A DNA stretch of 64,000 bases from Microbispora sp. H13382 (lineage in GTDB: Bacteria; Actinomycetota; Actinomycetes; Streptosporangiales; Streptosporangiaceae): contig NZ_JABBXA010000010.1 of the NCBI RefSeq assembly GCF_014161445.1, forward strand, positions 186,001 through 250,000, in the 5' to 3' direction. The notes under the pieces are model-generated. The model saw nothing but the letters and a program-made list of their open reading frames with translations. It was not told the origin of the DNA and made no database searches. The position numbers and the translations under genes were made by a program. Shown in pieces: positions 1 through 64,000 of the stretch (its first letter is position 1; the number at the start of each line of letters is the position of its first letter).

Positions 1-33
1 TACGCCGAGCTGGACTACATCCAGCTGACCTGA
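1..33 (+). CDS. 3' end of an unidentified gene (partial)
   Basis: Only the last ten codons and a TGA stop lie in the window, reading YAELDYIQLT. The alternating acidic and hydrophobic ending resembles the last beta-strand of carbohydrate-binding or beta-sandwich domains, and a sugar importer starts 30 bp downstream on the same strand. A secreted or cytosolic glycoside-active enzyme is therefore possible but cannot be shown from ten residues. Confidence 0.5.
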   Translation, partial: YAELDYIQLT

Positions 34-63
34 GCCGCGCCGGACATCGAAAGGAAGAGCGAT

Positions 64-1341
64 ATGGAAAGCCTCGACAGGGGCCGGCGCGCCGCCGGCC
101 TGGGCCTGGTGGTCCTCGCCGTCACCGGCGGGCTCACCGCGTGCTCCGGGTCGCCCGGCGGTGACGGCGGCGCCCCGGCGGGCGCGGGCCAGGCCGCAGG
201 CGGAGGGACCTACACGATCTGGGACCCGTACCCGCAGTTCGACGACTCCTCCGACTGGGTGAAGCTGCTCACCCAGTGCGGCACGCAGGCCGGGGTGACC
301 GTCAAGCGGACCGCCTACGACACCACCGACCTGACCAACAAGGCGCTGCTCGCGGCCCAGCAGGGCAACTCGCCGGACGTGCTGATCGTGGACAACCCGG
401 TCGTCTCGACGCTGGTCGAGGCGGGCGTGCTGACCTCGACCGACGAGACGAAGATCGACACCTCGGCCGTCTCGCCGAACCTGCTGGCCGCGGGCCAGAT
501 CGGCGGCAAGACGTACGGCATCCCCATCGGGGCGAACACCCTTGCCCTCTACTACAACAAGCAGGTGCTGAAGAAGGCCGGGGTGGACGCGGCCGCGGTG
601 AAGGACTGGGCGTCGATGACGGCGGCGCTGGAGAAGGTGAAGGCGGCGGGCAAGAAGGGCATCACGTTCTCCGCCATCGGTACCGAGGAGGGCAGCTTCC
701 AGTTCCTGCCGTGGTTCTGGGGCGCGGGCGCGAACCTCACCAAGCTGGACTCGGCGGAGGGCGTGGCGGCGCTGTCGCTGTGGACCGACTGGGTGAAGAA
801 GGGGTACGCCCCCACCTCGGTGATCAACAACACTCAGACCACGAGCTGGCAGGAGTTCGCGACCGGCGATTTCGCGTTCGGCGAGAACGGCACCTGGCAG
901 CTGGCCAACGCCAAGAAGACCGGTTTCGAGTACGGGATCATCCCGATCCCCGCCAAGGGCGGCGGCACCGCCCCGGCGCCGACCGGAGGCGAGTTCGTCA
1001 GCGTGCCCGTGCAGAAGGACATCGCACGTTACGTCGCCTCGCAGAAGCTGGTGACGTGCGTGGCCAGCACCGGCAACTCGCTGACCACCACGACGACGCT
1101 GTCGTACATCGCGCCGACCGAGGAGGTGCAGGCCACGCAGGTCGAGCAGAACGCCGAGCTGAAGGTGTGGGTGGAGGCGGTCAAGGCGGCCAAGGGCCGC
1201 ACCAGCGACGATCTCGGCACCAAGTACCCGAAGATCTCCGAGCCCATGTGGAAGGCGATGCAGGCCGCGCTGAGCGGGTCGCAGCCGCCGCAGGAGGCGC
1301 TGACGGCCGCCCAGGCCACGGCGGCGAGCGCCGTTCAATAG
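64..1341 (+). CDS. Sugar ABC transporter substrate-binding lipoprotein
   Basis: Predicted extracellular solute-binding protein of the MalE/UgpB class (425 aa) that would capture a sugar or oligosaccharide and deliver it to the two permeases encoded next. The N-terminus is a lipoprotein signal: charged start, hydrophobic stretch, lipobox LTAC with the lipidated Cys at residue 27, then a Gly/Ala-rich linker. The rest has the two-lobe family features, for example the YGIPIGANTLALYYNK segment. The ATG start follows an AAGGAAG ribosome site. The permeases lie 83 bp downstream behind a strong stem-loop. The sugar cannot be read from sequence; nearby GH12 and AA10 genes make a plant-polysaccharide fragment plausible, but this is inference. 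Confidence 0.9.
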   Translation: MESLDRGRRAAGLGLVVLAVTGGLTACSGSPGGDGGAPAGAGQAAGGGTYTIWDPYPQFDDSSDWVKLLTQCGTQAGVTVKRTAYDTTDLTNKALLAAQQGNSPDVLIVDNPVVSTLVEAGVLTSTDETKIDTSAVSPNLLAAGQIGGKTYGIPIGANTLALYYNKQVLKKAGVDAAAVKDWASMTAALEKVKAAGKKGITFSAIGTEEGSFQFLPWFWGAGANLTKLDSAEGVAALSLWTDWVKKGYAPTSVINNTQTTSWQEFATGDFAFGENGTWQLANAKKTGFEYGIIPIPAKGGGTAPAPTGGEFVSVPVQKDIARYVASQKLVTCVASTGNSLTTTTTLSYIAPTEEVQATQVEQNAELKVWVEAVKAAKGRTSDDLGTKYPKISEPMWKAMQAALSGSQPPQEALTAAQATAASAVQ

Positions 1342-1376
1342 GCGCGGCTCATTAGGCGGCTCGGTAGGCGCGGCGC

Positions 1377-1401
1377 GCGGGCCCGGAGCATCCGGGCCCG
1401 C
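1377..1401 (+). promoter_or_regulatory. Stem-loop between binding protein and permease genes
   Basis: A perfect 11-bp stem (GCGGGCCCGGA with TCCGGGCCCGC) closes a 3-nt GCA loop, with no T-run after it. In this position such structures commonly protect the binding-protein mRNA or reduce read-through into the permease genes, giving more binding protein than permease. That role is inferred from position. Confidence 0.6.
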
Positions 1402-1424
1402 CCTCTCGTCAGACGAAGGAAAGC

Positions 1425-2414
1425 ATGAAACACGCAACACAGACGCCGGCTCCGCGCGCGGGGGAGAACCGGCGGGAGCGGGTTCCGGCGCCGCGTTCCC
1501 AGGGCGCCGGCAGCGCTCACCGCGCGCCCGCACGGCGATCGGGCCAGTGGGCGGCATGGGCGTTCCTCGCGCCGATGGTGGTCTATCTGCTCGCGTTCTA
1601 CGTCTACCCGCTGTACCGCAACGTCGACCTGAGCCTGCGCGACTACACGGTGCGGTCGTTCGTCCGGGGGGACGCGCCGTTCACCGGGCTCGCCAACTAC
1701 GCGAAGGTCGTCCGCGACGCCACGTTCGGGCCGGCGCTGTGGCACACGGTGGTGTTCACCGTGGTGTCGCTGGCCTTCCAGTTCACCATCGGGCTCGCCC
1801 TGGCCATGTTCTTCACCCGGAGCTTCCGGCTGTCGGCGACGTTGCGCGCGCTGTTCCTGGTGCCGTGGCTGCTGCCGCTGATCGTGTCGTCCTCGACGTG
1901 GTCGTGGATGCTCAACAGCGAGTCGGGCGTGGTCAACGCGGTGCTCGCGGCGGTGGGCATCGACCCGGTCAACTGGCTGACGTCGCCGGACTGGTCGCTG
2001 TGGTCGGTGACCATCGCCAACATCTGGATCGGGATCCCGTTCAACCTCGTCGTGCTGTACAGCGGCCTGCAGGCGATCCCGTCCCACATCCACGAGGCGG
2101 CCGAGCTGGACGGTGCGACCGGCTGGCAGCGGTTCTGGAAGGTGACGTTCCCGCTGCTGCGGCCGGTCTCGGCGATCACGCTGCTGCTCGGGCTGGTCTA
2201 CACGCTGAAGGTGTTCGACATCATCTGGATCATGACGAAGGGCGGGCCCAGCGACGCGTCCACGACGCTTGCCACCTGGTCCTACCGGCTGGGCTTCGGC
2301 AACCTGCTGCCCTCCTTCGGGCCGGGCGCGGCGGTCGGCAATCTGCTGATCGTGATCGCGCTGGTCTTCGGCCTCGTCTACATCCGCGCGCAGCGAAGGC
2401 AGGGAGCGGCATGA
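1425..2414 (+). CDS. Sugar ABC transporter permease, MalF/UgpA type
   Basis: Inner-membrane subunit of the importer (329 aa). After a roughly 40-residue Arg/Pro-rich cytoplasmic start there are about six hydrophobic segments, the first around WAFLAPMVVYLLAFYVYP. The EAA loop that contacts the ATPase is present as EAAELDGATGWQRFWKVTFP. ATG start with GAAGGAAA upstream. The stop overlaps the next start in ATGA, so the two permeases are translationally coupled. No ATPase gene follows, which is usual for actinobacterial sugar importers that share one MsiK-type ATPase encoded elsewhere. Confidence 0.93.
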   Translation: MKHATQTPAPRAGENRRERVPAPRSQGAGSAHRAPARRSGQWAAWAFLAPMVVYLLAFYVYPLYRNVDLSLRDYTVRSFVRGDAPFTGLANYAKVVRDATFGPALWHTVVFTVVSLAFQFTIGLALAMFFTRSFRLSATLRALFLVPWLLPLIVSSSTWSWMLNSESGVVNAVLAAVGIDPVNWLTSPDWSLWSVTIANIWIGIPFNLVVLYSGLQAIPSHIHEAAELDGATGWQRFWKVTFPLLRPVSAITLLLGLVYTLKVFDIIWIMTKGGPSDASTTLATWSYRLGFGNLLPSFGPGAAVGNLLIVIALVFGLVYIRAQRRQGAA

Positions 2415-3232
2415 GGGCGGCCGGGCGTGGCTGGTGGCGGACCGGCCTGGGAGTGGTGTTCACCGCGCTCATGCTGTTCCCCGTCTACTGGATGGTCAAC
2501 GTGTCGTTCACCCGGGACCAGGACATGCGCAAGTCGCCGCCGTACTGGTTCCCCGTGCACGGGACGCTCGAGGGGTACCGCGCGGTGCTGGAGCAGCAGT
2601 TGCCGTACCTCGGGGTGAGTCTGGTCGTCGGGCTGGGCACCGTGGCCCTGACGCTGGCGATCGCGGTGCCCGCGGCGTACTCGCTGGCCAAGCTGCGGCC
2701 GCGCGGCCGTGGCGTGCTGGGCTTCGTGCTGCTGATCGCGCAGATGATCCCCGGTGTGATCATGGCGATGGGGTTCTACGCCATCTTCCTCGCCACCGGT
2801 GTGCTCAACACCGTGCCGGGGCTGATCGTGGCGGACTCGACACTGGCGGTGCCGTTCGCGGTGCTGATCTTCACGGCGTTCATGTCCGGCATCCCCGAGG
2901 AGTTGCTGCAGGCGGCCCGGGTCGACGGAGCCGGTGCCCTGCGCACCTTCTGGTCGGTGGTCCTGCCGGTCAGCCGCAACTCGGTCATCACGGTGTCGCT
3001 GTTCGCGTTCCTGTGGGCGTGGTCGGACTTCGTCTTCGCCTCCACCCTCGACCAGGGCGGCGCCCACCAGCCGATCACGCTCGGCATCTACCACTACATC
3101 GGCAACAACAACCAGCAGTGGAACGCCATCATGGCCACCGCCGTGATCGCCTCCATCCCCGCCGCCGTGCTGCTCGTCATCGCGCAGCGCTACGTCGCCG
3201 CGGGCGTCACCGCCGGCGCGGTCAAGGACTGA
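2411..3232 (+). CDS. Sugar ABC transporter permease, MalG/UgpE type
   Basis: Second membrane subunit (273 aa). The ATG at 2411 overlaps the previous stop by 4 bp and gives a normal-length protein beginning with a charged tail and the first membrane segment (FTALMLFPVYWMVNVSF). The EAA loop is EELLQAARVDGAGALRTFW. The open frame continues far upstream in another frame of the first permease gene, but that part has no family similarity. It ends the three-gene operon; no ATPase gene or clear terminator follows. Confidence 0.93.
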   Translation: MRAAGRGWWRTGLGVVFTALMLFPVYWMVNVSFTRDQDMRKSPPYWFPVHGTLEGYRAVLEQQLPYLGVSLVVGLGTVALTLAIAVPAAYSLAKLRPRGRGVLGFVLLIAQMIPGVIMAMGFYAIFLATGVLNTVPGLIVADSTLAVPFAVLIFTAFMSGIPEELLQAARVDGAGALRTFWSVVLPVSRNSVITVSLFAFLWAWSDFVFASTLDQGGAHQPITLGIYHYIGNNNQQWNAIMATAVIASIPAAVLLVIAQRYVAAGVTAGAVKD

Positions 3233-3250
3233 GCGCGTCCGGGAACATGA

Positions 3251-3268
3251 GTTAGTTGGGCAACTGAC
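3251..3268. promoter_or_regulatory. Operator-like palindrome 1 upstream of the NmrA-like gene
   Basis: GTTAGTTGGGCAACTGAC matches its own reverse complement at 14 of 18 positions. Its centre is 63 bp, close to six helical turns, from the second palindrome, an arrangement fitting two dimers of a MarR, HxlR or TetR-type repressor. The regulator itself is not adjacent. Confidence 0.5.
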
Positions 3269-3313
3269 TGAGAGTCGACAAGCGGATCCGCGACCGCTAC
3301 GGTTGCTCCAAGT

Positions 3314-3331
3314 AAGTCAGTGAACTAACTT
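3314..3331. promoter_or_regulatory. Operator-like palindrome 2 next to the NmrA-like start
   Basis: AAGTCAGTGAACTAACTT is 14/18 self-complementary and ends about 12 bp before the ATG at 3344, next to the GGAGCG ribosome site. A bound protein here would block transcription or initiation of the downstream pair of genes. Confidence 0.5.
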
Positions 3332-3343
3332 ATTGGAGCGACG

Positions 3344-4159
3344 ATGATTGTCGTGACGGGCGCCACCGGGAACGTCGGGGGCCGGTTGGTCGCGCTGCTC
3401 GCCGCCGCGGGCGAGCGGGTGACCGCCGTCTCGCGGCGGGCCGCCGAACTCCCCGAGGGGGTACGCCATGTGCGGGGCGACCTGGAGGACCCCGCCGGGC
3501 TGAAGGACGCCTTCGACGGAGCGGACGCACTGTTCCTGCTGGTGGCCGGTCAGGACCCGCGGGCCGTCCTCGACGCCGCCCGGGCCGGCGGGGTAGGCCG
3601 GGTCGTCCTGCTGTCCTCCCAGGGGGCGGGGACCAGGCCGGAGTTCTACCGCCACTCCGCCGCCTTCGAGGACGCGGTGCGCCGGTCCGGGCTGGAGTGG
3701 ACGATCCTGCGTCCCGGCGGCTTCCACTCCAACGCCTACGCCTGGGCCGAGTCCGTCCGCGGCGGCCGTACCGTCGCCGCTCCGTTCGGCGACGTCGGCC
3801 TGCCGACCGTCGACCCGGGCGACATCGCCGAGGTCGCCGCGGCCGTCCTGCGTGAGGACGGGCACGCGGGCCGCGTCTACGAACTGACCGGGCCCGCGCC
3901 GACCACGCCGCGGGAACGCGCGGCGGCGATCGGGGCCGCGCTGGGCACGCCGGTGCGGTTCGCCGAGCAGACCCGGGAGGAGGCGCGGGCGCAGATGCTG
4001 CACGTCATGCCCGAGCAGGTGGTGGAGGGGACGCTCGCCATCCTGGGGGAGCCGCTGGAGGCCGAGCGGAGGGCCGGTCCGGACGTCGAACGCGTCCTCG
4101 GCCGCGCTCCCCGGTCCTTCGCCGACTGGGCCGTACGCAACGTGGCCGCCTTCCGGTGA
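3344..4159 (+). CDS. NAD(P)-binding NmrA/atypical SDR family protein
   Basis: Single-domain Rossmann protein of 271 aa in the NmrA-like or QOR2-like group. The dinucleotide motif GATGNVGG is at the N-terminus (about residues 6-13), followed by VRGDLEDPAGL, typical of the acidic second-strand turn, and by LLSSQGAG. These proteins are either small-molecule reductases or redox sensors; the substrate is not evident. Two palindromes precede it, so it is probably inducible. The dehalogenase-like gene 43 bp downstream on the same strand is likely co-transcribed. Confidence 0.85.
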   Translation: MIVVTGATGNVGGRLVALLAAAGERVTAVSRRAAELPEGVRHVRGDLEDPAGLKDAFDGADALFLLVAGQDPRAVLDAARAGGVGRVVLLSSQGAGTRPEFYRHSAAFEDAVRRSGLEWTILRPGGFHSNAYAWAESVRGGRTVAAPFGDVGLPTVDPGDIAEVAAAVLREDGHAGRVYELTGPAPTTPRERAAAIGAALGTPVRFAEQTREEARAQMLHVMPEQVVEGTLAILGEPLEAERRAGPDVERVLGRAPRSFADWAVRNVAAFR

Positions 4160-4202
4160 GACCGGCCGGATCACGCACTTCGACATCTGAGAGGAATCCG
4201 TC

Positions 4203-5069
4203 GTGCCCGTTCAGAGTGTGCTCGGCGCAACCATCCACTATCGGGAAGCCGGTTCCGGGGCGCCGATGGTCTTCCTGCACGGCAACCCCACGTCCTCCTA
4301 CCTGTGGCGGCACGTCATGCCCGCTGTCGGCGAGGGCCGGCTACTGGCGCCCGACCTGATCGGCATGGGTGGTTCCGGCAAGCCCGGCATCGCCTACACC
4401 TTCGCGGATCACGCGCGCTATCTGGATGCCTGGTTCGACGCCCTCGATCTTCGCGACGTGGTCCTCGTCGGCCACGACTGGGGCGGCGCCCTGGCCTTCG
4501 ACTGGGCCTCCCGTCATCCGGATCGCGTGCGGGGCATCGCCTTCACCGAAACCATCGTCAAGCCGATGACCTGGGAGGAGTTCCCCGAAGGGGGCCGGGA
4601 GCTGTTCGCGGCCATCAAGACCGAGGGTGTCGGCGAGAAGATGATCCTCGACGACGACGCGTTCATCGAACAGGGGCTGCCGGGGACCGTCGCCACCCCG
4701 ATCGACCGGAGCGACCTGGCCGTCTATCGCGAGCCGTACCCGACGCGGGAGAGCCGCCTCCCGCTGCTGCGGTGGGCGCGCTCGATGCCGCTGGGCGGCG
4801 AGCCGGCCGACGTGGTGGCACGCGTGGAGGCGTACGGCGCGTGGCTGGCCGCCAGCCCGCAGGTGCCGAAGCTGCTGCTCGCCTTCGCGCCCGGACCCGG
4901 CACGATGATGCACCGGGACATGATCGACTGGTGCGCGGCCACCATGACCGGCCTCGAGATTCGCCGGTACGACGTGGTCGCGGGGCACCACACCCCCGAG
5001 GATCATCCGGAGCTGATCGGCAGGGCCGTCGCGGATTGGGTGAGGACGCACGGGCCGCGAGAGCTCTGA
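4203..5069 (+). CDS. Haloalkane dehalogenase-like alpha/beta hydrolase
   Basis: Cytosolic alpha/beta-hydrolase of 288 aa, the usual length for haloalkane dehalogenases (subfamily II, DhaA/LinB). Family marks are HGNPTSS at about 26-32, with Asn28 as the likely halide-stabilising residue; the nucleophile elbow GHDWGG, with Asp92 as nucleophile rather than Ser; and a late His in AGHHTPEDHP. An Asp nucleophile together with HGNPTSS favours hydrolytic C-halogen cleavage over esterase activity. GTG start after GAGAGGAAT. Substrate unknown. It lies 43 bp after the NmrA-like gene and probably shares its control. Confidence 0.85.
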   Translation: MPVQSVLGATIHYREAGSGAPMVFLHGNPTSSYLWRHVMPAVGEGRLLAPDLIGMGGSGKPGIAYTFADHARYLDAWFDALDLRDVVLVGHDWGGALAFDWASRHPDRVRGIAFTETIVKPMTWEEFPEGGRELFAAIKTEGVGEKMILDDDAFIEQGLPGTVATPIDRSDLAVYREPYPTRESRLPLLRWARSMPLGGEPADVVARVEAYGAWLAASPQVPKLLLAFAPGPGTMMHRDMIDWCAATMTGLEIRRYDVVAGHHTPEDHPELIGRAVADWVRTHGPREL

Positions 5070-5214
5070 GCCTGGAAGTTTCACCGGCGCCCCGCGCGCG
5101 GCCGGGCTTGACCAGGGGAGTCGGAGATGTTGTCACGCCGGGGTTTCCTCGACGGGCTCGCGGTCCTACGGTGACCCCACTCCCGGCGTCGAAGGTTTCG
5201 GACCGTCGAAATGC

Positions 5215-5232
5215 CGTCGAAGCGCTTCGACG
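5215..5232. promoter_or_regulatory. Perfect 18-bp palindrome, LacI-type operator candidate
   Basis: CGTCGAAGCGCTTCGACG is completely self-complementary and has the central AAGCGCTT core common in actinobacterial LacI-family sites. It lies 67 bp before the endoglucanase ATG, and nearby GTCGAA half-sites occur at about 5189 and 5205. Sugar-responsive repression of the GH12 gene is the likely use. Confidence 0.6.
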
Positions 5233-5298
5233 TCGCGGATTCGACGGCGCCGCCCGCCGCGGGCGGCGCCGGAAGGGACTACGGCGGAGAGGAAGACC

Positions 5299-5991
5299 AT
5301 GCTCAGAACGCTGCGTCTGCTCGTCTCGGCATCGACGCTCATGGCGGTCGTCGGGCTGCTCGCCAGCCCGGCCCAGGCGGCCGTGTGGTCCTCGTCGGAC
5401 CAGTGGGGCACCTGGACCAACGGCGGCTACACGCTCTACAACAACATCTGGGGCGGCGGCGCCGGTCCCCAGACGATCTGGGCGAACTCGTACAGCAACT
5501 GGGGCGTGTGGGCGAACCACCCCAACACCGGCGGCGTCAAGTCCTACCCCAACGTCAGCCGGAACGTGAACCGGCGCATCAGCGCGCTGCGCTCGGCGAC
5601 CAGCGGCTTCAACGTCACCGTGCCGAACGGCGGCGCGTACACGGCGGCGTATGACATCTGGTGCGACGGCCACACCTACGAAATCATGCTCTGGATGAAC
5701 AAGTACGGCCCGGTCGGGCCGCTCGGCTCCCGGCAGACGAGCGTGACGGTCGGCGGCCACAGCTGGGACGTGTACCGCGGCTCCAACGGCTCCAACCAGG
5801 TGTTCTCGTTCGTCCGGCGGGGCAACGCCACCTCCGGCACCGTGGACATCAAGGCGGTGCTGACCTGGCTCAGGACGAACAACTGGTTCGGCGACGTGAC
5901 TCTGGGCGACGTCCAGTTCGGCTACGAGATCACTTCGTCGAGCGGCGGGATGGACTTCCGCACCAACAGCTACTCCCTGACGGTGAGCTGA
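5299..5991 (+). CDS. Secreted GH12 endoglucanase/xyloglucanase
   Basis: Small secreted glycoside hydrolase of 230 aa. A Sec signal ends at SPAQA (cleavage about residue 27), followed by a single catalytic domain with no binding module. GH12 signatures are the nucleophile motif YEIMLWMNKYGPVGPLG, with Glu128, and the acid/base motif FGYEIT, with Glu210. The family cleaves internal beta-1,4 bonds of cellulose, mixed-linkage glucan or xyloglucan with retention of configuration. Single-gene unit with an operator-like palindrome upstream and a strong hairpin terminator downstream. It is functionally linked to the AA10 enzyme at 36909. Confidence 0.93.
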   Translation: MLRTLRLLVSASTLMAVVGLLASPAQAAVWSSSDQWGTWTNGGYTLYNNIWGGGAGPQTIWANSYSNWGVWANHPNTGGVKSYPNVSRNVNRRISALRSATSGFNVTVPNGGAYTAAYDIWCDGHTYEIMLWMNKYGPVGPLGSRQTSVTVGGHSWDVYRGSNGSNQVFSFVRRGNATSGTVDIKAVLTWLRTNNWFGDVTLGDVQFGYEITSSSGGMDFRTNSYSLTVS

Positions 5992-6070
5992 CGAATCTCG
6001 GCAGGAACCGCGGCGGGCCACGGGTGCCGGTCGGAACTGTCGGTGCCCTCCAATACGGTCGTCTCGGCAC

Positions 6071-6108
6071 GCGGAGCCCCGCCCGCGATCTGGCGGGCGG
6101 GACTCCGC
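6071..6108 (+). terminator. Hairpin terminator after the GH12 gene
   Basis: GCGGAG-CCCCGCCCGC pairs with GCGGGCGGG-A-CTCCGC around a 6-nt loop, making a long GC stem with one imperfection and no U-tract, as is usual in actinomycetes. Confidence 0.75.
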
Positions 6109-6123
6109 GATCGGGCGGGTGCG

Positions 6124-6157
6124 TCACGGATTTCCGGCATGGATCCGTGACACGGAT
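6124..6157. promoter_or_regulatory. Inverted repeat in the Wadjet promoter region
   Basis: TCACGGAT (6124-6131) and ATCCGTGA (6143-6150) form a perfect 8-bp inverted repeat with an 11-bp spacer, and a third copy CACGGAT follows at 6151-6157. The array ends 11 bp before the jetA ATG and could be a repressor site or a 5' leader hairpin. Confidence 0.55.
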
Positions 6158-6168
6158 TGGGGGGCCGG

Positions 6169-7713
6169 ATGGCGGAACGCAGGGCGCTTGACCTCGACTC
6201 GCTGGCGATCAGCGATCGGTTCAGGCTGTTCAACTTCACCAGGCGTGACGACCATGTGGCCTATCTGTGGGTGCTGCGGGCCATGGACCGGCTGCGGGAG
6301 GTGCACCAGGTCCAGGTGGACGCGGGTGAGGTGCAGGCGGCCCTCACCGAGCTCGCCCGGCTCCACGACGAGGTGCCCACCTTCGACGGCAACCTGCGCG
6401 ACCGGCTGGACGCCCTGTACGAGGACGGGGTGGTGCACCGGTTCGACGACGCCTCGCGGGCCGGCGACCTCGTCCGCTACCGCAACAGGCAGTCGGTCTA
6501 CCAGTTCAGCGAGCTCGGCTACTGGGCGTACACCTCGGTGGAGGGCCTGCTCGCGGCCCGCATCCAGGACGCGAACCTGTCGCGGCTGGTCTTCTCCGAC
6601 ATCCTGGAGGACCTCAAGGCACTGGCGGCGGCCAACCGCGCGGGGGAGGGCGAGCAGGTCTACCGCCGGCTGTCCCGGCTGGACTCGGTCATGGAGGACA
6701 TGGGACGCCGCTCCGCGCACTTCCACGTGACACTCGGCGAGATCATCCGCTCCACCGACGCCTCTCCGGAGACGTTCCTGCGCTACAAGAACGCCCTGCT
6801 GACGCACATGTCCGAGTTCATGGCGGAGCTCGACCGATATCTGCCCCGCCTGGCCGCGGCCGTACGGGACGTCGAGACGAGTGGCCTGGTCTCCCTGCTC
6901 GACCGCGCGGCGGCGGTGGACGAACGGCCCTTCATGGACCGCGACGAGCGGCTGGAGGACTGGCGCCGCCGCTGGTCCGTCCTGCGGGCGTGGTTCGCGC
7001 CCGAGGGGCCGGAGGAGTCCCGCGCGGGGGAGCTGCGCAACGCGACGCGCGTCGCGGTGTCGGGGGTGATCGCGCTGCTGCGGCAGATCTCGGAGGCGCA
7101 GCGCGGCGGCGTCAACCGGGCCACCCAGCTGCGGCACCTGGCCGAGTGGGTCTGGAACGCACCGGACGAGGGGGCCGCCCACGCGCTGATGGGGGCGGCG
7201 TTCAACCTGCGCAGCGCGCGGCACCTGGGCGCGGCCCACGAGGACACCGAACAGATCTCGCCCAGGAACACGTGGTGGGACGCGCCGGGGGTGGAGGTGT
7301 CGGTCACGCTCTTCCGCAGTGGGAAGGCGCCCACGACGGGCGTGCCTACTCCGGTGCGCGGCAACCCCGGCGCGCGGGCCGCGCTGCGCCGCGAGCAGGC
7401 CGCGGAGCGCGCGGCCGAGCGCGAGGCCGCGGGACACCTGGTGGGGCTGGGCGCGCACGGCCGGGAGCTCGACGACGCGGAGACCAGGGTCCTGCTGAAG
7501 CTGATGACGCGGGCGCTGGAGGGACGCACGGTCGTCGCCGGCCGCCTGAAGAGGGGCTCCGGCGCCGACGACGCCGTGATGATCCGGCTCGTGCCGTCCG
7601 GCAGCGGGAGCGCGGTGCGCACCGCGCGGGGACTGTTGCACCTGCCCGGGTTCCGGGTCGAGATCGCCGGGCGGACGCCGGCGGCGGGTTCGGGGGCGGG
7701 GGGTTCCCGGTGA
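6169..7713 (+). CDS. jetA: Wadjet type II protein JetA (DUF2397/TIGR02677)
   Basis: First gene of the four-gene Wadjet operon (514 aa from the ATG at 6169, which has GGGGGG 4 nt upstream; a TTG at 6157 is a weaker start). It matches the DUF2397 family in length, operon position and N-terminal pattern (RLFNFTRRDDHVAYLWVLRA). JetA is the kleisin-like subunit of an SMC complex related to MukBEF; in studied Wadjet systems JetABC extrude DNA loops and JetD cuts small circular DNA. The stop overlaps the next gene in GTGA. The assignment rests on recognising the family and on the ABCD gene order. Confidence 0.9.
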   Translation: MAERRALDLDSLAISDRFRLFNFTRRDDHVAYLWVLRAMDRLREVHQVQVDAGEVQAALTELARLHDEVPTFDGNLRDRLDALYEDGVVHRFDDASRAGDLVRYRNRQSVYQFSELGYWAYTSVEGLLAARIQDANLSRLVFSDILEDLKALAAANRAGEGEQVYRRLSRLDSVMEDMGRRSAHFHVTLGEIIRSTDASPETFLRYKNALLTHMSEFMAELDRYLPRLAAAVRDVETSGLVSLLDRAAAVDERPFMDRDERLEDWRRRWSVLRAWFAPEGPEESRAGELRNATRVAVSGVIALLRQISEAQRGGVNRATQLRHLAEWVWNAPDEGAAHALMGAAFNLRSARHLGAAHEDTEQISPRNTWWDAPGVEVSVTLFRSGKAPTTGVPTPVRGNPGARAALRREQAAERAAEREAAGHLVGLGAHGRELDDAETRVLLKLMTRALEGRTVVAGRLKRGSGADDAVMIRLVPSGSGSAVRTARGLLHLPGFRVEIAGRTPAAGSGAGGSR

Positions 7714-9134
7714 CGACTCCTCGCGCCCGGGCCGCCATCGGCGTCTCCGCCGCCGACCTCGGCTCCTACCAGCAGGCGGTCCGCCGGGTGCTGACCTGCG
7801 ACCTGATCACCAGGGAGCGGCCGCGCCCCGGCGTGCTCGACCAGGTGCTGCGGTGGGCCGACGAGATGACGCGCGACTTCCGCGAACTGCTCGGCTACAC
7901 GCTGATCGCCACGACCCACCACGTGCGGCTGGTCCGCCATCTCGACGTCCTGGACGAGACGCAGCGGTCGATCTTCTCCCGCAAGGGCAAGCCGTTCGAC
8001 CGCCGCCGGCTGGCCTACCTGTGCCTGGTGCTCGGGTCGTTCCAGCGCTCCCGCATCGAGATCAGCCTGGCGGACCTGGTGCGGATCTTCACGCCGCTGG
8101 CCAACTCCATCGACGGTCTCGGCTTCGACCCCGCGCTCGGCTCGCACAAGGCCGCCGCCGTCGACGTGCTGGGCTGGCTGGTGGACCGCGGCGCGCTCCG
8201 GCTGTCCGACGGCAGCCTGGAGTGGTGGGCGCGCGACACCGAGCGCGGCGACGCGCTGTACGACATCGACCATGACATCTGCGCGGTGCTGTTCAAACCG
8301 GCCCGGCCCGTCCAGCACCTCACCAGCGCGGCCGGCCTGGTGCACGAGCCGCCGCACGCGAACCCCGTCCGCAGGGCCAGGCGGTTGCTCGTCGAGTTCC
8401 CCGTGGTGTACTACGCGGACGTCGACCCCGAGGTGGCCGACGCGCTGCGGTCCCCGGGTCTCGCCGAGGACCTCGTCCGGCTCACCGGCCTGGCCTTGGA
8501 ACGGCGCGCGGAGGGCGTCATGCTCGCCGATCCGGGCGGCGTCTTCACCGACCGGCCGTTCCCGGGCCGGGGCAACGCGGTGAGCCGGGCCGCCGGCCTC
8601 CTGCTGGCCAAGATCGCCGACCTGCTGGAGGATCCCGAGCACTTTCCGAAGAGGCTGCCCGTCCCCGCGCTCGCCGACGACCAGGCCGGCCTCGTCGCGC
8701 GGATGGACGCGGGCCTGCCCCGCGACGGCGTCGTCTCCGAACTCGCCTGGTCCGCGGCGGAGGCGGAGCCGTTTTCCCCCGGCGACCCGCCCGCGCCCGC
8801 CGAGGCGCCGTTCGTGGAGCGCGGCCGCCTCGAGTCGATGACGACCGAGATGTACGACGAGTTCGGGGCGGCCTCGTTCACGACCGCCTGGCAGCAGGAC
8901 CCCCGGGGGCTGCTCGACGCGGTCGTCGGCTTCCTCGCGGACCTGATGCTGCTCAGGCCGGTGCCCGGCGGCGTGCTCGTCCTGCCCGCCGCGCTGCGGT
9001 ACCGCAACATCCGGGCCGCCCTGCCCACCCGGACCTCGGGCGGCCAGTTGGCGCTGGTGGCGCTGCCCGAGCCGGCCACACAGAAGGACCCCTCGGCGCG
9101 GGAGGACGCGCCGGCGCAGGAGGAGGAGCGATGA
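7710..9134 (+). CDS. jetB: Wadjet type II protein JetB (DUF2398/TIGR02678)
   Basis: 474 aa, starting at the GTG that overlaps the jetA stop by 4 bp. It contains the DUF2398-type core with the TRDFRELLGYTLIATTHHVRL region near the N-terminus and a Glu-rich C-terminal tail. JetB is the KITE-like partner that joins JetA and the SMC-like JetC. The ATGA overlap with jetC shows tight translational coupling and equal-copy production of the complex. No catalytic motif is expected in this subunit and none is seen. Confidence 0.88.
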   Translation: MTTPRARAAIGVSAADLGSYQQAVRRVLTCDLITRERPRPGVLDQVLRWADEMTRDFRELLGYTLIATTHHVRLVRHLDVLDETQRSIFSRKGKPFDRRRLAYLCLVLGSFQRSRIEISLADLVRIFTPLANSIDGLGFDPALGSHKAAAVDVLGWLVDRGALRLSDGSLEWWARDTERGDALYDIDHDICAVLFKPARPVQHLTSAAGLVHEPPHANPVRRARRLLVEFPVVYYADVDPEVADALRSPGLAEDLVRLTGLALERRAEGVMLADPGGVFTDRPFPGRGNAVSRAAGLLLAKIADLLEDPEHFPKRLPVPALADDQAGLVARMDAGLPRDGVVSELAWSAAEAEPFSPGDPPAPAEAPFVERGRLESMTTEMYDEFGAASFTTAWQQDPRGLLDAVVGFLADLMLLRPVPGGVLVLPAALRYRNIRAALPTRTSGGQLALVALPEPATQKDPSAREDAPAQEEER

Positions 9135-12100
9135 CGCCGCCGAGCGACCGGTTCCAGCCCAGCAGGGCCGGTGTGATCAACGTGTGGGACTACGTCGACG
9201 AGGAGTTCGCCTTCGCCGACGGGCGCCTGGTCCTGCGCGGGCACAACGGCTCGGGCAAGACCAAGGCGCTGGAGGTGCTCTTCCCGTTCATCCTCGACGG
9301 TGTGGCGGACGCCCGGCGGCTCGACCCGTTCAGCGGCGAGAACAGGACGATGAAGTCCAACCTGCTCTATCGGGGGCAGGAGGCCGAGTACGGCTACGTG
9401 TGGATGGAGTTCGCCCGGCGGGAGATCGGGGCGGAGCCCGCCGAGACCGACGAGACCGTCACCCTCGTCATCGGCATCCGCGCGCACCGGCACCGCGACG
9501 GGGTGCGGACCTCGTTCTTCGTCACCGACAAGCGCCTCGGCGTCGACTTCGGGCTGCTGGCGCCCGACTCCCGGCCGCTCACCGAGCGGCAGCTCAAGGC
9601 CGTTCTCGGGCCGGATGCCCACAGCGAGACCGCCACGCAGTATCGCGACGCGGTGGACGCCCGGCTGTTCGGGCTGGGCAGGGAGCGCTACACCCAGCTT
9701 CTCGACCTGCTGCTGGCGCTGCGCCGCCCGCTGCTGGCCAAGGACCTCGACCCCGACAAGGTGTCCGCCACGCTCACCTCGGGTCTCAGCCCTCTCGACG
9801 AGGAGCTCGTCGACCAGGCGGCCCGCGACTTCGAGAACCTCGCGGCGGTGCAGAAGCAGTTCGACGACTTCGCCGCCGCGGATGAGGCCGTACGGGCGTT
9901 CCTGACCGACTACGTCGCCTACCTGCGCACCCACGCGAAGGCACGGCTGTCCCGCATCCAGACCGAGATGGCCGGCGCGGTGGAGCACGCCCGCACGCTG
10001 GTGCGGGCCGAGGACGCGCGGAAGACGGCCGCGGCCGCACGCGAGACCGCGACGGCGGCGGCCGCCGCGGCGGAGGCCGAGCGGGAGGGCCTGGAGCGCC
10101 GCCTCGCCGTGTTGCGCGCGGACGACGCCTACCGCGCCCGGGGCGAGCTGGACCTGCGCCGCCGTCAGGTCGCCAAGACGGGCGAGGAGATCGAACGGGA
10201 GCGGGCCCGGCTGACGGACGTCGCCGATCACCTGGCCGCCCTCGAAGGAGAGGCGGGCGAGCTCGCGGAGCGGCTGGAGGGCGCCCGGGCGGCGATCGTC
10301 CGCCACGCCACGGACCTCGCCGACGCGGCGGAGCGGGCCGGAGTCTCCCAAGACGGGGACGGTCCGGCCGACACGGGGGAGGACCTGCTCACGACGGCGA
10401 GGGCCCGGGCCACCGCCCGCCGGGACGACGTCGCGAAGGTCCGCGACGAGGTCGCCAGAGTGTCCGCGGCGGAACGGGACCGGCTACGGGCCGAGACCGA
10501 CCATGACAAGGCCGACAAGGACGTCGGGGAACGGGAAGGGCGGTGCGAGGCCGCCGACGCCGCGCTGGCGGCAGCGCGTCGCGATGCGCGGGAGGCACTC
10601 GGTGCCTGGGCCGTCCGCTGGGCCGGTGCGCCGGTGCCGCCAAAGAAGGAGCGCGCGGAACGGGAGCTTTCGGAGAAGGAGCTCTCAGAGAACGGGCGGC
10701 CCGCGGACGCGCGCCCAGAGGACGAGCGCCCAGAGGACGAGCACACGGGGGACGAGCACACGGGGGACGAGCACGCGGGGGACGAGCACGCGGGGGACGA
10801 GCACGCGGGGGACGACGGGGCCGTGGCCGGGCCGGCCGACGTGGAGGCCCTGGCCGAGGCCCTCGACCACGCCGGTGACGCCGGAGCGCCGTCCCCGGCC
10901 GAGGTCTACAGCGTGCGGACCGAGGAACGGCGCACGGAGGCGGCCAGGTCCGCCGAACGCCTGTCCGCCCGGGTCCGCGACCTCGCCGCCGAGCTCGTCC
11001 GCCTGCGCCGCGAGCGGGAGGAGATCGCGGCGGAGCGCGACGAGGCGCCGCCGCACGACGACCGCCGGACGGCGGACCGCGACGGACGCCCGGGGGCGCC
11101 CCTGTGGCGGCTCGTCCGGTTCGCCGACGGCCTCGGCGAGCAGGACGCGGCCGGTCTCGAAGGAGCCCTGTACGGCGCGGGACTGCTGACCGCCTGGGTG
11201 CACCCGCAGGCGCGGCACACCCTCGACGCCGTCGCGGTCCCGGAGCCCGACGGTTACCTGCTCCCGCTTCCCGAGGAGAGCCGCCCGTCCGGCCGTACGC
11301 TCGCCGACGTGCTCGTGCCGGAGGAGCAGGACCTGGTTCCGGCGGCGGTCGTCGCGGACGTGCTGCGGTCGGTCGCGGTCTCCGACACGATCACGCCCCG
11401 CCGGGATCTAGAGGGTGGACCGGTGCCGGTGGTGACCGGCCGGGCCCAGTTCGGCCTCGGTCTCCTCGTCGGCGCTAGGCCCAAGCCGTCGCCCGAATAT
11501 ATCGGCGCCACGAACCGGGCCAACCGCCGTGCGGCCAGGCTCGCCGAGTACGACGAGATGATCGTTGAGACGAGCCGGGCGCACGAGGCCGCCGAGCGGG
11601 ACCTGGCGGGTGCCAACCGGCGCCTGGAGGACTTCGCCCGGGCACGGCGGGAGCTTCCGCCCGCCACGGCGGTCGCCGCGGCCGTCGCCCGCGTGTCGCG
11701 CGAGTCCGCCCTGCTGGCCCAGGCACGGTCGGCACTGGCCGGCCGCCGCCGCGACCTGGACGCCGCGGTGGCCCAGGTCGACGCGGCGCGCCGGCGGCTC
11801 CGGCAGGTCGCGGCCGAACGCGGCATGCCCGTCGCCGAGCAGGAGGTCGACGCGGTCGCGCGGGCCGTCGACGACTTCCTCGCGACGGCGCAGCGGCTGC
11901 ACGACGGCCGCGAGCGGGCCGCGTCCGAGGAGCGGGACCTGGCCTCCCGGCAGGCCGCGATCTCCCGGCAGCGCGAGCGGCACGACGCGGACTCCCGCGC
12001 TCTGGAGGACAAGGAGCGGGAGCACCGGGCCGACGTCGAGGAGCTCAGGGCGGGCGAGGAGGCCCTCGACGCGCCGCTGCGCGAGGTGCTCGCCCAGGTC

Positions 12101-13627
12101 GACGAGGCCGAGCGTCACCTCGCCGAGGTCCGCCGGCGGTGCGAGGAGCACGCCGCCGCGGCGGCGCGGGAGGACAGGGCGCTGATCGTCGCCGAGAACG
12201 ACCTCAAACACGGCCAGGCGTCTGTCGGCCAGGCCCTCGGGCACCTCTTCGAGCACGCCGCGTCGTTCGGGCCGTACGCGCACCTGGAGCTGCGCCCGCT
12301 GCTCGGTGTCGCCGCCACCGCGCCCTGGCCCGCCCACGTCGGCTGGCCCGAGCCCGCCGAGGCGGCCGCGTCGGTGGCGGCGGAGTTGTCCGCCCACGCC
12401 ATCGCCGGAGAGGGGGGCGGGCCGCCGCCCGACCCCGCCGCTCTCGTCGGCCGAGTGCTGCCGGGAGAGGTCGCCGCCCTGCTGGACGCGTTCGCCGCGG
12501 AGATGGCCGACATCCGCGTGCCGGGGGAGAGCGCGCTCAAGAGCTCCGCGAGCCGGCTGTCGGCCTCGCTGCGGACCTTCCAGGACGCGCTCGACGGCTG
12601 CGCCGAGGACTACCGCCTGGAGCACGACCCCACCGGCGTCGTGATGGTCTACGTCAGCGACGAGGGAGGCCGCAATCCCGTCGCCGCGTTCGCCCGGCGC
12701 GTCGCCGACCGCGTCCAGGAGCAGGGCATCCTGCTCGAGGAGCGGGAGCGGACGGTGCTGGAGGACGAGCTGCTCACCGCGCTCGCCCAGCAGGTGCACG
12801 ACCGGGTCCGCACCGCGCGCGACCTCGTGCGCGGGATGAACGAGGACACCCGGTCCCGGCCCATGTCGTCCGGCACCAGGATCGGCATCCGCTGGGGCCG
12901 TTCCGACAGGCTGAACGACCGGCAGGTCGCGGTCGCGCGGCTCCTCGACCGGGACGCGCAGGGGCTCGGCGCGGCCGGGCTGGCCGAGCTGCGCGGCCTG
13001 CTGCGGGAGATGATCCGCGGCTACCGGGCCGCCCATCCGCGCGCCACGTACAGGCAGGCCCTCGCCGACGTGCTCGACTACCGCACCTGGTACGGCTTCG
13101 AGCTGGTGCTCGCCGTGCCGGGGGAGAAGGAGGCGAAGCTCACCCGGGCCAAGCACGAGCAGATGTCCGGCGGGGAGAAGTCGGCGGCCATCCACCTTCC
13201 GCTGTTCGCGGCGGCCAACGCCCTCTATTCCTCCGCCAAGCCCACCTGCCCGCGCATGATCGCGCTGGACGAGGCGTTCGCCGGCATCGACGACCGGTAC
13301 AAGCCCGAGCTGCTGGGCCTGACCGTGAAGTTCGGCCTCGACCTGTTCATGACCGGCCACGACCTGTGGATCCACTTCGACACCGTGCCGATGGCCGCGC
13401 ACTACGACATGCACCATGACAAGAGCGCCCACGCGGTCTCGGCGATGTTGATGCTCTGGGACGGTGACCAGACCATCGACGCCGACGCCGGTTTCGCCGG
13501 CAACGAGGAACTGGCCGAGACGCTGCTCGGTTTCCGGCCGAGCCGCCGCGCTCCCGCCCTCACCGAGGGCACTCTCCTCGCCGCGGCCGATCACGATAAG
13601 GCCGACGAGATGGAGGAAGAGGTATGA
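9131..13627 (+). CDS. jetC: Wadjet type II SMC-like ATPase JetC (TIGR02680)
   Basis: Large SMC/RecN-type ATPase of 1498 aa, the motor of the complex. Walker A GHNGSGKT is at 37-44. Two long Ala/Arg/Glu-rich coiled-coil arms flank a central hinge-like domain beginning near residue 655. The C-terminal head has the signature MSGGEKSA (about 1343-1350) and Walker B MIALDEAFAGID (about 1376-1387). Between the first arm and the hinge lies an acidic insert (about 505-575) that includes six pentapeptide repeats encoded by 15-bp DNA units. By memory of the family the protein is on the long side, and the insert would account for the excess. All three ATPase motifs are intact, so the system looks functional. 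Confidence 0.93.
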   Translation: MTPPSDRFQPSRAGVINVWDYVDEEFAFADGRLVLRGHNGSGKTKALEVLFPFILDGVADARRLDPFSGENRTMKSNLLYRGQEAEYGYVWMEFARREIGAEPAETDETVTLVIGIRAHRHRDGVRTSFFVTDKRLGVDFGLLAPDSRPLTERQLKAVLGPDAHSETATQYRDAVDARLFGLGRERYTQLLDLLLALRRPLLAKDLDPDKVSATLTSGLSPLDEELVDQAARDFENLAAVQKQFDDFAAADEAVRAFLTDYVAYLRTHAKARLSRIQTEMAGAVEHARTLVRAEDARKTAAAARETATAAAAAAEAEREGLERRLAVLRADDAYRARGELDLRRRQVAKTGEEIERERARLTDVADHLAALEGEAGELAERLEGARAAIVRHATDLADAAERAGVSQDGDGPADTGEDLLTTARARATARRDDVAKVRDEVARVSAAERDRLRAETDHDKADKDVGEREGRCEAADAALAAARRDAREALGAWAVRWAGAPVPPKKERAERELSEKELSENGRPADARPEDERPEDEHTGDEHTGDEHAGDEHAGDEHAGDDGAVAGPADVEALAEALDHAGDAGAPSPAEVYSVRTEERRTEAARSAERLSARVRDLAAELVRLRREREEIAAERDEAPPHDDRRTADRDGRPGAPLWRLVRFADGLGEQDAAGLEGALYGAGLLTAWVHPQARHTLDAVAVPEPDGYLLPLPEESRPSGRTLADVLVPEEQDLVPAAVVADVLRSVAVSDTITPRRDLEGGPVPVVTGRAQFGLGLLVGARPKPSPEYIGATNRANRRAARLAEYDEMIVETSRAHEAAERDLAGANRRLEDFARARRELPPATAVAAAVARVSRESALLAQARSALAGRRRDLDAAVAQVDAARRRLRQVAAERGMPVAEQEVDAVARAVDDFLATAQRLHDGRERAASEERDLASRQAAISRQRERHDADSRALEDKEREHRADVEELRAGEEALDAPLREVLAQVDEAERHLAEVRRRCEEHAAAAAREDRALIVAENDLKHGQASVGQALGHLFEHAASFGPYAHLELRPLLGVAATAPWPAHVGWPEPAEAAASVAAELSAHAIAGEGGGPPPDPAALVGRVLPGEVAALLDAFAAEMADIRVPGESALKSSASRLSASLRTFQDALDGCAEDYRLEHDPTGVVMVYVSDEGGRNPVAAFARRVADRVQEQGILLEERERTVLEDELLTALAQQVHDRVRTARDLVRGMNEDTRSRPMSSGTRIGIRWGRSDRLNDRQVAVARLLDRDAQGLGAAGLAELRGLLREMIRGYRAAHPRATYRQALADVLDYRTWYGFELVLAVPGEKEAKLTRAKHEQMSGGEKSAAIHLPLFAAANALYSSAKPTCPRMIALDEAFAGIDDRYKPELLGLTVKFGLDLFMTGHDLWIHFDTVPMAAHYDMHHDKSAHAVSAMLMLWDGDQTIDADAGFAGNEELAETLLGFRPSRRAPALTEGTLLAAADHDKADEMEEEV
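10721..10810 (+). repeat. 15-bp tandem repeat inside jetC
   Basis: Six 15-bp units of the form GACGAGCACGCGGGG; the first is degenerate and the last three are identical. They encode DEHAG/DEHTG-type pentapeptides at residues 531-560. Multiples of 15 bp keep the frame, so unit number can change without breaking the gene. Confidence 0.9.
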
Positions 13628-14958
13628 GCGGCGGCCCCGAGGCGGTGAAGCGCTACCACGCGCCGGAATACCGGCGCCTGCTCCGCGCCGCGCGGCGGCG
13701 CCTGGAGAACAACGGCGGCAGCCTGGACGGGCCGCCGGTCCGGCTCGGCGGTCCCGACGAGGCGGAACGGAACGCGATCATCGGCATCACCGGCCGCCAT
13801 CGCGGTCTCGGCGCCGGGACCGTCTCCGTGACGCTGCGTGAACTCGACGCCGTCGTACGCGCCGGCACCGGGCTCACCCTCGCCGGACTGCTGGAGGCCC
13901 TCGACGGCCGCCCGCTGGCGAACCGCCCCGCCGAAGCCGCCCGCGCCCTCGCCGCCCGGCGTGAGGCCCTGGGGCCTGCCGAGCAGAGCCCGCTGCACGA
14001 GAGCGCCGAGTGGTTCCGCACCTGGCTGGGTGCGGTGCGTCGTAACGGCACGGTGGGCAGACTCATCGCGCGGCCGGAGACCGTCGGCGTGCTCCCACAG
14101 GCCGTCGCAGTTCTGGAGTTCCTGGAGGCCCGTCCCGAGGGCCGCGCGCCCGTCACCCTCGCCGGGCTGGCTGCCGAGGTCACCGGCGATCCCAAGGCCC
14201 TCAACCATCGGACCACCCTGTCCACCCTGGTCCTGCGGGCGCTCGCGATCCGCGAGGGTGTTCCGCTTCCGGGGACGGCAGAGGGGCGCCGTGAACTGTG
14301 GGACCACTACGAGGTCGTCGTCGACGACCTCGCCAGCCGGATCCTCGTCCTGAACCTGCCGGCGGAGGGGGAGGGACTGGGGGAGTGGCTCACCGGCGCC
14401 GCCCGGTTCGGCACGCCGTTCCAGGTCACGCTCCACCAGCTGAGCACCTTCTCGATCACTCTGCGGGCCCCGGTCGTCCATGTCTGCGAGAACCCGGCCG
14501 TCCTGCGGCGCGCGGCGGCGGAGCTGGGGCCGGGATGCCCGCCACTCGTCTGCACCGAGGGACGCCCGTCGACGGCGTTCCACCGGCTGGCGGCGGTCGC
14601 CGTGCGCGGCGGGGCCCGGCTGCGTTACCACGGCGACTTCGACTGGCCGGGAGTGGACATGGCCGGAGCCGTCGCGCGGCGCCACGGTGCGGAGCTCTGG
14701 CGCATGACCGCCGCCGACTACCTCGCCGGTCTCGGCGACGCGGTGAAGGCCGGGGACAGGGAGGCCGGGGACGGAGCGGCCGGGGACAGGGAGGCCGGGG
14801 ACGGGGAGGCCGCTGACGGCGAGGGGCGTGTCGGGCTCACCGGGCGACCGGTGCCCACGCCATGGGATCCGGCCCTCGCGGAGGCGATGCGTGAGCACGG
14901 GGCCGCGGTCTACGAGGAGGCCGTCGCCGATGCGCTGCTCGCGGATCTTCGGGAGTGA
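13624..14958 (+). CDS. jetD: Wadjet type II nuclease JetD (DUF2399/DUF3323, Toprim)
   Basis: 444-aa nuclease subunit of Wadjet, starting at an ATG that overlaps jetC by 4 bp. The N-terminal DUF3323-like part precedes a Toprim-like domain: conserved acidic residue in CTEGRPSTAF (about 310-319) and the DxD-type motif in HGDFDWPGVDMA (about 335-346), expected to bind metal for DNA cleavage. Residues 376-400 are a five-unit acidic repeat between the Toprim core and the conserved C-terminal helix (WDPALAEAMREHG). Cleavage of circular DNA engaged by the JetABC motor is the known role in the family. The operon is complete and undisrupted. Confidence 0.92.
   Translation: MSGGPEAVKRYHAPEYRRLLRAARRRLENNGGSLDGPPVRLGGPDEAERNAIIGITGRHRGLGAGTVSVTLRELDAVVRAGTGLTLAGLLEALDGRPLANRPAEAARALAARREALGPAEQSPLHESAEWFRTWLGAVRRNGTVGRLIARPETVGVLPQAVAVLEFLEARPEGRAPVTLAGLAAEVTGDPKALNHRTTLSTLVLRALAIREGVPLPGTAEGRRELWDHYEVVVDDLASRILVLNLPAEGEGLGEWLTGAARFGTPFQVTLHQLSTFSITLRAPVVHVCENPAVLRRAAAELGPGCPPLVCTEGRPSTAFHRLAAVAVRGGARLRYHGDFDWPGVDMAGAVARRHGAELWRMTAADYLAGLGDAVKAGDREAGDGAAGDREAGDGEAADGEGRVGLTGRPVPTPWDPALAEAMREHGAAVYEEAVADALLADLRE
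14749..14823 (+). repeat. 15-bp tandem repeat inside jetD
   Basis: Five 15-bp units of the form GCCGGGGACAGGGAG, the fifth degenerate, encoding AGDRE, AGDGA, AGDRE, AGDGE and AADGE at residues 376-400. Same unit length and similar acidic Gly-Asp composition as the repeat in jetC, but a different DNA sequence. Confidence 0.9.
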
Positions 14959-15020
14959 CACCGCGCGGGTGACGGCCGTACGTTGACGGCTGGGACCGCT
15001 TCGACGATGAGGAGTTCCGC

Positions 15021-16715
15021 GTGAGCGAGACGACCGGCACCAACGCCTTCCGGGAAGCCCGCGACCTGCTGCTCCGCTTACGGGAGGACCCTGAGGGGGC
15101 GGCGCGTGAGTTCGCGTGGCCGGGGTTCGGCGACAGGTTCAACTGGGCCACCGACTGGTTCGACGTCATCGCCCGGGGGAACGACCGCACGGCCCTGTGG
15201 ATCGTGGAGGAGGACGGCTCCGAGCGGCGTTACTCCTTCGACGAGATGGCCCGCCGCTCCGATCAGGTGGCGGCCTGGCTGGCCGCCCAGGGGGTCGGCA
15301 AGGGCGACCACGTGTTGCTGATGCTCGGCAACCAGGTCGAGCTCTGGGAGTCGATGCTGGCGGTGATGAAGCTCGGCGCGGTGATCATGCCGGCGACCAC
15401 CGCCCTCGGCACGGCGGACCTCGCCGACCGCGTACGGCGGGGACGGGTCCGGCACGTCGTCGCCAACGCGGCCGACACGCACAAGTTCGACGGCGTCCCG
15501 GGCGAGTACGGACGCGTCTGCGTGGGCGAGGCGGCCGGCTGGCTCCGGTACGGCGACGCCTACGCGATGCCGGAGCCGGAGCCGTTCGAGGCCCGGACCT
15601 CTCCCGGCGACCCGCTGCTGCTGTACTTCACCTCGGGGACGACCAGCAGGCCCAAGCTCGTGCGGCACACGCAGGTGTCCTATCCGGTGGGGCACCTGAC
15701 GACGATGTACTTCGTCGGAGTGCGGCCGGGCGACGTCCACCTCAACATCAGCTCGCCCGGCTGGGCCAAGCACGCCTGGAGTTGCTTCTTCGCCCCGTGG
15801 AACGCCGAGGCGACGGTGTTCGTGCACAACTACTCCCGCTTCGACGCCGCCGCCCTGCTGGCGCTGATCCGCCGGGCGGAGGTGACCACGTTCTGCGCGC
15901 CGCCGACCGTGTGGCGGATGCTCATCCAGGCCGACCTCGGGGACGGGCCGGGCCGCCTGCGTGAGGCGGTCGCCGCGGGGGAGCCGCTGAACCCCGAGGT
16001 CATCACCCAGGTGGAGCGGGCGTGGGGGCTGACCGTCCGCGACGGGTACGGCCAGACCGAGACGACCGCCCTGATCGCCAACACCCCCGGCACGCCGGTG
16101 AAGGCGGGCTCGATGGGCCGCCCCCTTCCCGGCGTCCCGGTCGTGGTCGTCGATCCGGTGACCGGCCGGCCGGCGGACGAGGGTGAGATCTGCCTCGACC
16201 TCGCCGCCCGCCCGGTCAACCTGATGACCGGATACCTGGACGGTGACGATGAGGCCATGGCCGGCGGGCTGTACCACACGGGCGACGTCGCGGTCCGGGA
16301 CGCCGACGGCTCGATCACCTTCGTGGGACGCACCGACGACGTGTTCAAGGCGTCCGACTACAAGATCTCGCCGTTCGAGCTGGAAAGCGTGCTCATCGAG
16401 CATCCCGCCGTGGCGGAGGCGGCGGTCGTGCCCGCCCCCGACCCGATCCGCCTCGCCGTGCCCAAGGCGTACGTGGTGCCTGCCGCGGGCTGGGAGCCGA
16501 ACCGGGAGACCGCCGCGGCCATCCTGCGGCACGCCCGTGAGAGGCTCGCGCCGTACCAGCGGGTGCGCCGGATCGAGTTCGCCGACCTGCCCAAGACGAT
16601 CTCGGGGAAGATCCGCCGGGTCGAGTTGCGGGCCAGGGAGACCTCCGCGGCGCAGGAGGGGGCCGGGCCGTCGAGGGAGTGGCGGGACGACGAGTTCCCC
16701 GAGTTGCGCGCCTGA
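15021..16715 (+). CDS. AMP-forming acyl-CoA synthetase
   Basis: 564-aa member of the ANL superfamily that activates a carboxylic acid to its acyl-CoA through an acyl-AMP. Motifs in order: the P-loop-like YFTSGTTSRPKL near residue 202, the adenine-binding YGQTETT, the hinge region YHTGDVA, and the C-terminal lysine motif PKTISGKIRR. The sequence resembles medium-chain (AcsM-like) enzymes more than acetyl-CoA synthetase, but the acid is uncertain. GTG start with GAGGAG about 8 nt upstream. It stands alone between jetD and the kinase gene. Confidence 0.9.
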   Translation: MSETTGTNAFREARDLLLRLREDPEGAAREFAWPGFGDRFNWATDWFDVIARGNDRTALWIVEEDGSERRYSFDEMARRSDQVAAWLAAQGVGKGDHVLLMLGNQVELWESMLAVMKLGAVIMPATTALGTADLADRVRRGRVRHVVANAADTHKFDGVPGEYGRVCVGEAAGWLRYGDAYAMPEPEPFEARTSPGDPLLLYFTSGTTSRPKLVRHTQVSYPVGHLTTMYFVGVRPGDVHLNISSPGWAKHAWSCFFAPWNAEATVFVHNYSRFDAAALLALIRRAEVTTFCAPPTVWRMLIQADLGDGPGRLREAVAAGEPLNPEVITQVERAWGLTVRDGYGQTETTALIANTPGTPVKAGSMGRPLPGVPVVVVDPVTGRPADEGEICLDLAARPVNLMTGYLDGDDEAMAGGLYHTGDVAVRDADGSITFVGRTDDVFKASDYKISPFELESVLIEHPAVAEAAVVPAPDPIRLAVPKAYVVPAAGWEPNRETAAAILRHARERLAPYQRVRRIEFADLPKTISGKIRRVELRARETSAAQEGAGPSREWRDDEFPELRA

Positions 16716-16851
16716 GCGGCCGCCCGTGCCGTCCCCGCCGGGGCGTGGCGTTCCGCGCCCCGGCGGTCCGGCCGTTCTCGCCCTGCCTGCCCGAGAGGAT
16801 AGGTTGGCTCCCGATCATCTGGGCGCGAGTCGCTATGGGGAGGTGCGGGAC

Positions 16852-18429
16852 GTGGTGCCGTCCACGCTCGGCGGTCGTTACGAGCTGGAGGAACTGATCG
16901 GCCAGGGCGGGATGGGCGAGGTCTGGCGGGGCCGGGACCTGCGTGCCCACCGCCCTGTGGCGGTCAAGATCCTCGCGCCGCAGGTCGCCGGGGTCGCCTC
17001 GCGGGAGCGCTTCGCCCGCGAGGCACGCGCCGCCGCCCGCGTCGTCCATCCGAACGTGGTGACCGTGCTGGACGTCGGCGAGCAGGACGCGCGGCCCTAC
17101 CTGGTGATGGAGCTGCTCACCGGCCGCAGCCTGGCCGCGGAGCTGCTCGACCGGGGCCGGTACGGCGTGGCGGAGGCGTGCGACCTCATGAGCCAGGCCG
17201 CCGCGGGGCTGGACGCCGCCCACCGCGCCGGGGTCGTGCACCGGGACGTCAAACCCGCGAACCTGCACCGCACCGCGAGCGGCGTGCTCAAGGTGGTCGA
17301 CTTCGGCGTCGCCCAGGTGGCGACCGAGGCGGCGCGGCTGACGATGGTGGGCACCGTCGTCGGCACCGCCGCGTATCTCGCGCCGGAGCAGATCGACGGC
17401 CGGGGCGGCGGGGCCGCCTGCGACCTCTACGCGCTGGGGTGCGTCTGCTACGAGCTGCTGTGCGGGCACCCGCCGTTCACCGGGTCGGCCCCGGAGCTGG
17501 TGTATCAGCACATGCACCAGGCTCCGGTGCCGCCCGGCCGGCACCGGCCCGACATCCCCGCCGAGCTGGAACACCTGATCATGGCGCTGCTGGCGAAGGA
17601 CCCCGCCGCACGGCCCGCCGACGCGGAGGTCGTGCGCCGGGTCCTGGCGGCCGTCGCCCTCTCCGCGGCGGAGCCGGCGTGGGATGGCGGGACAGCGGCG
17701 GCGTGGGAAGGCGGGACGGCTGCGGCGTGGGAAGGCGGGACGGCTGCGTGGGAGGCCGGGGTGACGGCATCGCCCCCGCCGCAGGGGCCGTATCCGGGCG
17801 GCGCGCGTGCGGGCGACACGGCGCTGCTCGACGTTCCGCCGCCCGCCGTCCCGGCTGGCCGTGCTCGGGGGTCGTCGCTCGAACGGCGGACGCTGATCCG
17901 GCTCGGCGCCGCGGTGGCGGGGCTCGCCGTGGTCACGATCGGGGTGGCGGCGCTGTCCGACGGCGGCGGGCGGGCCGAACCCGCGGTCGCGGCCCAGTCC
18001 CCGACGGCCACCCGCGCTGAGACGTCACCCACTGAGCCGGGGAAGGCCTCGGCGAGTCCGTCACCCCGGGTGTCCAGGACACCGTCCTTCAGGCCGTCAC
18101 CGGAGCCGTCTCCTACGCCGACCGCGACGCGGCGCGTCTACCGCAGCTACATGGAGTGGCTGGCCGCCTTCGACCACGCCGTACAGGCACAGGAGAGCAG
18201 GGGCGGCATCGATCCGAAGCTGGCCCGCGAAGCCCACGAGGAGATCAGGAAGACCGCCAGGGACCTGGCCAGGGGCCGGGGCGGGGACAAGGGCGACAAG
18301 GCCGCGCGGCGCGTCCGCGACCTGCTCATCAAGCTGCAGCGGGCGCACCGGACGGGCAGGCTCGCCGACGGCCCGCTGATCGACTTCGTGAACTCCGCCG
18401 GCATCAGCTCCCGAGGGGACGACGACTGA
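16852..18429 (+). CDS. Transmembrane Ser/Thr protein kinase
   Basis: 525-aa PknB-type kinase. The GTG at 16852 follows GGGGAGG by 8 nt. Kinase domain about 8-270: glycine loop IGQGGMGEV, Lys39 in VAVKIL, catalytic Asp132 in HRDVKPAN, Asp150 in DFG. A low-complexity linker contains AWEGGTAA repeats, then one membrane segment (about 349-369), a Thr/Pro/Ser-rich stalk and an Arg/Lys-rich extracytoplasmic domain of about 100 residues without PASTA repeats. The outer domain is not a family I recognise, so the sensed signal is unknown. Its 3' end overlaps the opposing Lrp gene by 26 bp. Confidence 0.92.
   Translation: MVPSTLGGRYELEELIGQGGMGEVWRGRDLRAHRPVAVKILAPQVAGVASRERFAREARAAARVVHPNVVTVLDVGEQDARPYLVMELLTGRSLAAELLDRGRYGVAEACDLMSQAAAGLDAAHRAGVVHRDVKPANLHRTASGVLKVVDFGVAQVATEAARLTMVGTVVGTAAYLAPEQIDGRGGGAACDLYALGCVCYELLCGHPPFTGSAPELVYQHMHQAPVPPGRHRPDIPAELEHLIMALLAKDPAARPADAEVVRRVLAAVALSAAEPAWDGGTAAAWEGGTAAAWEGGTAAWEAGVTASPPPQGPYPGGARAGDTALLDVPPPAVPAGRARGSSLERRTLIRLGAAVAGLAVVTIGVAALSDGGGRAEPAVAAQSPTATRAETSPTEPGKASASPSPRVSRTPSFRPSPEPSPTPTATRRVYRSYMEWLAAFDHAVQAQESRGGIDPKLAREAHEEIRKTARDLARGRGGDKGDKAARRVRDLLIKLQRAHRTGRLADGPLIDFVNSAGISSRGDDD
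17677..17745 (+). repeat. 24-bp tandem repeat in the kinase linker
   Basis: Three near-identical units of 24, 24 and 21 bp beginning GCGTGGGAAGGCGGGACG and encoding AWxGGTAA, followed by a degenerate AWEAG. In frame, in the juxtamembrane linker, and likely to vary in copy number. Confidence 0.8.
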
Positions 18430-18883
18430 GGTCCTCGACCGGCCCGACGTCGCGGGTCCACGACCCCAGCACGAGCAGGGTCTTGGTGCCGGTCACGTCG
18501 CCGGCGCGGCGCAGCCGGTCGATGACCTGCTGGAGATGACCGAGGTCGCGGACCCGGACGTGGATGAGCGCGTCCGGGTCGCCGGCGATCGTGAACACCT
18601 CCTGCACCTCCGGCACGTCCGTGGCGGTACGGACGATCTTGCCGACCGGGGTGGTGCCGGGGTAGCGCAGTTCGGTGAACGCCTCGATGCCCCAACCGAG
18701 CTTGGCGTAGTCGATCCGCACGGTGAAGCCCGTGATGACGCCGATCTCCCGCAGGCGGTCGACCCTCCGCTTCACCGCGGCCACCGACAACCCGATCTCG
18801 GCGGCCATCTCCGAGAAGGTCCTGCGCCCGTCCTCACGCAGCAGGCGCAGCAGCCGGTGGTCGATGTCGTCGATCTCCGCCAT
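18404..18883 (-). CDS. Lrp/AsnC family regulator
   Basis: 159-aa regulator with an N-terminal winged helix-turn-helix (RTFSEMAAEIGLSVAAVKRR, about 22-41) and a C-terminal RAM effector domain (EVFTIAGDPDALIHVRVRDL). GAGAGGGAGC precedes the ATG at 18883. It is divergent from the indolepyruvate oxidoreductase gene across 174 bp, the classic arrangement for an amino-acid-responsive regulator controlling its neighbour, so aromatic or branched amino acids or their keto acids are likely effectors. Its last 26 bp overlap the kinase gene tail to tail. Confidence 0.93.
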   Translation of the reverse strand: MAEIDDIDHRLLRLLREDGRRTFSEMAAEIGLSVAAVKRRVDRLREIGVITGFTVRIDYAKLGWGIEAFTELRYPGTTPVGKIVRTATDVPEVQEVFTIAGDPDALIHVRVRDLGHLQQVIDRLRRAGDVTGTKTLLVLGSWTRDVGPVEDLSRRPLGS

Positions 18884-18902
18884 GGGCACGCTCCCTCTCC
18901 AC

Positions 18903-18923
18903 CCGGTGCCGGCCCGGCACCGG
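18903..18923. promoter_or_regulatory. 21-bp palindrome between the lrp-like and oxidoreductase genes
   Basis: CCGGTGCCGG-C-CCGGCACCGG is a perfect palindrome with a one-base centre, 19 bp upstream of the lrp-like start in the divergent region. Either an operator or a 5' hairpin of the lrp-like transcript. Confidence 0.45.
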
Positions 18924-19057
18924 CGCAAAGAACAGTAGCGTTCCGGGCAAACCTCTCTATCTTTTTGCGTCTTCGCGGCTGTTTCCCGCGCGATGCTTGC
19001 GCCGACGCCGGGCGCGTTGGTGTGCTGTGGGTCACCCCCAGACCTCAGGAGGTTCGC

Positions 19058-22000
19058 GTGTCCTCGCCCGTGCCCTCGCCGGCCGTCTCGCTCGACGACA
19101 AGTACGCGGCCGAGAACGGCACCGTGCTGATCTCCGGCGTCCAGGCCCTCGTCCGGCTCACCCTGGAGCAGCGCCGCCTCGACGCCGCGCGCGGCCTGGA
19201 CACGCGGGTGTTCGTCTCCGGATATCCCGGCTCGCCGCTGGGCGGCGTCGACCTGGAGATGGCACGGGCCGCGCGGTTCCTGGAGGAGGCGGGGGTGGTG
19301 GCCCGGCCCGGCCTCAACGAGGAGCTCGCGGCCACGGCGGTGGCGGGCACGCAACTGCTCGCCCAGGTGCCGGGCCGCCGGCACGAGGGGGTGACCGGGT
19401 TCTGGTACGGGAAGAACCCGGGCCTCGACCGGGCCGCGGACGCGATCCGGCACGGCAACCTCGCCGGCACCGCGCCGCTCGGCGGGGCGGTGGCCTGGAT
19501 CGGCGACGACCCGGGCAGCAAGTCGTCGACCGTGCCCAGCTCCTGCGAGCCGATGTGCCAGAGCCTGTCGATGCCGCTGCTCGCCCCCGGCTCCGTGGCG
19601 GAGGTCGTCGAGCTCGGGCTGCACGCGGTGGCGCTGTCGCGGGCCACCGGACTGTGGGCCGGCCTGAAGATCGTCGCCGACGTCGCCGACGCCTCGGCCA
19701 CCGTCGACCTCGGGCCGCTGCGCGAGAACATCCGTTCCGGCGTCCCGGTGCCGGACCGCGCCGACCGCGGGGCGCCGCCCACCCTGGTCGGCCCCGCCTC
19801 GCTCGACGCCGAGCACGACATGCTCACCCGCAGGCTCGGCCTGGCCCGCGAATACGCCCGCGCGCACGGCCTCAACCGGATCACGCACGACGCGCCCCGG
19901 GCCACGACGGGCGTGCTCGCGTCCGGCGCCTCCTACGCCCTGGTCCTGCGCGCCCTGGCCGACCTCGGCCTGGACGAGGCCGCGATGGACCACCTCGGCC
20001 TGCGGCTGATCCGGCTCGCCATGCCGTTCCCGCTCGCCTACGACGACCTCGCCGCCATGACCGCCGGGCTCGACCGGGTGCTCGTGGTCGAGGACAAGGT
20101 GCCGTTCCTGGAGGGGCACCTCAAGCAGGCGTTGTACGACACCGGGCAGCGCCCCGACATCGTCGGCCGGGAACTGCTGACGGCGCGCGGCACGCTCGGC
20201 GGCGAGGACGTGGCCGGGGCGCTCGCCACCTGCCTCGGCCCCGACCGCCTGCCCCGTCAGACGGCGATCCTGTCGCCCGCCCCCGCGAGGCGTCGCATCA
20301 TGCTCCCCCTGGTCGCCGCCCGAACGCCGTACTTCTGCTCGGGGTGCCCGCACAACGCCTCTACGCGCGCCTCCGACGACACGCTGGTCGGCCCGGGCAT
20401 CGGCTGCCACGCCATGATCGCCCTGGACGGCGACGGACGCGGCAGGCGGGTCGGCCTGACGCAGATGGGAGGCGAGGGCGCCCAGTGGTTCGGCCTCGCC
20501 CCCTTCACCTCCGACCGCCACTTCACCCAGAACCTCGGCGACGGCACCTTCCACCACTCCGGCTCGCTCGCCGTGCGCGCCGCCGTAGCCGCCGGCGTCT
20601 CGATGACGTACAAGCTGCTCTACAACGACGCGGTGGCGATGACCGGCGGGCAGCGCGCCGAGGGCCGCCTCGACGTCCCGGCGCTGACGCGGTGGCTGGC
20701 CGCCGAGGGGGTGCGCCGCGTGGTGGTCACCACGCCGGAGCCGGAGACCTACCGGGGCGTGCGGCTGGCGCCGATCGCGTCCGTACGGCACCGCGACGAC
20801 CTCCCGGCGGTGGAGAAGGAGCTCGCCGCGATCGACGGGGTGACCGTGCTGATCCACGACGACCGCTGCGCGGCCGAGGAGCGGCGGCTGCGCAAGCGCG
20901 GAAAGCTGCCCACGCCGAAGGCCAGGGTCGTGGTCAACGAGCGCGTGTGCGAGGGCTGCGGCGACTGCGGGGACGCCTCCACCTGCCTGTCGGTGCAGCC
21001 GGTGGAGACCGAGTTCGGCCGCAAGACCCGCATCCACCAGGCGTCGTGCAACTCCGACCTGAGCTGCCTGAAGGGCGACTGCCCGTCGTTCCTGCTCGTC
21101 GAGCCCCGCTCCGCGGTGTCGCGTATGGTGCCCGAGCCGCCGGTGGCGCTGACCGAGCCGGCGCCGCGGTTCCCGGAGCGCTCGGTGCTGCTGCGGATGC
21201 CCGGTATCGGCGGCACCGGAGTGGTCACCGTCTCGCAGATCCTGCAGATGGCCGCCCATCTCGACGGCCTGCACGCCGCCGGGCTGGACCAGACCGGGCT
21301 GGCGCAGAAGGGCGGTCCCGTCATCAGCGACGTGCGGGTGTCCCCGCATCGGATCGGCGGGTCGGTCCGCGCTGCCCGCGGCACCGCCGACGTCCTCCTC
21401 TGCTTCGACGTGCTCGGCGCCGCCGCGGACGACACGCTCGCCGTCGCCTCGCCCGGCCGTACGGTCGCCGTCGTGAACACCGCGATCGTGCCGACCGCCG
21501 CCATGGTCACCGGCCGCGCCGCCCTCTCCGGACCCGAGGACGCGGTCACCCGCATCGCGTCGGCCACCCTGCCCGAGGTCGGCCTCCAGGTGGACGCCGG
21601 CGCGCTGTCCGAGGCGTTGTTCGGCGACCACATGCCCGCCAACCTCGTGCTCGTCGGCGCCGCCTACCAGCACGGCTGCATCCCGATCTCGGCCGAGGCG
21701 ATCGAGCGGGCCATCCGCCTCAACAAGGCGGCGGTGGAGCAGAACCTGGCGGCCTTCCGCTGGGGGCGGGCCGCCGTGATCGACCGCGAGGCCGTTTTCC
21801 GGGCCGCGATCCCCCCGGCCCCTCCCGCCGTCCCGGTCGACGACGCCGCCCTGCGCGAGGCGGCCGGGACCGGGGCGCTGGAGGAGACGCTCGCGGTGCG
21901 GATCGCCGACCTGACCGGCTACCAGAACGCGGCCTACGCCCGCTCGTACGCGCGCGACGTGCGGCGGGTGGCCGCGCTGGCCGCCGAGCGGGCGGGGGAG

Positions 22001-22522
22001 GAGGCGGGCACGCGGATCGGGCTCGCGTACGCCCGGGGACTGCACAAGCTCATGGCGTACAAGGACGAGTACGAGGTCGCCCGGCTGCACCTCGACCCGG
22101 TGGAGCGGGCCCGGCGCGAGCGGGAGTTCGGCCCCGGCGCGGCCGTGTCGGTGCTGCTGCACCCGCCGCTGCTGCGGGCGATGGGCCTGAAGCGCAAGAT
22201 CAGGCTGCGCCGGTCCGCCGATGTCGTGTTCCGCGGGCTGCGGGCCGCCCGAGTGCTGCGCGGCACCGCGTTCGACGTGTTCGGGCACGCCGGCGTCCGC
22301 CGCGTGGAGCGTACGCTGGTCGGGGAGTACCGCGAGCTGGTACGGCGCGCGCTCGACCGGCTCACTCCGGCGACCGCTCAGACCGTCGCGGAGATCGCCG
22401 CACTGCCGGACGTGATCCGCGGCTACGAGGGCATAAAGCTCGCCCGTGTCGCGGAGTTCCGCGACCGCGCGACGACCCTGTTCGCCCGGCTGGACGACCC
22501 CGCACTGGTGGAGGTGCTGTGA
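19058..22522 (+). CDS. Fused indolepyruvate:ferredoxin oxidoreductase
   Basis: 1154-aa single-chain enzyme joining the IorA and IorB parts. It decarboxylates arylpyruvates or related 2-keto acids to acyl-CoA with ferredoxin reduction, in amino-acid catabolism. In order: pyrimidine domain (GYPGSPLGG near the start), thiamine-diphosphate domain (GIGCHAMIALDGD; LGDGTFHHSGSLA), a cysteine cluster for iron-sulfur centres (CEGCGDCGDASTC, about 630-642, with further Cys to about 675), then the gamma Rossmann-like domain (MPGIGGTGVV, about 714). The GTG start has AGGAGG 5 nt upstream. It overlaps the next gene in GTGA and is divergent from the Lrp regulator, its likely controller. Confidence 0.92.
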   Translation: MSSPVPSPAVSLDDKYAAENGTVLISGVQALVRLTLEQRRLDAARGLDTRVFVSGYPGSPLGGVDLEMARAARFLEEAGVVARPGLNEELAATAVAGTQLLAQVPGRRHEGVTGFWYGKNPGLDRAADAIRHGNLAGTAPLGGAVAWIGDDPGSKSSTVPSSCEPMCQSLSMPLLAPGSVAEVVELGLHAVALSRATGLWAGLKIVADVADASATVDLGPLRENIRSGVPVPDRADRGAPPTLVGPASLDAEHDMLTRRLGLAREYARAHGLNRITHDAPRATTGVLASGASYALVLRALADLGLDEAAMDHLGLRLIRLAMPFPLAYDDLAAMTAGLDRVLVVEDKVPFLEGHLKQALYDTGQRPDIVGRELLTARGTLGGEDVAGALATCLGPDRLPRQTAILSPAPARRRIMLPLVAARTPYFCSGCPHNASTRASDDTLVGPGIGCHAMIALDGDGRGRRVGLTQMGGEGAQWFGLAPFTSDRHFTQNLGDGTFHHSGSLAVRAAVAAGVSMTYKLLYNDAVAMTGGQRAEGRLDVPALTRWLAAEGVRRVVVTTPEPETYRGVRLAPIASVRHRDDLPAVEKELAAIDGVTVLIHDDRCAAEERRLRKRGKLPTPKARVVVNERVCEGCGDCGDASTCLSVQPVETEFGRKTRIHQASCNSDLSCLKGDCPSFLLVEPRSAVSRMVPEPPVALTEPAPRFPERSVLLRMPGIGGTGVVTVSQILQMAAHLDGLHAAGLDQTGLAQKGGPVISDVRVSPHRIGGSVRAARGTADVLLCFDVLGAAADDTLAVASPGRTVAVVNTAIVPTAAMVTGRAALSGPEDAVTRIASATLPEVGLQVDAGALSEALFGDHMPANLVLVGAAYQHGCIPISAEAIERAIRLNKAAVEQNLAAFRWGRAAVIDREAVFRAAIPPAPPAVPVDDAALREAAGTGALEETLAVRIADLTGYQNAAYARSYARDVRRVAALAAERAGEEAGTRIGLAYARGLHKLMAYKDEYEVARLHLDPVERARREREFGPGAAVSVLLHPPLLRAMGLKRKIRLRRSADVVFRGLRAARVLRGTAFDVFGHAGVRRVERTLVGEYRELVRRALDRLTPATAQTVAEIAALPDVIRGYEGIKLARVAEFRDRATTLFARLDDPALVEVL

Positions 22523-23658
22523 CTGTCGACCGTCTGCTGCCCGGCCAGGACGCCCGGGACCTCGTCGAGCTGACGCGTGAGATCGCCGACAAGGAACTGG
22601 CCCGCCGGGTCGACGAGCACGAACGGGCCGAGACCTACCCCGAGGGCCTGTTCGCCACGCTCGGCGCGGCCGGGCTCCTCGGCCTGCCCTATCCGGAGGA
22701 GTACGGCGGCGGCGGCCAGCCGTACGAGGTGTATCTCCAGGTGATCGAGGAGCTGGCCGCGCGGTGGGCCGCCGTCGCGGTCGCCGTCAGCGTGCACACG
22801 CTGTCCTGCTTCCCCGTCGCGATGTACGGCACGCCCGAGCAGCGGGAGCGCTGGCTGCCGGACATGCTCGCGGGGCGGCTGATCGGCGGCTACAGCCTGT
22901 CCGAACCGCAGGCCGGGTCGGACGCGGCGGCCCTGACCTGCAGGGCCGACAAGACGGAGGACGGCTACCGGATCACCGGCACGAAGGCGTGGATCACCCA
23001 CGGCGGCCGGGCCGACTTCTACGCGCTGTTCGCCCGGACGGGCGAGGGCAGCCGGGGCGTCTCCTGCTTCCTCGCCCCGGGCGCCGCCGAGGGCCTGACC
23101 TTCGGCCGCCCCGAGGAGAAGATGGGCCTGCACGCGATCCCCACCACCACCGCCCACTGGGACGGCGTGCCGATCGAGGCCGACCGCCTCATCGGCGCGG
23201 AGGGCCAGGGACTGCCCATCGCCTTCGGCGCGCTCGACTCCGGCAGGCTGGGCATCGCCGCCTGCGCCACCGGCCTCGCCCAGGCCGCGCTCGACGAGGC
23301 CGTCGCGTACGCCAAGGAGCGCGAGACGTTCGGCAAGAAGATCATCGACCATCAGGGGCTCGGCTTCCTGCTCGCGGACATGGCCGCGGGCGTGGACTGC
23401 GCCCGGGCGACCTACATCGACGCGGCCCGCCGCCGCGACGCCGGCCTGCCGTACGGCAGGCAGGCCAGCGTCGCCAAGCTGGTCGCGACCGACACCGCGA
23501 TGCGGGTCACCACCGACGCGGTCCAGGTCTTCGGCGGGTACGGCTACACGCGCGAGTTCCGCGTCGAGCGCTACATGCGCGAGGCGAAGATCATGCAGAT
23601 CTTCGAGGGCACCAACCAGATCCAGCGCCTCGTCATCAGCCGCCACCTGGCCCGCTGA
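22519..23658 (+). CDS. Acyl-CoA dehydrogenase
   Basis: 379-aa FAD enzyme introducing a 2,3-double bond in an acyl-CoA. The GTG start overlaps the oxidoreductase stop by 4 bp, so the two are coupled; this fits oxidation of the arylacyl- or branched acyl-CoA made by the preceding enzyme. Motifs: SEPQAGSDAAALTC (FAD and substrate region), RETFGKKI, QVFGGYGYTREF and the C-terminal MQIFEGTNQIQR, whose Glu is the short/medium-chain type catalytic base. The fully intact active site contrasts with the enzyme pair at 42845-45114. Confidence 0.93.
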   Translation: MTVDRLLPGQDARDLVELTREIADKELARRVDEHERAETYPEGLFATLGAAGLLGLPYPEEYGGGGQPYEVYLQVIEELAARWAAVAVAVSVHTLSCFPVAMYGTPEQRERWLPDMLAGRLIGGYSLSEPQAGSDAAALTCRADKTEDGYRITGTKAWITHGGRADFYALFARTGEGSRGVSCFLAPGAAEGLTFGRPEEKMGLHAIPTTTAHWDGVPIEADRLIGAEGQGLPIAFGALDSGRLGIAACATGLAQAALDEAVAYAKERETFGKKIIDHQGLGFLLADMAAGVDCARATYIDAARRRDAGLPYGRQASVAKLVATDTAMRVTTDAVQVFGGYGYTREFRVERYMREAKIMQIFEGTNQIQRLVISRHLAR

Positions 23659-23679
23659 GGCGGTCACCGGTCGGGATTC

Positions 23680-23706
23680 AGCGAGCGCCGCCCGGACGCG
23701 CTCGCT
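23680..23706 (+). terminator. Hairpin terminator after the acyl-CoA dehydrogenase gene
   Basis: AGCGAGCGC pairs perfectly with GCGCTCGCT around a 9-nt loop, 21 bp after the stop, followed by TAAAG. Confidence 0.7.
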
Positions 23707-23858
23707 AAAGCCGCGGACGCCCCCCACCGCGTCGAGCCGCACGTCGCGAGCTTCTCCACATCCGTTTCTGTGCGTGTGGGCGGACCCGGTCGATGGCCAA
23801 ATGGACCAAGGCGTACTGTTGGGGCGTTCAATCCCGTTAGTCATGATTTGGGGGAATT

Positions 23859-24434
23859 ATGGCGAAGCCAGTTCTGCAGATCGTCATCGCCAGCACGCGT
23901 CCCGGGCGCGTCGGGCTACCGGTGGCGGAGTGGTTCCGCGACCGCGCGGTCGCCCAGGACGCCTTCGAGGTCGAGCTCGTCGACCTGGCGGAGGTGAAGC
24001 TGCCGTTCCTGGACGAGCCGAACCACCCCCGGCTCCGGCAGTACGTCCACCAGCACACCAAGGAGTGGAGCGCGACCGTCGAACGCGGCGACGCGTTCGT
24101 GTTCGTCACGCCGGAGTACAACTACGGCTTCAACGCCGTCCTGAAGAACGCCATCGACTACCTGCACCACGAGTGGCAGTACAAGCCGGCCGGGTTCGTC
24201 AGCTATGGCGGCGTCTCCGCGGGCACCCGGGCCGTGCAGATGCTCAAGCAGGTCGTCACCACGCTGAAGATGGTGCCGGTGTTCGACGCGGTCTCGATCC
24301 CGTTCGTCGCCCAGCTCCTCGACGAGGAGGGCCGCCTGCGGCCCAACGAGGTCATGAGCTCGGCGGCGGACGCGATGGTGGCCGAGCTGGAGCGACTCGC
24401 CGCCGCGCTGCGGCACCTGCGCCCCGCCGCCTGA
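23859..24434 (+). CDS. NADPH-dependent FMN reductase family protein
   Basis: 191-aa flavodoxin-fold protein. The FMN phosphate loop STRPGRVG is at the N-terminus and the second flavin loop TPEYNYGFNAVLKNAIDYL is typical of chromate/quinone/azo-reductase-like NADPH:FMN reductases. It could supply reduced flavin or detoxify quinones. Single gene with 200 bp of upstream region containing the previous terminator. It ends 3 bp from the convergent glyoxalase-like gene. Confidence 0.9.
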   Translation: MAKPVLQIVIASTRPGRVGLPVAEWFRDRAVAQDAFEVELVDLAEVKLPFLDEPNHPRLRQYVHQHTKEWSATVERGDAFVFVTPEYNYGFNAVLKNAIDYLHHEWQYKPAGFVSYGGVSAGTRAVQMLKQVVTTLKMVPVFDAVSIPFVAQLLDEEGRLRPNEVMSSAADAMVAELERLAAALRHLRPAA

Positions 24435-24437
24435 CGG

Positions 24438-25163
24438 TCACCCCGGCAGTGAGCCGGTCTCCGGGTCCCGGCGCGTGAGGCAGTAGACACCGCCCGCCGG
24501 GTCGCGCATGACGAGCCAGTGCCGCCCCCGCGCCACGAGCACCGCGCCGTGCCGCTCGTGCCGTACGCGAGCGGCGTCGGGGTCGGCGCAGGCCAGGTCG
24601 ATGTGGGCGGACCGGCCGGGACCCTCGCCGAGCCGCTGCAGGAGGATCCGCACCGGCATCCCCGGCATCGCCAGCACCGTGAACTCGGGCAGCGACCCCC
24701 GGCGCGGGGGCCACCCGGTCAGCGCCGCCCAGAAGGCCACCTCCTCCTCGTACGCGCCGGGGGCGATGTCGAGGCAGACCTGGTCGAGGCGGGTGCCGGC
24801 GAAGACGGGCGGCCGCCGCGTCGTCCCCTCTCCGGGGACGAGACAGAACGCCCTGCCCTCCGGGGAGCGCAGCACGGCCCAGTCGCCGTGGTCGTCGGCG
24901 ACGGCGGCGCCGAGCGCCACGGCCCGGGCCATCGCGGCACGGACGTCGTCCACCTCCAGATCGAGGTGGGCGCCGCCCCCGTCGCCCACCGCCTGGATCT
25001 TCACGCAGGCGTCGCCGGTCTCCGGCAGCAGCGTGGCGAACTCCCCGCCATCGCCCCGCCGTGGAGACAGGCGCGTGCCGGTGACGGCCGTCCAGAACGC
25101 GGCGGCTTCCCCGAACCGCTCCCCGGGCCTGTCGATGAAGGCCAGCACCCGCCGCACCGCCAT
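24438..25163 (-). CDS. Two-domain VOC (glyoxalase-fold) protein
   Basis: 241 aa made of two vicinal-oxygen-chelate repeats (about 1-115 and 120-235), each with the variant pattern of the glyoxalase-like group (RVLAFIDRPGERFGEAAAFW; DQVCLDIAPGAYEEEVAFW). No confident metal triad can be read, so binding or resistance rather than catalysis is possible. The start ATG overlaps the stop of the HAD gene in ATGA, making it the last gene of the ten-gene minus-strand run from 33765. Its link to nitrogen metabolism is by position only. Confidence 0.82.
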   Translation of the reverse strand: MAVRRVLAFIDRPGERFGEAAAFWTAVTGTRLSPRRGDGGEFATLLPETGDACVKIQAVGDGGGAHLDLEVDDVRAAMARAVALGAAVADDHGDWAVLRSPEGRAFCLVPGEGTTRRPPVFAGTRLDQVCLDIAPGAYEEEVAFWAALTGWPPRRGSLPEFTVLAMPGMPVRILLQRLGEGPGRSAHIDLACADPDAARVRHERHGAVLVARGRHWLVMRDPAGGVYCLTRRDPETGSLPG

Positions 25164-25789
25164 CAGAGAGCCTCCCCTATCAGCGGGAGCAGCGCCCCCG
25201 CCAGGTCCGCCGGGGCGCGGTAGACGACCCCGGTCATGCCGAGCACCCTCGCCGCATCGACGTTCTCGGCCCGGTCGTCGACGAACAGGCAACGCCGGGC
25301 GGGGACACCGGCGCGGCCGGCGGCGATCTCGAAGATCCGCGGGTCGGGCTTGGCCACCCCCACGTCGTAGCTGCTGACGACGTGGTCGAAGGCGTCGTGC
25401 AGCTCCAGCTCACGCAGGTGGGCGGCCAGCTCCGAGGTGGCGTTGCTGACGAGCACGACGGGGACGCGGGCGCGGGCCCGCGTGAGCAGTGCGAGCACCT
25501 CCTCGTCCGCCCACGTGCGGGCCGCCAGCCAGTCGGCGGTCAGCGCGCTCGCCCGCGCGGGCGAGCCCACCAGCTCGGCGAGGACGGGAACGGCCGACGC
25601 CAGCCACTCCTCGCGGGTCACCAGCCCGGTCAGGGCCGGAACCACCAGCGTGGACCCACCGGTCACCCGCGCCACCGTCCCCGGCTCCACCCCGTACGCC
25701 CGCTCGATCTCCGCCTGCTGCTCGAGATCGATAAATTTCACGACACCGTCGAAGTCGCACAGCACCGCGTCGAAGGGTCTGATCACCAC
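25163..25789 (-). CDS. HAD-superfamily hydrolase (class IA)
   Basis: 208-aa HAD phosphatase-like protein. Motif I is VLCDFDGVV with the nucleophile Asp, motif II Ser/Thr is in VVLVSNAT, the lysine is in GVAKPDPRIFE, and motif IV is CLFVDDRAENVDAA. The substrate is a small phosphorylated molecule, not predictable. GTG start 9 bp after the glycosyltransferase stop, consistent with co-transcription. Confidence 0.87.
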   Translation of the reverse strand: MVIRPFDAVLCDFDGVVKFIDLEQQAEIERAYGVEPGTVARVTGGSTLVVPALTGLVTREEWLASAVPVLAELVGSPARASALTADWLAARTWADEEVLALLTRARARVPVVLVSNATSELAAHLRELELHDAFDHVVSSYDVGVAKPDPRIFEIAAGRAGVPARRCLFVDDRAENVDAARVLGMTGVVYRAPADLAGALLPLIGEAL

Positions 25790-25798
25790 GCTCCGAGC

Positions 25799-26881
25799 CT
25801 ACGACGCGAGCGTCTCGTACAGCGCGATGTGCCGTTCGGCGGCGGCCGGCCAGGTATGGCGTGCGGCGAGCGCCCGGCCCGCCGCACGCCTGCCGGGATC
25901 GGCGAAGCCGAGGGCGTCGGCGAGCTCGGCGGCGAGGGCGCCAGGGGTGGCGGCGAAGCGCGCGGCGGAGCCGAAGACCTCACGCAGGACGGGCAGGTCG
26001 CGCACCACCAGGGGGACGCCCGCCGCCAGGGCCTCCATCGCGGCGAGCCCGAAGCCCTCCTTCACCGACGGGAAGGCGAAGGCGCCCGCGCCCGCCACGA
26101 GCGGCGGCAGGTCCGGGTCGATGACCGGGCCGAGCACCGTCGGCTCGACGCCGAGTTCGGCCGCCCGGGCCTCCCACCGCGCGCGGTAGCCGCGGTAGTC
26201 GAAGAGCGTCTCACCGCCGGCGATCACCAGCTGGACGTCCGGGCGCGCCTCCCGCAGCAGCGCGTACGCCTCCAGCAGGTCGAGCGAGCCCTTGCGCGGC
26301 TCGATGCCGCCGACCGTCAGGACGTACGTCCCGAGCCGCCGGCGCCACATCCGGGTGGCGACCGGATCGGCGGACGCGAAGCGCTCGTACGCGACGCCGT
26401 TGGGGATCACCGCCGCCGTGATGCCCCACCCGGCCGCGAGCTCGGCCGCCACCGCCGCCGACACGCAGACGTGCGCGTACGGCGTGACGATGGCGCGCTC
26501 GTGGCAGGCGGCCAGCTCGGGCGTGGTGAAGTGGTCGACGTGGTGGACGGTCCGTACGCACCGGCCCGCCGCGTTGGCGCTGATGCAGTCCTGGGCGTGC
26601 ACGACGTCGTAGGACGCCGCCTCCGGGGCGAACGCCCTGCGCAGCACCGCGATCGACCGCAGCACGCGCGGGCCGACGCCCTCCCCGGCGATGCCGGGGA
26701 ACGGCACGACGCGCAACCGCACGGCCGGGTCGACCGGGCGGAAGAAGCCCGCGTCGCCGCCCCGGCCGAGCGTCCACACCGTCACCTGCTGCCCCGCCGC
26801 CGCGAGCGCCTCGGCGAGGGCGAGGGTGTGCACGACCCCGCCGCGGGGCCTGGTCGAGTAGCTGAGCAGCGCGATTCTCAC
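25799..26881 (-). CDS. GT4 glycosyltransferase, MSMEG_0565 family
   Basis: 360-aa GT-B fold enzyme: N-terminal RIALLSYSTRPRGGVVHTLALAE, C-terminal nucleotide-sugar site around PSVKEGFGLAAMEALAAGVP, whose E-x7-E is typical of family GT4. The match to the MSMEG_0565 family rests on length, the N-terminal pattern and the conserved gene neighbourhood. The GTG start overlaps the upstream nitrilase-like gene by 4 bp. A glycosyltransferase is a regular member of this nitrogen-starvation cluster and may glycosylate its unknown product; that is inference. Confidence 0.85.
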   Translation of the reverse strand: MRIALLSYSTRPRGGVVHTLALAEALAAAGQQVTVWTLGRGGDAGFFRPVDPAVRLRVVPFPGIAGEGVGPRVLRSIAVLRRAFAPEAASYDVVHAQDCISANAAGRCVRTVHHVDHFTTPELAACHERAIVTPYAHVCVSAAVAAELAAGWGITAAVIPNGVAYERFASADPVATRMWRRRLGTYVLTVGGIEPRKGSLDLLEAYALLREARPDVQLVIAGGETLFDYRGYRARWEARAAELGVEPTVLGPVIDPDLPPLVAGAGAFAFPSVKEGFGLAAMEALAAGVPLVVRDLPVLREVFGSAARFAATPGALAAELADALGFADPGRRAAGRALAARHTWPAAAERHIALYETLAS

Positions 26882-27714
26882 CCGCGCGCCTCCCGGTAGA
26901 CGTCGGCCCTGCGCTCGTGAAGGTGATGGAGGATCCGCCGGGCGCGGTCGATCTCGGCGGCGACGTCGAGCTCGGCCACGGCCAGCCCGGCCTTCGACCA
27001 GGTGCGGGCGAGCACGTCACCGCCCGGGCCGACGACCTTGGCCTGGCCCAGGAAACGCATGCCGCCCATCACGCCGGTCTGGTTGGAGGAGGCGAGCACG
27101 ACCTGGTTCTCGGCGGCCCGCGCCTGGTCGTACAGGTCGAAGAGCCGCGACTGCCGGTCCTGGGCCATCCGGGGCGCGCGGTTGGTGACGCTGGCGGGCC
27201 ACGCCGACAGGCACGCCAGGATCTGCGCGCCGTCGAGCGCGAGGCTGCGGGCCGACTCCGGGAAGGTCTTGTCGTAGTCGATCAGCATGCCGATCCGCCC
27301 GGCCGGAGTGTCGAAGGCGTCGAACCGGCCGCCCGGACCGTAGGCCGCGGTCTCGCCCGCGGGCAGGTGGACCTTGCGGTGCAGGCCGAGCACCCCGTCG
27401 CCGCTGACGCACACGGCCGCGTTGTAGCGGACGTCGCCGCCGTCCTCGCAGAAGCCGACGCACACCACCATCTCGGCGGCCAGCGCCGCCACCCGCGCGA
27501 TCACCGGGTCGTCGGGCTTCAGCGCGGGCGGCAGCGCGTCGGGGTCCGGCCGGCGCAGGTCGGCGAGGTAGCCGCCGAGCGCGGCGTCGGGCAGCACGAG
27601 CAGCCGGGCGCCCGCGGCGCGGGCGTCGTCGATCAGCTTGGCGATGCGGGCCAGGTCGAAGGCGAGGTCGCGGCCGAAGTGGGCGGCCGCCGCGGCGATC
27701 CGCAGGACGCTCAT
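26878..27714 (-). CDS. Nitrilase-fold protein lacking catalytic Cys and Glu
   Basis: 278-aa carbon-nitrogen hydrolase-fold protein, a close paralogue of its upstream neighbour: the two align without gaps through residue 53. The triad is altered. The Glu position is Asp43 (LPDAALGGY), Lys114 is kept (GLHRKVH), and the nucleophile position is Asp146 (GMLIDYDKTFPE) where ICYD is expected. The codons GAC for both Asp residues were checked on the complementary strand. It is therefore unlikely to act by the thiol mechanism and is probably a structural or regulatory partner of the active copy, or a repurposed enzyme. Overlaps both neighbours by 4 bp. Confidence 0.9.
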   Translation of the reverse strand: MSVLRIAAAAAHFGRDLAFDLARIAKLIDDARAAGARLLVLPDAALGGYLADLRRPDPDALPPALKPDDPVIARVAALAAEMVVCVGFCEDGGDVRYNAAVCVSGDGVLGLHRKVHLPAGETAAYGPGGRFDAFDTPAGRIGMLIDYDKTFPESARSLALDGAQILACLSAWPASVTNRAPRMAQDRQSRLFDLYDQARAAENQVVLASSNQTGVMGGMRFLGQAKVVGPGGDVLARTWSKAGLAVAELDVAAEIDRARRILHHLHERRADVYREARG

Positions 27715-28538
27715 GCCCCGTACGTCTCCGGCCGGCGGTCGCGCAGGTGCCCCATCGACCGGCGCGCGGTCTCCAGCGCCCGCGGCACGTCGATATCGGC
27801 GACCGCCGTGCCGGGCCCGACGCCCGTCGCCGAGACGATCTCGCCGCCTGGGTCCACGACCTTCGCGCTGCCGACGAAGCGCAGCGACCCGAACGTGCCC
27901 GCCTGGTTGGCCGACAGCCACACGATCTGGTTCTCCAGCGCCCGGGCCCGGTCGAACAGGTCGAAGCGCCGTTTCCAGCGGTCCCGCTCCAGGTCCCGCG
28001 CCGCGTTCGTGCGCGAGCCCGGCCAGGCCGACACGCACACCCCGATCTGCGCGCCGTCGAGGGCCAGCGCGCGGGCGGACTCCGGGAACGCTTTGTCGTA
28101 GCAGATCATCATGCCGATCCTGCCGACGGGTGTGTCGAAGGCGCGGAAGCCGTCACCCGAGGCGTAGCTGGCGTTCTCGCCGAGCGGCTGGTGGACCTTG
28201 CGGTGGTTGCCCAGCACGCCGTCGCCGCTGACGCACACCACGCTGTTGTAGCGGGCGTCGCCGCCGTCCTCGCAGTAGCCCGCGACCACGACCATGTCGC
28301 CGGCCAGCGCGGCCAGCCGCCGGATCTCGGGGCCGTCCACGGCGAGCGGGGGCGGCCCGGCGTCCGCCGCGTCGCCGTCGAGGCTGAGCAGGTAGCCGCC
28401 GAGGCACGCCTCGGGCAGCGCGAGGAGCCGCACGTCCTCGTTGCGCGCCTCCTTGATGAGGCGTCCGGCGATTCCGAAGTCCTCCTCGAGGTCGCGGCCG
28501 AACGCGGCCGCCACCGCCGCCATGCGCAGGGCGCTCAC
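27711..28538 (-). CDS. Nitrilase-superfamily carbon-nitrogen hydrolase (active copy)
   Basis: 275-aa hydrolase of the nitrilase/amidase superfamily with an intact triad: Glu43 (LPEACLGGY), Lys114 (GNHRKVH) and Cys146 (GMMICYDKAFPE). The ICYD form is more usual in aliphatic amidase/carbamoylase branches, whereas true nitrilases often have CWEN, so amide, carbamoyl or nitrile substrates are all open. In related clusters (nit1C) the nitrilase is linked to cyanide or nitrile nitrogen use. GTG start overlapping the upstream gene in GTGA. Likely partner of the inactive paralogue encoded immediately downstream. Confidence 0.9.
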   Translation of the reverse strand: MSALRMAAVAAAFGRDLEEDFGIAGRLIKEARNEDVRLLALPEACLGGYLLSLDGDAADAGPPPLAVDGPEIRRLAALAGDMVVVAGYCEDGGDARYNSVVCVSGDGVLGNHRKVHQPLGENASYASGDGFRAFDTPVGRIGMMICYDKAFPESARALALDGAQIGVCVSAWPGSRTNAARDLERDRWKRRFDLFDRARALENQIVWLSANQAGTFGSLRFVGSAKVVDPGGEIVSATGVGPGTAVADIDVPRALETARRSMGHLRDRRPETYGA

Positions 28539-29986
28539 GCGGTCCCCAATCCGGTCACCGGGCCGCCGACGGCCTCCGTGACCTGTCCATCGGGCCAGCG
28601 CAGCCAGACGCCCCGGCCGGTGGTCAACTCCCCGCACACCGCCGAGGCGGCCGGCCCCGCCGGAGGCGCCGGCGCGCCCGGCTCGTCCGCCGTGAGCATC
28701 GCGAAGCCGGGAAAGCAGGTGAGCCAGTCGCCCGTGGAGGCGGCGGCCGGGCGGGGCACCGCCGCCACGTCCAGCACGGCCGCGCAACCGCTCGCCTCGG
28801 CCAGCATGCCGAGCGTGCCGGCGATCCCGGCCATCGACACGTCCTTGGCGGCAGCGGCCGCGCCGGCCGCGACCGCACCGAGCATCACGCGCAGCTCGTC
28901 CGTACGCCGGGAGGTGGTCGAGTCCCATTGGCGGCCCCGGTATCCGGCCCGCCAGCCGCCGCCGAGGTCCGCCGTGAGGCGCACCTCGTGGCCGGGGCGC
29001 CCGCCGCCACCCGGCACGGGACGCGCGGCGCGGCCGAGCGCGGTCACCGACAGCGCGGCCGGCACCCCGAGCTGCGTGTGCCCGCCGAGCACCGGCACCC
29101 CGTACGCGCGGGCGGCCCGCGCGAGGCCGTCCAGCACCCGGGCGGCGTGCGCGGCGTCGGGGGCGGCGAGCGCGTCGAGCAGCCCCGCCGGGGCGGCGCC
29201 CATCGCGGCCAGGTCGTTGAGGTTGACCAGGACCGAGCACCAGCCGGCCCATTCCGGGTCGCGTTCGACCATGGACGGCACGATCGCGTCGCAGGCGGCG
29301 ACGACGTCGCTGCCGGGCACCGGCGCTCCGTCGTCGCCGGTGAAGCCCGGGCCGCCGAGGGCGTGCGGGACCTGTCCGGCGAGGGCGGCGAGCAGCGGGC
29401 CGAGCGCCGACTTCGCCGCCGCGGCCTGGGCCGCGATCCGGCCGATCGGGTGGCGCATCAGCACGTGCGGCGCGCCCGCGACCGTCACCGGCCGCACCCG
29501 CGTCCACCCCAGGCGGCGGAAGAACGCCTCGGCCCCGGCCCGCACGCTCGCCTCGAAGCGCAGCACGCCCTCCGCCTCGGCGCGGGCGCACGCGGCCCGC
29601 ACCAGCGCCGCGCCGGCGCCCCGGACGCCGCGCGCGGCGGGTGCCACGACCAGGCGCCCGCCCGTCCACCAGCCGATGTCGGGGCCGTCGCAGGCGGGCC
29701 CGAGCCGCACGCCGCCGACGACCGTGCCCGCCGGGTCCCTGGCCACCAGCGTGACCGTGCGGGGGTCGTCGTCCCTGTCGTCGAGGTCGTGCCCGTCGAA
29801 CAGCCCCTGCTCCCGGACGAACGCCTCGTGCCGCAGCCGCCGGTAGGCGCGAAGGGACGCGGCGTCCGCGGCCTGCTCGATCCGTAGGCCGGGGCTGCGG
29901 GCGAGCGTGCTGTGGTCGCCGAGCAGCGCGAGGATGTCGGGCGCCTCCTCCCGCGCCGGGGCCCGAGTGTTCCCGTCGAGGTACAT
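28535..29986 (-). CDS. MSMEG_0567/Sll0787-type GNAT-AIR synthase fusion
   Basis: 483-aa fusion. The N-terminal third (about 20-165) is a GNAT-like acetyltransferase (AYRRLRHEAFVREQGLF; VVAPAARGVRGAGAALVRAA). The remainder is an AIR-synthase/selenophosphate-synthase-like ATP-binding domain (DDGAPVPGSDVVAACDAI; VNLNDLAAMGAAP; VPVLGGHTQLGV). In cyanobacteria and some nit1C clusters these are two genes; the mycobacterial-type fusion is retained here. The reaction is unknown; AIR-synthase-like domains phosphorylate amides or acids for ring closure or sulfur or nitrogen transfer. ATG start 7 bp after the radical SAM stop. Confidence 0.87.
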   Translation of the reverse strand: MYLDGNTRAPAREEAPDILALLGDHSTLARSPGLRIEQAADAASLRAYRRLRHEAFVREQGLFDGHDLDDRDDDPRTVTLVARDPAGTVVGGVRLGPACDGPDIGWWTGGRLVVAPAARGVRGAGAALVRAACARAEAEGVLRFEASVRAGAEAFFRRLGWTRVRPVTVAGAPHVLMRHPIGRIAAQAAAAKSALGPLLAALAGQVPHALGGPGFTGDDGAPVPGSDVVAACDAIVPSMVERDPEWAGWCSVLVNLNDLAAMGAAPAGLLDALAAPDAAHAARVLDGLARAARAYGVPVLGGHTQLGVPAALSVTALGRAARPVPGGGGRPGHEVRLTADLGGGWRAGYRGRQWDSTTSRRTDELRVMLGAVAAGAAAAAKDVSMAGIAGTLGMLAEASGCAAVLDVAAVPRPAAASTGDWLTCFPGFAMLTADEPGAPAPPAGPAASAVCGELTTGRGVWLRWPDGQVTEAVGGPVTGLGTA

Positions 29987-29993
29987 CGGCGCC

Positions 29994-31058
29994 TCACCCG
30001 CCCGCCGCGCTCAGCACACCGCACGCACCGCAGGCCGCGCAGCCCGCCCCCTGGTCCGCGCCGCGCATGCCGGCCGCGCGCAGCAGCGCCGCCACGCCCT
30101 CGGTGACGTACGTCAGCAGGGCGGCGCCGGGCGCCCCGATGCCGTCGCGGGCGGCGAGCGTGCCCCGCATCGGGCGGAACGGGACCACGAAGGGGTAGAC
30201 GCCGCGCCGGATGAGCCGGCCCGCGCCCGCGATCAGCTCGTCGGGGTCCTCGCCCAGCCCCACCAGCAGGTACGTCGAGACGCGGTTGCGCCCGAACACC
30301 CGGACCGCCTCGTCCCAGGCGGCCTCGTAGCCGGCGAGCGGCACCGACGACTTGCCCGGCATCCAGCGCCGCCGGACCTCCTCGTCCAGCGACTCCACGT
30401 GGATGCCGATCGCGGTGGCCCCGGCCTCGCGCAGCGCGCCGATCCAGGCCAGGTCGCCCGGCGGCTCGCATTGCACCTGGATCGGCAGGTGCGGCACGGC
30501 GTCCAGCACGCCGCGCACGCACCGCGCCAGAGCGCGCGCGCCCCGATCGGGCCCGGTGGTCGTGCCGGTGGTCATCACCATCTGCCGTACGCCGTCGAGC
30601 CGCACCGCCGCCTCCGCCACCTCGGCGAGCTGGGCGGGCGTCTTGGCGGCGACCGTGGCGCCCGACCGCAGCGACTCCTCGATGGTGCAGAAACGGCAGC
30701 GGTCGGCCTCGCCGTACCGGACGCACGTCTGCACGACGGTCGTGGCGAGCACGTCCGCGCCGTGCAGCCGGGCGATCTTCTCGTAGGGGACGCCGTCGGC
30801 GGTGGTCAGGTCGTAGAACCTCGGCCGCCGCACGGGCACCAGCGAGACCCCGGTGTCCTGGTCGCCGAGCCAGACCGTGCCGTCGCGCACCGTGTAGGGG
30901 CTGCCGGGGTCGACGGGCAGTGCCGCGCCGGCGCCGTCCACGAGGACGTGGCCGTCGCCGCTCGGCCCCGCGCCGTCCGGCCGCCGTACGGGCGTGTCGA
31001 AGGCCACGCCGCGCAGGGCCAGTTCGGCGCGGGTCATGATCCGCAGATCGACGGTCAC
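29994..31058 (-). CDS. Radical SAM protein, MSMEG_0568 family
   Basis: 354-aa radical SAM enzyme. The cluster-binding cysteines are atypically spaced, C112-x8-C121-x2-C124 (TCVRYGEADRCRFC), a form expected for this family rather than the usual CX3CX2C. An extra Cys cluster near the C-terminus (GCAACGACG) could bind a second iron-sulfur centre. The family is found only in this cluster type and its reaction is unknown. GTG start 4 bp after the Sll0783-like gene stop. Confidence 0.88.
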   Translation of the reverse strand: MTVDLRIMTRAELALRGVAFDTPVRRPDGAGPSGDGHVLVDGAGAALPVDPGSPYTVRDGTVWLGDQDTGVSLVPVRRPRFYDLTTADGVPYEKIARLHGADVLATTVVQTCVRYGEADRCRFCTIEESLRSGATVAAKTPAQLAEVAEAAVRLDGVRQMVMTTGTTTGPDRGARALARCVRGVLDAVPHLPIQVQCEPPGDLAWIGALREAGATAIGIHVESLDEEVRRRWMPGKSSVPLAGYEAAWDEAVRVFGRNRVSTYLLVGLGEDPDELIAGAGRLIRRGVYPFVVPFRPMRGTLAARDGIGAPGAALLTYVTEGVAALLRAAGMRGADQGAGCAACGACGVLSAAGG

Positions 31059-31062
31059 GGCA

Positions 31063-31578
31063 CTACAGCTGGTAGGTGGAGTTGATGACGGCGCCCTTGC
31101 GGGCGTAGTGGATCAGCGCGTCCTGCACGTCCAGCGGGTGGGTCGGGATCACGCCCTCGATGAGGTCCTCCTCGCGGGCGCCGTGCAGGGACAGGCCGAA
31201 CCGGCAGCAGTAGACCTTCCCGCCCTCGGCGATGAACGTCTTGAGCTGGTTGTTGATGTTGTGCTCGCCCGGGAACGCCGAGTTGCCTGTCGTCGGGAAG
31301 CCGCGGGTGGCCAGGCAGTTCAGCGAGCCCGGGCCGTAGAAGTAGATGGCGGTCTCGAAGCCCTTGCGCAGTGCGCGGGTGGCCTGCAGCACGGCCACGA
31401 AGCTGACCGACGACTCGTGCGCGATGCCGTGGACGAGCGTGAAGTACGACTCTCCGTCCTCGGCCTTGTAGTCGGGGAAGACCTTGGTGCTGCCGTAGAT
31501 GCTGGAGCCCTCGGGCAGGGACGGATGGGGGATCTCGCCCATGCTCTTCTTCTCGAGGTCGGTCAGGTCGACGGACAT
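31063..31578 (-). CDS. MSMEG_0572/Sll0783 family nitrogen-starvation protein
   Basis: 171-aa cytosolic protein with a DsrE-like character (TRALRKGFETAIYFYGPGSLN; VYCCRFGLSLHG). It is the marker protein of this gene cluster; the cyanobacterial homologue Sll0783 is known to be induced by nitrogen deprivation. The adjacent cysteines in YCCRF are striking for sulfur or persulfide chemistry, but no function is established. AAGGAGAG precedes the ATG at 31578; the gap to the upstream amidohydrolase is 25 bp. Confidence 0.9.
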   Translation of the reverse strand: MSVDLTDLEKKSMGEIPHPSLPEGSSIYGSTKVFPDYKAEDGESYFTLVHGIAHESSVSFVAVLQATRALRKGFETAIYFYGPGSLNCLATRGFPTTGNSAFPGEHNINNQLKTFIAEGGKVYCCRFGLSLHGAREEDLIEGVIPTHPLDVQDALIHYARKGAVINSTYQL

Positions 31579-31603
31579 GGTGTCTCTCCTTGGGTGAGCG
31601 GGG

Positions 31604-32428
31604 TCAGTCGTAGAGGGAGGCGAAGGTGCCGCGGAAGACGAGCGCGCCCAGCTCGCCGTCCCCGGCCGCGGCGCGCATCCGGGCGTGCTCGCCCGCGAAG
31701 TCGCCCCACGGCTGGTCGCTGGCGAACAGCACGCGGTCGTGCCCGAGGCCGCGCCGCTCGATCTCCCGGGCCAGCCAGTAGGGCGCGAAGCCGATGGCCC
31801 AGGACAGGTCGGTGTAGACGCGCTTGCCGGCCGTGATCCAGTCGAAGAACCGGGAGCCGGCCAGCTTGACGTGGCCGCTCATACCGCCGCCGAAGTGCAC
31901 GAGGTGCACCGGCACGCGGTCGGCGTACCACTCGACCAGGTGCCCGACCTCGTCGACGTCCGAGGCGGCGCCGGGGGAGGTGTGGACGTGGACGACCAGG
32001 CCGTGGCGTTCGGCCGCGGCGAAGATCCGGTCGAGGCCTGGACGGCAGGCGGGGTCGGTGGAGCGGCCGCCGAGCAGGAAGCTCAGCTTCAGCGCCCGCA
32101 CGCCCCGCTCGCCCGCCAGACCGAGGGCGCGGGAGGTGCGTTCCTCGTCGCGGGGCAGCGGCGAGACCCACAGCCCGGCGCGGATCCGGTCGTCGGCCTG
32201 CGCGGCCTCCAGGACGAGATCGTTGAGCGCGAAGGCGACCGCCGGGTCCGGTACGCCGTAGTTGGGCAGCACCAGCGCACGCTCCGTGCCCTCCGCGTCG
32301 AGGTCGGCGATCAGCTGCCTGACCGTGGCCCGCGCGGTGACGTCGGGGTTGACCGCGGGGCCGCCGTAGAAGGGATGGGCGGGCAGTACGCCGATGTGGC
32401 GGTGCGCGTCGAAGACCATCCGGCTCAC
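31604..32428 (-). CDS. Amidohydrolase family protein (TIM-barrel)
   Basis: 274-aa amidohydrolase_2-like TIM-barrel. Metal motif variant DAHRHIG at the N-terminus, then VHVHTS, LVHFGG and FASDQPWGDF as later metal and catalytic strands. The family includes decarboxylases and hydrolases of cyclic or aromatic acids. The GTG at 32428 was chosen because it overlaps the upstream stop in GTGA, like most junctions in this operon; an ATG at 32419 is possible. It is not part of the core nit1C set I recall and may tailor the cluster's product. Confidence 0.85.
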   Translation of the reverse strand: MSRMVFDAHRHIGVLPAHPFYGGPAVNPDVTARATVRQLIADLDAEGTERALVLPNYGVPDPAVAFALNDLVLEAAQADDRIRAGLWVSPLPRDEERTSRALGLAGERGVRALKLSFLLGGRSTDPACRPGLDRIFAAAERHGLVVHVHTSPGAASDVDEVGHLVEWYADRVPVHLVHFGGGMSGHVKLAGSRFFDWITAGKRVYTDLSWAIGFAPYWLAREIERRGLGHDRVLFASDQPWGDFAGEHARMRAAAGDGELGALVFRGTFASLYD

Positions 32429-33765
32429 CCGACCGGCAGGGCGGGGGAGAGCTCGGCGGGCGCGCCGGTCAGCGCGCCGCACACGTCGGCGAGCCGCCGG
32501 GACGCCTCGATGTGGCCGGCCAGGAACTCGGCGTCCCGGCCCACCGCCTCGAACCGGCCGGAGCCCCAGGTGTGCTGCCAGGGCAGCCCGAGGAAGTAGA
32601 GCCCGGGACAGTTCGTGACGCCGCGCCAGTGCATCGGATAGCCCCGGCCGTCGAAGGCGGGGATCTCGATCCAGCGGTGGTCGCGGGTGAACCCGGTCGC
32701 CCAGACGACCGAGGTGATCCCGGCCGCCGCCGGGTCGAGGGAGCGTACCGGCCCGTCCGGTTCCCACACCGGCACGTAGCGGGGCTCGGCGGGGGCGTCG
32801 ACGCCGCGCGCCGCGATGTACGCGTCGATGGCGTCCTTGATCCCCTCGGCCACGGCGTCGGCCCGGTCGAGGTTGTCCTTCAGGTCGCCGGCGAACTCCA
32901 GCGTCGTGCCGGTCACGCCGGTCAGCCGGCCGTACAGGCGCATCCCGTCGCGGGCGAAGGCCCGCAGGTCGATGTCGCGCCCGCCGTCGCGGCCCGTGAC
33001 GTAGTGGTTGGCCCGCAGGCGTACGGCGTCCGCGTCGTCGAACTCGTCGATGCTCCTGGCGTAGTGGCCCATGTCGTGCAGCCACGCCACGCAGTCCCGG
33101 CCCCGGTAGAAGCGGGCGACCCGGGGCGCGCTCCCGACGGCGAGGTGGACCCGGCGCCCGGCGAGATGCAGGTCCTCGGCGATCTGGCAGCCCGACTGCC
33201 CGGTGCCGATCACGAGGACCTCGCCTTCGGGAAGCTGCGCGGGACGGCGGTACCGCGAGGAGTGGATCTGCTCGATCCCCGCGGGCAGTCGTTCCGCCAG
33301 CCGGGGGACGGAGGGCGCGTGGTAGGGGCCGGTGGCCACCACGATCTGGTCGGCGGTGAGGTCCCCGGCGGTGGTCGCGAGCTCGAACGTCCCGCTCGCG
33401 GCCCTCCGTAAGCGGGTGACGCGCACGCCCTCGGCGAGCGGGGGCCCGAAGGAGGCGGCGTAGTCCTCCAGATAGCGGACGATCTCCTCGCGGACCATGA
33501 AACCGTCGGGATCGGGCCCGGGGTAGGGGAAGCCCGGCAGGTCGCACTGCCAGTTGGGCGTCACCAGGCAGAAGGAGTCCCAGCGGCGCTCGCGCCATTC
33601 GTGCCCGACCCGCCGCGCCTCGATGACGACGTGCTCGATGCCGCGCCGGCCCAGGCAGTGGCTGACCGACAGCCCGGCCTGGCCGCCGCCGACGACCGCG
33701 ACGGGGTGGTGCGCCCCGGCGATCCGCGGTGTGCTGGTTTCCGCCGCCGCTTGCATGACGGCCAC
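32425..33765 (-). CDS. Flavin-dependent oxidoreductase, MSMEG_0569 family
   Basis: 446-aa flavoprotein monooxygenase-like enzyme: FAD motif VVGGGQAGLSVSHCLGRRG near residue 27, NADPH-type motif VLVIGTGQSGCQIAEDL in the middle, and VVWATGF near the C-terminus. This layout is shared with Baeyer-Villiger and N-hydroxylating monooxygenases. It is the first gene of the ten-gene run; a GlnR-like box lies 48 bp upstream. The start is either GTG 33765 or ATG 33756; neither has a strong ribosome site. Confidence 0.9.
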   Translation of the reverse strand: MAVMQAAAETSTPRIAGAHHPVAVVGGGQAGLSVSHCLGRRGIEHVVIEARRVGHEWRERRWDSFCLVTPNWQCDLPGFPYPGPDPDGFMVREEIVRYLEDYAASFGPPLAEGVRVTRLRRAASGTFELATTAGDLTADQIVVATGPYHAPSVPRLAERLPAGIEQIHSSRYRRPAQLPEGEVLVIGTGQSGCQIAEDLHLAGRRVHLAVGSAPRVARFYRGRDCVAWLHDMGHYARSIDEFDDADAVRLRANHYVTGRDGGRDIDLRAFARDGMRLYGRLTGVTGTTLEFAGDLKDNLDRADAVAEGIKDAIDAYIAARGVDAPAEPRYVPVWEPDGPVRSLDPAAAGITSVVWATGFTRDHRWIEIPAFDGRGYPMHWRGVTNCPGLYFLGLPWQHTWGSGRFEAVGRDAEFLAGHIEASRRLADVCGALTGAPAELSPALPVG

Positions 33766-33812
33766 TTCAGTCCGGCCGGGTTTCCGGACCGCGGCATCCG
33801 GAATAAAAAGCC

Positions 33813-33828
33813 GTTACCGCCACGTCAC
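33813..33828 (-). promoter_or_regulatory. GlnR-type box upstream of the nitrogen-starvation operon
   Basis: On the coding strand the sequence is GTGAC-GTGGCG-GTAAC, matching the gTnAC-N6-gTnAC form of actinobacterial GlnR sites, with an extra GTCAC five bases further upstream. It sits in the intergenic region in front of 33765. Its fit with a nitrogen-starvation cluster supports GlnR control, but binding is inferred. Confidence 0.6.
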
Positions 33829-33871
33829 CCCGCGTGACGCCGCCCGGTGCGTGAACTGATGTCGCGGTGTG

Positions 33872-35023
33872 TCAGGTGATGAGGCGGTGGCCGCCGGGGC
33901 TCAGGGAACTCAGGAACAGCCGGTCGGCTCCGGGGAGGGAGGCCAGCCGCAGCAGCCAGTCGCGGGCCATGATGCGCAGGCGGCTGGAGGGCGCCATCCA
34001 GGGAAGGAACCGCCGGCCGAACGACTGGACGTCGGCGACGACCGGCCGCATGCGTGCGGCGTACCGGTCGAGGGCGGGGGCCAGGTCGCCCGCGGGGGCC
34101 GCGCGGAGCTCGCCGGCGAGCACCCAGGCCGCGGCGATCGCGAGGGACGCGCCGTGACCGGCGAACAGGGAGACCGCCTGACAGGCGTCGCCGAGCAGGG
34201 CCACGCGGCCGCTGCTCCATTGTGGGGCCTCGACCTGCGTCACCTGGTCGTAGTAGAGCTCGGGCGGCTGCGGGCACCTGTCCAGCACCTCGGGCAGGAT
34301 CCAGCCGAGGCCGCCGAAGTGGCGGCGCAGCGAGGCGGCCGGGTCGGCGGGAACGGCGGGATCGGGCTCGCGGCGCAGGAACAGCAGGGCGAGCCGGTCC
34401 TCGCCCACCGCGTAGGCTCCGGCCATCAGACCCGGCACGGTCAGCATCCGGTAGCGCGCGCCGACCCGCCGGCTGAGGTCCTCGTCCTCGACCACGTACG
34501 CGGCCACGTGATGGCCGAGATAACGGATGAAGCGGTCCTCGGGCCCGAAGACGAGCTCCCTGACCCGTGAGTGCACGCCGTCGGCGCCGACCAGCAGGTC
34601 CACCTCGTGGCGGCTGCCGTCGGTCAGCTCGACGCGGACGCCTCCGTCGCCCTGGCTGACGGCCGCGACCGTCGTCCCGTACCGGACCGGCGCGCGCACC
34701 TGCTCGGCGAGCACGCGGGCGAGGTCGCCCCGCAGCAGGCTGACCACCTCGGCGTACCCCGCCTCGACGGCGAGACGGCTGGTCTGCCGCCCCGCGCCGT
34801 CGACGTAGCCGATCTCGTGCACGGGGTGGCGGAGCTCCTCCAGCCGGGGGCGGAGCCCCATCCGCCCGGCCGCCTCGAGCCCGGGGCCGTAGAAGTCGAT
34901 CATGTATCCGCCCTCGCGGAACGCCGGGGCGCGCTCGGCCAGTTCGACGTCCCAGCCCGCGCGTTCCAGGTGCCACGCCAGGGCGGTCCCGGCTATCCCG
35001 GCGCCGCAGATGATCGCTCTCAT
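33872..35023 (-). CDS. FAD-dependent aromatic-hydroxylase-like monooxygenase
   Basis: 383-aa class A flavin monooxygenase. FAD motif GAGIAGTALAWHLERAGWDVELAER at the start (GxGxxG), DG motif VGADGVHSRVRELVFG, and the GD motif ALLGDACQAVSLFAGHGASLA. Such enzymes hydroxylate aromatics or modify antibiotics. The ATG at 35023 has AGAAGGGAC 8 nt upstream and overlaps the TetR stop, so the regulator and monooxygenase form a coupled pair, suggesting substrate-inducible detoxification. Confidence 0.9.
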   Translation of the reverse strand: MRAIICGAGIAGTALAWHLERAGWDVELAERAPAFREGGYMIDFYGPGLEAAGRMGLRPRLEELRHPVHEIGYVDGAGRQTSRLAVEAGYAEVVSLLRGDLARVLAEQVRAPVRYGTTVAAVSQGDGGVRVELTDGSRHEVDLLVGADGVHSRVRELVFGPEDRFIRYLGHHVAAYVVEDEDLSRRVGARYRMLTVPGLMAGAYAVGEDRLALLFLRREPDPAVPADPAASLRRHFGGLGWILPEVLDRCPQPPELYYDQVTQVEAPQWSSGRVALLGDACQAVSLFAGHGASLAIAAAWVLAGELRAAPAGDLAPALDRYAARMRPVVADVQSFGRRFLPWMAPSSRLRIMARDWLLRLASLPGADRLFLSSLSPGGHRLIT

Positions 35024-35613
35024 GTGCTTCGTCCCTTCTCGTGTCCGCTGGTACGCACCATCGCCCGCAGCGGCCCGGCCAGAGCGGTGAGGTCGAGAGC
35101 GGGGTCGAGACCGCGGTGGAGCATCAGGCCGTCCACCGCCGCGACGAGGACCGCGGCGGCCGCCTCGGCGTCGCCGGCGTGCCCTCCGCCGCGCAGCCAG
35201 GCGGCGACCCGGGCGCGGGAGGCTGTGACGAGCTCCTGCAACTGCTCGCGGAGATCGGGTAGCCGGGCGGCCGCGAGGTACATCTCCACGATCAGCAGCG
35301 AGGAGGGATCGGTCCCCGTGTACCGGGACAGCTCGCCCAGCAGCCACTCGACACCGGCCTCGGGGCCGGGCTGCTCCGTCAGCCGCCCGGTCAGCTCCTC
35401 CAGCATCCCGCGCGCGGCGCCGGTCGAGGCCGCGATCAGCAGGTCGGTGAGCGACGCGTAGTGATAGTGCACGACCCCGGGGGCGACCCCGGCCCGCTCG
35501 GCCACCATCCGCGTGCTGACGCCACCCCAGCCGACCTCGGCGATCAGGGCCGCCGCCGCGCCGAGCAGCCGCTGCCGCGTGGTCCTGCCCCGGTCCGCGG
35601 ACGCCTCCGTCAT
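35020..35613 (-). CDS. TetR family regulator
   Basis: 197-aa repressor with the N-terminal helix-turn-helix in RQRLLGAAAALIAEVGWGGVSTRMVAERAGVAPGVVHYHY and a helical ligand-binding domain. The ATG at 35613 matches normal family length; the frame is open to 35697 but that extension is not domain-like. It is the upstream partner of the monooxygenase with an ATGA overlap and is probably autoregulated through the palindromes just upstream. Confidence 0.9.
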   Translation of the reverse strand: MTEASADRGRTTRQRLLGAAAALIAEVGWGGVSTRMVAERAGVAPGVVHYHYASLTDLLIAASTGAARGMLEELTGRLTEQPGPEAGVEWLLGELSRYTGTDPSSLLIVEMYLAAARLPDLREQLQELVTASRARVAAWLRGGGHAGDAEAAAAVLVAAVDGLMLHRGLDPALDLTALAGPLRAMVRTSGHEKGRST

Positions 35614-35641
35614 CTCCCACGTGCTCCGTTCAGCTCTCGTA

Positions 35642-35678
35642 CGACCGCTTGGTCGAACGCCTTGGACAATTGACTTGT
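35642..35678. promoter_or_regulatory. Two inverted repeats upstream of the TetR gene
   Basis: CGACC-GCTT-GGTCG (35642-35655) and ACAA-TTGAC-TTGT (35666-35678) lie in tandem in front of the regulator, in the divergent gap to the DMT transporter gene. Candidate autoregulatory operators. Confidence 0.45.
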
Positions 35679-35766
35679 ACGACTGCCCAAAAACCATATC
35701 CCGGACATGAGGCCGTCGTCACTGGGGATGGCCGGATAGGTATGGCAGACCCGGGCGCCGAGGGGA

Positions 35767-36681
35767 GTGACCGATCATGATGCCGAGGGCTCCGGCGCCG
35801 TGATCGTCACGGTGGTTCTCGGCCTCGCGGCCGCGGCGCTGCTCGGGCTGGGCTGGGTCGCGCAGCAGCACGTCGCGTACACAGAGCCGCTGGGCGAGAT
35901 GCTGCACGTCCGGCTGCTGTTCGACCTGGCGCGCAAGCCGATCTGGCTGGCCGGGATCGCCGCGATGGTCGGCGGGCAGGTTCTCGGGGCGCTGGCCCTG
36001 CGGGGCGCCGACGTGGCCCGCGTGGAGCCGCTCCTGGCGACCAATCTCATCTTCGCCCTCGCCTCGGCGGCCCTGATCTACCAGGAGCGCCTGGGCGCGA
36101 CGGAGTGGCTGGGGGCGGTGCTGGTCAGCGGCGGCGTCGCCGCCTTCCTCCTGACCGGGCGTCCCCACGGCGGCGGGATGCCGGCGTCGGACACCATGCT
36201 CTGGGTCGCGGTGCTCATCGTGGCGGGAGTGGCCGCGGGCATGGTCGCGGTGGCCCTGCGGATGCCCCTGCAGGTCAAGGCGATGCTGCTCGCCGGGGCG
36301 GCGGGGACGTTGTACGGCCTCCAGGACGCACTGACCCGCGGGTCCCTGCTGACCCTGGCGCGGGGGCCGGCCGCGCTGTTCACCTCCTGGCAGCCCTACC
36401 TGCTGCCCGTGATCGCCGCGACCGGCATCCTGCTGAACCAGAGCGCCTTCGACGCCGCGCCGCTGCGGATCTCGCTGCCCGCCACGACCGCGACCGAGCC
36501 GATCATCGGCATCGTCCTGGGAGTGGCGATCTTCGGCGAGCAGCTGCACGTTGATCCGCCGGCCCTCGCGGGCGCGGTCGGCGGTCTGGTGGCGCTCGTG
36601 GCGGGCATCGTCATCCTCGGCCGCTCGCCGTTCCTGGCGAAGTCGGAGCAGGGGCAGAGCGCCCCTCCCGCCAGAAGGTGA
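35767..36681 (+). CDS. DMT family membrane transporter (EamA-like)
   Basis: 304-aa integral membrane protein with about nine or ten hydrophobic segments (VIVTVVLGLAAAALLGLGWVA; GMVAVALRMPL; ITLP-type repeat near ISLPATTATEPIIGIVLGVA). Drug/metabolite transporter fold, two EamA-like halves, substrate unknown. GTG at 35767 has only a poor ribosome site; a GTG at 35800 preceded by CGAGGG is an alternative start. Divergent from the TetR-monooxygenase pair, so it could export the same compound. Confidence 0.82.
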   Translation: MTDHDAEGSGAVIVTVVLGLAAAALLGLGWVAQQHVAYTEPLGEMLHVRLLFDLARKPIWLAGIAAMVGGQVLGALALRGADVARVEPLLATNLIFALASAALIYQERLGATEWLGAVLVSGGVAAFLLTGRPHGGGMPASDTMLWVAVLIVAGVAAGMVAVALRMPLQVKAMLLAGAAGTLYGLQDALTRGSLLTLARGPAALFTSWQPYLLPVIAATGILLNQSAFDAAPLRISLPATTATEPIIGIVLGVAIFGEQLHVDPPALAGAVGGLVALVAGIVILGRSPFLAKSEQGQSAPPARR

Positions 36682-36853
36682 ACCGCGGGCGTGGCAGGTG
36701 CACGGACCTGACGTGCTCCAGGCATCGCAGGATGAAACGTGCACGATGCTCCCCCTGGGCTTCGCGGGGAAACACGAGGTCGGAGGCGCCCACGTCTTGA
36801 CTGTAGTTGGTCGAGTAGTCAAACAAACGGTGGTGAACTAGCATCGCGCGTCA

Positions 36854-36865
36854 GGGAGCGCTCCC
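36854..36865. promoter_or_regulatory. CebR-type operator upstream of the AA10 gene
   Basis: GGGAGCGCTCCC is a perfect palindrome identical to the core of the actinomycete CebR site TGGGAGCGCTCCCA, 43 bp before the start codon. A TTGACT motif lies upstream at 36797-36802, paired with AGTCAA at 36817-36822. This places the gene in the cellobiose-responsive cellulose regulon. Confidence 0.75.
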
Positions 36866-36908
36866 CATCTGGCCCGGAAACCCCCCACCGGAAGATGGAG
36901 ACCCAACA

Positions 36909-37580
36909 GTGAACGCGCATTCGAATTCCCGGATCCGCCGCTGGGCCCTGCGCCTCACGGCCCTGCTGACCGCGTCGATCACCTGCCTGGTCACCTGGGC
37001 GGGCGCGGCCTCCGCCCACGGCTCGATCGTGGACCCGGCCTCCCGCAACTACGGCTGCTGGCAGCGCTGGGGCAGCGACTTCCAGAACCCGTCCATGGCC
37101 CAGCAGGACCCGATGTGCTGGCAGGCGTGGCAGGCCGACACCACCGCCATGTGGAACTGGAACGGCCTCTACCGCATGAACCTCGGCGGCAACTTCCAGG
37201 CCGCGATCCCGAACGGCCAGCTGTGCAGCGGCGGCCACGCGGAGAACGGCCGGTACAACGCCATGGACGTCCCCGGCGCGTGGAAGGCGACCGACGTCCG
37301 CAACAACTTCACGATCAAGCTGTGGGACCAGGCCGGGCACGGCGCCGACTACCTGCTCGTCTACGTCACCAAGCAGGGCTTCGACCCGACCCGGCAGGCG
37401 GTCGGCTGGAACGACCTGCAGCTGCTCACCAAGACCGGCAGGTACGCCCCCGGGCAGTACTACTCGGTCAACCTCAGCACCTCGGGCCGCAGCGGCCGGG
37501 CCGTGGTCTACACGATCTGGCAGGCCTCGCACATGGACCAGACGTTCTTCTTCTGCAGCGACGTGAACTTCACGGGCTGA
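36909..37580 (+). CDS. AA10 lytic polysaccharide monooxygenase (cellulose type)
   Basis: 223-aa secreted copper enzyme that oxidatively cleaves crystalline polysaccharide. The signal peptide ends AASA, so the mature protein begins with His37 (HGSIVDPASRNYGC), the N-terminal half of the copper histidine brace; the second ligand is His144 in QAGHGADY. The overall sequence resembles the short single-domain cellulose-active Streptomyces LPMO10B and Thermobifida E7 type, ending in QASHMDQTFFFCSDVNF. GTG start. The CebR box upstream independently supports a cellulose role. Single-gene unit ended by a strong hairpin. Confidence 0.95.
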   Translation: MNAHSNSRIRRWALRLTALLTASITCLVTWAGAASAHGSIVDPASRNYGCWQRWGSDFQNPSMAQQDPMCWQAWQADTTAMWNWNGLYRMNLGGNFQAAIPNGQLCSGGHAENGRYNAMDVPGAWKATDVRNNFTIKLWDQAGHGADYLLVYVTKQGFDPTRQAVGWNDLQLLTKTGRYAPGQYYSVNLSTSGRSGRAVVYTIWQASHMDQTFFFCSDVNFTG

Positions 37581-37593
37581 CGACCACATGACG

Positions 37594-37628
37594 GGGCCCC
37601 GCCGGACGATCGACGTCCGGCGGGGCCC
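37594..37628. terminator. Bidirectional terminator between the AA10 and M28 genes
   Basis: A perfect 15-bp stem (GGGCCCCGCCGGACG with CGTCCGGCGGGGCCC) and a 5-nt loop lie between two convergent genes, 14 bp after one stop and 23 bp after the other. Confidence 0.85.
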
Positions 37629-37650
37629 GCGTGCGGCTACCGCGTACGGA

Positions 37651-39216
37651 TCACTGGGCGGGCACGCCGTGCGCCCCGACGGCGTGGGCCGCGGGGGCGG
37701 CGGCGGTGGTGCGCGCGGCCGCCGCGGTGGTGCGGCTGTCCGGACCGGGCAGGTCCCGGCTGAAGGCGTAGACCACGGCGGCGGTGGCGATCGCTCCGGT
37801 GTTCAGCGCGAGCGCCTTGTCGTTGATGTTGGCGATGGTGTCGCAGGCCTGGTGGTAGCAGGAGTCGTACGCCTCGCCGGCGGTGCCGCCGAACAACGCC
37901 TGCTCCTGCGGCGTCTTGACGCCCTCGGCGCCGGTGAACAGGCCGCCGGACGGGATGCCCGCCGCGATGAAGGCGCCGTAGTCCGACCGTCCGTCGAAGT
38001 CGGTGCCCACGTGGCCCTGGCGGAGCGTGTCGAAGTACTTCTCGAAGAGCTTCTCGATCTCGTCGGAGCCCGCGGGGCCCGGGCCGGAGCCGGTGGCGTC
38101 GGAGTCGTCGCCGTCGTAGATCTTCAGCGCGTAGTTCGGGGAGGCGACCATGTCGAAGTTCAGGTACAGCTTGATCCTGGCCTGCTCCTCGGCGGACAGG
38201 TTCGCGACGTAGTGCTCGGAGCCGAGCGTGCCGAACTCCTCGGCGCTCCAGAAGGAGAAGCGCAGCTTGTTCCTGGTCGGGATCTTGCCGAGCGCGGAGG
38301 CGACCTCCAGGATCGCGGCGCTGCCGGAGCCGTTGTCGTTGATGCCGGGTCCCGGGACCACGCTGTCCAGGTGCGCCCCGAGCTGCACCACCTTGTTCGG
38401 GTCACCCCAGCGGGAGTCGGCGATGACGTTGTGCGTGGGCCGCATCTCGCTGGCCGTGTCGGTCTTCACCCGCACGGACGTCCCGGCGGCGGCCAGCTCC
38501 TGGCCGACCGCGAAGCTCACGCCCACGACAGGGATGTGCACGGTGGGCTCGCCCAAAGTGCCCTGCAGGGTGGCCGTGCGCCCGGGCTGGCCCTCGTTCA
38601 TGATGATCACGGCGGTGGCGCCGGCGGCCTGCGCGTTCTCGGCCTTCGCTTGGAAGGTGCAGGTGCCGCGCTGGACCAGCGCGACCGCGCCCGCCGGGAA
38701 GCCGGCGAAGTCGGCGGCCTCGCAGCCGGAGCTGGACGTGTTGGCCTCCGCTCCCGGCGGCAGCACGAGGTCGACGCCCCGGACGGCCGCTGTGACGTCG
38801 CCCGACCCGGAGTAGGTCATCGTGGCGAAGTCGCCGACGGTGCTGCCGTCGGGCGGGGTGGGGGTGTACGTCTTGGGGGAGGGCGCGGTGCGCTGCAGGA
38901 CGGCGGTGGAGTTCTCGTTGAAGAACGGGAAGTCGAACTTCTGCAGGGTCACCTTGTAGCCGGCCTTCTTCAGCACCCCGGCGACGTAGTCGCGGGAGGC
39001 CGCGAAGCCGGGAGTGCCGGCGGCGCGGGTGCCGCCGTTGGCGTTCGCGATGTCCTGCAGCTTGCGCAGGTGCTTCTTCACCGCGGACGCGACCACGGTC
39101 TGCGCGATCTGCGCCGGATCGGGGTCGGCGTTGGCCGGCGCGGCCGGCACGAGGGGAAGCACGAGGGCGGACGCCGCGGTGGCGACGACGGCCCGCATGC
39201 CGAGCGAGGCGCGCAT
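37651..39216 (-). CDS. Secreted M28 aminopeptidase with PA domain
   Basis: 521-aa secreted zinc aminopeptidase. Signal peptide (about 1-30, ending PANA), a protease-associated insert (GFPAGAVALVQRGTCTFQAKAENAQAAGA), then the M28 domain with zinc ligands in GAHLDSVVPGPGINDNGSG, SAEEFG and FDMV, and the last His in YHQACDTIAN. A Thr/Ala-rich tail follows. The start at 39216 has AAGGAG 7 nt upstream; an upstream ATG in the frame lacks one. Closest in layout to Streptomyces leucine aminopeptidases. Single gene. Confidence 0.93.
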   Translation of the reverse strand: MRASLGMRAVVATAASALVLPLVPAAPANADPDPAQIAQTVVASAVKKHLRKLQDIANANGGTRAAGTPGFAASRDYVAGVLKKAGYKVTLQKFDFPFFNENSTAVLQRTAPSPKTYTPTPPDGSTVGDFATMTYSGSGDVTAAVRGVDLVLPPGAEANTSSSGCEAADFAGFPAGAVALVQRGTCTFQAKAENAQAAGATAVIIMNEGQPGRTATLQGTLGEPTVHIPVVGVSFAVGQELAAAGTSVRVKTDTASEMRPTHNVIADSRWGDPNKVVQLGAHLDSVVPGPGINDNGSGSAAILEVASALGKIPTRNKLRFSFWSAEEFGTLGSEHYVANLSAEEQARIKLYLNFDMVASPNYALKIYDGDDSDATGSGPGPAGSDEIEKLFEKYFDTLRQGHVGTDFDGRSDYGAFIAAGIPSGGLFTGAEGVKTPQEQALFGGTAGEAYDSCYHQACDTIANINDKALALNTGAIATAAVVYAFSRDLPGPDSRTTAAAARTTAAAPAAHAVGAHGVPAQ

Positions 39217-39331
39217 TGGGCTCTCCTTCGGGTCCAATGACGGTCCGAACGGTTCCAGTTGTCAGGCCCCCCGATGGACACTGATCGGGAACCTAACCGG
39301 GATTGACCGATCGCGGAAGGCCCTGTTTTCT

Positions 39332-39356
39332 GGCCCGCCGGGGTATTGCGCGGGCC
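39332..39356 (-). terminator. Weak hairpin after the D,D-carboxypeptidase gene
   Basis: GGCCCGC pairs with GCGGGCC around an 11-nt loop, 35 bp beyond the stop of the minus-strand gene. Short stem, so a modest call. Confidence 0.4.
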
Positions 39357-39390
39357 TGCTCACTCGTCGTACGCCGAGCCGTACGGCGGC

Positions 39391-40287
39391 TCAGCGGCCG
39401 GACTCGGTCGCCCAGGACTCGGATGCCCAGTCGAGCAGTCTCTCGGCGGTGTCCCAGCGGCGGCTGCCGACGCTCTCGCCGAGGATGATCCCGATCAGCC
39501 GGCGGCCGTCCCGGTCGGCCGCGAAGGCCAGGCACAACCCGGCGGCGTTCGTGAATCCGGTCTTCACGCCGATGGCGCCCGGCAGGCCGAGCATGCGGTT
39601 GGTGTTGTACCAGTCGTACCGGCCGTCCTCGGTCTCGTGGTGGCGAGTCGAGGTGATCTCGGTGAACACGGGGTTCCGGAGCGCGACCTCCGCGAGCCTG
39701 GCCTGGTCGCGGGCGGTGGAGTAGCCGTCGCCGCGGGAGGTCGGCAGCCCGTCGGCGTTGACGTAGAGGGTGTCGTTCAGGCCGAGTTCGCGCGCCGTGG
39801 CGTTCATCTTGTCCACGAAGCCGCGCACCCCGGGGCCGTACACGCGGGCCAGGGCGTGCGCGGCGTCCGCGCCGGAGGGGAGCATCAACGCGTACAGCAG
39901 GTCGCCGACCCGCAGGGTGTCGCCGGCTTCGAGGTCGGCTGTCGTGCCGTCGTTGTTCCAGGCGTACACGAGGTCCTCGCGCTTGATCTTGACCTCGTCG
40001 TCGAGGTTCGCCTCCCGCAGCACGATGTACGCGGTCATGATCTTGGTCAGGCTCGCGACCGGCATGCGCTTGCCGGCGTTCTTGTCCAGCAGGTCCCGCC
40101 CGGTCGTGGCGTCCCACAGATAGACGGCCCGCCCGTACACGCGCGGCGGCGCGTACGCGTGCTCGGAAACGTGCTGCGCCACGCCGGAAGAGGCCAGGGC
40201 GGGAGGGGCGAGAACCGGTGATGCCATCCCCGTGACCAGGGCAAAGGCGGTCATAGAGACACCAAGAGAAAGCTTTCGGGCGAACAT
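39391..40287 (-). CDS. Secreted D-alanyl-D-alanine carboxypeptidase (S11)
   Basis: 298-aa penicillin-binding protein of the S11 family that trims peptidoglycan stem peptides outside the membrane. Signal peptide about 1-33. Active-site motifs: S79-L-T-K82 (nucleophile Ser), S138-G-A140 at the SxN position, and K242-T-G. The usual SGN is SGA here; actinobacterial members often have SGC, so variation at this residue is tolerated. It lacks the C-terminal membrane anchor of PBP5, so it may be freely secreted. Confidence 0.92.
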   Translation of the reverse strand: MFARKLSLGVSMTAFALVTGMASPVLAPPALASSGVAQHVSEHAYAPPRVYGRAVYLWDATTGRDLLDKNAGKRMPVASLTKIMTAYIVLREANLDDEVKIKREDLVYAWNNDGTTADLEAGDTLRVGDLLYALMLPSGADAAHALARVYGPGVRGFVDKMNATARELGLNDTLYVNADGLPTSRGDGYSTARDQARLAEVALRNPVFTEITSTRHHETEDGRYDWYNTNRMLGLPGAIGVKTGFTNAAGLCLAFAADRDGRRLIGIILGESVGSRRWDTAERLLDWASESWATESGR

Positions 40288-40425
40288 GCGAATCAGCGTG
40301 CCATGACTATTCGGGCCTTTCGGGCGAAACTTCGCAAAAAGTCAGCAAAGCGCCCGAACGCGTGTGATATGGGAGGTTTAAGGGGTGCTGCGGGCGATCG
40401 GGCGTGACCTGTCCGGTTCCGCTGA

Positions 40426-41658
<1,233 letters not shown>

Positions 41659-41703
41659 CCGAGCGCCCCCGGCCGCGACGCCAAGACGCGCCGCGTGCTG
41701 CCG

Positions 41704-42743
41704 TCAAGCGGAGACCTCGCCCCGGCGCGCCGCCAGGGCACGCAGAGTGGCAGGCCGGAAATCCCTCGTGAATGATCCTCGAAGCCATTCGGTCAGCCAT
41801 TCGGCGAGGGTCATGTTCTGCGGCGTCAGCGCGGAGCGGTCCAGTCCGATATCCGCCTGATCCGGCGGATCCGACTGCGGATAAGGACCGATCGGGTCCC
41901 ATATCCACATGGGGCCCGCGGGGTCGCGGCAATCCACGAGCGACCAGATCGCGGTCCCCCAACGGCACAGCCAGACGAAGCCAGGAGGGACGAGAGGATT
42001 CCGCCCGGCAGTCCATACCTCATAGTAGAAAACGATCCCGGTCCCTTGATAAGCATCTGGCGTGGGCACCCCCTGAATGCCCCGGCCCGGGCCCACCCCG
42101 CCATCGGCCACCTCCAGGTACAGCCGGCGAAGCAACGGAGGCAGGGAAAGCCCCATCGCCCGTTCCGCCTCGATGACCGCCGCCGAGGACGCGGGTGGGG
42201 GCAGGCAGGGCAGCGTGGACATGGCCGCGATGAGCTCATCGTCCGTCAGGCACTCGGGCGGGGTGTATTCCAGCTCGCCGGGACACACGTCGGACGATGC
42301 CCGGCGTTCGGCGATGGCATCAAGACTCGAGGTCTCGAACGCCTTTTCCAGATTTCCGTCGAGTGACTCCGTGAGCCATTCGGCCAGGGTCATGTTCTGA
42401 GGAGTCAGCAGGGGTCCGTCGGGAAACAATTCTGGATCGATGTTCGGATCCCATACCCCCAGTCGAACAACCAGAGCATGCCGGGGAACTCGTCACGTGA
42501 ATCCCGGTAGAAGGAGAGGATGTCGGCCGCTTCGACATGATGCTCGTATTCGCTGCCGGCCACCCCCAGCACTCCGTCGCGCGGGCCGAAGCCTCCGTTC
42601 GCTGCTTCGAGATACAGGCGGCGGAGCAACGGAGGCAGCGGGTGCCCGATGACCTGCTCCACCTCGTCGACCGCCTCGGGCGATGCGGGAGGGAGAAGAC
42701 CGGGGATCGCGCGGATCGCCTCGACGAGCTCGTCCTCGGTCAT
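41704..42743 (-). pseudogene. Tandem SUKH (SMI1/KNR4) protein broken by a 52-bp deletion
   Basis: Two SUKH-type domains are encoded head to tail. Copy 1 runs from the ATG at 42743 (MTEDELVEAIRAIPGLLPP; LPPLLRRLYLEAANGGFGP) and copy 2 follows in the same reading register (CLTDDELIAAMSTLP; LPPLLRRLYLEVADGGVGP); each ends with TPQNMTLAEWLTE. Against copy 2, copy 1 lacks exactly 52 bp at 42455/42456 (between TGGGGG and TATGGGA on the coding strand), which shifts the frame and ends copy 1 at 42405. Copy 2 with the tail of copy 1 remains open from a TTG at 42429 (241 aa) and might still be made. SUKH proteins are often immunity proteins to polymorphic toxins; no toxin gene is adjacent. Confidence 0.8.
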
Positions 42744-42844
42744 ATGGGCTATCGCCTGTCCCTCCTGGTGCTTCGCCGGACACTCGTCCGCCGGACCCGG
42801 GCCCCCTCGGCCCTCTCCAGATGATCCCGCACGATACGGGCGGA

Positions 42845-43927
42845 TCAGCCGCCGAGGACGGCGGGGGCGAGGCGGGCCCGGTGCCAGGCGGCGTCGCCGA
42901 ACAGCTGCGCCGCCGAGTGGGCCCGCTTGAAGTACAGGTGCGCCTCGTGCTCCCAGGTGAAACCGATGCCGCCGTGCAGCTGGACGGTCTCGGCCGCCAC
43001 CGCGGAGAACGCCTCGGCGCAGTACGCCTGCGCCGCCGCGGCCCGCACCCGCAGGTCGGCGGCGTCCTCGGCGAGCGCGCGTGCCGCGTCGTAGCTCATG
43101 GACCTGGCCGACTCGACCAGCACGTAGAGGTCGGCCAGGCGGTGCTTGACCGCCTGGAACGAGCCGATCGGCCGGCCGAACTGCTCCCTGGTCTTCACGT
43201 ACTCCAGCGTGATCTCCAGGCAGCGCGACGCCCCGCCGAGCTGTTCGGCGCTCAGCGCGGTCGCGGCCACGGCGAGCAGGCGGTCCAGCACGCGGTGCCC
43301 GTCGGTGCCCAGGAGCCGCGCCGGGGCGCCGTCGAAGGTCACGCGCGCCTGTGGCCGGGTCCGGTCCAGCGTGACCAGCGGCTCGGCCCGCACACCCGGC
43401 GCGGTGGCTTCGACCGCGTAGACGCCGAGACCGCCCTCGGGGGTGAGGGCGGGCAGGACGAACAGGCCGGCGCGCGTGCCGTCGAGCACGTGCTCCTTGA
43501 CACCGGTGAGCAGGCCGTCCGTCACGCGGGCGCGGATCGCGGCCGGATCCCACGTGCCGCCCTCGGCCCAGGCCAGCGCGCCGACGAGGCCGCCGCCGGC
43601 GATCCCGGGAAGGTCGCCGGTCGCGTCGCAGGCCAGCAGCGCGTCGGCGGTGAGCACGGCCGAGCCCAGGTAGGGCACCGTGGCGAGGGCGCGGCCCAGC
43701 TCCTCGCACACCACGTGCGTCTCGGCGTAGGAGAAGCCCGCTCCGCCGTGCTCCTCGGGAACAGCCAGGCCGAAGGCCCCCACCTGGTCGGCGAGCAGCC
43801 GCCAGACGGTCTCGTCGTACTCCGGCGTCTCGTCGGGCGCCGGGCGGGCCGCGGGGTTGCGCTCGAGCACGGCGCGTACGGTGCGCCGCAGCTCCTCCTG
43901 CTCCTCGGTGGTGAACATGGCAGTCAT
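42845..43927 (-). CDS. Acyl-CoA dehydrogenase, probable non-catalytic partner
   Basis: 360-aa FadE-type protein: N-terminal FTTEEQEELRRTVRAVLERN, PEEHGGAGFSYAE, REQFGRPIGSFQAVKHRLAD and QLHGGIGFTWEHEAHLYFKRA. Neither usual catalytic Glu is evident: the LCAD/IVD-type position reads VLDRLLAVA (Asp instead of Glu) and the C-terminal EGTxEIQ motif is absent. This matches the subunit without the base in heterotetrameric steroid-side-chain FadE pairs. It is divergent from another acyl-CoA dehydrogenase gene 29 bp away, sharing an operator-like site. Confidence 0.88.
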   Translation of the reverse strand: MTAMFTTEEQEELRRTVRAVLERNPAARPAPDETPEYDETVWRLLADQVGAFGLAVPEEHGGAGFSYAETHVVCEELGRALATVPYLGSAVLTADALLACDATGDLPGIAGGGLVGALAWAEGGTWDPAAIRARVTDGLLTGVKEHVLDGTRAGLFVLPALTPEGGLGVYAVEATAPGVRAEPLVTLDRTRPQARVTFDGAPARLLGTDGHRVLDRLLAVAATALSAEQLGGASRCLEITLEYVKTREQFGRPIGSFQAVKHRLADLYVLVESARSMSYDAARALAEDAADLRVRAAAAQAYCAEAFSAVAAETVQLHGGIGFTWEHEAHLYFKRAHSAAQLFGDAAWHRARLAPAVLGG

Positions 43928-43928
43928 T

Positions 43929-43946
43929 CTAACAACTGTTTGGTAG
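43929..43946. promoter_or_regulatory. Shared operator-like site between two acyl-CoA dehydrogenase genes
   Basis: CTAACAACTGTTTGGTAG is 12/18 self-complementary and fills most of the 29-bp divergent gap. A TetR-family repressor bound here would block both starts at once. Confidence 0.5.
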
Positions 43947-43956
43947 AGTGTCAGCT

Positions 43957-45114
43957 GTGAGTGAGACGTTCAGGCGAGAGGTACGGGCCTGGCTGGAGGA
44001 CAACCTGTCGGGCGAGTTCGCCGGTGCCCGGGGGCTGGGCGGGCCCGGCCGCGAGCACGAGGCGTTCGACGTCCGGCTGGCCTGGGAGCGGCACATGGCC
44101 GAGGCCGGGTGGACCTGCCTGGGCTGGCCCGAGCGCTACGGCGGGCGGGGCGCGAGCGTCGAGGAGCAGGTGGTCTTCCACGAAGAGTACGCGCTGGCCG
44201 GCGCGCCCGCCCGGGTCGGTCACATCGGCGAGAACCTGCTCGGCCCGACGATCATCGCGTTCGGCACCGACGAGCAGCGCGCCCGCTTCCTGCCGCCGAT
44301 CGTGGCCGCCCGGGAGCTGTGGTGCCAGGGCTACTCCGAGCCGAACGCCGGGTCCGACCTGGCCGGTGTGCAGACCCGCGCCGAGCTGGACGGCGACCGC
44401 TGGCGGGTCACCGGCCAGAAGGTGTGGACCTCCCTGGCCATGGAGGCCGACTGGTGCTTCGTGGTCTGCCGCACCGAGCCGGGGTCGTCGCGTCATCACG
44501 GCCTGTCCTACCTGCTCGTGCCCATGCGGCAGGAGGGCGTGGAGATCCGGCCCATCGTGCAGATGACGGGGACCAGCGAGTTCAACGAGGTGTTCTTCGA
44601 CGGCGCGGTGACGGACGCGGCGAACATCGTGGGCGCGCCCGGCGACGGCTGGAAGATCGCCATGGCGACGCTCGGCTTCGAGCGCGGCGTGGCCACGCTC
44701 GGCCAGCAGGTGGGCTTCCGCCGCGAGCTGGAGGCGGTCATCGCGCTGGCCCGCAGGACGGGCGCCGTCGACGATCCCCTGCTGCGCGACCGGCTCGTCC
44801 GCTCCTGGATCGGCCTGGAGGCCATGCGCCTCAACGCCGTCCGCACGATGGCGGGCATCGCGGCGGGCGCGCCCGGCCCGGAGTCGTCCATCTCCAAACT
44901 GGTGTGGGGCGTGTGGCACCGCGAGCTCGGCGAGCTGGCCATGGACGTGCTCGGCGCGGCCGGCATGGTCGCAGACGGCCCGCCGTACGACCTGAGCGAC
45001 GAGCAGCGGCTCTACCTGTTCTCCCGATCCGACACGATCTACGCGGGCTCGAACGAGATCCAGCGCAACATCATCAGTGAGCGCGTGCTGGGCCTGCCGC
45101 GCGAACGCCGGTAG
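43957..45114 (+). CDS. Acyl-CoA dehydrogenase, probable catalytic partner
   Basis: 385-aa FadE-type flavoenzyme. SEPNAGSDLAGVQTRAE, GQKVWTS and FNEVFFDGA mark the FAD and substrate sites. The LCAD/IVD-type base is present in GFERGVATLGQQ, while the C-terminal position reads TIYAGSNEIQRN, Ala replacing the Glu of EGTNEIQ. This split of catalytic residues with the divergent partner resembles alpha2-beta2 FadE enzymes acting on bulky acyl-CoAs. The GTG at 43957 was preferred (GTAGAG 8 nt upstream); a GTG at 43948 is possible. Confidence 0.9.
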   Translation: MSETFRREVRAWLEDNLSGEFAGARGLGGPGREHEAFDVRLAWERHMAEAGWTCLGWPERYGGRGASVEEQVVFHEEYALAGAPARVGHIGENLLGPTIIAFGTDEQRARFLPPIVAARELWCQGYSEPNAGSDLAGVQTRAELDGDRWRVTGQKVWTSLAMEADWCFVVCRTEPGSSRHHGLSYLLVPMRQEGVEIRPIVQMTGTSEFNEVFFDGAVTDAANIVGAPGDGWKIAMATLGFERGVATLGQQVGFRRELEAVIALARRTGAVDDPLLRDRLVRSWIGLEAMRLNAVRTMAGIAAGAPGPESSISKLVWGVWHRELGELAMDVLGAAGMVADGPPYDLSDEQRLYLFSRSDTIYAGSNEIQRNIISERVLGLPRERR

Positions 45115-45194
45115 CGGATACGTATTCCTGCCGATGCGCGGGAGGGCGGCAGGTCTCTAGCGTCGGGGACGCCGACGACACCCCGAGGTGAGCC

Positions 45195-46466
45195 ATGCGC
45201 GTGCCGAGCGTGTTCCTGCCCGTGTTCCTGTCCGCCCTCCTGACGACCTCCGCCCTCACCATTCCGGCCACGGCCGCCGAGGCCGCGGCACAACCCCCGG
45301 CGTCCGCCGTCGACGTCGTCTACCAGCGGGCCCACTTCGGCCCCGGCCTCCGCGAGGGCGTGAAGGCGGGGAACACCCTGTCCTTCGCCGCCCCCGTGGG
45401 CACGATCTCCTACACCGACGCGCTCGGCACGAAGACCTGGGAGTACGCCCGGTGGACCGGCGCCGAGCGGCCCGTCGGGTTCGCCGCCACCGAGCTGGTG
45501 GCCTCCTGGAACGCCGACGTGCCCGCGGGAAGCTGGCTGCAGGTCGAGATGCGCGGCCGCCACGCCGCCGGGCAGACGAAGTGGTACGTGCTCGGCCGCT
45601 GGGCGTACGGCGACGAGGACATCCGGCGCACGTCGCTGTCCGGGCAGCGGGACGCCGACGGCACCGTCTCGGTCGACACGTTCGTGGCCGCGGCGGGCAA
45701 GGCGATCACCTCCTACCAGCTGCGCGTCACGCTCTACCGCGCGCCGGGCTCGGCCGCGAATCCGGTCGTGCGCGCGCTCGGCGCGATGGCGTCGGCCGTG
45801 CCCGACCGGCAGACCGTCCCGGTGAGCCCCGGCGGCATCGCCTGGGGCGTCGAGCTGCCCGTGCCCCGCCGCTCGCAGAACGTCCACGAGGGCCACTACC
45901 CCGAGTGGGACGGCGGGGGAGAGGCGTGGTGCAGCCCGACCTCGACCACCATGGTCCTCGGCTACTGGGGCAAGTGGCCCAGCAAGCAGGACACCTCCTG
46001 GGTGGACCCCTCCGACCCCGACCCCGAGGTCGACTACGCCGCCCGGTACACCTACGACTACGCCTACGAGGGCGCGGGCAACTGGCCGTTCAACACCGCC
46101 TACGCGGGACGGTACGGGCTGGAGGGCTTCGTCACCCGGCTCCGCTCGCTGACCGAGCTGGAGCGGCTGATCCGGGCCGGCATTCCGGTGGTGACCTCCC
46201 AGTCGTTCAAGGCGGAGGAGCTGCCCGGCGCGGGATACAGCACAAACGGTCACCTCATGGTCATCATCGGCTTCACCGCCGACGGTGACGTGATCGCCAA
46301 CGACCCCGCCTCGCCGGACAACGAAGCGGTGCGCCGCGTCTACCCGCGGGCCGACTTCGAGAACGTCTGGCTCCGCAGCTCCGGCAGCGGCGGGGTCGTG
46401 TACGTCATCCACCCGAAGAACCGCCCCCTGCCCCCCACGACCCCGGGACTGCCGGCCAACTGGTGA
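45195..46466 (+). CDS. Secreted C39-like cysteine peptidase
   Basis: 423-aa exported protein. Signal peptide (about 1-30), an N-terminal beta-rich region of about 190 residues of unknown fold, then a C39-like papain-fold domain: nucleophile Cys in GEAWCSPTSTTMVLGYW, His in NGHLMVIIGF, and Asp in ANDPASPDN. There is no ABC transporter attached, so it is not a bacteriocin exporter; the group is usually described as extracellular C39-family peptidase of unknown substrate. ATG start after GAGGTGAGCC. Monocistronic. Confidence 0.9.
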   Translation: MRVPSVFLPVFLSALLTTSALTIPATAAEAAAQPPASAVDVVYQRAHFGPGLREGVKAGNTLSFAAPVGTISYTDALGTKTWEYARWTGAERPVGFAATELVASWNADVPAGSWLQVEMRGRHAAGQTKWYVLGRWAYGDEDIRRTSLSGQRDADGTVSVDTFVAAAGKAITSYQLRVTLYRAPGSAANPVVRALGAMASAVPDRQTVPVSPGGIAWGVELPVPRRSQNVHEGHYPEWDGGGEAWCSPTSTTMVLGYWGKWPSKQDTSWVDPSDPDPEVDYAARYTYDYAYEGAGNWPFNTAYAGRYGLEGFVTRLRSLTELERLIRAGIPVVTSQSFKAEELPGAGYSTNGHLMVIIGFTADGDVIANDPASPDNEAVRRVYPRADFENVWLRSSGSGGVVYVIHPKNRPLPPTTPGLPANW

Positions 46467-46480
46467 CGCGGAGCACGTCC

Positions 46481-46503
46481 TATAGTCAGTCAGGTGACTG
46501 ACT
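46481..46503 (+). promoter_or_regulatory. -10 box and palindromic operator overlapping the TetR start
   Basis: TATAGT (46481-46486) is a near-consensus -10 element only 7 nt before the GTG start, implying a leaderless mRNA. AGTCAGTCAGGTGACTGACT (46484-46503) has perfect 9-bp arms around GG and covers both the -10 box and the first codons. The -35 region is weak. Confidence 0.75.
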
Positions 46504-47084
46504 CGACGAGTGCCCGGGTGAAGTCCGCGAGCGCCAAGCGGCGGCGGCTCATGGCCGCCGCCGCCGAGGTCGTGCACCGGCAGGGCGCCGAGCGAACGAC
46601 CATCGCCGACATCGCCCGCGCCGCCGACGTCCCCGTGGGCAACGTCTACTACTACTTCAAGACCAAGGACGAGCTCGTCGCCGCCGCGCTGGACGAGCAC
46701 GCCCGGCACCTCGGGGAGCTCACCGCGCGGCTGGAGCGGCTGCCGGACCCGCGTGAGCGGCTCAAGGGGCTCGTGGAGGCGTGGGTCGGCCAGCGCGACG
46801 TCGCGGCACGGTGGGGCTGCCCGACCGGCACGCTCGCCGCCGAGCTGGACAAACGCGACGAGGGCGGCTTGGACGCGGAGGCGGGCCGGGTGATCCGGCT
46901 GCTGCTCGACTGGGTGGAGGGCCAGTTCCGCGAGCTCGGCCTGCCCGGGCCGGACGGCCTCGCGCTGACCCTGGTGGGCGCCTACCAGGGCATGTCGCTG
47001 CTGGCCAACGCCCTGCGCGACCCCGGGATCATGACGCGTGAGGGAGCCCGGCTGCTCGCCTGGCTCGACTCACTGGAGGCCTGA
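46494..47084 (+). CDS. TetR family regulator, leaderless and probably autoregulated
   Basis: 196-aa repressor. Basic N-terminus, helix-turn-helix in TIADIARAADVPVGNVYYYFKTKDEL, and a C-terminal ligand domain of the type with AYQGMSLLANALRDPGIM. There is no ribosome site; the GTG lies at the expected transcription start and inside a 20-bp palindrome, so the protein very probably represses itself. Other targets may include the C39 peptidase or the opposing hydrolase, which overlaps its 3' end by 15 bp. Confidence 0.92.
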   Translation: MTDSTSARVKSASAKRRRLMAAAAEVVHRQGAERTTIADIARAADVPVGNVYYYFKTKDELVAAALDEHARHLGELTARLERLPDPRERLKGLVEAWVGQRDVAARWGCPTGTLAAELDKRDEGGLDAEAGRVIRLLLDWVEGQFRELGLPGPDGLALTLVGAYQGMSLLANALRDPGIMTREGARLLAWLDSLEA

Positions 47085-48767
47085 AGCGGGGTGGCGGTGC
47101 GCGATCAGTGCGGTCAGCGCCGCCGTCCGCACGTCGTCCCACCCGGCCGGCGGCGCGATCCGCGCCCACGCGGCGATCACCTCGCCGTCGTAGTCGTGGC
47201 CGTGCCCCGCCGGCGCGTCGAGGGAGAACACCAGGTCGGCGGTGATCTGCCAGAACGTCACGAACGGATACCACCGGATCCACGGCAGCACGTCGTCGCC
47301 GCGGCGCTCCTCCAGCCAGTCGGGCCGGGTGAGGACGAGCCGGGGCGTCCACCACACGATCGGGTCGGAGGGATGCTGCAGGTAGACGACCCGCGGCGGG
47401 TTCCACGGCGACGCCGGGGCGTCCAGGTCCGAGGGCCGGTTGGCGAAGCGCACGGTCTCGCCGTCCCGGTGGACGGGCAGCGCCTCCCGGCTGCCGGGGT
47501 CGCGGCCGTCCACGAGCCGCCGCCACAGCGCGCTGCTGTCCGGCGGCCCGACGAACAGCGCGCCGTCGGTGCGCTCACGAAGGTCCCGGTCGCCGCCGAA
47601 CGCCGACTCCGCGCCGAACGCCCCCAGGCTCTCCCCGAAGACCAGCAGCTTGGGCCGGTGCCCCGCGGGCAGCGCCGACCAGCGGGCGTACACCTGGTCG
47701 AACAGCTCCCGCCCGGCCGTCCTGGCCCGGTCGCGGTCGACCAGGAACGACAGCCAGCTCGGCAGGTAGGAGTACTGCATCGAGACCAGCGCCGTGTCGC
47801 CGCCGTACATGAACTCCAGGGCGGCGGCCGCCTGCGGGTCCACCCAGCCGGTGCCGGTCGTCGTGATCACGCAGATCACCGCGCGGCCGAACGCGCCGGT
47901 CCGTTCCAGTTCCCGTACGGCCAGGGCGGCCCGCGCGCGCGTGGTCGCGGCGGAGTCGAGCCCGGCGTAGACGCGGATCGGGGCGATGGCGGGCCGCCCG
48001 CCGAACCGGCTCAGCTCGTCCGTCGTGGGCGCGTCCGCGACGAAGGCGCGGCCCTCCAGGCCGAGGGACGCCCACGGGACCAGTGAAGAGGGGCTGCCCG
48101 ACAGCGTGTCGGCACGCGGCCGGGTGGCGCCCGGCGCCGTCTCGCTGTTGATCGCGGCGAAGCTGCGGTCGGCCCCCTTGAGCAGGGCCTCGGTGAGGAC
48201 CCCGTCGGTCAGGAAGACGGCCAGCACGCCCACTCCGAGCCCGGCGGCGAACTGCGCGGCCGTCGCGGGGAACCACCGCCCGAGGAGGCGGCCCAGCGCC
48301 CGCGCCGCGATCCGCAGCGTCCTGGCGGCGGCCAGCAGGGCCAGGAACAGGGCCGCCGCGACGAGCGGGACGCCGAGATAGCCGAGCCGCTCCGGCGGTT
48401 CCAGCCCCATCAGCAGGTAGATGTCCCGCTGTGCGCGCACACCCAGGACCAGCGAGGCGGCGCCGAGACCGCAGCCGAACGTCGCGACCACGCGCCGGAC
48501 CCGCCGCCGTCCCGTGCGGTTCCACCCCTCGCGCCATCGCACCATGATCTGCACCGTGATCCGGGCCGCGGCCGGGCGTACGAGCGCGCCGGCGATCACT
48601 CCCACCAGGTATCCGGTGGCGGAGAGCACGCCCGCGATGATCCCCTGCAGCGACCAGGGGCGGGGCAGCAGCGACGGCGTGAGCGACAGGCAGAAGAAGG
48701 TCGTGGCGAGGACGATCCCGGCCGTGTCGAGCGGCGCACCGAGCCGTACCCGTCGCCCTTCCCCCAT
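47070..48767 (-). CDS. Membrane alpha/beta-hydrolase (Abhydrolase_9 type)
   Basis: 565-aa protein with about five N-terminal membrane segments (AGIVLATTFFCLSLTPSLLP; GYLVGVIAGALV; LGVPLVAAALFLALLAA; LGVGVLAVFLTDGVL) and a C-terminal hydrolase domain with the nucleophile motif LVFGESLGAFG. Length and layout match the actinobacterial Abhydrolase_9_N/Abhydrolase_9 family, likely an esterase or thioesterase at the membrane with unknown lipid or polyketide substrate. ATG start. It overlaps the convergent TetR gene by 15 bp and no terminator is visible between them. Confidence 0.87.
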   Translation of the reverse strand: MGEGRRVRLGAPLDTAGIVLATTFFCLSLTPSLLPRPWSLQGIIAGVLSATGYLVGVIAGALVRPAAARITVQIMVRWREGWNRTGRRRVRRVVATFGCGLGAASLVLGVRAQRDIYLLMGLEPPERLGYLGVPLVAAALFLALLAAARTLRIAARALGRLLGRWFPATAAQFAAGLGVGVLAVFLTDGVLTEALLKGADRSFAAINSETAPGATRPRADTLSGSPSSLVPWASLGLEGRAFVADAPTTDELSRFGGRPAIAPIRVYAGLDSAATTRARAALAVRELERTGAFGRAVICVITTTGTGWVDPQAAAALEFMYGGDTALVSMQYSYLPSWLSFLVDRDRARTAGRELFDQVYARWSALPAGHRPKLLVFGESLGAFGAESAFGGDRDLRERTDGALFVGPPDSSALWRRLVDGRDPGSREALPVHRDGETVRFANRPSDLDAPASPWNPPRVVYLQHPSDPIVWWTPRLVLTRPDWLEERRGDDVLPWIRWYPFVTFWQITADLVFSLDAPAGHGHDYDGEVIAAWARIAPPAGWDDVRTAALTALIAHRHPASGLQ

Positions 48768-48864
48768 CGGGCCCCCGATCCCCGTGCCTTTCGGAGCAGG
48801 CAGGCTATCAAGGTCACGAATCGATCACGGCGCGGGTGGGGGAGCGTCCCGGTCATCGGGAGGA

Positions 48865-48888
48865 GCGCGGTCCGGCCCCGGACCGCGC
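48865..48888. promoter_or_regulatory. Hairpin directly upstream of a luciferase-like gene
   Basis: GCGCGGTCC pairs perfectly with GGACCGCGC around a 6-nt loop. TAACTT follows 3 nt later and could be the -10 element of a leaderless transcript starting at GTG 48904. Confidence 0.4.
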
Positions 48889-48903
48889 CGATAACTTCCC
48901 AGC

Positions 48904-49800
48904 GTGAGCGGAGCGATGAGATACGCCGTGCTGGCGCCGGTGGCGGCGAACACGACAGCCGACCCGGAGTGGATCGCGGGCTTCGCCCGGCATGCCGAGG
49001 CGTGCGGGTTCGAGTCCGTCGTGGTGGTCGAGCACACGGTCGTGATGAGCCGCTACTCCAGCGTCTACCCCTACGACAGCTCGGGCCGGATGGAACTGCC
49101 CGACGACTGCGACATCCCCGACCCGCTCGACCTGCTCGCCTTCCTGGCCGGCCGTACGAGCGAGATCGGGCTGGCCACCGGCGTCCTGGTGCTGCCCAAC
49201 CACCATCCGGTCGTGCTGGCCAAGCGCCTGGCGACCGTGGACGCGCTGTCCGGCGGGCGCCTGCGGGTGTGCGTGGGCATGGGCTGGATGAAGGAGGAGA
49301 TCGAGGCCTGCGGCACCGACTTCGCCACCCGCGGCCGCCGGGCCGACGAGCAGATCCGCGTGATGCGCGCGCTGTGGGCCGGTGGCGGCCCGGACGGGGT
49401 CGACCACCATGGCGAGTTCTTCCGCTTCGACGGCGCGATGACCTACCCCAAGCCGGCGCGCGGGGCCGTGCCGATCCACATCGGCGGGCACAGCGTCGCG
49501 GCGGCCCGGCGCGCCGGACGCCTGGGCGACGGTTTCCAGCCGCTCGGCGTCGTGGGAGACGACCTGCGCCGGCTGCTCGACGTGATGCGCGCCGAGGCGG
49601 AGGCCTGCGGGCGCGACCCCGGAGCGCTGGAGCTCACGCTCGGCCACCTGGTCTCCCGCATCACCCCGGAGAAGGCCGCCTCGCTGGCCGCGCTGGGCGC
49701 CGATCGCATCCTGCTGTCACCCACCCCGACGGCCGACCTCGGGGCGGCGACCGACGAGCTGTCGGCCTGCGCCGCCCGCCTCGGGCTGACCCCGAGATGA
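48904..49800 (+). CDS. F420-dependent LLM-class oxidoreductase
   Basis: 298-aa luciferase-like TIM-barrel oxidoreductase (TIGR03619-like). Typical segments are EHTVVMSRYSSVYPYDSSG, TGVLVLPNHHPVVLAKRLAT, LSGGRLRVCVGMGWMKEE and PIHIGGHSVAAARRAGRLGDG. The cofactor is probably F420 rather than FMN, judging from actinobacterial relatives. GTG start, or ATG 48919 four codons in. The SnoaL-like gene follows after 7 bp. Mirrors the opposing oxidoreductase at 51266. Confidence 0.92.
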   Translation: MSGAMRYAVLAPVAANTTADPEWIAGFARHAEACGFESVVVVEHTVVMSRYSSVYPYDSSGRMELPDDCDIPDPLDLLAFLAGRTSEIGLATGVLVLPNHHPVVLAKRLATVDALSGGRLRVCVGMGWMKEEIEACGTDFATRGRRADEQIRVMRALWAGGGPDGVDHHGEFFRFDGAMTYPKPARGAVPIHIGGHSVAAARRAGRLGDGFQPLGVVGDDLRRLLDVMRAEAEACGRDPGALELTLGHLVSRITPEKAASLAALGADRILLSPTPTADLGAATDELSACAARLGLTPR

Positions 49801-49807
49801 GCACGCG

Positions 49808-50293
49808 ATGACCCTGGACACGGCCGACGCCGTCGCGCTGTCCGACCTCGTGGCCCGGTACGCGTTGTACGCCGACCAGCGCGACATCCCGCGCCTGATC
49901 CACCTGTTCACCCCCGACGGGGTGCTCGTGCTGCCGGACCCGCCGCGCGCGCTCGGCCCGGTCGGCACGCGTACGGGCCGTGACGAGATCGCCGGCGCGA
50001 TGGCCGCGCTGCGGGACCTCACGATGACCTTCCATGCGATCGCCGGGCAGGTCTTCGACGCAGGGCCGGAGCCCGGCACCGCCACCGGCGCGGTGGCCTG
50101 CGTGGCCCACCACCTGTCCAGTCGCCCCTCCGTACCCGACGGCGGGCCGTCCGACCTGGTCTGGCACCTGCGGTACGCCGACACGTACCGGCGGCACGAC
50201 GGCGCCTGGCGCATCGCCCGCCGCGAGGTGCGGATCGACTGGATCGAGACCAGGCCGGTACGGCGCGTACGCGGCCGGGAGGAGGAGCGGTGA
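49808..50293 (+). CDS. SnoaL-like (NTF2-fold) protein
   Basis: 161-aa alpha+beta cone-fold protein: VARYALYADQRDIPRLIHLFTPDGVLVL at the start, TMTFHAIAGQVFD and VWHLRYADTYRRHDGAWRIARREV at the end. The family contains isomerases, dehydratases and ring-hydroxylating subunits. It is the downstream partner of the luciferase-like oxidoreductase; joint action on a ketone or steroid-like substrate is plausible given the genomic setting. The stop lies inside the terminator stem. Confidence 0.85.
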   Translation: MTLDTADAVALSDLVARYALYADQRDIPRLIHLFTPDGVLVLPDPPRALGPVGTRTGRDEIAGAMAALRDLTMTFHAIAGQVFDAGPEPGTATGAVACVAHHLSSRPSVPDGGPSDLVWHLRYADTYRRHDGAWRIARREVRIDWIETRPVRRVRGREEER

Positions 50294-50320
50294 GGGCGGT
50301 CCGAGGGCGGCCCTCACCGC
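50287..50320. terminator. Bidirectional terminator between facing oxidoreductase units
   Basis: GCGGTGAGGGC pairs perfectly with GCCCTCACCGC (11 bp) around a 12-nt loop between convergent genes; it includes the stop codon of the plus-strand gene. Confidence 0.8.
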
Positions 50321-50326
50321 GATGCC

Positions 50327-50764
50327 TCATCCCGGCTGGAGAACCCCGAAGTCGCCGGTCGACATCGTCATGCCGAACACCCGGGACGCGAGCATCCAGC
50401 CCTCGGACGTGCGCTGCCAGTGGTCCTCGTACTCGCCGAAGCACTCGTAGAAGCGGCCCTCGTACGCCCCGGCGCCCTGGTGGTACACCCGCGCGTACGT
50501 CAGCGACCTGGCCCGGTCGCCGTCGATCTCGACGCGGTGGTTGCCCAGCAGGTGCTGGGAGGGGCCGCAGCCGCCGAGATGCGCCCGGATCGTGGCGACG
50601 ATCTCCGTACGTCCCTTGCGGCGGTAGCCGGTGGCGTCCGGGGTGAAGATGCCCGCGATCGCGTCCCAGTCGCGCCGGTCCAGTGCGGCGGCGAGCCGGG
50701 CCAGCCGCTCGACGATCAGGGCGTGGTCGTTCCTGTCACGGTCGATCCTGTCGCGGTCGTTCAC
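50327..50764 (-). CDS. SnoaL-like (NTF2-fold) protein
   Basis: 145-aa cone-fold protein (ERLARLAAALDRRDWDAIAGIFTPDATGY; QHLLGNHRVEIDGDRARS; RFYECFGEYEDHWQRTSEGW). The GTG at 50764 overlaps the upstream stop in GTGA. The extreme N-terminus, NDRDRIDRDRND, is encoded by a short repeated CTGTC(A/G)CGGTCG element. Last gene of the minus-strand oxidoreductase unit. No catalytic assignment. Confidence 0.85.
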   Translation of the reverse strand: MNDRDRIDRDRNDHALIVERLARLAAALDRRDWDAIAGIFTPDATGYRRKGRTEIVATIRAHLGGCGPSQHLLGNHRVEIDGDRARSLTYARVYHQGAGAYEGRFYECFGEYEDHWQRTSEGWMLASRVFGMTMSTGDFGVLQPG

Positions 50765-51273
50765 GCGGGCCTCCCGGCGACGCCGTCCGCCAGCAGCCGC
50801 GGGGACTCCGGCCGCCCGTCGAGCACCCGGGCGGTGCGGTTGACCACCCGCCAGCCCTCCGGGCCGCGGCGCAGGGTCCAGTGGTGGGCCGTGGCCCGGC
50901 GCAGCGTGAAGCCCTCGGGCCGGTTCACCACCATCAGCGAGTAGCCGATCGCGGTCGCCTCGTCGCCGGACACCGTCACGTGCGGCGCGCCGTTGAAGTG
51001 CGCGCAGCCCCCCGCGATCCAGCCCTGGTGGGCATCGGAGCGGACCATGGCCGCGATCTGCTCCCGCCCCCGCATCAGCAGCTCGTCCACGTCGTAGACG
51101 CCGTCGGGCTCCCACAGCTCGGCGACCTCGTCCGCGCTGCCGCTGTCCACCAGCGGCCCGTAGGAAAGGATGAGCCGGGTCACCTCCCGCTCGTCCTCCA
51201 GCACGCGGACGCGCTCCTCCAGGCGGGCGAGCCGCCGTTCGACGTCGGTCCCGGTCATCGCCGTGTCAGCCAT
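50761..51273 (-). CDS. SnoaL-like (NTF2-fold) protein with coiled-coil start
   Basis: 170-aa protein. An N-terminal heptad-like helix (VERRLARLEERVRVLEDERE) precedes an NTF2-like domain (RLILSYGPLVDSGSADEVAELWEPDGVYDVD; GFTLRRATAHHWTLRRGPEGW). It resembles small subunits of bacterial dehydratases and the SnoaL_4 group. GGGAGG lies 5 nt before the ATG at 51273, which overlaps the oxidoreductase stop by 8 bp. Different enough from its neighbour to suggest a heteromer. Confidence 0.85.
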   Translation of the reverse strand: MADTAMTGTDVERRLARLEERVRVLEDEREVTRLILSYGPLVDSGSADEVAELWEPDGVYDVDELLMRGREQIAAMVRSDAHQGWIAGGCAHFNGAPHVTVSGDEATAIGYSLMVVNRPEGFTLRRATAHHWTLRRGPEGWRVVNRTARVLDGRPESPRLLADGVAGRPA

Positions 51274-52147
51274 CGGTCCTCCCGAAGTCGGCGCCCATCG
51301 CGGTCGCGAGGGCGTGCAGCGCCTCCAATTGCTCCTGGTAGTGCTCCGCCGAGGTCGCGGCGACGGTGACGCCGGTCACGGTCGCGCCCGCGTCGCGCAC
51401 CCGCTCCAGCGCGCGCCGTGTGGCGTCGGAAGCGCCGATGGGGTCCACCGGGCGTCCGGCGGACAGCACGACGTCGAAGGCGTCCGGCAGGTCCGCCTCG
51501 CGGACCATCGACGCGAGCGTGTCCAGGGGCAGGCCGAACGGCACCCACCCGTCACCGTAGGTCGCGGCCCGTCGCAGCGACCGCGGGGTGCGCCCGCCGA
51601 TCCACAGCGGCACCCGCGGCTGCACGGCGTGCGGCTCCACCACGAATCCCGAGAAGTCGTAGAACTCGCCGTGGAACTCCGGCTCCCGCTCCGACAGCGA
51701 GGCGCGCAGGGCCTCGATGGCCTCGTCGGCCCGTGCCCCCCGGCCCTCGAACGGCACGCCGAGTAGCTCGAACTCCTCCTTGAGGCTGCCCACGCCCAAG
51801 CCCAGCGTGAGCCGTCCGCCGCTGACGCGATCGAGCGTGCCGTACCGCTTGGCGATGGCGAGAGGGTGGTGGTAGCCCAGCACCAGCACCTGCGTGACCA
51901 GCCGGATCCGCCGCGTGCGGGCGGCGAGGTAGCCGAAGGTCGCCAGCGGATCCCAGTAGACGGCGCCCCGCTCGGCGGCGATGCCGGCCGGGACGGCCAC
52001 GTGCTCACTGCAGGTGAGGTGGTGATAGCCCAGCCGGTCGGCGGTCTCGGCGATCCGGGCCAGGTCCTCCACGCTCGCCTCGCACTCCCAATCGGAGTGG
52101 ATCCCGGGCAGCCGGACCACTACAGGACTGACGATGCCGATCCGCAC
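51266..52147 (-). CDS. F420-dependent LLM-class oxidoreductase
   Basis: 293-aa luciferase-like oxidoreductase: CSEHVAVPAGIAAERGAVYWDPLATFGYLAART-type entry, TQVLVLGYHHPLAIAKRYGTLD, VSGGRLTLGLGVGSLKEEFE and PLWIGGRTPRSLRRAATYGDGW. GTG start with GGAGGTG 7 nt upstream. Same family as the enzyme at 48904 but not a recent duplicate. First gene of a three-gene minus-strand unit with two SnoaL-like proteins. Confidence 0.92.
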   Translation of the reverse strand: MRIGIVSPVVVRLPGIHSDWECEASVEDLARIAETADRLGYHHLTCSEHVAVPAGIAAERGAVYWDPLATFGYLAARTRRIRLVTQVLVLGYHHPLAIAKRYGTLDRVSGGRLTLGLGVGSLKEEFELLGVPFEGRGARADEAIEALRASLSEREPEFHGEFYDFSGFVVEPHAVQPRVPLWIGGRTPRSLRRAATYGDGWVPFGLPLDTLASMVREADLPDAFDVVLSAGRPVDPIGASDATRRALERVRDAGATVTGVTVAATSAEHYQEQLEALHALATAMGADFGRTDG

Positions 52148-52364
52148 CGGCGCACCTCCACATCCACCAGGAACAGGGCCTCACGTCGGGAAACACGCTT
52201 GGCAGAAATCTTTCTAGTGGAGGAGCACGCCCCTGCCGCCGCTCGTCCCGCTGACCGGAACCGGACAGCGGTCGACATAACGGGATGCCTCTTCCCCTCT
52301 TCCCAGAGGCGCTGAGCGTTGCTACATTCCAAAGCAAGAATTCATTTCAGTTTTGGGAGGTGCG

Positions 52365-53255
52365 ATGACCGCTCTCCGCGCCGAGCAGGAGGCGATGGCG
52401 CCCGCGCGGCGAGAGCTGCCGCCGTCGATGGTCGAACGGATGACGCTGATCATGGACGCGTTCACCGGTCGCTCCACCCGCCTCACCCTCGAGGACGTGG
52501 CTCGCTGCACCCACCTCCCGCGCTCGACGGCTCATCGCATCCTCGACCAGCTCGTACGGCTGAACTGGCTGGACCACACGTCGTTCGGCTACAGCCTGGG
52601 CAAGCGGGCGCTCGGGCTCGGCGGCCGGGACGGCAGCCACGGCGAGATCCGCGAGGCGGCCGCGCCGCTGCTGCACAACCTGCAGATCAGGACCGGGATG
52701 GTCGTCCACCTCGCCGTGCTCGACGGCGCCGAGGTCTTCTACCTCGACAAGGTCGGCGGGCGCTTCGCCCTGTCGGTGCCGTCGCGCGTCGGAGGCCGGG
52801 CCCCCGCCCACTGCACCGCCCTCGGCAAGGCGATCCTCGCCTGGCTGGAACCCGAGCAGGTCGAGGTGCTCATCGACGGGCACATCAGCCGCCTGACCAA
52901 CCGGACCATCGGCGACATCGGCACCCTGCACCAGGAGCTCAACCGCATCCGGCAGCGCCGGGGCCTCGCCTTCGAGCGGGGGGAGTGCTTCCCCGACATC
53001 TCCTGCGTCGCCGCCGCCGTGCGCGGTCATGAGGGGCCGGTGGCCAGCATCTCCCTGGTCGGCGACGCCCGCACCCCGCTGGAGAAGGTGGCCCCGCTCG
53101 TGGTCGACGCCGCGCGTCAGGTCTCGCTCGCCCTTTTCCCCGATCTGGAGTCCCAGCGCAGGTCCCGGGCCGTCCACCGCGTGCCCGACCGGACCTGGTC
53201 CCCGGAGACCATGAACCGCCTGCTCGCCGTCGGCCAGAACGGCGACTGGCTCTGA
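52365..53255 (+). CDS. IclR family regulator
   Basis: 296-aa regulator: winged helix-turn-helix (LTLEDVARCTHLPRSTAHRILDQLVRL) then the IclR effector domain (GMVVHLAVLDGAEVFYLDKVGG; APAHCTALGKAILAWL; CVAAAVRGHEGPVASISLVG). The ATG at 52365 has GGGAGGTG 4 nt upstream. IclR proteins often control aromatic and steroid catabolic operons; the hsa operon starts 1.9 kb downstream with only a decayed HNH gene between, so control of that operon is likely but unproven. The 217-bp upstream gap is unusually AT-rich near GAATTC. Confidence 0.92.
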   Translation: MTALRAEQEAMAPARRELPPSMVERMTLIMDAFTGRSTRLTLEDVARCTHLPRSTAHRILDQLVRLNWLDHTSFGYSLGKRALGLGGRDGSHGEIREAAAPLLHNLQIRTGMVVHLAVLDGAEVFYLDKVGGRFALSVPSRVGGRAPAHCTALGKAILAWLEPEQVEVLIDGHISRLTNRTIGDIGTLHQELNRIRQRRGLAFERGECFPDISCVAAAVRGHEGPVASISLVGDARTPLEKVAPLVVDAARQVSLALFPDLESQRRSRAVHRVPDRTWSPETMNRLLAVGQNGDWL

Positions 53256-53326
53256 TCTGCTAGCTCTGATCCGCGCCACTCGCTGCACGCCGGCCGCCCG
53301 GTCCTGACTTCGTCTGGGTTCGCCGT

Positions 53327-54927
53327 CTAGATTCGCAGCCGCCTGGTCCGGGCTGGGTGGTAGGTGAAGGCCCAGCGGTCTGTGCCGGTCTTGTGGCGGG
53401 TGTAGCGGTCGGGGTGCTGGTAGCGGTCGCGGTTGTGGAACTGGCAGGCCGGGCCCAGGAGTTTGAGGTCGGTCAGGCCGCCGGTGCTCCAGTTGTCGGC
53501 GTGGTCGATCTGGCACCTGGTGGCGGGCAGGGGGCAGCCGTCGATCCAGCAGGTGGCGTAGCGGGCGTAGATCGCCCGCCGCTGGGCGGGGGTGGCCAGG
53601 CGGACTTTGCGGCCCATGTCCAGGACCTGCCCGTCGGCGTTCATGACGATCCGTACCAGGGTGGAGGTGCGGGCCAGCCGGTGCACGCTGGAGACGGGCA
53701 GCACCTGCCCGGTCGCCAGCAGCAACCCCGGCGCCGTCCCCAACACCGCCCCCAGCGGCGCGTCCGCCAAATTGCCCGGCTCTGTCCCCGGTGACGCCCC
53801 CGGCTCTGGTCCCGGTGGCCTCTCCGGCTCTGGTCCCAGCACGCCCTGCGGCGACCCTGGCTCTGGTCCCGGTGGCGGCCCCGGTTCTGGTCCCCACGCG
53901 CCGGGCGCTCCCGGCGTCCTCGGTGTTTCCGGCGCTGTGGTCGAGCACCGCGCCCTACTGCCGCACCCGCACACGGCCTCGCCTTGGCCGGACCACTGGT
54001 GCTCGTGTCGTCCGGTCGTGTCATCGCCGGACTGCACTTCATGGGGGCCGGTCGCAAGGTCGTCGCTGTTAACGGCGCTCCCGCCGGTGCTCTCGACGGT
54101 GCTCTCGACGGTGGCCTCTGTGGCCTCATCGGCCCCGGCACCTACCGCAGAAGCGGCCTCCCCGGCCTCCCCGGCAGCACCGGTCTCGGCATGGCCGACA
54201 GGGTCGGTGCTGGCGACGTCAGTCGTGTCCCCCTCGGCGGGGGCGCTGGTGTCCTCGCTGTCCCGGCTGTCCTCAGCCGCCTCGGCGTTCCGAGCGCTCT
54301 CGGCGTCCTGGGCGCTGTGGCTGTCCTGAGTGTCTTCCGGGGCCTCGGGGTGCTCGGAGGTCTCAGGGCCGGGGGTGGGGTCGGCAGGGAGGGATTCGGC
54401 GTTGACCAGGACCAGGAGCTCGGCGGCGATCTTCTCCTCCAGCAACGCCATGAACGCATCCGCCTGACGCACCCTCAATGGCCGGTCATCGCCCTCCGCC
54501 TTCGGCCTGGCATACGCATCCAGCAACGCCTGCAACCGGGCGGCCGCCTCGCGCGGCAGATAGAACTCCCCCTCAAGCCCCCCGCCCTTGCCGGGGCGGA
54601 CCCGAAGGAACCGCCGCCCGTAATCGGCCCGCTCATCGCGGTCCTCACCATCGGGGTCCAGCACCGCCCGCAGATAACGGCCGGCCCTGGCCACCTCCGC
54701 CGCCCCCGCCTTGCCCGCCAGCTCCAGCAGAATCGGCTCAGCCAAGGCGGCCTGCTCATCGGACAGGCCAGAGATCGCCGCGCAGATGGCCTCCACCACC
54801 CCCGCCGCCAACCCACCCGCGGCGAACTTCTCCCGCCGCTCGCGAACATGCCCAGCGCGCGCCGGAACTCGGCGGGCGTGGGCGGCGCCACCTCGGTGAA
54901 CTCGGGGTCGGCCGGTGCAGCGGTCAT
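53327..54927 (-). pseudogene. DUF222/HNH (13E12-type) endonuclease gene, frameshifted
   Basis: The gene begins at ATG 54927 (MTAAPADPEFTEVAPPTPAEF) but shifts frame near 54848: GMF in the first frame must join ERREKFAAGGLAAGVVEA in the second, consistent with loss of one base. The remaining frame is open from a TTG at 54811 (494 aa). The middle is an acidic then Pro/Gly-rich low-complexity region with several GGCTCTGGTCCCGGTG repeats (about 53779-53900). The HNH end keeps CQIDHADNW and CQFHNRDRY, but the motif Asn expected before LGPAC appears replaced by Leu. Actinobacteria carry many such decaying 13E12-like copies. Confidence 0.8.
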
Positions 54928-55042
54928 GGACTCACCTCGCGTGGGTGTCGGTGCCTCAGGTAACGAACTTACAAACCCCCTTGGGGGCGGCTCGCAAGGG
55001 GATCCCGGTCAATGGAAGGCGCGTACGGGCGTGGGCGTGGTC

Positions 55043-55066
55043 CGGGCAGGTCACGGGGCCTGCCCG
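55043..55066. other. Hairpin in the hsa upstream region
   Basis: CGGGCAGG pairs with CCTGCCCG around an 8-nt loop, about 90 bp before hsaD, in the 229-bp gap between the divergent HNH and hsaD genes. A second short palindrome CCCCCTTGGGGG is at 54976-54987. Role unknown. Confidence 0.4.
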
Positions 55067-55127
55067 TGCCGGTCTCGCTCATCGGGATGATCGCCCTGTT
55101 CGCGCCGTCTGTCCAGTTAGCGTCACG

Positions 55128-55146
55128 GAATCCGACACTGCGATTC
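55128..55146. promoter_or_regulatory. Inverted repeat before hsaD, regulator-site candidate
   Basis: GAATC-N9-GATTC lies 10 bp before the hsaD start codon. It is a plausible repressor site for the steroid operon; no KstR-type consensus was recognised nearby. Confidence 0.35.
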
Positions 55147-55156
55147 GGGACGGACA

Positions 55157-56023
55157 ATGACGGAGCTGACCTACGAGTCGACCCTGCGGGAACTCGTGAC
55201 CGACCAGGGCGTGCTGCGCTACCACGAGGCCGGACAGGGCCCGCCGCTGCTGCTCCTGCACGGTTCGGGGCCCGGGGTAACCGGCTGGCGCAACTACCGC
55301 GGCAACCTGGCGGCGTTCGCCGAGCACTTCCGCTGCCTGGTGCTGGAGTTTCCCGGATTCGGGGTCAGCGACCCGACCGACCAGCACCCGATGATGGCCG
55401 CGAACGGCGCGGTGATCCGATTCCTGGACGGGCTCGGACTCCAGCAGGTCGACGTGATCGGCAACTCCATGGGAGGGATCGTGGGCACCCAGGTGGCGCT
55501 CGCCCACCCCGACCGGATCCGGCGCCTCGTGACCATCGGCGGCATGGGCCGCAACATCTTCAGCCCCTCGCCGGGCGAGGGCATCAAGCTCCTGATGGAG
55601 TTCACCGAGGAGCCCACCCGTGAGCGGCTCATCCAGTGGCTGCACTCCATGGTGTACGACCCGGCCCTCGTCACCGAGGAGCTGATCGAGGAGCGCTGGG
55701 CCCTCGCCACCGAGCCGGAGACGCTGGCCGCCGCGCGCCGCATGTACGGCAGGGCCGCCTTCGCCGCCGGCCAGAAGGCCGCCGCGAAGTCGGACACCCC
55801 GCCGTACTGGGCGATGCTGCACAAGCTGAAGGCCAGGACGCTCATCACCTGGGGCCGCGACGACCGGGTCAGCCCCGTCGACATGGCGCTCCTGCCGATG
55901 CGTACGGTCCCCGACGTCGAGGTCCACATCTTCCCCAACTGCGGCCACTGGGTGATGATCGAGCAGAAAGCCGCCTGGGAGAGCGTCGTGCTGGCCTTCC
56001 TCACCCGGAAGGACGAGCGGTGA
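55157..56023 (+). CDS. hsaD: Meta-cleavage product hydrolase, HsaD-like
   Basis: 288-aa alpha/beta hydrolase that splits a C-C bond in the ring-opened product of extradiol cleavage (4,9-DSHA in steroid degradation). The oxyanion segment is HGSGPGVTGW (35-44), the nucleophile elbow is GNSMGG with Ser104, and the His is in NCGHWVMIE. The class has the HGSGPG signature shared by BphD and HsaD. Steroid assignment comes from kstD and kshB directly downstream. GTGA overlap with kstD. Confidence 0.9.
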   Translation: MTELTYESTLRELVTDQGVLRYHEAGQGPPLLLLHGSGPGVTGWRNYRGNLAAFAEHFRCLVLEFPGFGVSDPTDQHPMMAANGAVIRFLDGLGLQQVDVIGNSMGGIVGTQVALAHPDRIRRLVTIGGMGRNIFSPSPGEGIKLLMEFTEEPTRERLIQWLHSMVYDPALVTEELIEERWALATEPETLAAARRMYGRAAFAAGQKAAAKSDTPPYWAMLHKLKARTLITWGRDDRVSPVDMALLPMRTVPDVEVHIFPNCGHWVMIEQKAAWESVVLAFLTRKDER

Positions 56024-57714
56024 CCACATGGGATGAGGAGTTCGACCTCGTCATCGTCGGCAGCGGCGGCGGAGGCATGGCCGCCGCGCTGACCGCGCAC
56101 GACAGCGGGCTGTCGTGCGTGGTGGTCGAGAAGGGCGGCAAGTTCGGCGGGAGCACCGGCATCTCCGGCGGCGGGATCTGGATCCCCAACAACCCGACCC
56201 TGCGGGCCAGGGGGCACGACGACAGCCGCGAGTCGATCCGGCGCTACCTCGACCTGCTGACCGAGGGCCGTGTTCCGGCCGCCCGGCTCGACGCGTACGT
56301 CGACAACGGCCCGGCGGCGATGGAGCTGCTCGAGAAGAGCAGGTGGATGCGGTTCTTCTGGGTGAAGGGCTACGCCGACTACCACCCCGAGTACGAGGGC
56401 GGCCGGCCGCTCGGCCGCTCGATCGAGGCACTGCCGTTCGACACCCGCAAGCTGGGCGAGGACGAGAAGTACCAGCGGCCGAACAACATGAAGGGCCCGC
56501 TCGGCCTGTGGATCACCGCCAAGGACTACCACGACCTGGCCATGGTCAAGCGCACCTGGCGCGGCCGCTGGGCCTCGGTCGTCGCGGCCTGGCGGGTGTC
56601 GTCCAACGTGGTCCGCCGCCGGCACATGGCCACCGGCGGGCGCGCGCTCGTCGCCCGGCTGCGCATGGCGCTCAAGGACGCCGGGATCCCGCTGTGGCTG
56701 AAGACGCCGATGACCGACCTCGTCACCGACGAGAGTGGCGCGGTCACCGGCATTGTGGCGCGGCGTGAGGGCAGGACGGTCCGCGTCCGCGGCCGGTACG
56801 GCGTGCTGCTGGCGACCGGCGGCTTCGACCACAACACGCAGTTGCGCGAGAGGTACCTGCCCGAGGGCGCCAGGCCCGACTTCGGCATGGGCGCCAGGGA
56901 GAACACCGGCGACGGCATCCTCGCCGGCGAGCGCGCCGGCGCCGCCCTCGACCTGATGGACGACGCCTGGTGGATGCCGGCCGTACGGCATCCGGCCGGG
57001 GCGACGATCCCGCTGGTGTCCGAGCGGTGCATCCCGCCGTCGGTCATCGTCTCGCGGGACGGCCGGCGGTTCACCAACGAGTCCGCGCCGTACGTGAACT
57101 TCGTGCACGACCAACTGGCCGGCGGCCACGTCCCGGCCTGGTTCGTGATGGACGCGAAGGCCCGGGCGCGCTATCCCTTCGCGCAGATCCTGCCGGGCAT
57201 GCCGATCCCGCAGGAGTTCTACGACCAGGGCATCGCGTTCCGGGCGGACACCCTCGCCGGGCTGGCGGACAAGATCGGCGTCCCGGCGGGCGCGCTGACC
57301 GAGACCGTCCAGCGCTTCAACGGGTTCGCCCGGGTGGGCAAGGACGAGGACTTCGGCCGCGGCGACAGCGCCTACGACCGCTACTACGGTGACCCGACGC
57401 TGAGGAACCCCAACCTCGACGTGATCGACAAGGCGCCCTTCTACGCGTTCCGGCTCGAGGTCGGCGACCTCGGCACCAAGGGCGGTCTGGTGTGCGACGA
57501 GCACGGCCGGGTGCTGCGGGCAGGCGGCGCGCCCATCGAGGGCCTGTACGCGACCGGCAACACCTCGGCGTCGGTGATGGGCAACGAGTACGCCGGGCCG
57601 GGGGCCACGATCGGCCCGTCCATCGTCTTCGGCTACATCGCCGCGCGGCACGCCGCCCTGCGGGCACGCGCGACCGGCACGACCAGCACCGCCGGCACCA
57701 CGAACACGGCATGA
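56020..57714 (+). CDS. kstD: 3-Ketosteroid delta-1-dehydrogenase (KstD-like)
   Basis: 564-aa FAD enzyme. N-terminal dinucleotide motif IVGSGGGGMAAALTA, then GGSTGISGGGIWIPNN typical of KstD, and the C-terminal active-site segment EYAGPGATIGPSIVFGYIAA with the conserved Tyr and Gly. It introduces the 1,2 double bond into the steroid A ring before ring opening. The GTG at 56020 overlaps the hsaD stop by 4 bp; a longer frame upstream is a shadow of hsaD. A delta-4 variant cannot be excluded without alignment. Confidence 0.88.
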   Translation: MTTWDEEFDLVIVGSGGGGMAAALTAHDSGLSCVVVEKGGKFGGSTGISGGGIWIPNNPTLRARGHDDSRESIRRYLDLLTEGRVPAARLDAYVDNGPAAMELLEKSRWMRFFWVKGYADYHPEYEGGRPLGRSIEALPFDTRKLGEDEKYQRPNNMKGPLGLWITAKDYHDLAMVKRTWRGRWASVVAAWRVSSNVVRRRHMATGGRALVARLRMALKDAGIPLWLKTPMTDLVTDESGAVTGIVARREGRTVRVRGRYGVLLATGGFDHNTQLRERYLPEGARPDFGMGARENTGDGILAGERAGAALDLMDDAWWMPAVRHPAGATIPLVSERCIPPSVIVSRDGRRFTNESAPYVNFVHDQLAGGHVPAWFVMDAKARARYPFAQILPGMPIPQEFYDQGIAFRADTLAGLADKIGVPAGALTETVQRFNGFARVGKDEDFGRGDSAYDRYYGDPTLRNPNLDVIDKAPFYAFRLEVGDLGTKGGLVCDEHGRVLRAGGAPIEGLYATGNTSASVMGNEYAGPGATIGPSIVFGYIAARHAALRARATGTTSTAGTTNTA

Positions 57715-58760
57715 CGGTGGGGGAGATGACGCAGGGGGGAGCGCTCAGGGTCCGGGTGGTCGAGGTGGTCAAGGAGACCGCCGACGCCCACTCGCTGGTC
57801 CTCGAGCCCGCGGAGGGGGACCCGTCCAAGTTCTCGTACAAGCCGGGGCAGTTCCTGACGATCCGGGTGCCGACCACCCGGCCGGAAGGCGCCGCGCGCT
57901 GCTACTCGCTGAGCAGCTCGCCGCTGTGCGACGACAAGCTCAAGGTCACGGTGAAGCGCACCCGGGGCGGCTACGGCTCGAACTGGATCTGCGACAACGT
58001 CACCGAGGGCGACGTGCTGGAGGTGCTGCGGCCGTCGGGGCTGTTCACCCCCGGGTCGCTGGACGAGGACCTGCTGCTGCTGGCGGGCGGCAGCGGTGTC
58101 ACCCCGGTGATGTCGATCCTCAAGTCGTGCCTGCGCGCCGGGACCGGCTCGGTCGTGCTCGTCTACGCCAACCGGGACGAGAACTCCGTGATCTTCCGGG
58201 ACGAGCTGGTCGCGCTGGCCGCCGAGCACGGCGAGCGGCTGACGGTGATCCACTGGCTGGAGTCCGTGCAGGGCCTGCCCACCGCGGCGGGCCTGGCCGC
58301 GCTGACCCGGCCGTACGCCGGGCGGGAGGCGTTCGTCTGCGGGCCCGGGCCGTTCATGGACCTGGCCGTCGACGTGCTGACCCGGCACGGCACGCGGCCC
58401 GAGCGCGTCCACGTGGAGAAGTTCGAGTCGCTGGCCACCGACCCGTTCGCGGAGACCGAGGTGGTGCTCGACGCGGCGGGTCCCGTCAGCACCGTCGAGG
58501 TCGAGCTCGACGGCGAGACGAGGACGCTGACCTGGCCGCGCGGCAACAAGCTGCTCGACGTGCTGCTCGAGGCCGGCCTCGACGCGCCCTACTCCTGCCG
58601 TGAGGGCTCGTGCAGCGCGTGCGCGTGCGTGCTGCTTGAGGGCGAGGTCGAGCTGGAGCACAACACGGTGCTCGACAGGCAGGACCTCGCCGACGGCCTG
58701 ATCCTGGGCTGCCAGGCGATCCCGCTCAGCGACCGGCTCAAGGTCACCTACGACGCGTGA
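57711..58760 (+). CDS. kshB: 3-Ketosteroid 9-alpha-hydroxylase reductase (KshB-like)
   Basis: 349-aa three-domain reductase: FAD-binding (RCYSLSSSP), NAD-binding (LLAGGSGVTPVMSIL; VCGPGPFMD), and a C-terminal plant-type [2Fe-2S] domain (CREGSCSACACVLLEG, then LGCQA). It passes electrons to a Rieske oxygenase (KshA), which is not in this window. ATG start in ATGA overlap with kstD. Generic phenylacetate-type reductases share the layout; the neighbours favour KshB. Confidence 0.87.
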   Translation: MTVGEMTQGGALRVRVVEVVKETADAHSLVLEPAEGDPSKFSYKPGQFLTIRVPTTRPEGAARCYSLSSSPLCDDKLKVTVKRTRGGYGSNWICDNVTEGDVLEVLRPSGLFTPGSLDEDLLLLAGGSGVTPVMSILKSCLRAGTGSVVLVYANRDENSVIFRDELVALAAEHGERLTVIHWLESVQGLPTAAGLAALTRPYAGREAFVCGPGPFMDLAVDVLTRHGTRPERVHVEKFESLATDPFAETEVVLDAAGPVSTVEVELDGETRTLTWPRGNKLLDVLLEAGLDAPYSCREGSCSACACVLLEGEVELEHNTVLDRQDLADGLILGCQAIPLSDRLKVTYDA

Positions 58761-58780
58761 CCTCGCGCGCAGCGGCTCCA

Positions 58781-58846
58781 CTCCCACTGCGCTCCCACTG
58801 TGCTCCCACTGTGCTCCCACTGCGCTCCCACTGCGCTCCCACTGAG
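58781..58846. repeat. Six 11-bp direct repeats between kshB and hsaE
   Basis: Six consecutive units of CTCCCACTG(C/T)G, the last ending AG, in the only real gap of the operon. The 11-bp period places each unit on nearly the same face of the helix. Flanking CTCCC (58836-58840) can also pair with GGGAG (58848-58852). Confidence 0.9.
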
Positions 58847-58917
58847 CGGGAGACGGACGGGCGGGGCGGCGGGCATGACGCGACCCTTTGACCATCAGTA
58901 GGACACGAGGAGGACCG

Positions 58918-59706
58918 ATGCTGGACGAGGCACTGCGGGCGGAGGCGGCCGGGCGGCTGCGGGCGGCCGAGCGGGACCGCTCGCCGATCGAGCCGCTGAC
59001 CGACGCCTACCCGGGCATCGACGTGGTGGACGCCTACGAGATCCAGCTTGCCAACATCCGGCGGCGCCTGGCGGCCGGGTCCCGGGTGTACGGGCACAAG
59101 GTGGGCCTGTCCTCCCCGGTCATGCAGCGGATGATGGGCGTGGACGAGCCCGACTACGGCCACCTGCTCGACGACATGGTGCTGTCGCAGGACGAGCCGA
59201 TCGAGGCCGCGCGCTACTGCTACCCCCGGGTCGAGGTCGAGATCGGGTACGTGCTCGGGGCGAGCCTGCCCGGCGAGGGCTGCACCGAGGAGGACGTGCT
59301 CGCCGCGACCGAGTACGTCGTGCCGAGCATCGAGCTGATCGACAGCCGCATCACGGACTGGCGGATCCGCCTGGCCGACACGATCGCGGACAACGCGTCC
59401 TCGGCCGGGGTGATCCTCGGCGACGCCCGGGTGAGCCCCAAGGGCATGGACCTGGCCGGCATCGAGGCCGTGCTCCACGACGGGACCGGCGCGGAGGTCG
59501 CCCGGGGCAACACCAGCGCCGTGCTCGGGAACCCCACCACCGCCGTGGCCTGGCTGGCCAGGAAGGTCGCCTCGTTCGGGGTCAAGCTCGAGGCCGGGCA
59601 CGTCGTCCTCCCCGGATCCTGCACCAGGGCCGTCGACGTGCGCCCCGGCGACGTCTTCCGCGCCGAGTTCGCCGGGCTCGGCTCCGTCACCGCTCGATTC
59701 GAATAA
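58918..59706 (+). CDS. hsaE: 2-Hydroxypenta/hexa-2,4-dienoate hydratase (HsaE-like)
   Basis: 262-aa hydratase of the 2-keto-4-pentenoate hydratase family, adding water to the hydroxydienoate released by HsaD. Motifs: GHKVGLSSPVMQRMMGVDEPDYGHL, RVEVEIGYVLG and IELIDSRITDW (acidic metal ligands). The ATG at 58918 has GAGGAGG 5 nt upstream, giving a normal-length protein. It follows the 11-bp repeat gap and may have its own promoter or repeat-linked control. Confidence 0.9.
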   Translation: MLDEALRAEAAGRLRAAERDRSPIEPLTDAYPGIDVVDAYEIQLANIRRRLAAGSRVYGHKVGLSSPVMQRMMGVDEPDYGHLLDDMVLSQDEPIEAARYCYPRVEVEIGYVLGASLPGEGCTEEDVLAATEYVVPSIELIDSRITDWRIRLADTIADNASSAGVILGDARVSPKGMDLAGIEAVLHDGTGAEVARGNTSAVLGNPTTAVAWLARKVASFGVKLEAGHVVLPGSCTRAVDVRPGDVFRAEFAGLGSVTARFE

Positions 59707-59715
59707 GAGGACCTC

Positions 59716-60609
59716 ATGAGTAAGGCGACCGCCGCGATCGTCGGCTCGGGCAACATCGGGACCGACCTGATGTACAAGCTGCTGCGCTCGGCGCACATCG
59801 AGCCGCGCTGGATGATCGGCGTGGACCCCGACAGCCCGGGCCTCAAGCGGGCCGCCGACCATGGCCTGATCACCTCGGCCGACGGCGTGGACTGGCTCCT
59901 CGGCCGGGACGAGCGGCCCGACATCGTCTTCGAGGCGACCTCGGCGTACGTGCACAGGGAGAACGCGCCGAAGTACCGCGAGCTGGGCATCCAGGCCGTC
60001 GACCTGACGCCGGCCGCGATCGGCCCGGCGGTGGTGCCCGCGGTCAACCTCGGCGCCCACCTCGACGCCCCCAACGTCAGCCTGATCACCTGCGGCGGCC
60101 AGGCGACGATCCCGATCGTGCACGCGGTCTCGCGGGTCACCGAGGTGGCGTACGCGGAGATCGTGGCCAGCGTGGCCTCTCCGTCGGCCGGTCCCGGCAC
60201 CCGCGCCAACATCGACGAGTTCACCAAGACGACCGCGCGCGGCATCGAGACGATCGGCGGCGCCAGGCGGGGCAAGGCCATCATCATCCTCAACCCGGCC
60301 GAGCCGCCGATGCTCATGCAGGACACGATCTTCTGCTCGATCCCCGTCGACGCCGACCGGGACGCGATCGCGGCCTCGATCAAGGAGGTCGCCGCCGACG
60401 TCGCCTCCTACGTGCCCGGCTACCGGCTGCGGACCGAGCCCCAGTTCGACGACCCGACGGCGGTCAGCGGCGGGCTCGCCCGCGTCGCGGTGTTCGTCGA
60501 GGTCGAGGGCGCCGGCGACTTCCTGCCGCCCTACTCCGGCAACCTCGACATCATGACGGCCGCCGCCACCAAGGTCGGCGAGGGCTTCGCGCAGCGCATC
60601 CACTCGTAA
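59716..60609 (+). CDS. hsaG: Acylating acetaldehyde/propionaldehyde dehydrogenase (HsaG-like)
   Basis: 297-aa NAD enzyme converting the aldehyde to acyl-CoA. Rossmann motif [16 protein letters not shown] at the start and the catalytic Cys in [19 protein letters not shown]. It forms a channelling complex with the aldolase encoded 12 bp downstream. In steroid degradation the substrate is propionaldehyde. AGAGGA precedes the ATG. Confidence 0.93.
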
Positions 60610-60621
60610 GGAGACCGACCC

Positions 60622-61644
60622 ATGCCCTACAGCGCCGACCTCGACATCAGGGTCACCGACTCGTGCCTGCGGGACGGCTCGCACGCCAAGCAGCACCAGT
60701 TCACCGTCGAGCACGTACGGTCCATCGTCGCCGCGCTGGACGACGCGGGCGTGCCGGTCATCGAGGTGACGCACGGCGACGGCCTCGGCGGCTCGTCGTT
60801 CAACTACGGGTTCAGCCACACGCCCGAGCAGGAGCTCATCAAGGCCGCGGTCGACACGGCCAGGCGCGCGAAGATCGCGTTCCTGATGCTGCCCGGCGTC
60901 GGCGTCAAGGACGACATCCGCGAGGCCGCCGACAACGGCGCGAGCATCTGCAGGATCGCCACCCACTGCACCGAGGCCGACGTCTCGATCCAGCACTTCG
61001 GGCTGGCCAGGGAGCTCGGCCTGGAGACGGTCGGCTTCCTGATGATGTCGCACAGCCAGTCGCCGGAGGTTCTAACCAAGCAGGCCCGCATCATGGCCGA
61101 CGCGGGCTGCCAGTGCGTCTACGTCGTCGACTCGGCCGGGGCGCTGATCATGGAGCAGACGGGCGACCGCATCGCCGCGCTCGTGGCCGAGCTGGGGGAC
61201 GACGCCCAGGTCGGCTTCCACGGCCACGAGAACCTCGGGCTCGGGGTGGCCAACTCGATCCTCGCCGTACGGGCCGGGGCCAAGCAGATCGACGGCTCGG
61301 TGCGGCGGTTCGGCGCCGGCGCGGGCAACACGCCGCTGGAGGCCTTCGCCGCCGTCACCGACAAGCTCGGCATCCGCACCGGCATCGACACCCTCAAGAT
61401 CATCGATGCCGCCGAGGACGTGGTCCGCCCGATCATGGACGGCGAGTGCCTGCTCGACCGGCTGACCCTGACCATGGGCTACGCCGGGGTCTACTCCAGC
61501 TTTCTCAAGCACGCCGACCGTCAGGCGAGGAAGTACGGCGTGTCCGGCGCCGAGATCCTCATGGAGGCCGGGCGCCGCAAGCTCATCGGCGGTCAGGAAG
61601 ACCAGCTCATCGAAATCGCAGTCGCCCTCGCGGCGAAGAAGTGA
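60622..61644 (+). CDS. hsaF: 4-Hydroxy-2-oxovalerate/hexanoate aldolase (HsaF-like)
   Basis: 340-aa DRE-TIM type aldolase: [14 protein letters not shown] near the N-terminus carries the metal and base residues, and [15 protein letters not shown] carries the metal-binding His pair. It yields pyruvate and an aldehyde passed to HsaG. AAGGAGA lies upstream. The length is normal and the C-terminal complex-forming domain is present. Confidence 0.94.
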
Positions 61645-61652
61645 GAACAGCC

Positions 61653-62837
61653 ATGGCCAACCCGGTACTCGAAGCGATCACCCAGCGCGCCGAGGAGATC
61701 AGCGCCCTCGGCCCCTCCAACGAGACGCTGTGCCGGCTGGACGACCAGGCCGCCAAGGTGCTGCGCGAAGCGGGCGTCATCCGCATGCTCCAGCCGAAGA
61801 TCCACGGTGGCTTCGAGTTCCACCCGCGCGACTACGCCGAGACGATCATGAAGCTGGCGAGCCTCGACGGCTCGACCGGCTGGGTCGCGGGCGTCGTGGG
61901 CGTGCACCCCTGGGAGATGGCCTTCGCCGACCCGCGGGTCCAGCAGGAGATCTGGGGCGAGAACCAGGACACCTGGATCGCCTCGCCGTACGCGCCGATG
62001 GGCATCGCCCGGCCGGTCGACGGCGGCTACGTCTTCAACGGCCGCTGGCAGTTCTCCTCCGGCACCGACCACTGTGACTGGATCTTCCTGGGCGGCATGC
62101 TCGGCGACGCCGAGGGCAAGATGGCCCAGCCGCCGGTCTCGCTGCACCTCATCCTGCCGCGGTCGGACTACGAGATCGTCGAGGACTCCTGGAACGTCGT
62201 CGGCCTGCGCGGCACCGGCAGCAAGGACATCATCGTCAAGGACGCGTTCGTCCCCGGCTACCGGGTGATCCCCTACAACAAGGTCGTGGACGGCAGCCAG
62301 GCCAAGGAGGCCGGGCTGACCAACCCGCTCTACCACATGCCGTTCTCCGCGGCGTTCCCGCTCGGGATCACCGCCGCGGTCGTCGGCATCGCCGAGGGCG
62401 CGCTCGCGCACCACATGGCGTACCAGAGGAGCCGCGTGCAGATCACCGGCACCAGGATCAAGGACGACCCGTACGTCCTGTACGCGATCAGCGAGGCGGC
62501 GGCCGAGATCGCGGCGGCCCGCTCGGCGCTGCTCGACAACGCCTCGCGGATGTACGACATCGTGGCCTCCGGCCGCGAGGTGACCTTCGACGAGCGGGCC
62601 GTGGGCCGCCGCACCCAGGTCCAGGCGGCCTGGCGCGCGGTGCGGGCGATGGACGAGATCGTGGCCCGGTCGGGCGGCAACGCGATGCGCGTGGACAACC
62701 CGATCCAGCGCTTCTGGCGGGACGCCCACGTCGGGCTGGCCCACGCGATCCACGTGCCCGGCTCGGTCTTCCACGTCTCCGCCCTGACGCAGCTCGGCAT
62801 CGAGCCGCCGCACGGCCCGATGCGCTCGATGATCTGA
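61653..62837 (+). CDS. hsaA: 3-HSA hydroxylase oxygenase component (HsaA-like)
   Basis: 394-aa flavin-dependent monooxygenase of the acyl-CoA-dehydrogenase fold: SLDGSTGWVAGVVGVHPWEMAF, GRWQFSSGTDHCDWIFLG, VVGLRGTGSKDI and a C-terminal DAHVGLAHAIHVPGSVFHV. It hydroxylates the phenolic secosteroid 3-HSA to the catechol using reduced flavin from a separate reductase (HsaB), which is not in the window. ATG 8 bp after hsaF. Last gene of the operon. Confidence 0.92.
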   Translation: MANPVLEAITQRAEEISALGPSNETLCRLDDQAAKVLREAGVIRMLQPKIHGGFEFHPRDYAETIMKLASLDGSTGWVAGVVGVHPWEMAFADPRVQQEIWGENQDTWIASPYAPMGIARPVDGGYVFNGRWQFSSGTDHCDWIFLGGMLGDAEGKMAQPPVSLHLILPRSDYEIVEDSWNVVGLRGTGSKDIIVKDAFVPGYRVIPYNKVVDGSQAKEAGLTNPLYHMPFSAAFPLGITAAVVGIAEGALAHHMAYQRSRVQITGTRIKDDPYVLYAISEAAAEIAAARSALLDNASRMYDIVASGREVTFDERAVGRRTQVQAAWRAVRAMDEIVARSGGNAMRVDNPIQRFWRDAHVGLAHAIHVPGSVFHVSALTQLGIEPPHGPMRSMI

Positions 62838-62880
62838 AGAGTGCCGGTTCCCGCCGGCGAGCGTGCCGGAGTCGAAGCCG

Positions 62881-64000
62881 TCAGGACTGGGCGAACATCT
62901 GGTCGTAGACGCCGGAGTGCCGGCGTCCGGCCATGAAGTCCAGGAACCGGCGGACGAACTCGCCACGGGTCAGCCGTTCGCCGACGTCTCCGCCGCCCGG
63001 GTCCTGATCGAAGGCCGTCCGGAAGAGAGCCCGGCACTCCCGGGCGTCGATGACCTGGTCGTCGTCCGTGTCGGTGACGTCGAACAGGACCTCGGCGATC
63101 CTGATGAGGGCGGGGCCGGCCATGGCGGCCGCCGCCGCGGCGTACTCGCCGCCGGTGATGCGTCCGTCGCCGTCGGTGTCGAGCTCCTTCTGCAGCTCGC
63201 GCCACCAGTCGGCGAAGGCGGCGAACAGGCGATCCTCGTCCTGGGTGTCCAGGTCGAGACGGGTGGCGATCTCCCGGGCCATCGCGGCGAGGTCGGGCCA
63301 GCGGAGGTGGCCGTCGCCGGTCTGATCGAGGACCTCGGAGAAGAAGCGCGAGGCGGAGCGCACCGCTGAGTCGCCGGCGGCCGCCGTCTCCTGACCGGGC
63401 GTGATGAGGCGCAGGAGCGCCCCGGCTTTCGCCATGCCACGGCGTAGCCCCGCCAGTGCCTCGCCGCCCCGCTGCGGCGTGTAGCCCGGGTCGAGCATGG
63501 TCATGACCGTGTCGAGCCGTGTCCACGACTCCGGCAGCAGCCGCGTCGCGAGACTCGTGGACAGGCAGGCGGCGTGCATCAGCGTGCGCGTGCCGGGCAC
63601 CTCGGCGAGGCCCAGTCGCGCGCGGAGCGACTCGGGCAGCGACGCCACGATGATCGCGCTGGCCGTGGGGCCGGCGATCGCCCTGCCCGCCGCCCACACG
63701 GCCGGCCGGTCGCGGAGCAGAGGGGGCGCGGGTACCTGCGCGAAAAGGCGGTCGAGGATGACGTGGACCGCTTCGGTGTTCTCCAGCCGCTCCTCGACGA
63801 CGGACGTGTAGTAGCGCCAGAACTCCCGCAATGTGGGCGGAAGCTTGCCGCCGTAGGGGTCCATCAGTGCGAGGAACGCCTGGAACTCGGCGTACAGCCG
63901 GTCCAGGGCGGGGCCGTCGAGGGACTCGCCGCTGAGCCGGTACATCGTGACAGTGGACTCGAACAGCGTCGCCACCACCCAGGCGCGAACCTCGGGATCC
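62881..64000 (-). CDS. MpaB/DUF2236 oxygenase with C-terminal EF-hands (5' part outside)
   Basis: The gene enters from beyond the window end; 373 C-terminal residues are visible. The first about 190 (DPEVRAWVVATLFESTVTMYRLSG; DPYGGKLPPTLREFWRYYTSV) match the C-terminal half of the DUF2236 family, which includes MpaB and latex-clearing haem oxygenases. The rest has EF-hand-like loops: DQTGDGHLRWPDL, DTDGDGRITGGEY and DTDDDQVIDAREC, the central one nearly canonical for calcium. This fusion is unusual to me. Convergent with hsaA, 43 bp apart. Confidence 0.78.
   Translation of the reverse strand, partial: DPEVRAWVVATLFESTVTMYRLSGESLDGPALDRLYAEFQAFLALMDPYGGKLPPTLREFWRYYTSVVEERLENTEAVHVILDRLFAQVPAPPLLRDRPAVWAAGRAIAGPTASAIIVASLPESLRARLGLAEVPGTRTLMHAACLSTSLATRLLPESWTRLDTVMTMLDPGYTPQRGGEALAGLRRGMAKAGALLRLITPGQETAAAGDSAVRSASRFFSEVLDQTGDGHLRWPDLAAMAREIATRLDLDTQDEDRLFAAFADWWRELQKELDTDGDGRITGGEYAAAAAAMAGPALIRIAEVLFDVTDTDDDQVIDARECRALFRTAFDQDPGGGDVGERLTRGEFVRRFLDFMAGRRHSGVYDQMFAQS

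Follow-up and report, generated by a model that had tools for sequence, protein, structure and literature searches.

The nitB gene of Microbispora sp. H13382 appears, from its sequence, to encode an old and widespread pseudoenzyme paralogue in the nitrilase superfamily, of which the open-access literature that we searched holds no earlier report. It looks like a selected protein and not like a decaying copy. The window, by which we mean the whole stretch of DNA analysed here, comprises 64,000 nt of contig NZ_JABBXA010000010.1 (positions 186,001-250,000, forward strand). In it, nitB lies between its Cys-bearing paralogue nitA and a glycosyltransferase gene, in a cluster with the following features.

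25799-26881, minus strand: MSMEG_0565-family glycosyltransferase (GT), overlapping the nitB stop; NCBIfam match
26878-27714, minus strand: nitB, paralogue of nitA, 278 aa
nitB residues, minus strand: D43 at 27586-27588, K114 at 27373-27375, E121 at 27352-27354, D146 at 27277-27279
27711-27714, minus strand: ATGA overlap of the nitA stop and the nitB start, 4 bp
27711-28538, minus strand: nitA, Cys-bearing nitrilase-fold (amidase-like) protein, 275 aa, GTG start
nitA residues, minus strand: E43 at 28410-28412, K114 at 28197-28199, E121 at 28176-28178, C146 at 28101-28103
28535-29986, minus strand: MSMEG_0567-family fusion of a GNAT and an AIR-synthase-like domain; NCBIfam match
29994-31058, minus strand: MSMEG_0568-family radical SAM protein (rSAM); NCBIfam match
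31063-31578, minus strand: MSMEG_0572/Sll0783-family nitrogen starvation response protein (M0572); NCBIfam match
31604-32419 (start approximate), minus strand: amidohydrolase-like protein, named from its sequence
32425-33765, minus strand: MSMEG_0569-family flavin-dependent oxidoreductase (FMO), first gene of the cluster; NCBIfam match
33813-33828, minus strand: GlnR-box-like GTGAC-N6-GTAAC upstream of the first gene, a candidate site

An earlier note on this DNA had described the two hydrolase-like genes as adjacent, overlapping paralogues with E43-K114-C146 in one and D43-K114-D146 in the other, and the coordinates, the 4-bp overlap and a gapless alignment with 158 of 273 residues identical (58%) bear this out. 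The BLASTP E value of 5e-106 rules out a chance alignment. Both products match PF00795 far above its cut-off of 23.2 (138.5 bits for nitA, 121 bits for nitB), which places them in the nitrilase (CN-hydrolase) superfamily. The Glu-Lys-Cys set required in that superfamily is present in nitA as E43, K114 and C146; nitB has D43, K114 and D146 in its place and would therefore be a member of the fold but not of the usual active kind. E121, which we take to be the fourth catalytic-type residue, is common to the two. Residue numbering is tied to structure 6ypa, a C146A variant of the P. horikoshii amidase, whose mutated position aligns with D146 of nitB. With a conserved fold, a lost catalytic residue and retention by selection, nitB can be classed as a probable pseudoenzyme. 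The nearest named relative of nitA, among the matches listed, is from Microbispora rosea (95%).

Neither protein is the Nit6803 nitrilase of nit1C clusters: against the TIGR04048 cut-off of 502.6 the pair scores 33.5 and 30.3 bits, whereas the Pantoea and Paraburkholderia nitrilases used as controls score 572.7 and 581.3. The top NCBIfam match of both nitA and nitB is N-carbamoylputrescine amidase, below its own cut-off, so that "amidase-like" is a safer term than nitrilase. Together with the Pyrococcus and Nesterenkonia amidases, this enzyme is among the best structural and sequence matches and resembles the window pair in fold and pocket; these proteins share about 27% identity with nitB and differ from it in that the natural enzymes bear the Cys that nitB lacks.

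The pair is common in actinobacterial MSMEG_0572 clusters and is not peculiar to the Microbispora sp. H13382 genome. We searched a family sample of 200 genomes (E 1e-30 for nitB) and a class sample of 394 (1e-40), together with a phylum sample of 396 and an order sample of 200 that overlaps the others; a collection of at least 80 named loci was drawn from the matches listed. Genes were labelled A or B by the better tblastn match. An operon gene labelled B in one genome (L220, G731) was not counted as nitB because it carries E-K-E-C at positions 43, 114, 121 and 146 and falls outside the nitB clade, and five remote hydrolases labelled B (two in L123, one in L124, two in L125) were also left uncounted. 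In the family sample 38 of 200 genomes matched nitB; both genes are present in 35 of these, nitB alone in one (G032), and the other two have remote hydrolases only. In the class sample 49 of 394 matched: 32 carry both genes, 16 nitA only and one (G293) nitB only, with nitB present in ten coded families. Thus nitB is accompanied by nitA in 35 of the 36 nitB-bearing genomes of the family and in 32 of the 33 of the class, and nitA occurs without nitB in 16 of the 48 nitA-bearing class genomes. Nine of the 396 phylum genomes matched (five with both genes, four with E-K-E-C copies only), as did 28 of the 200 order genomes, with two matches in each. Among the matches listed in the named collection, nitB is found in 79 of 80 loci and is open in 78. 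The pair is also found on four Rhodococcus plasmids, every one with an E-K-E-C and a D-K-E-D copy.

The MSMEG_0572 gene occurs in 60 of the 394 class genomes, including all 48 that bear nitA. The other 12 have neither nitA nor nitB (G292, G315, G323, G331, G416, G433, G461, G468, G479, G495, G545 and G583), and no Nit6803 nitrilase scored above the cut-off in these or in nine further genomes (0 of 21). Some genomes of the coded group g103 have a second MSMEG_0572 gene elsewhere. MSMEG_0572 homologues of about 46% identity are frequent on Klebsiella plasmids, which make up 374 of the 515 plasmid records that match. In two nitA-only genomes a different FAD-dependent monooxygenase-like gene lies between nitA and the GT gene (L105, 9410-11113; L106, 9474-11105), occupying the place of FMO and/or nitB.

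The earlier note had proposed that positions 43, 114 and 146 be compared in other MSMEG_0572-type clusters with two such genes, and 131 distinct paired genomes were found (from 145 nitA-nitB pairs, 67 in genomes and 78 in named loci, after near-duplicates were dropped; a locus with a frameshifted nitB, L158, was excluded). In nitA, K114, E121 and C146 are each present in 131 of 131 and E43 in 130, the remaining sequence being truncated and without residue 43. In nitB, K114, E121 and D146 are each present in 131 of 131, and neither Cys at 146 nor Glu at 43 occurs in any. The retention of K114 in both paralogues, seen by the earlier note in one genome, holds across all 131. Its claim that both substitutions strike catalytic positions has to be qualified: D146 never changes in this set, but at position 43, where most of the 131 have D (122), G (7), Q (1) and H (1) also occur, so the two substitutions are under unequal constraint. 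Glycine is found in L051, L054, L060, L064, L066, L069 and L071, glutamine in L099 (8250-9050; G565) and histidine in L149. A nitB from outside the class (G959; L227, 1486-2286) has D at 121 and keeps D43, K114 and D146. Codon 146 is TGC or TGT in nitA and GAC or GAT in nitB, and two base substitutions therefore separate C146 from D146.

In a tree of 104 rows, the 36 nitB rows form one clade (100/97, with the bootstrap not fully settled), whose nearest neighbours are E-K-E-C sequences from outside the class (96/81); relative to these sequences nitA is not one clade. The simplest reading is that C146D arose once and was then long retained, and the swap would predate the parting of several actinobacterial families. 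Evidently nitB is under purifying selection: its median omega is 0.157, against 0.201 for nitA (Nei-Gojobori, 63 non-overlapping pairs, dS being rough at this G+C content), and is the lower of the two in 43 of the 63 independent pairs. In 1968 of the 2211 comparisons between genomes, which are not independent of one another, nitB also shows higher conservation than nitA.

These results bear on the idea that nitB is a decaying duplicate. Some traces of loss do exist: the L158 copy is frameshifted, the sole disrupted one among the 79 nitB-bearing named loci in the matches listed; Saccharopolyspora shandongensis (L179) has no nitB; and some lineages carry nitA alone. The invariance of D146, K114 and E121, the low omega, the slower change of nitB than of nitA and the intact reading frames of the named loci nonetheless lead us to reject decay, which is refuted as a general account. 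Second copies with Cys146 and frequent frameshifts, which the earlier note had named as signs of simple decay, were sought among the 80 named loci in the matches listed; none has two Cys-bearing copies in one cluster, and the L158 frameshift is the only one. The view of that note that the pattern reflects selection and not random decay is upheld, with a single origin of the nitB clade behind it. Expression also speaks against decay if MSMEG_0566 of M. smegmatis is nitB (PMC4222082, PMC4617892 and PMC6039565, in their accessible parts).

The M. smegmatis system in question is the gpr operon, MSMEG_0565-0572. As described in the accessible part of PMC6039565, its eight genes are expressed in biofilms and needed for GlnR-dependent peroxide resistance, with the roles of single genes unsettled. 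Like the window cluster, it combines the MSMEG_0572, 0569, 0568, 0567 and 0565 families with two carbon-nitrogen hydrolase genes; in the window all five family models score above their NCBIfam cut-offs, which makes this a gpr-type cluster. From gene order we infer that MSMEG_0571 is nitA and MSMEG_0566 is nitB. In the available text of PMC4222082, nitrogen starvation raises MSMEG_0571 48.04-fold and MSMEG_0566 8.94-fold, and GlnR binds upstream of MSMEG_0572; under nitrogen limitation the increases given in the available text of PMC4617892 are 4.06-fold and 2.96-fold. The accessible part of PMC6039565 terms MSMEG_0566 a putative aliphatic amidase and is silent there on the lost Cys. The gene order of the operon differs from that of the window (FMO-amidohydrolase-M0572-rSAM-GNAT/AIR-nitA-nitB-GT). 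Five genomes of one coded family (f6) carry E-K-E-C and D-K-E-D copies, four in the MSMEG-like order M0572-nitA-FMO-rSAM-GNAT/AIR-nitB-GT or one close to it (L077, for example) and G509 in another.

According to one proposal, selenocysteine is inserted at the UGA of MSMEG_0571 and translation runs on into the next genes (PMC6039565, accessible part). In the window, the nitA TGA overlaps the nitB start (27711-27714), which suggests ordinary translational coupling instead. The same 4-bp overlap (spacing -4) recurs in 54 of the 131 pairs and likewise suggests coupled translation; the spacing is 30 bp or less in 101. The candidate GlnR box at 33813-33828 was called with the general GlnR-box consensus. 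It is the one such site in the window, where 0.64 are expected by chance. A GlnR box as a general feature of the cluster is unsupported, given that chance rate per window and the occurrence of a site upstream in 2 of 73 named loci among the matches listed (Microbispora rosea and Microbispora hainanensis; 0.24 expected).

The nit1C cluster of Pseudomonas, Pantoea and Paraburkholderia resembles the window in uniting M0572, rSAM, GNAT, AIR-like and FMO genes in one operon, in a nitrogen assimilation setting (PMC11049912, in its accessible part). It differs in that the Pantoea and Paraburkholderia clusters have one nitrilase, of the Nit6803 family, to which the window pair does not belong. The statement in the earlier note that canonical nit1C clusters have a single nitrilase was correct for these two proteobacterial clusters.

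AlphaFold gave confident monomer models of nitB (pLDDT 91.4, pTM 0.91) and nitA (88.4 and 0.89, with residues 122-128 poor); each of the input alignments also contained a few sequences of the other paralogue. In Foldseek the nitB model matches nitrilase-superfamily amidases, 6ypa being among the best; by their titles, 6ypa, 4izs and 5ny7 are Cys-less variants of related amidases with bound amides. Eight positions are fixed differently in nitA and nitB. Helix 187-203, which is present in both models and which we take to belong to the superfamily's dimer interface, carries four of the eight (188, 191, 195 and 201). Not every "B-specific" residue of the helix arose with the pair, since the nearest Cys-bearing relatives outside the class have Q188 in 6 of 6 and A201 in 2 of 6, as nitB does; the argument from position 188 is weakened accordingly. 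In paired nitA, 90 positions show conservation of 97% or more; in 17 nitA-only sequences, four of these positions (89, 194, 195 and 231) drop below 50%. The helix holds two of these four and 11 of the 90, a relaxation that counts only as a hint because the 17 sequences come from few lineages.

A single origin, the invariance of D146, K114 and E121, purifying selection and an operon shared with nitA in nearly every nitB-bearing genome are shown by the data. The account that we tentatively prefer, at a little under an even chance, casts nitB as a catalytically silent subunit in a complex with nitA. As an ancient, selected paralogue whose Cys nucleophile has been lost, it would be incapable of the thioester chemistry of the superfamily. 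It retains the fold, the residues K114 and E121 and a good part of the pocket, where the invariant D146 could form a salt bridge with K114. It would join nitA in a hetero-oligomer by way of the helices at which nitrilase-fold proteins dimerize and may set stability, specificity or regulation, perhaps as a binder of amides that it does not cleave. The near-constant co-occurrence of the genes, their 4-bp overlaps, the differences on helix 187-203 and the Cys-less, amide-bound structures all argue for such a subunit, as does the existence of heteromeric nitrilases in sorghum (PMC5154151, accessible part). There, NIT4A and NIT4B are two paralogous nitrilase-fold subunits that act together; they are plant branch-1 nitrilases, whereas nitA and nitB are an actinobacterial amidase-like pair. 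In the literature searched, most of it open-access, we found no account of a natural nitrilase-fold pair with one live and one dead member.

Other results argue against assembly with nitA. Mirror-tree comparison of 72 loci gave no support for a special nitA-nitB interaction (r 0.707, partial 0.070, below several other gene pairs), nitA lacks nitB in the 16 class genomes noted above, a gap of over 300 bp separates the two genes in 24 of the 131 pairs, and nitB occurs without nitA in G293 and G032. The constant neighbour of nitB is the GT gene, directly downstream in 123 of the 125 loci (a set to which some genomes contribute more than one locus), and not nitA; the upstream neighbour varies (nitA in 97, FMO in 21, GNAT-AIR in 4). 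Selection, as the earlier note read the pattern, is borne out; the partnership with nitA and the new metal- or acid-based chemistry that it offered as reasons are conjectural. These observations could be accommodated if nitB functioned independently of nitA, either binding a ligand as a sensor or scaffold or pairing with some other product of the cluster, for instance GT or FMO. Its best mirror-tree partner is FMO (0.729; partial 0.193), with GT next by partial correlation (0.125), and G or Q at position 43 suits binding better than acid-base catalysis. The orphan nitB of G293 (L075, 8028-8816) retains D43, K114, E121 and D146. Weighing against a separate role, only two nitB-bearing genomes of the family and class samples lack nitA, and GT occurs without nitB in A-only lineages and in Paraburkholderia. 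As the evidence for and against pairing is mixed, we regard a separate role as somewhat unlikely, and it seems rather unlikely that nitB runs a new chemistry, based on aspartate or dependent on a metal, in its inherited pocket. Such a chemistry would explain why D146 is invariant, where random change at a position that had simply lost its nucleophile would be expected to leave a mixture of residues, and would fit the equally invariant K114 and E121 and the two base substitutions required for C146D. However, the would-be general base at position 43 is G, Q or H in nine of the 131, so that three pocket carboxylates are not always present for a metal, and literature searches found no Asp-type member of the superfamily.

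The two genomes with nitB alone differ in kind. In G293, listed as 98% complete, nitA is absent and no other cluster gene lies in the 17.6 kb that hold nitB; among five genomes of its family, G293 alone has such an orphan. In G032, nitB (D-K-E-D) lies in a shortened cluster that is possibly misassembled.

A bolder form of the subunit reading can be imagined, in which an obligate live/dead nitA-nitB hetero-oligomer stands at the heart of the gpr/MSMEG_0572 pathway, with Asp146-Lys114 as a mimic of a ligand or intermediate or as the seat of an aspartate reaction new to the fold; we consider this unlikely. The recognition of nitB corrects existing annotation, in which "carbon-nitrogen hydrolase family protein" (PGAP) and, if MSMEG_0566 is nitB, "aliphatic amidase" (M. 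smegmatis) hide an Asp in the place of Cys. It also gives a direct handle on the MSMEG_0572 pathway, which is strongly induced in nitrogen starvation and confers peroxide resistance in M. smegmatis.
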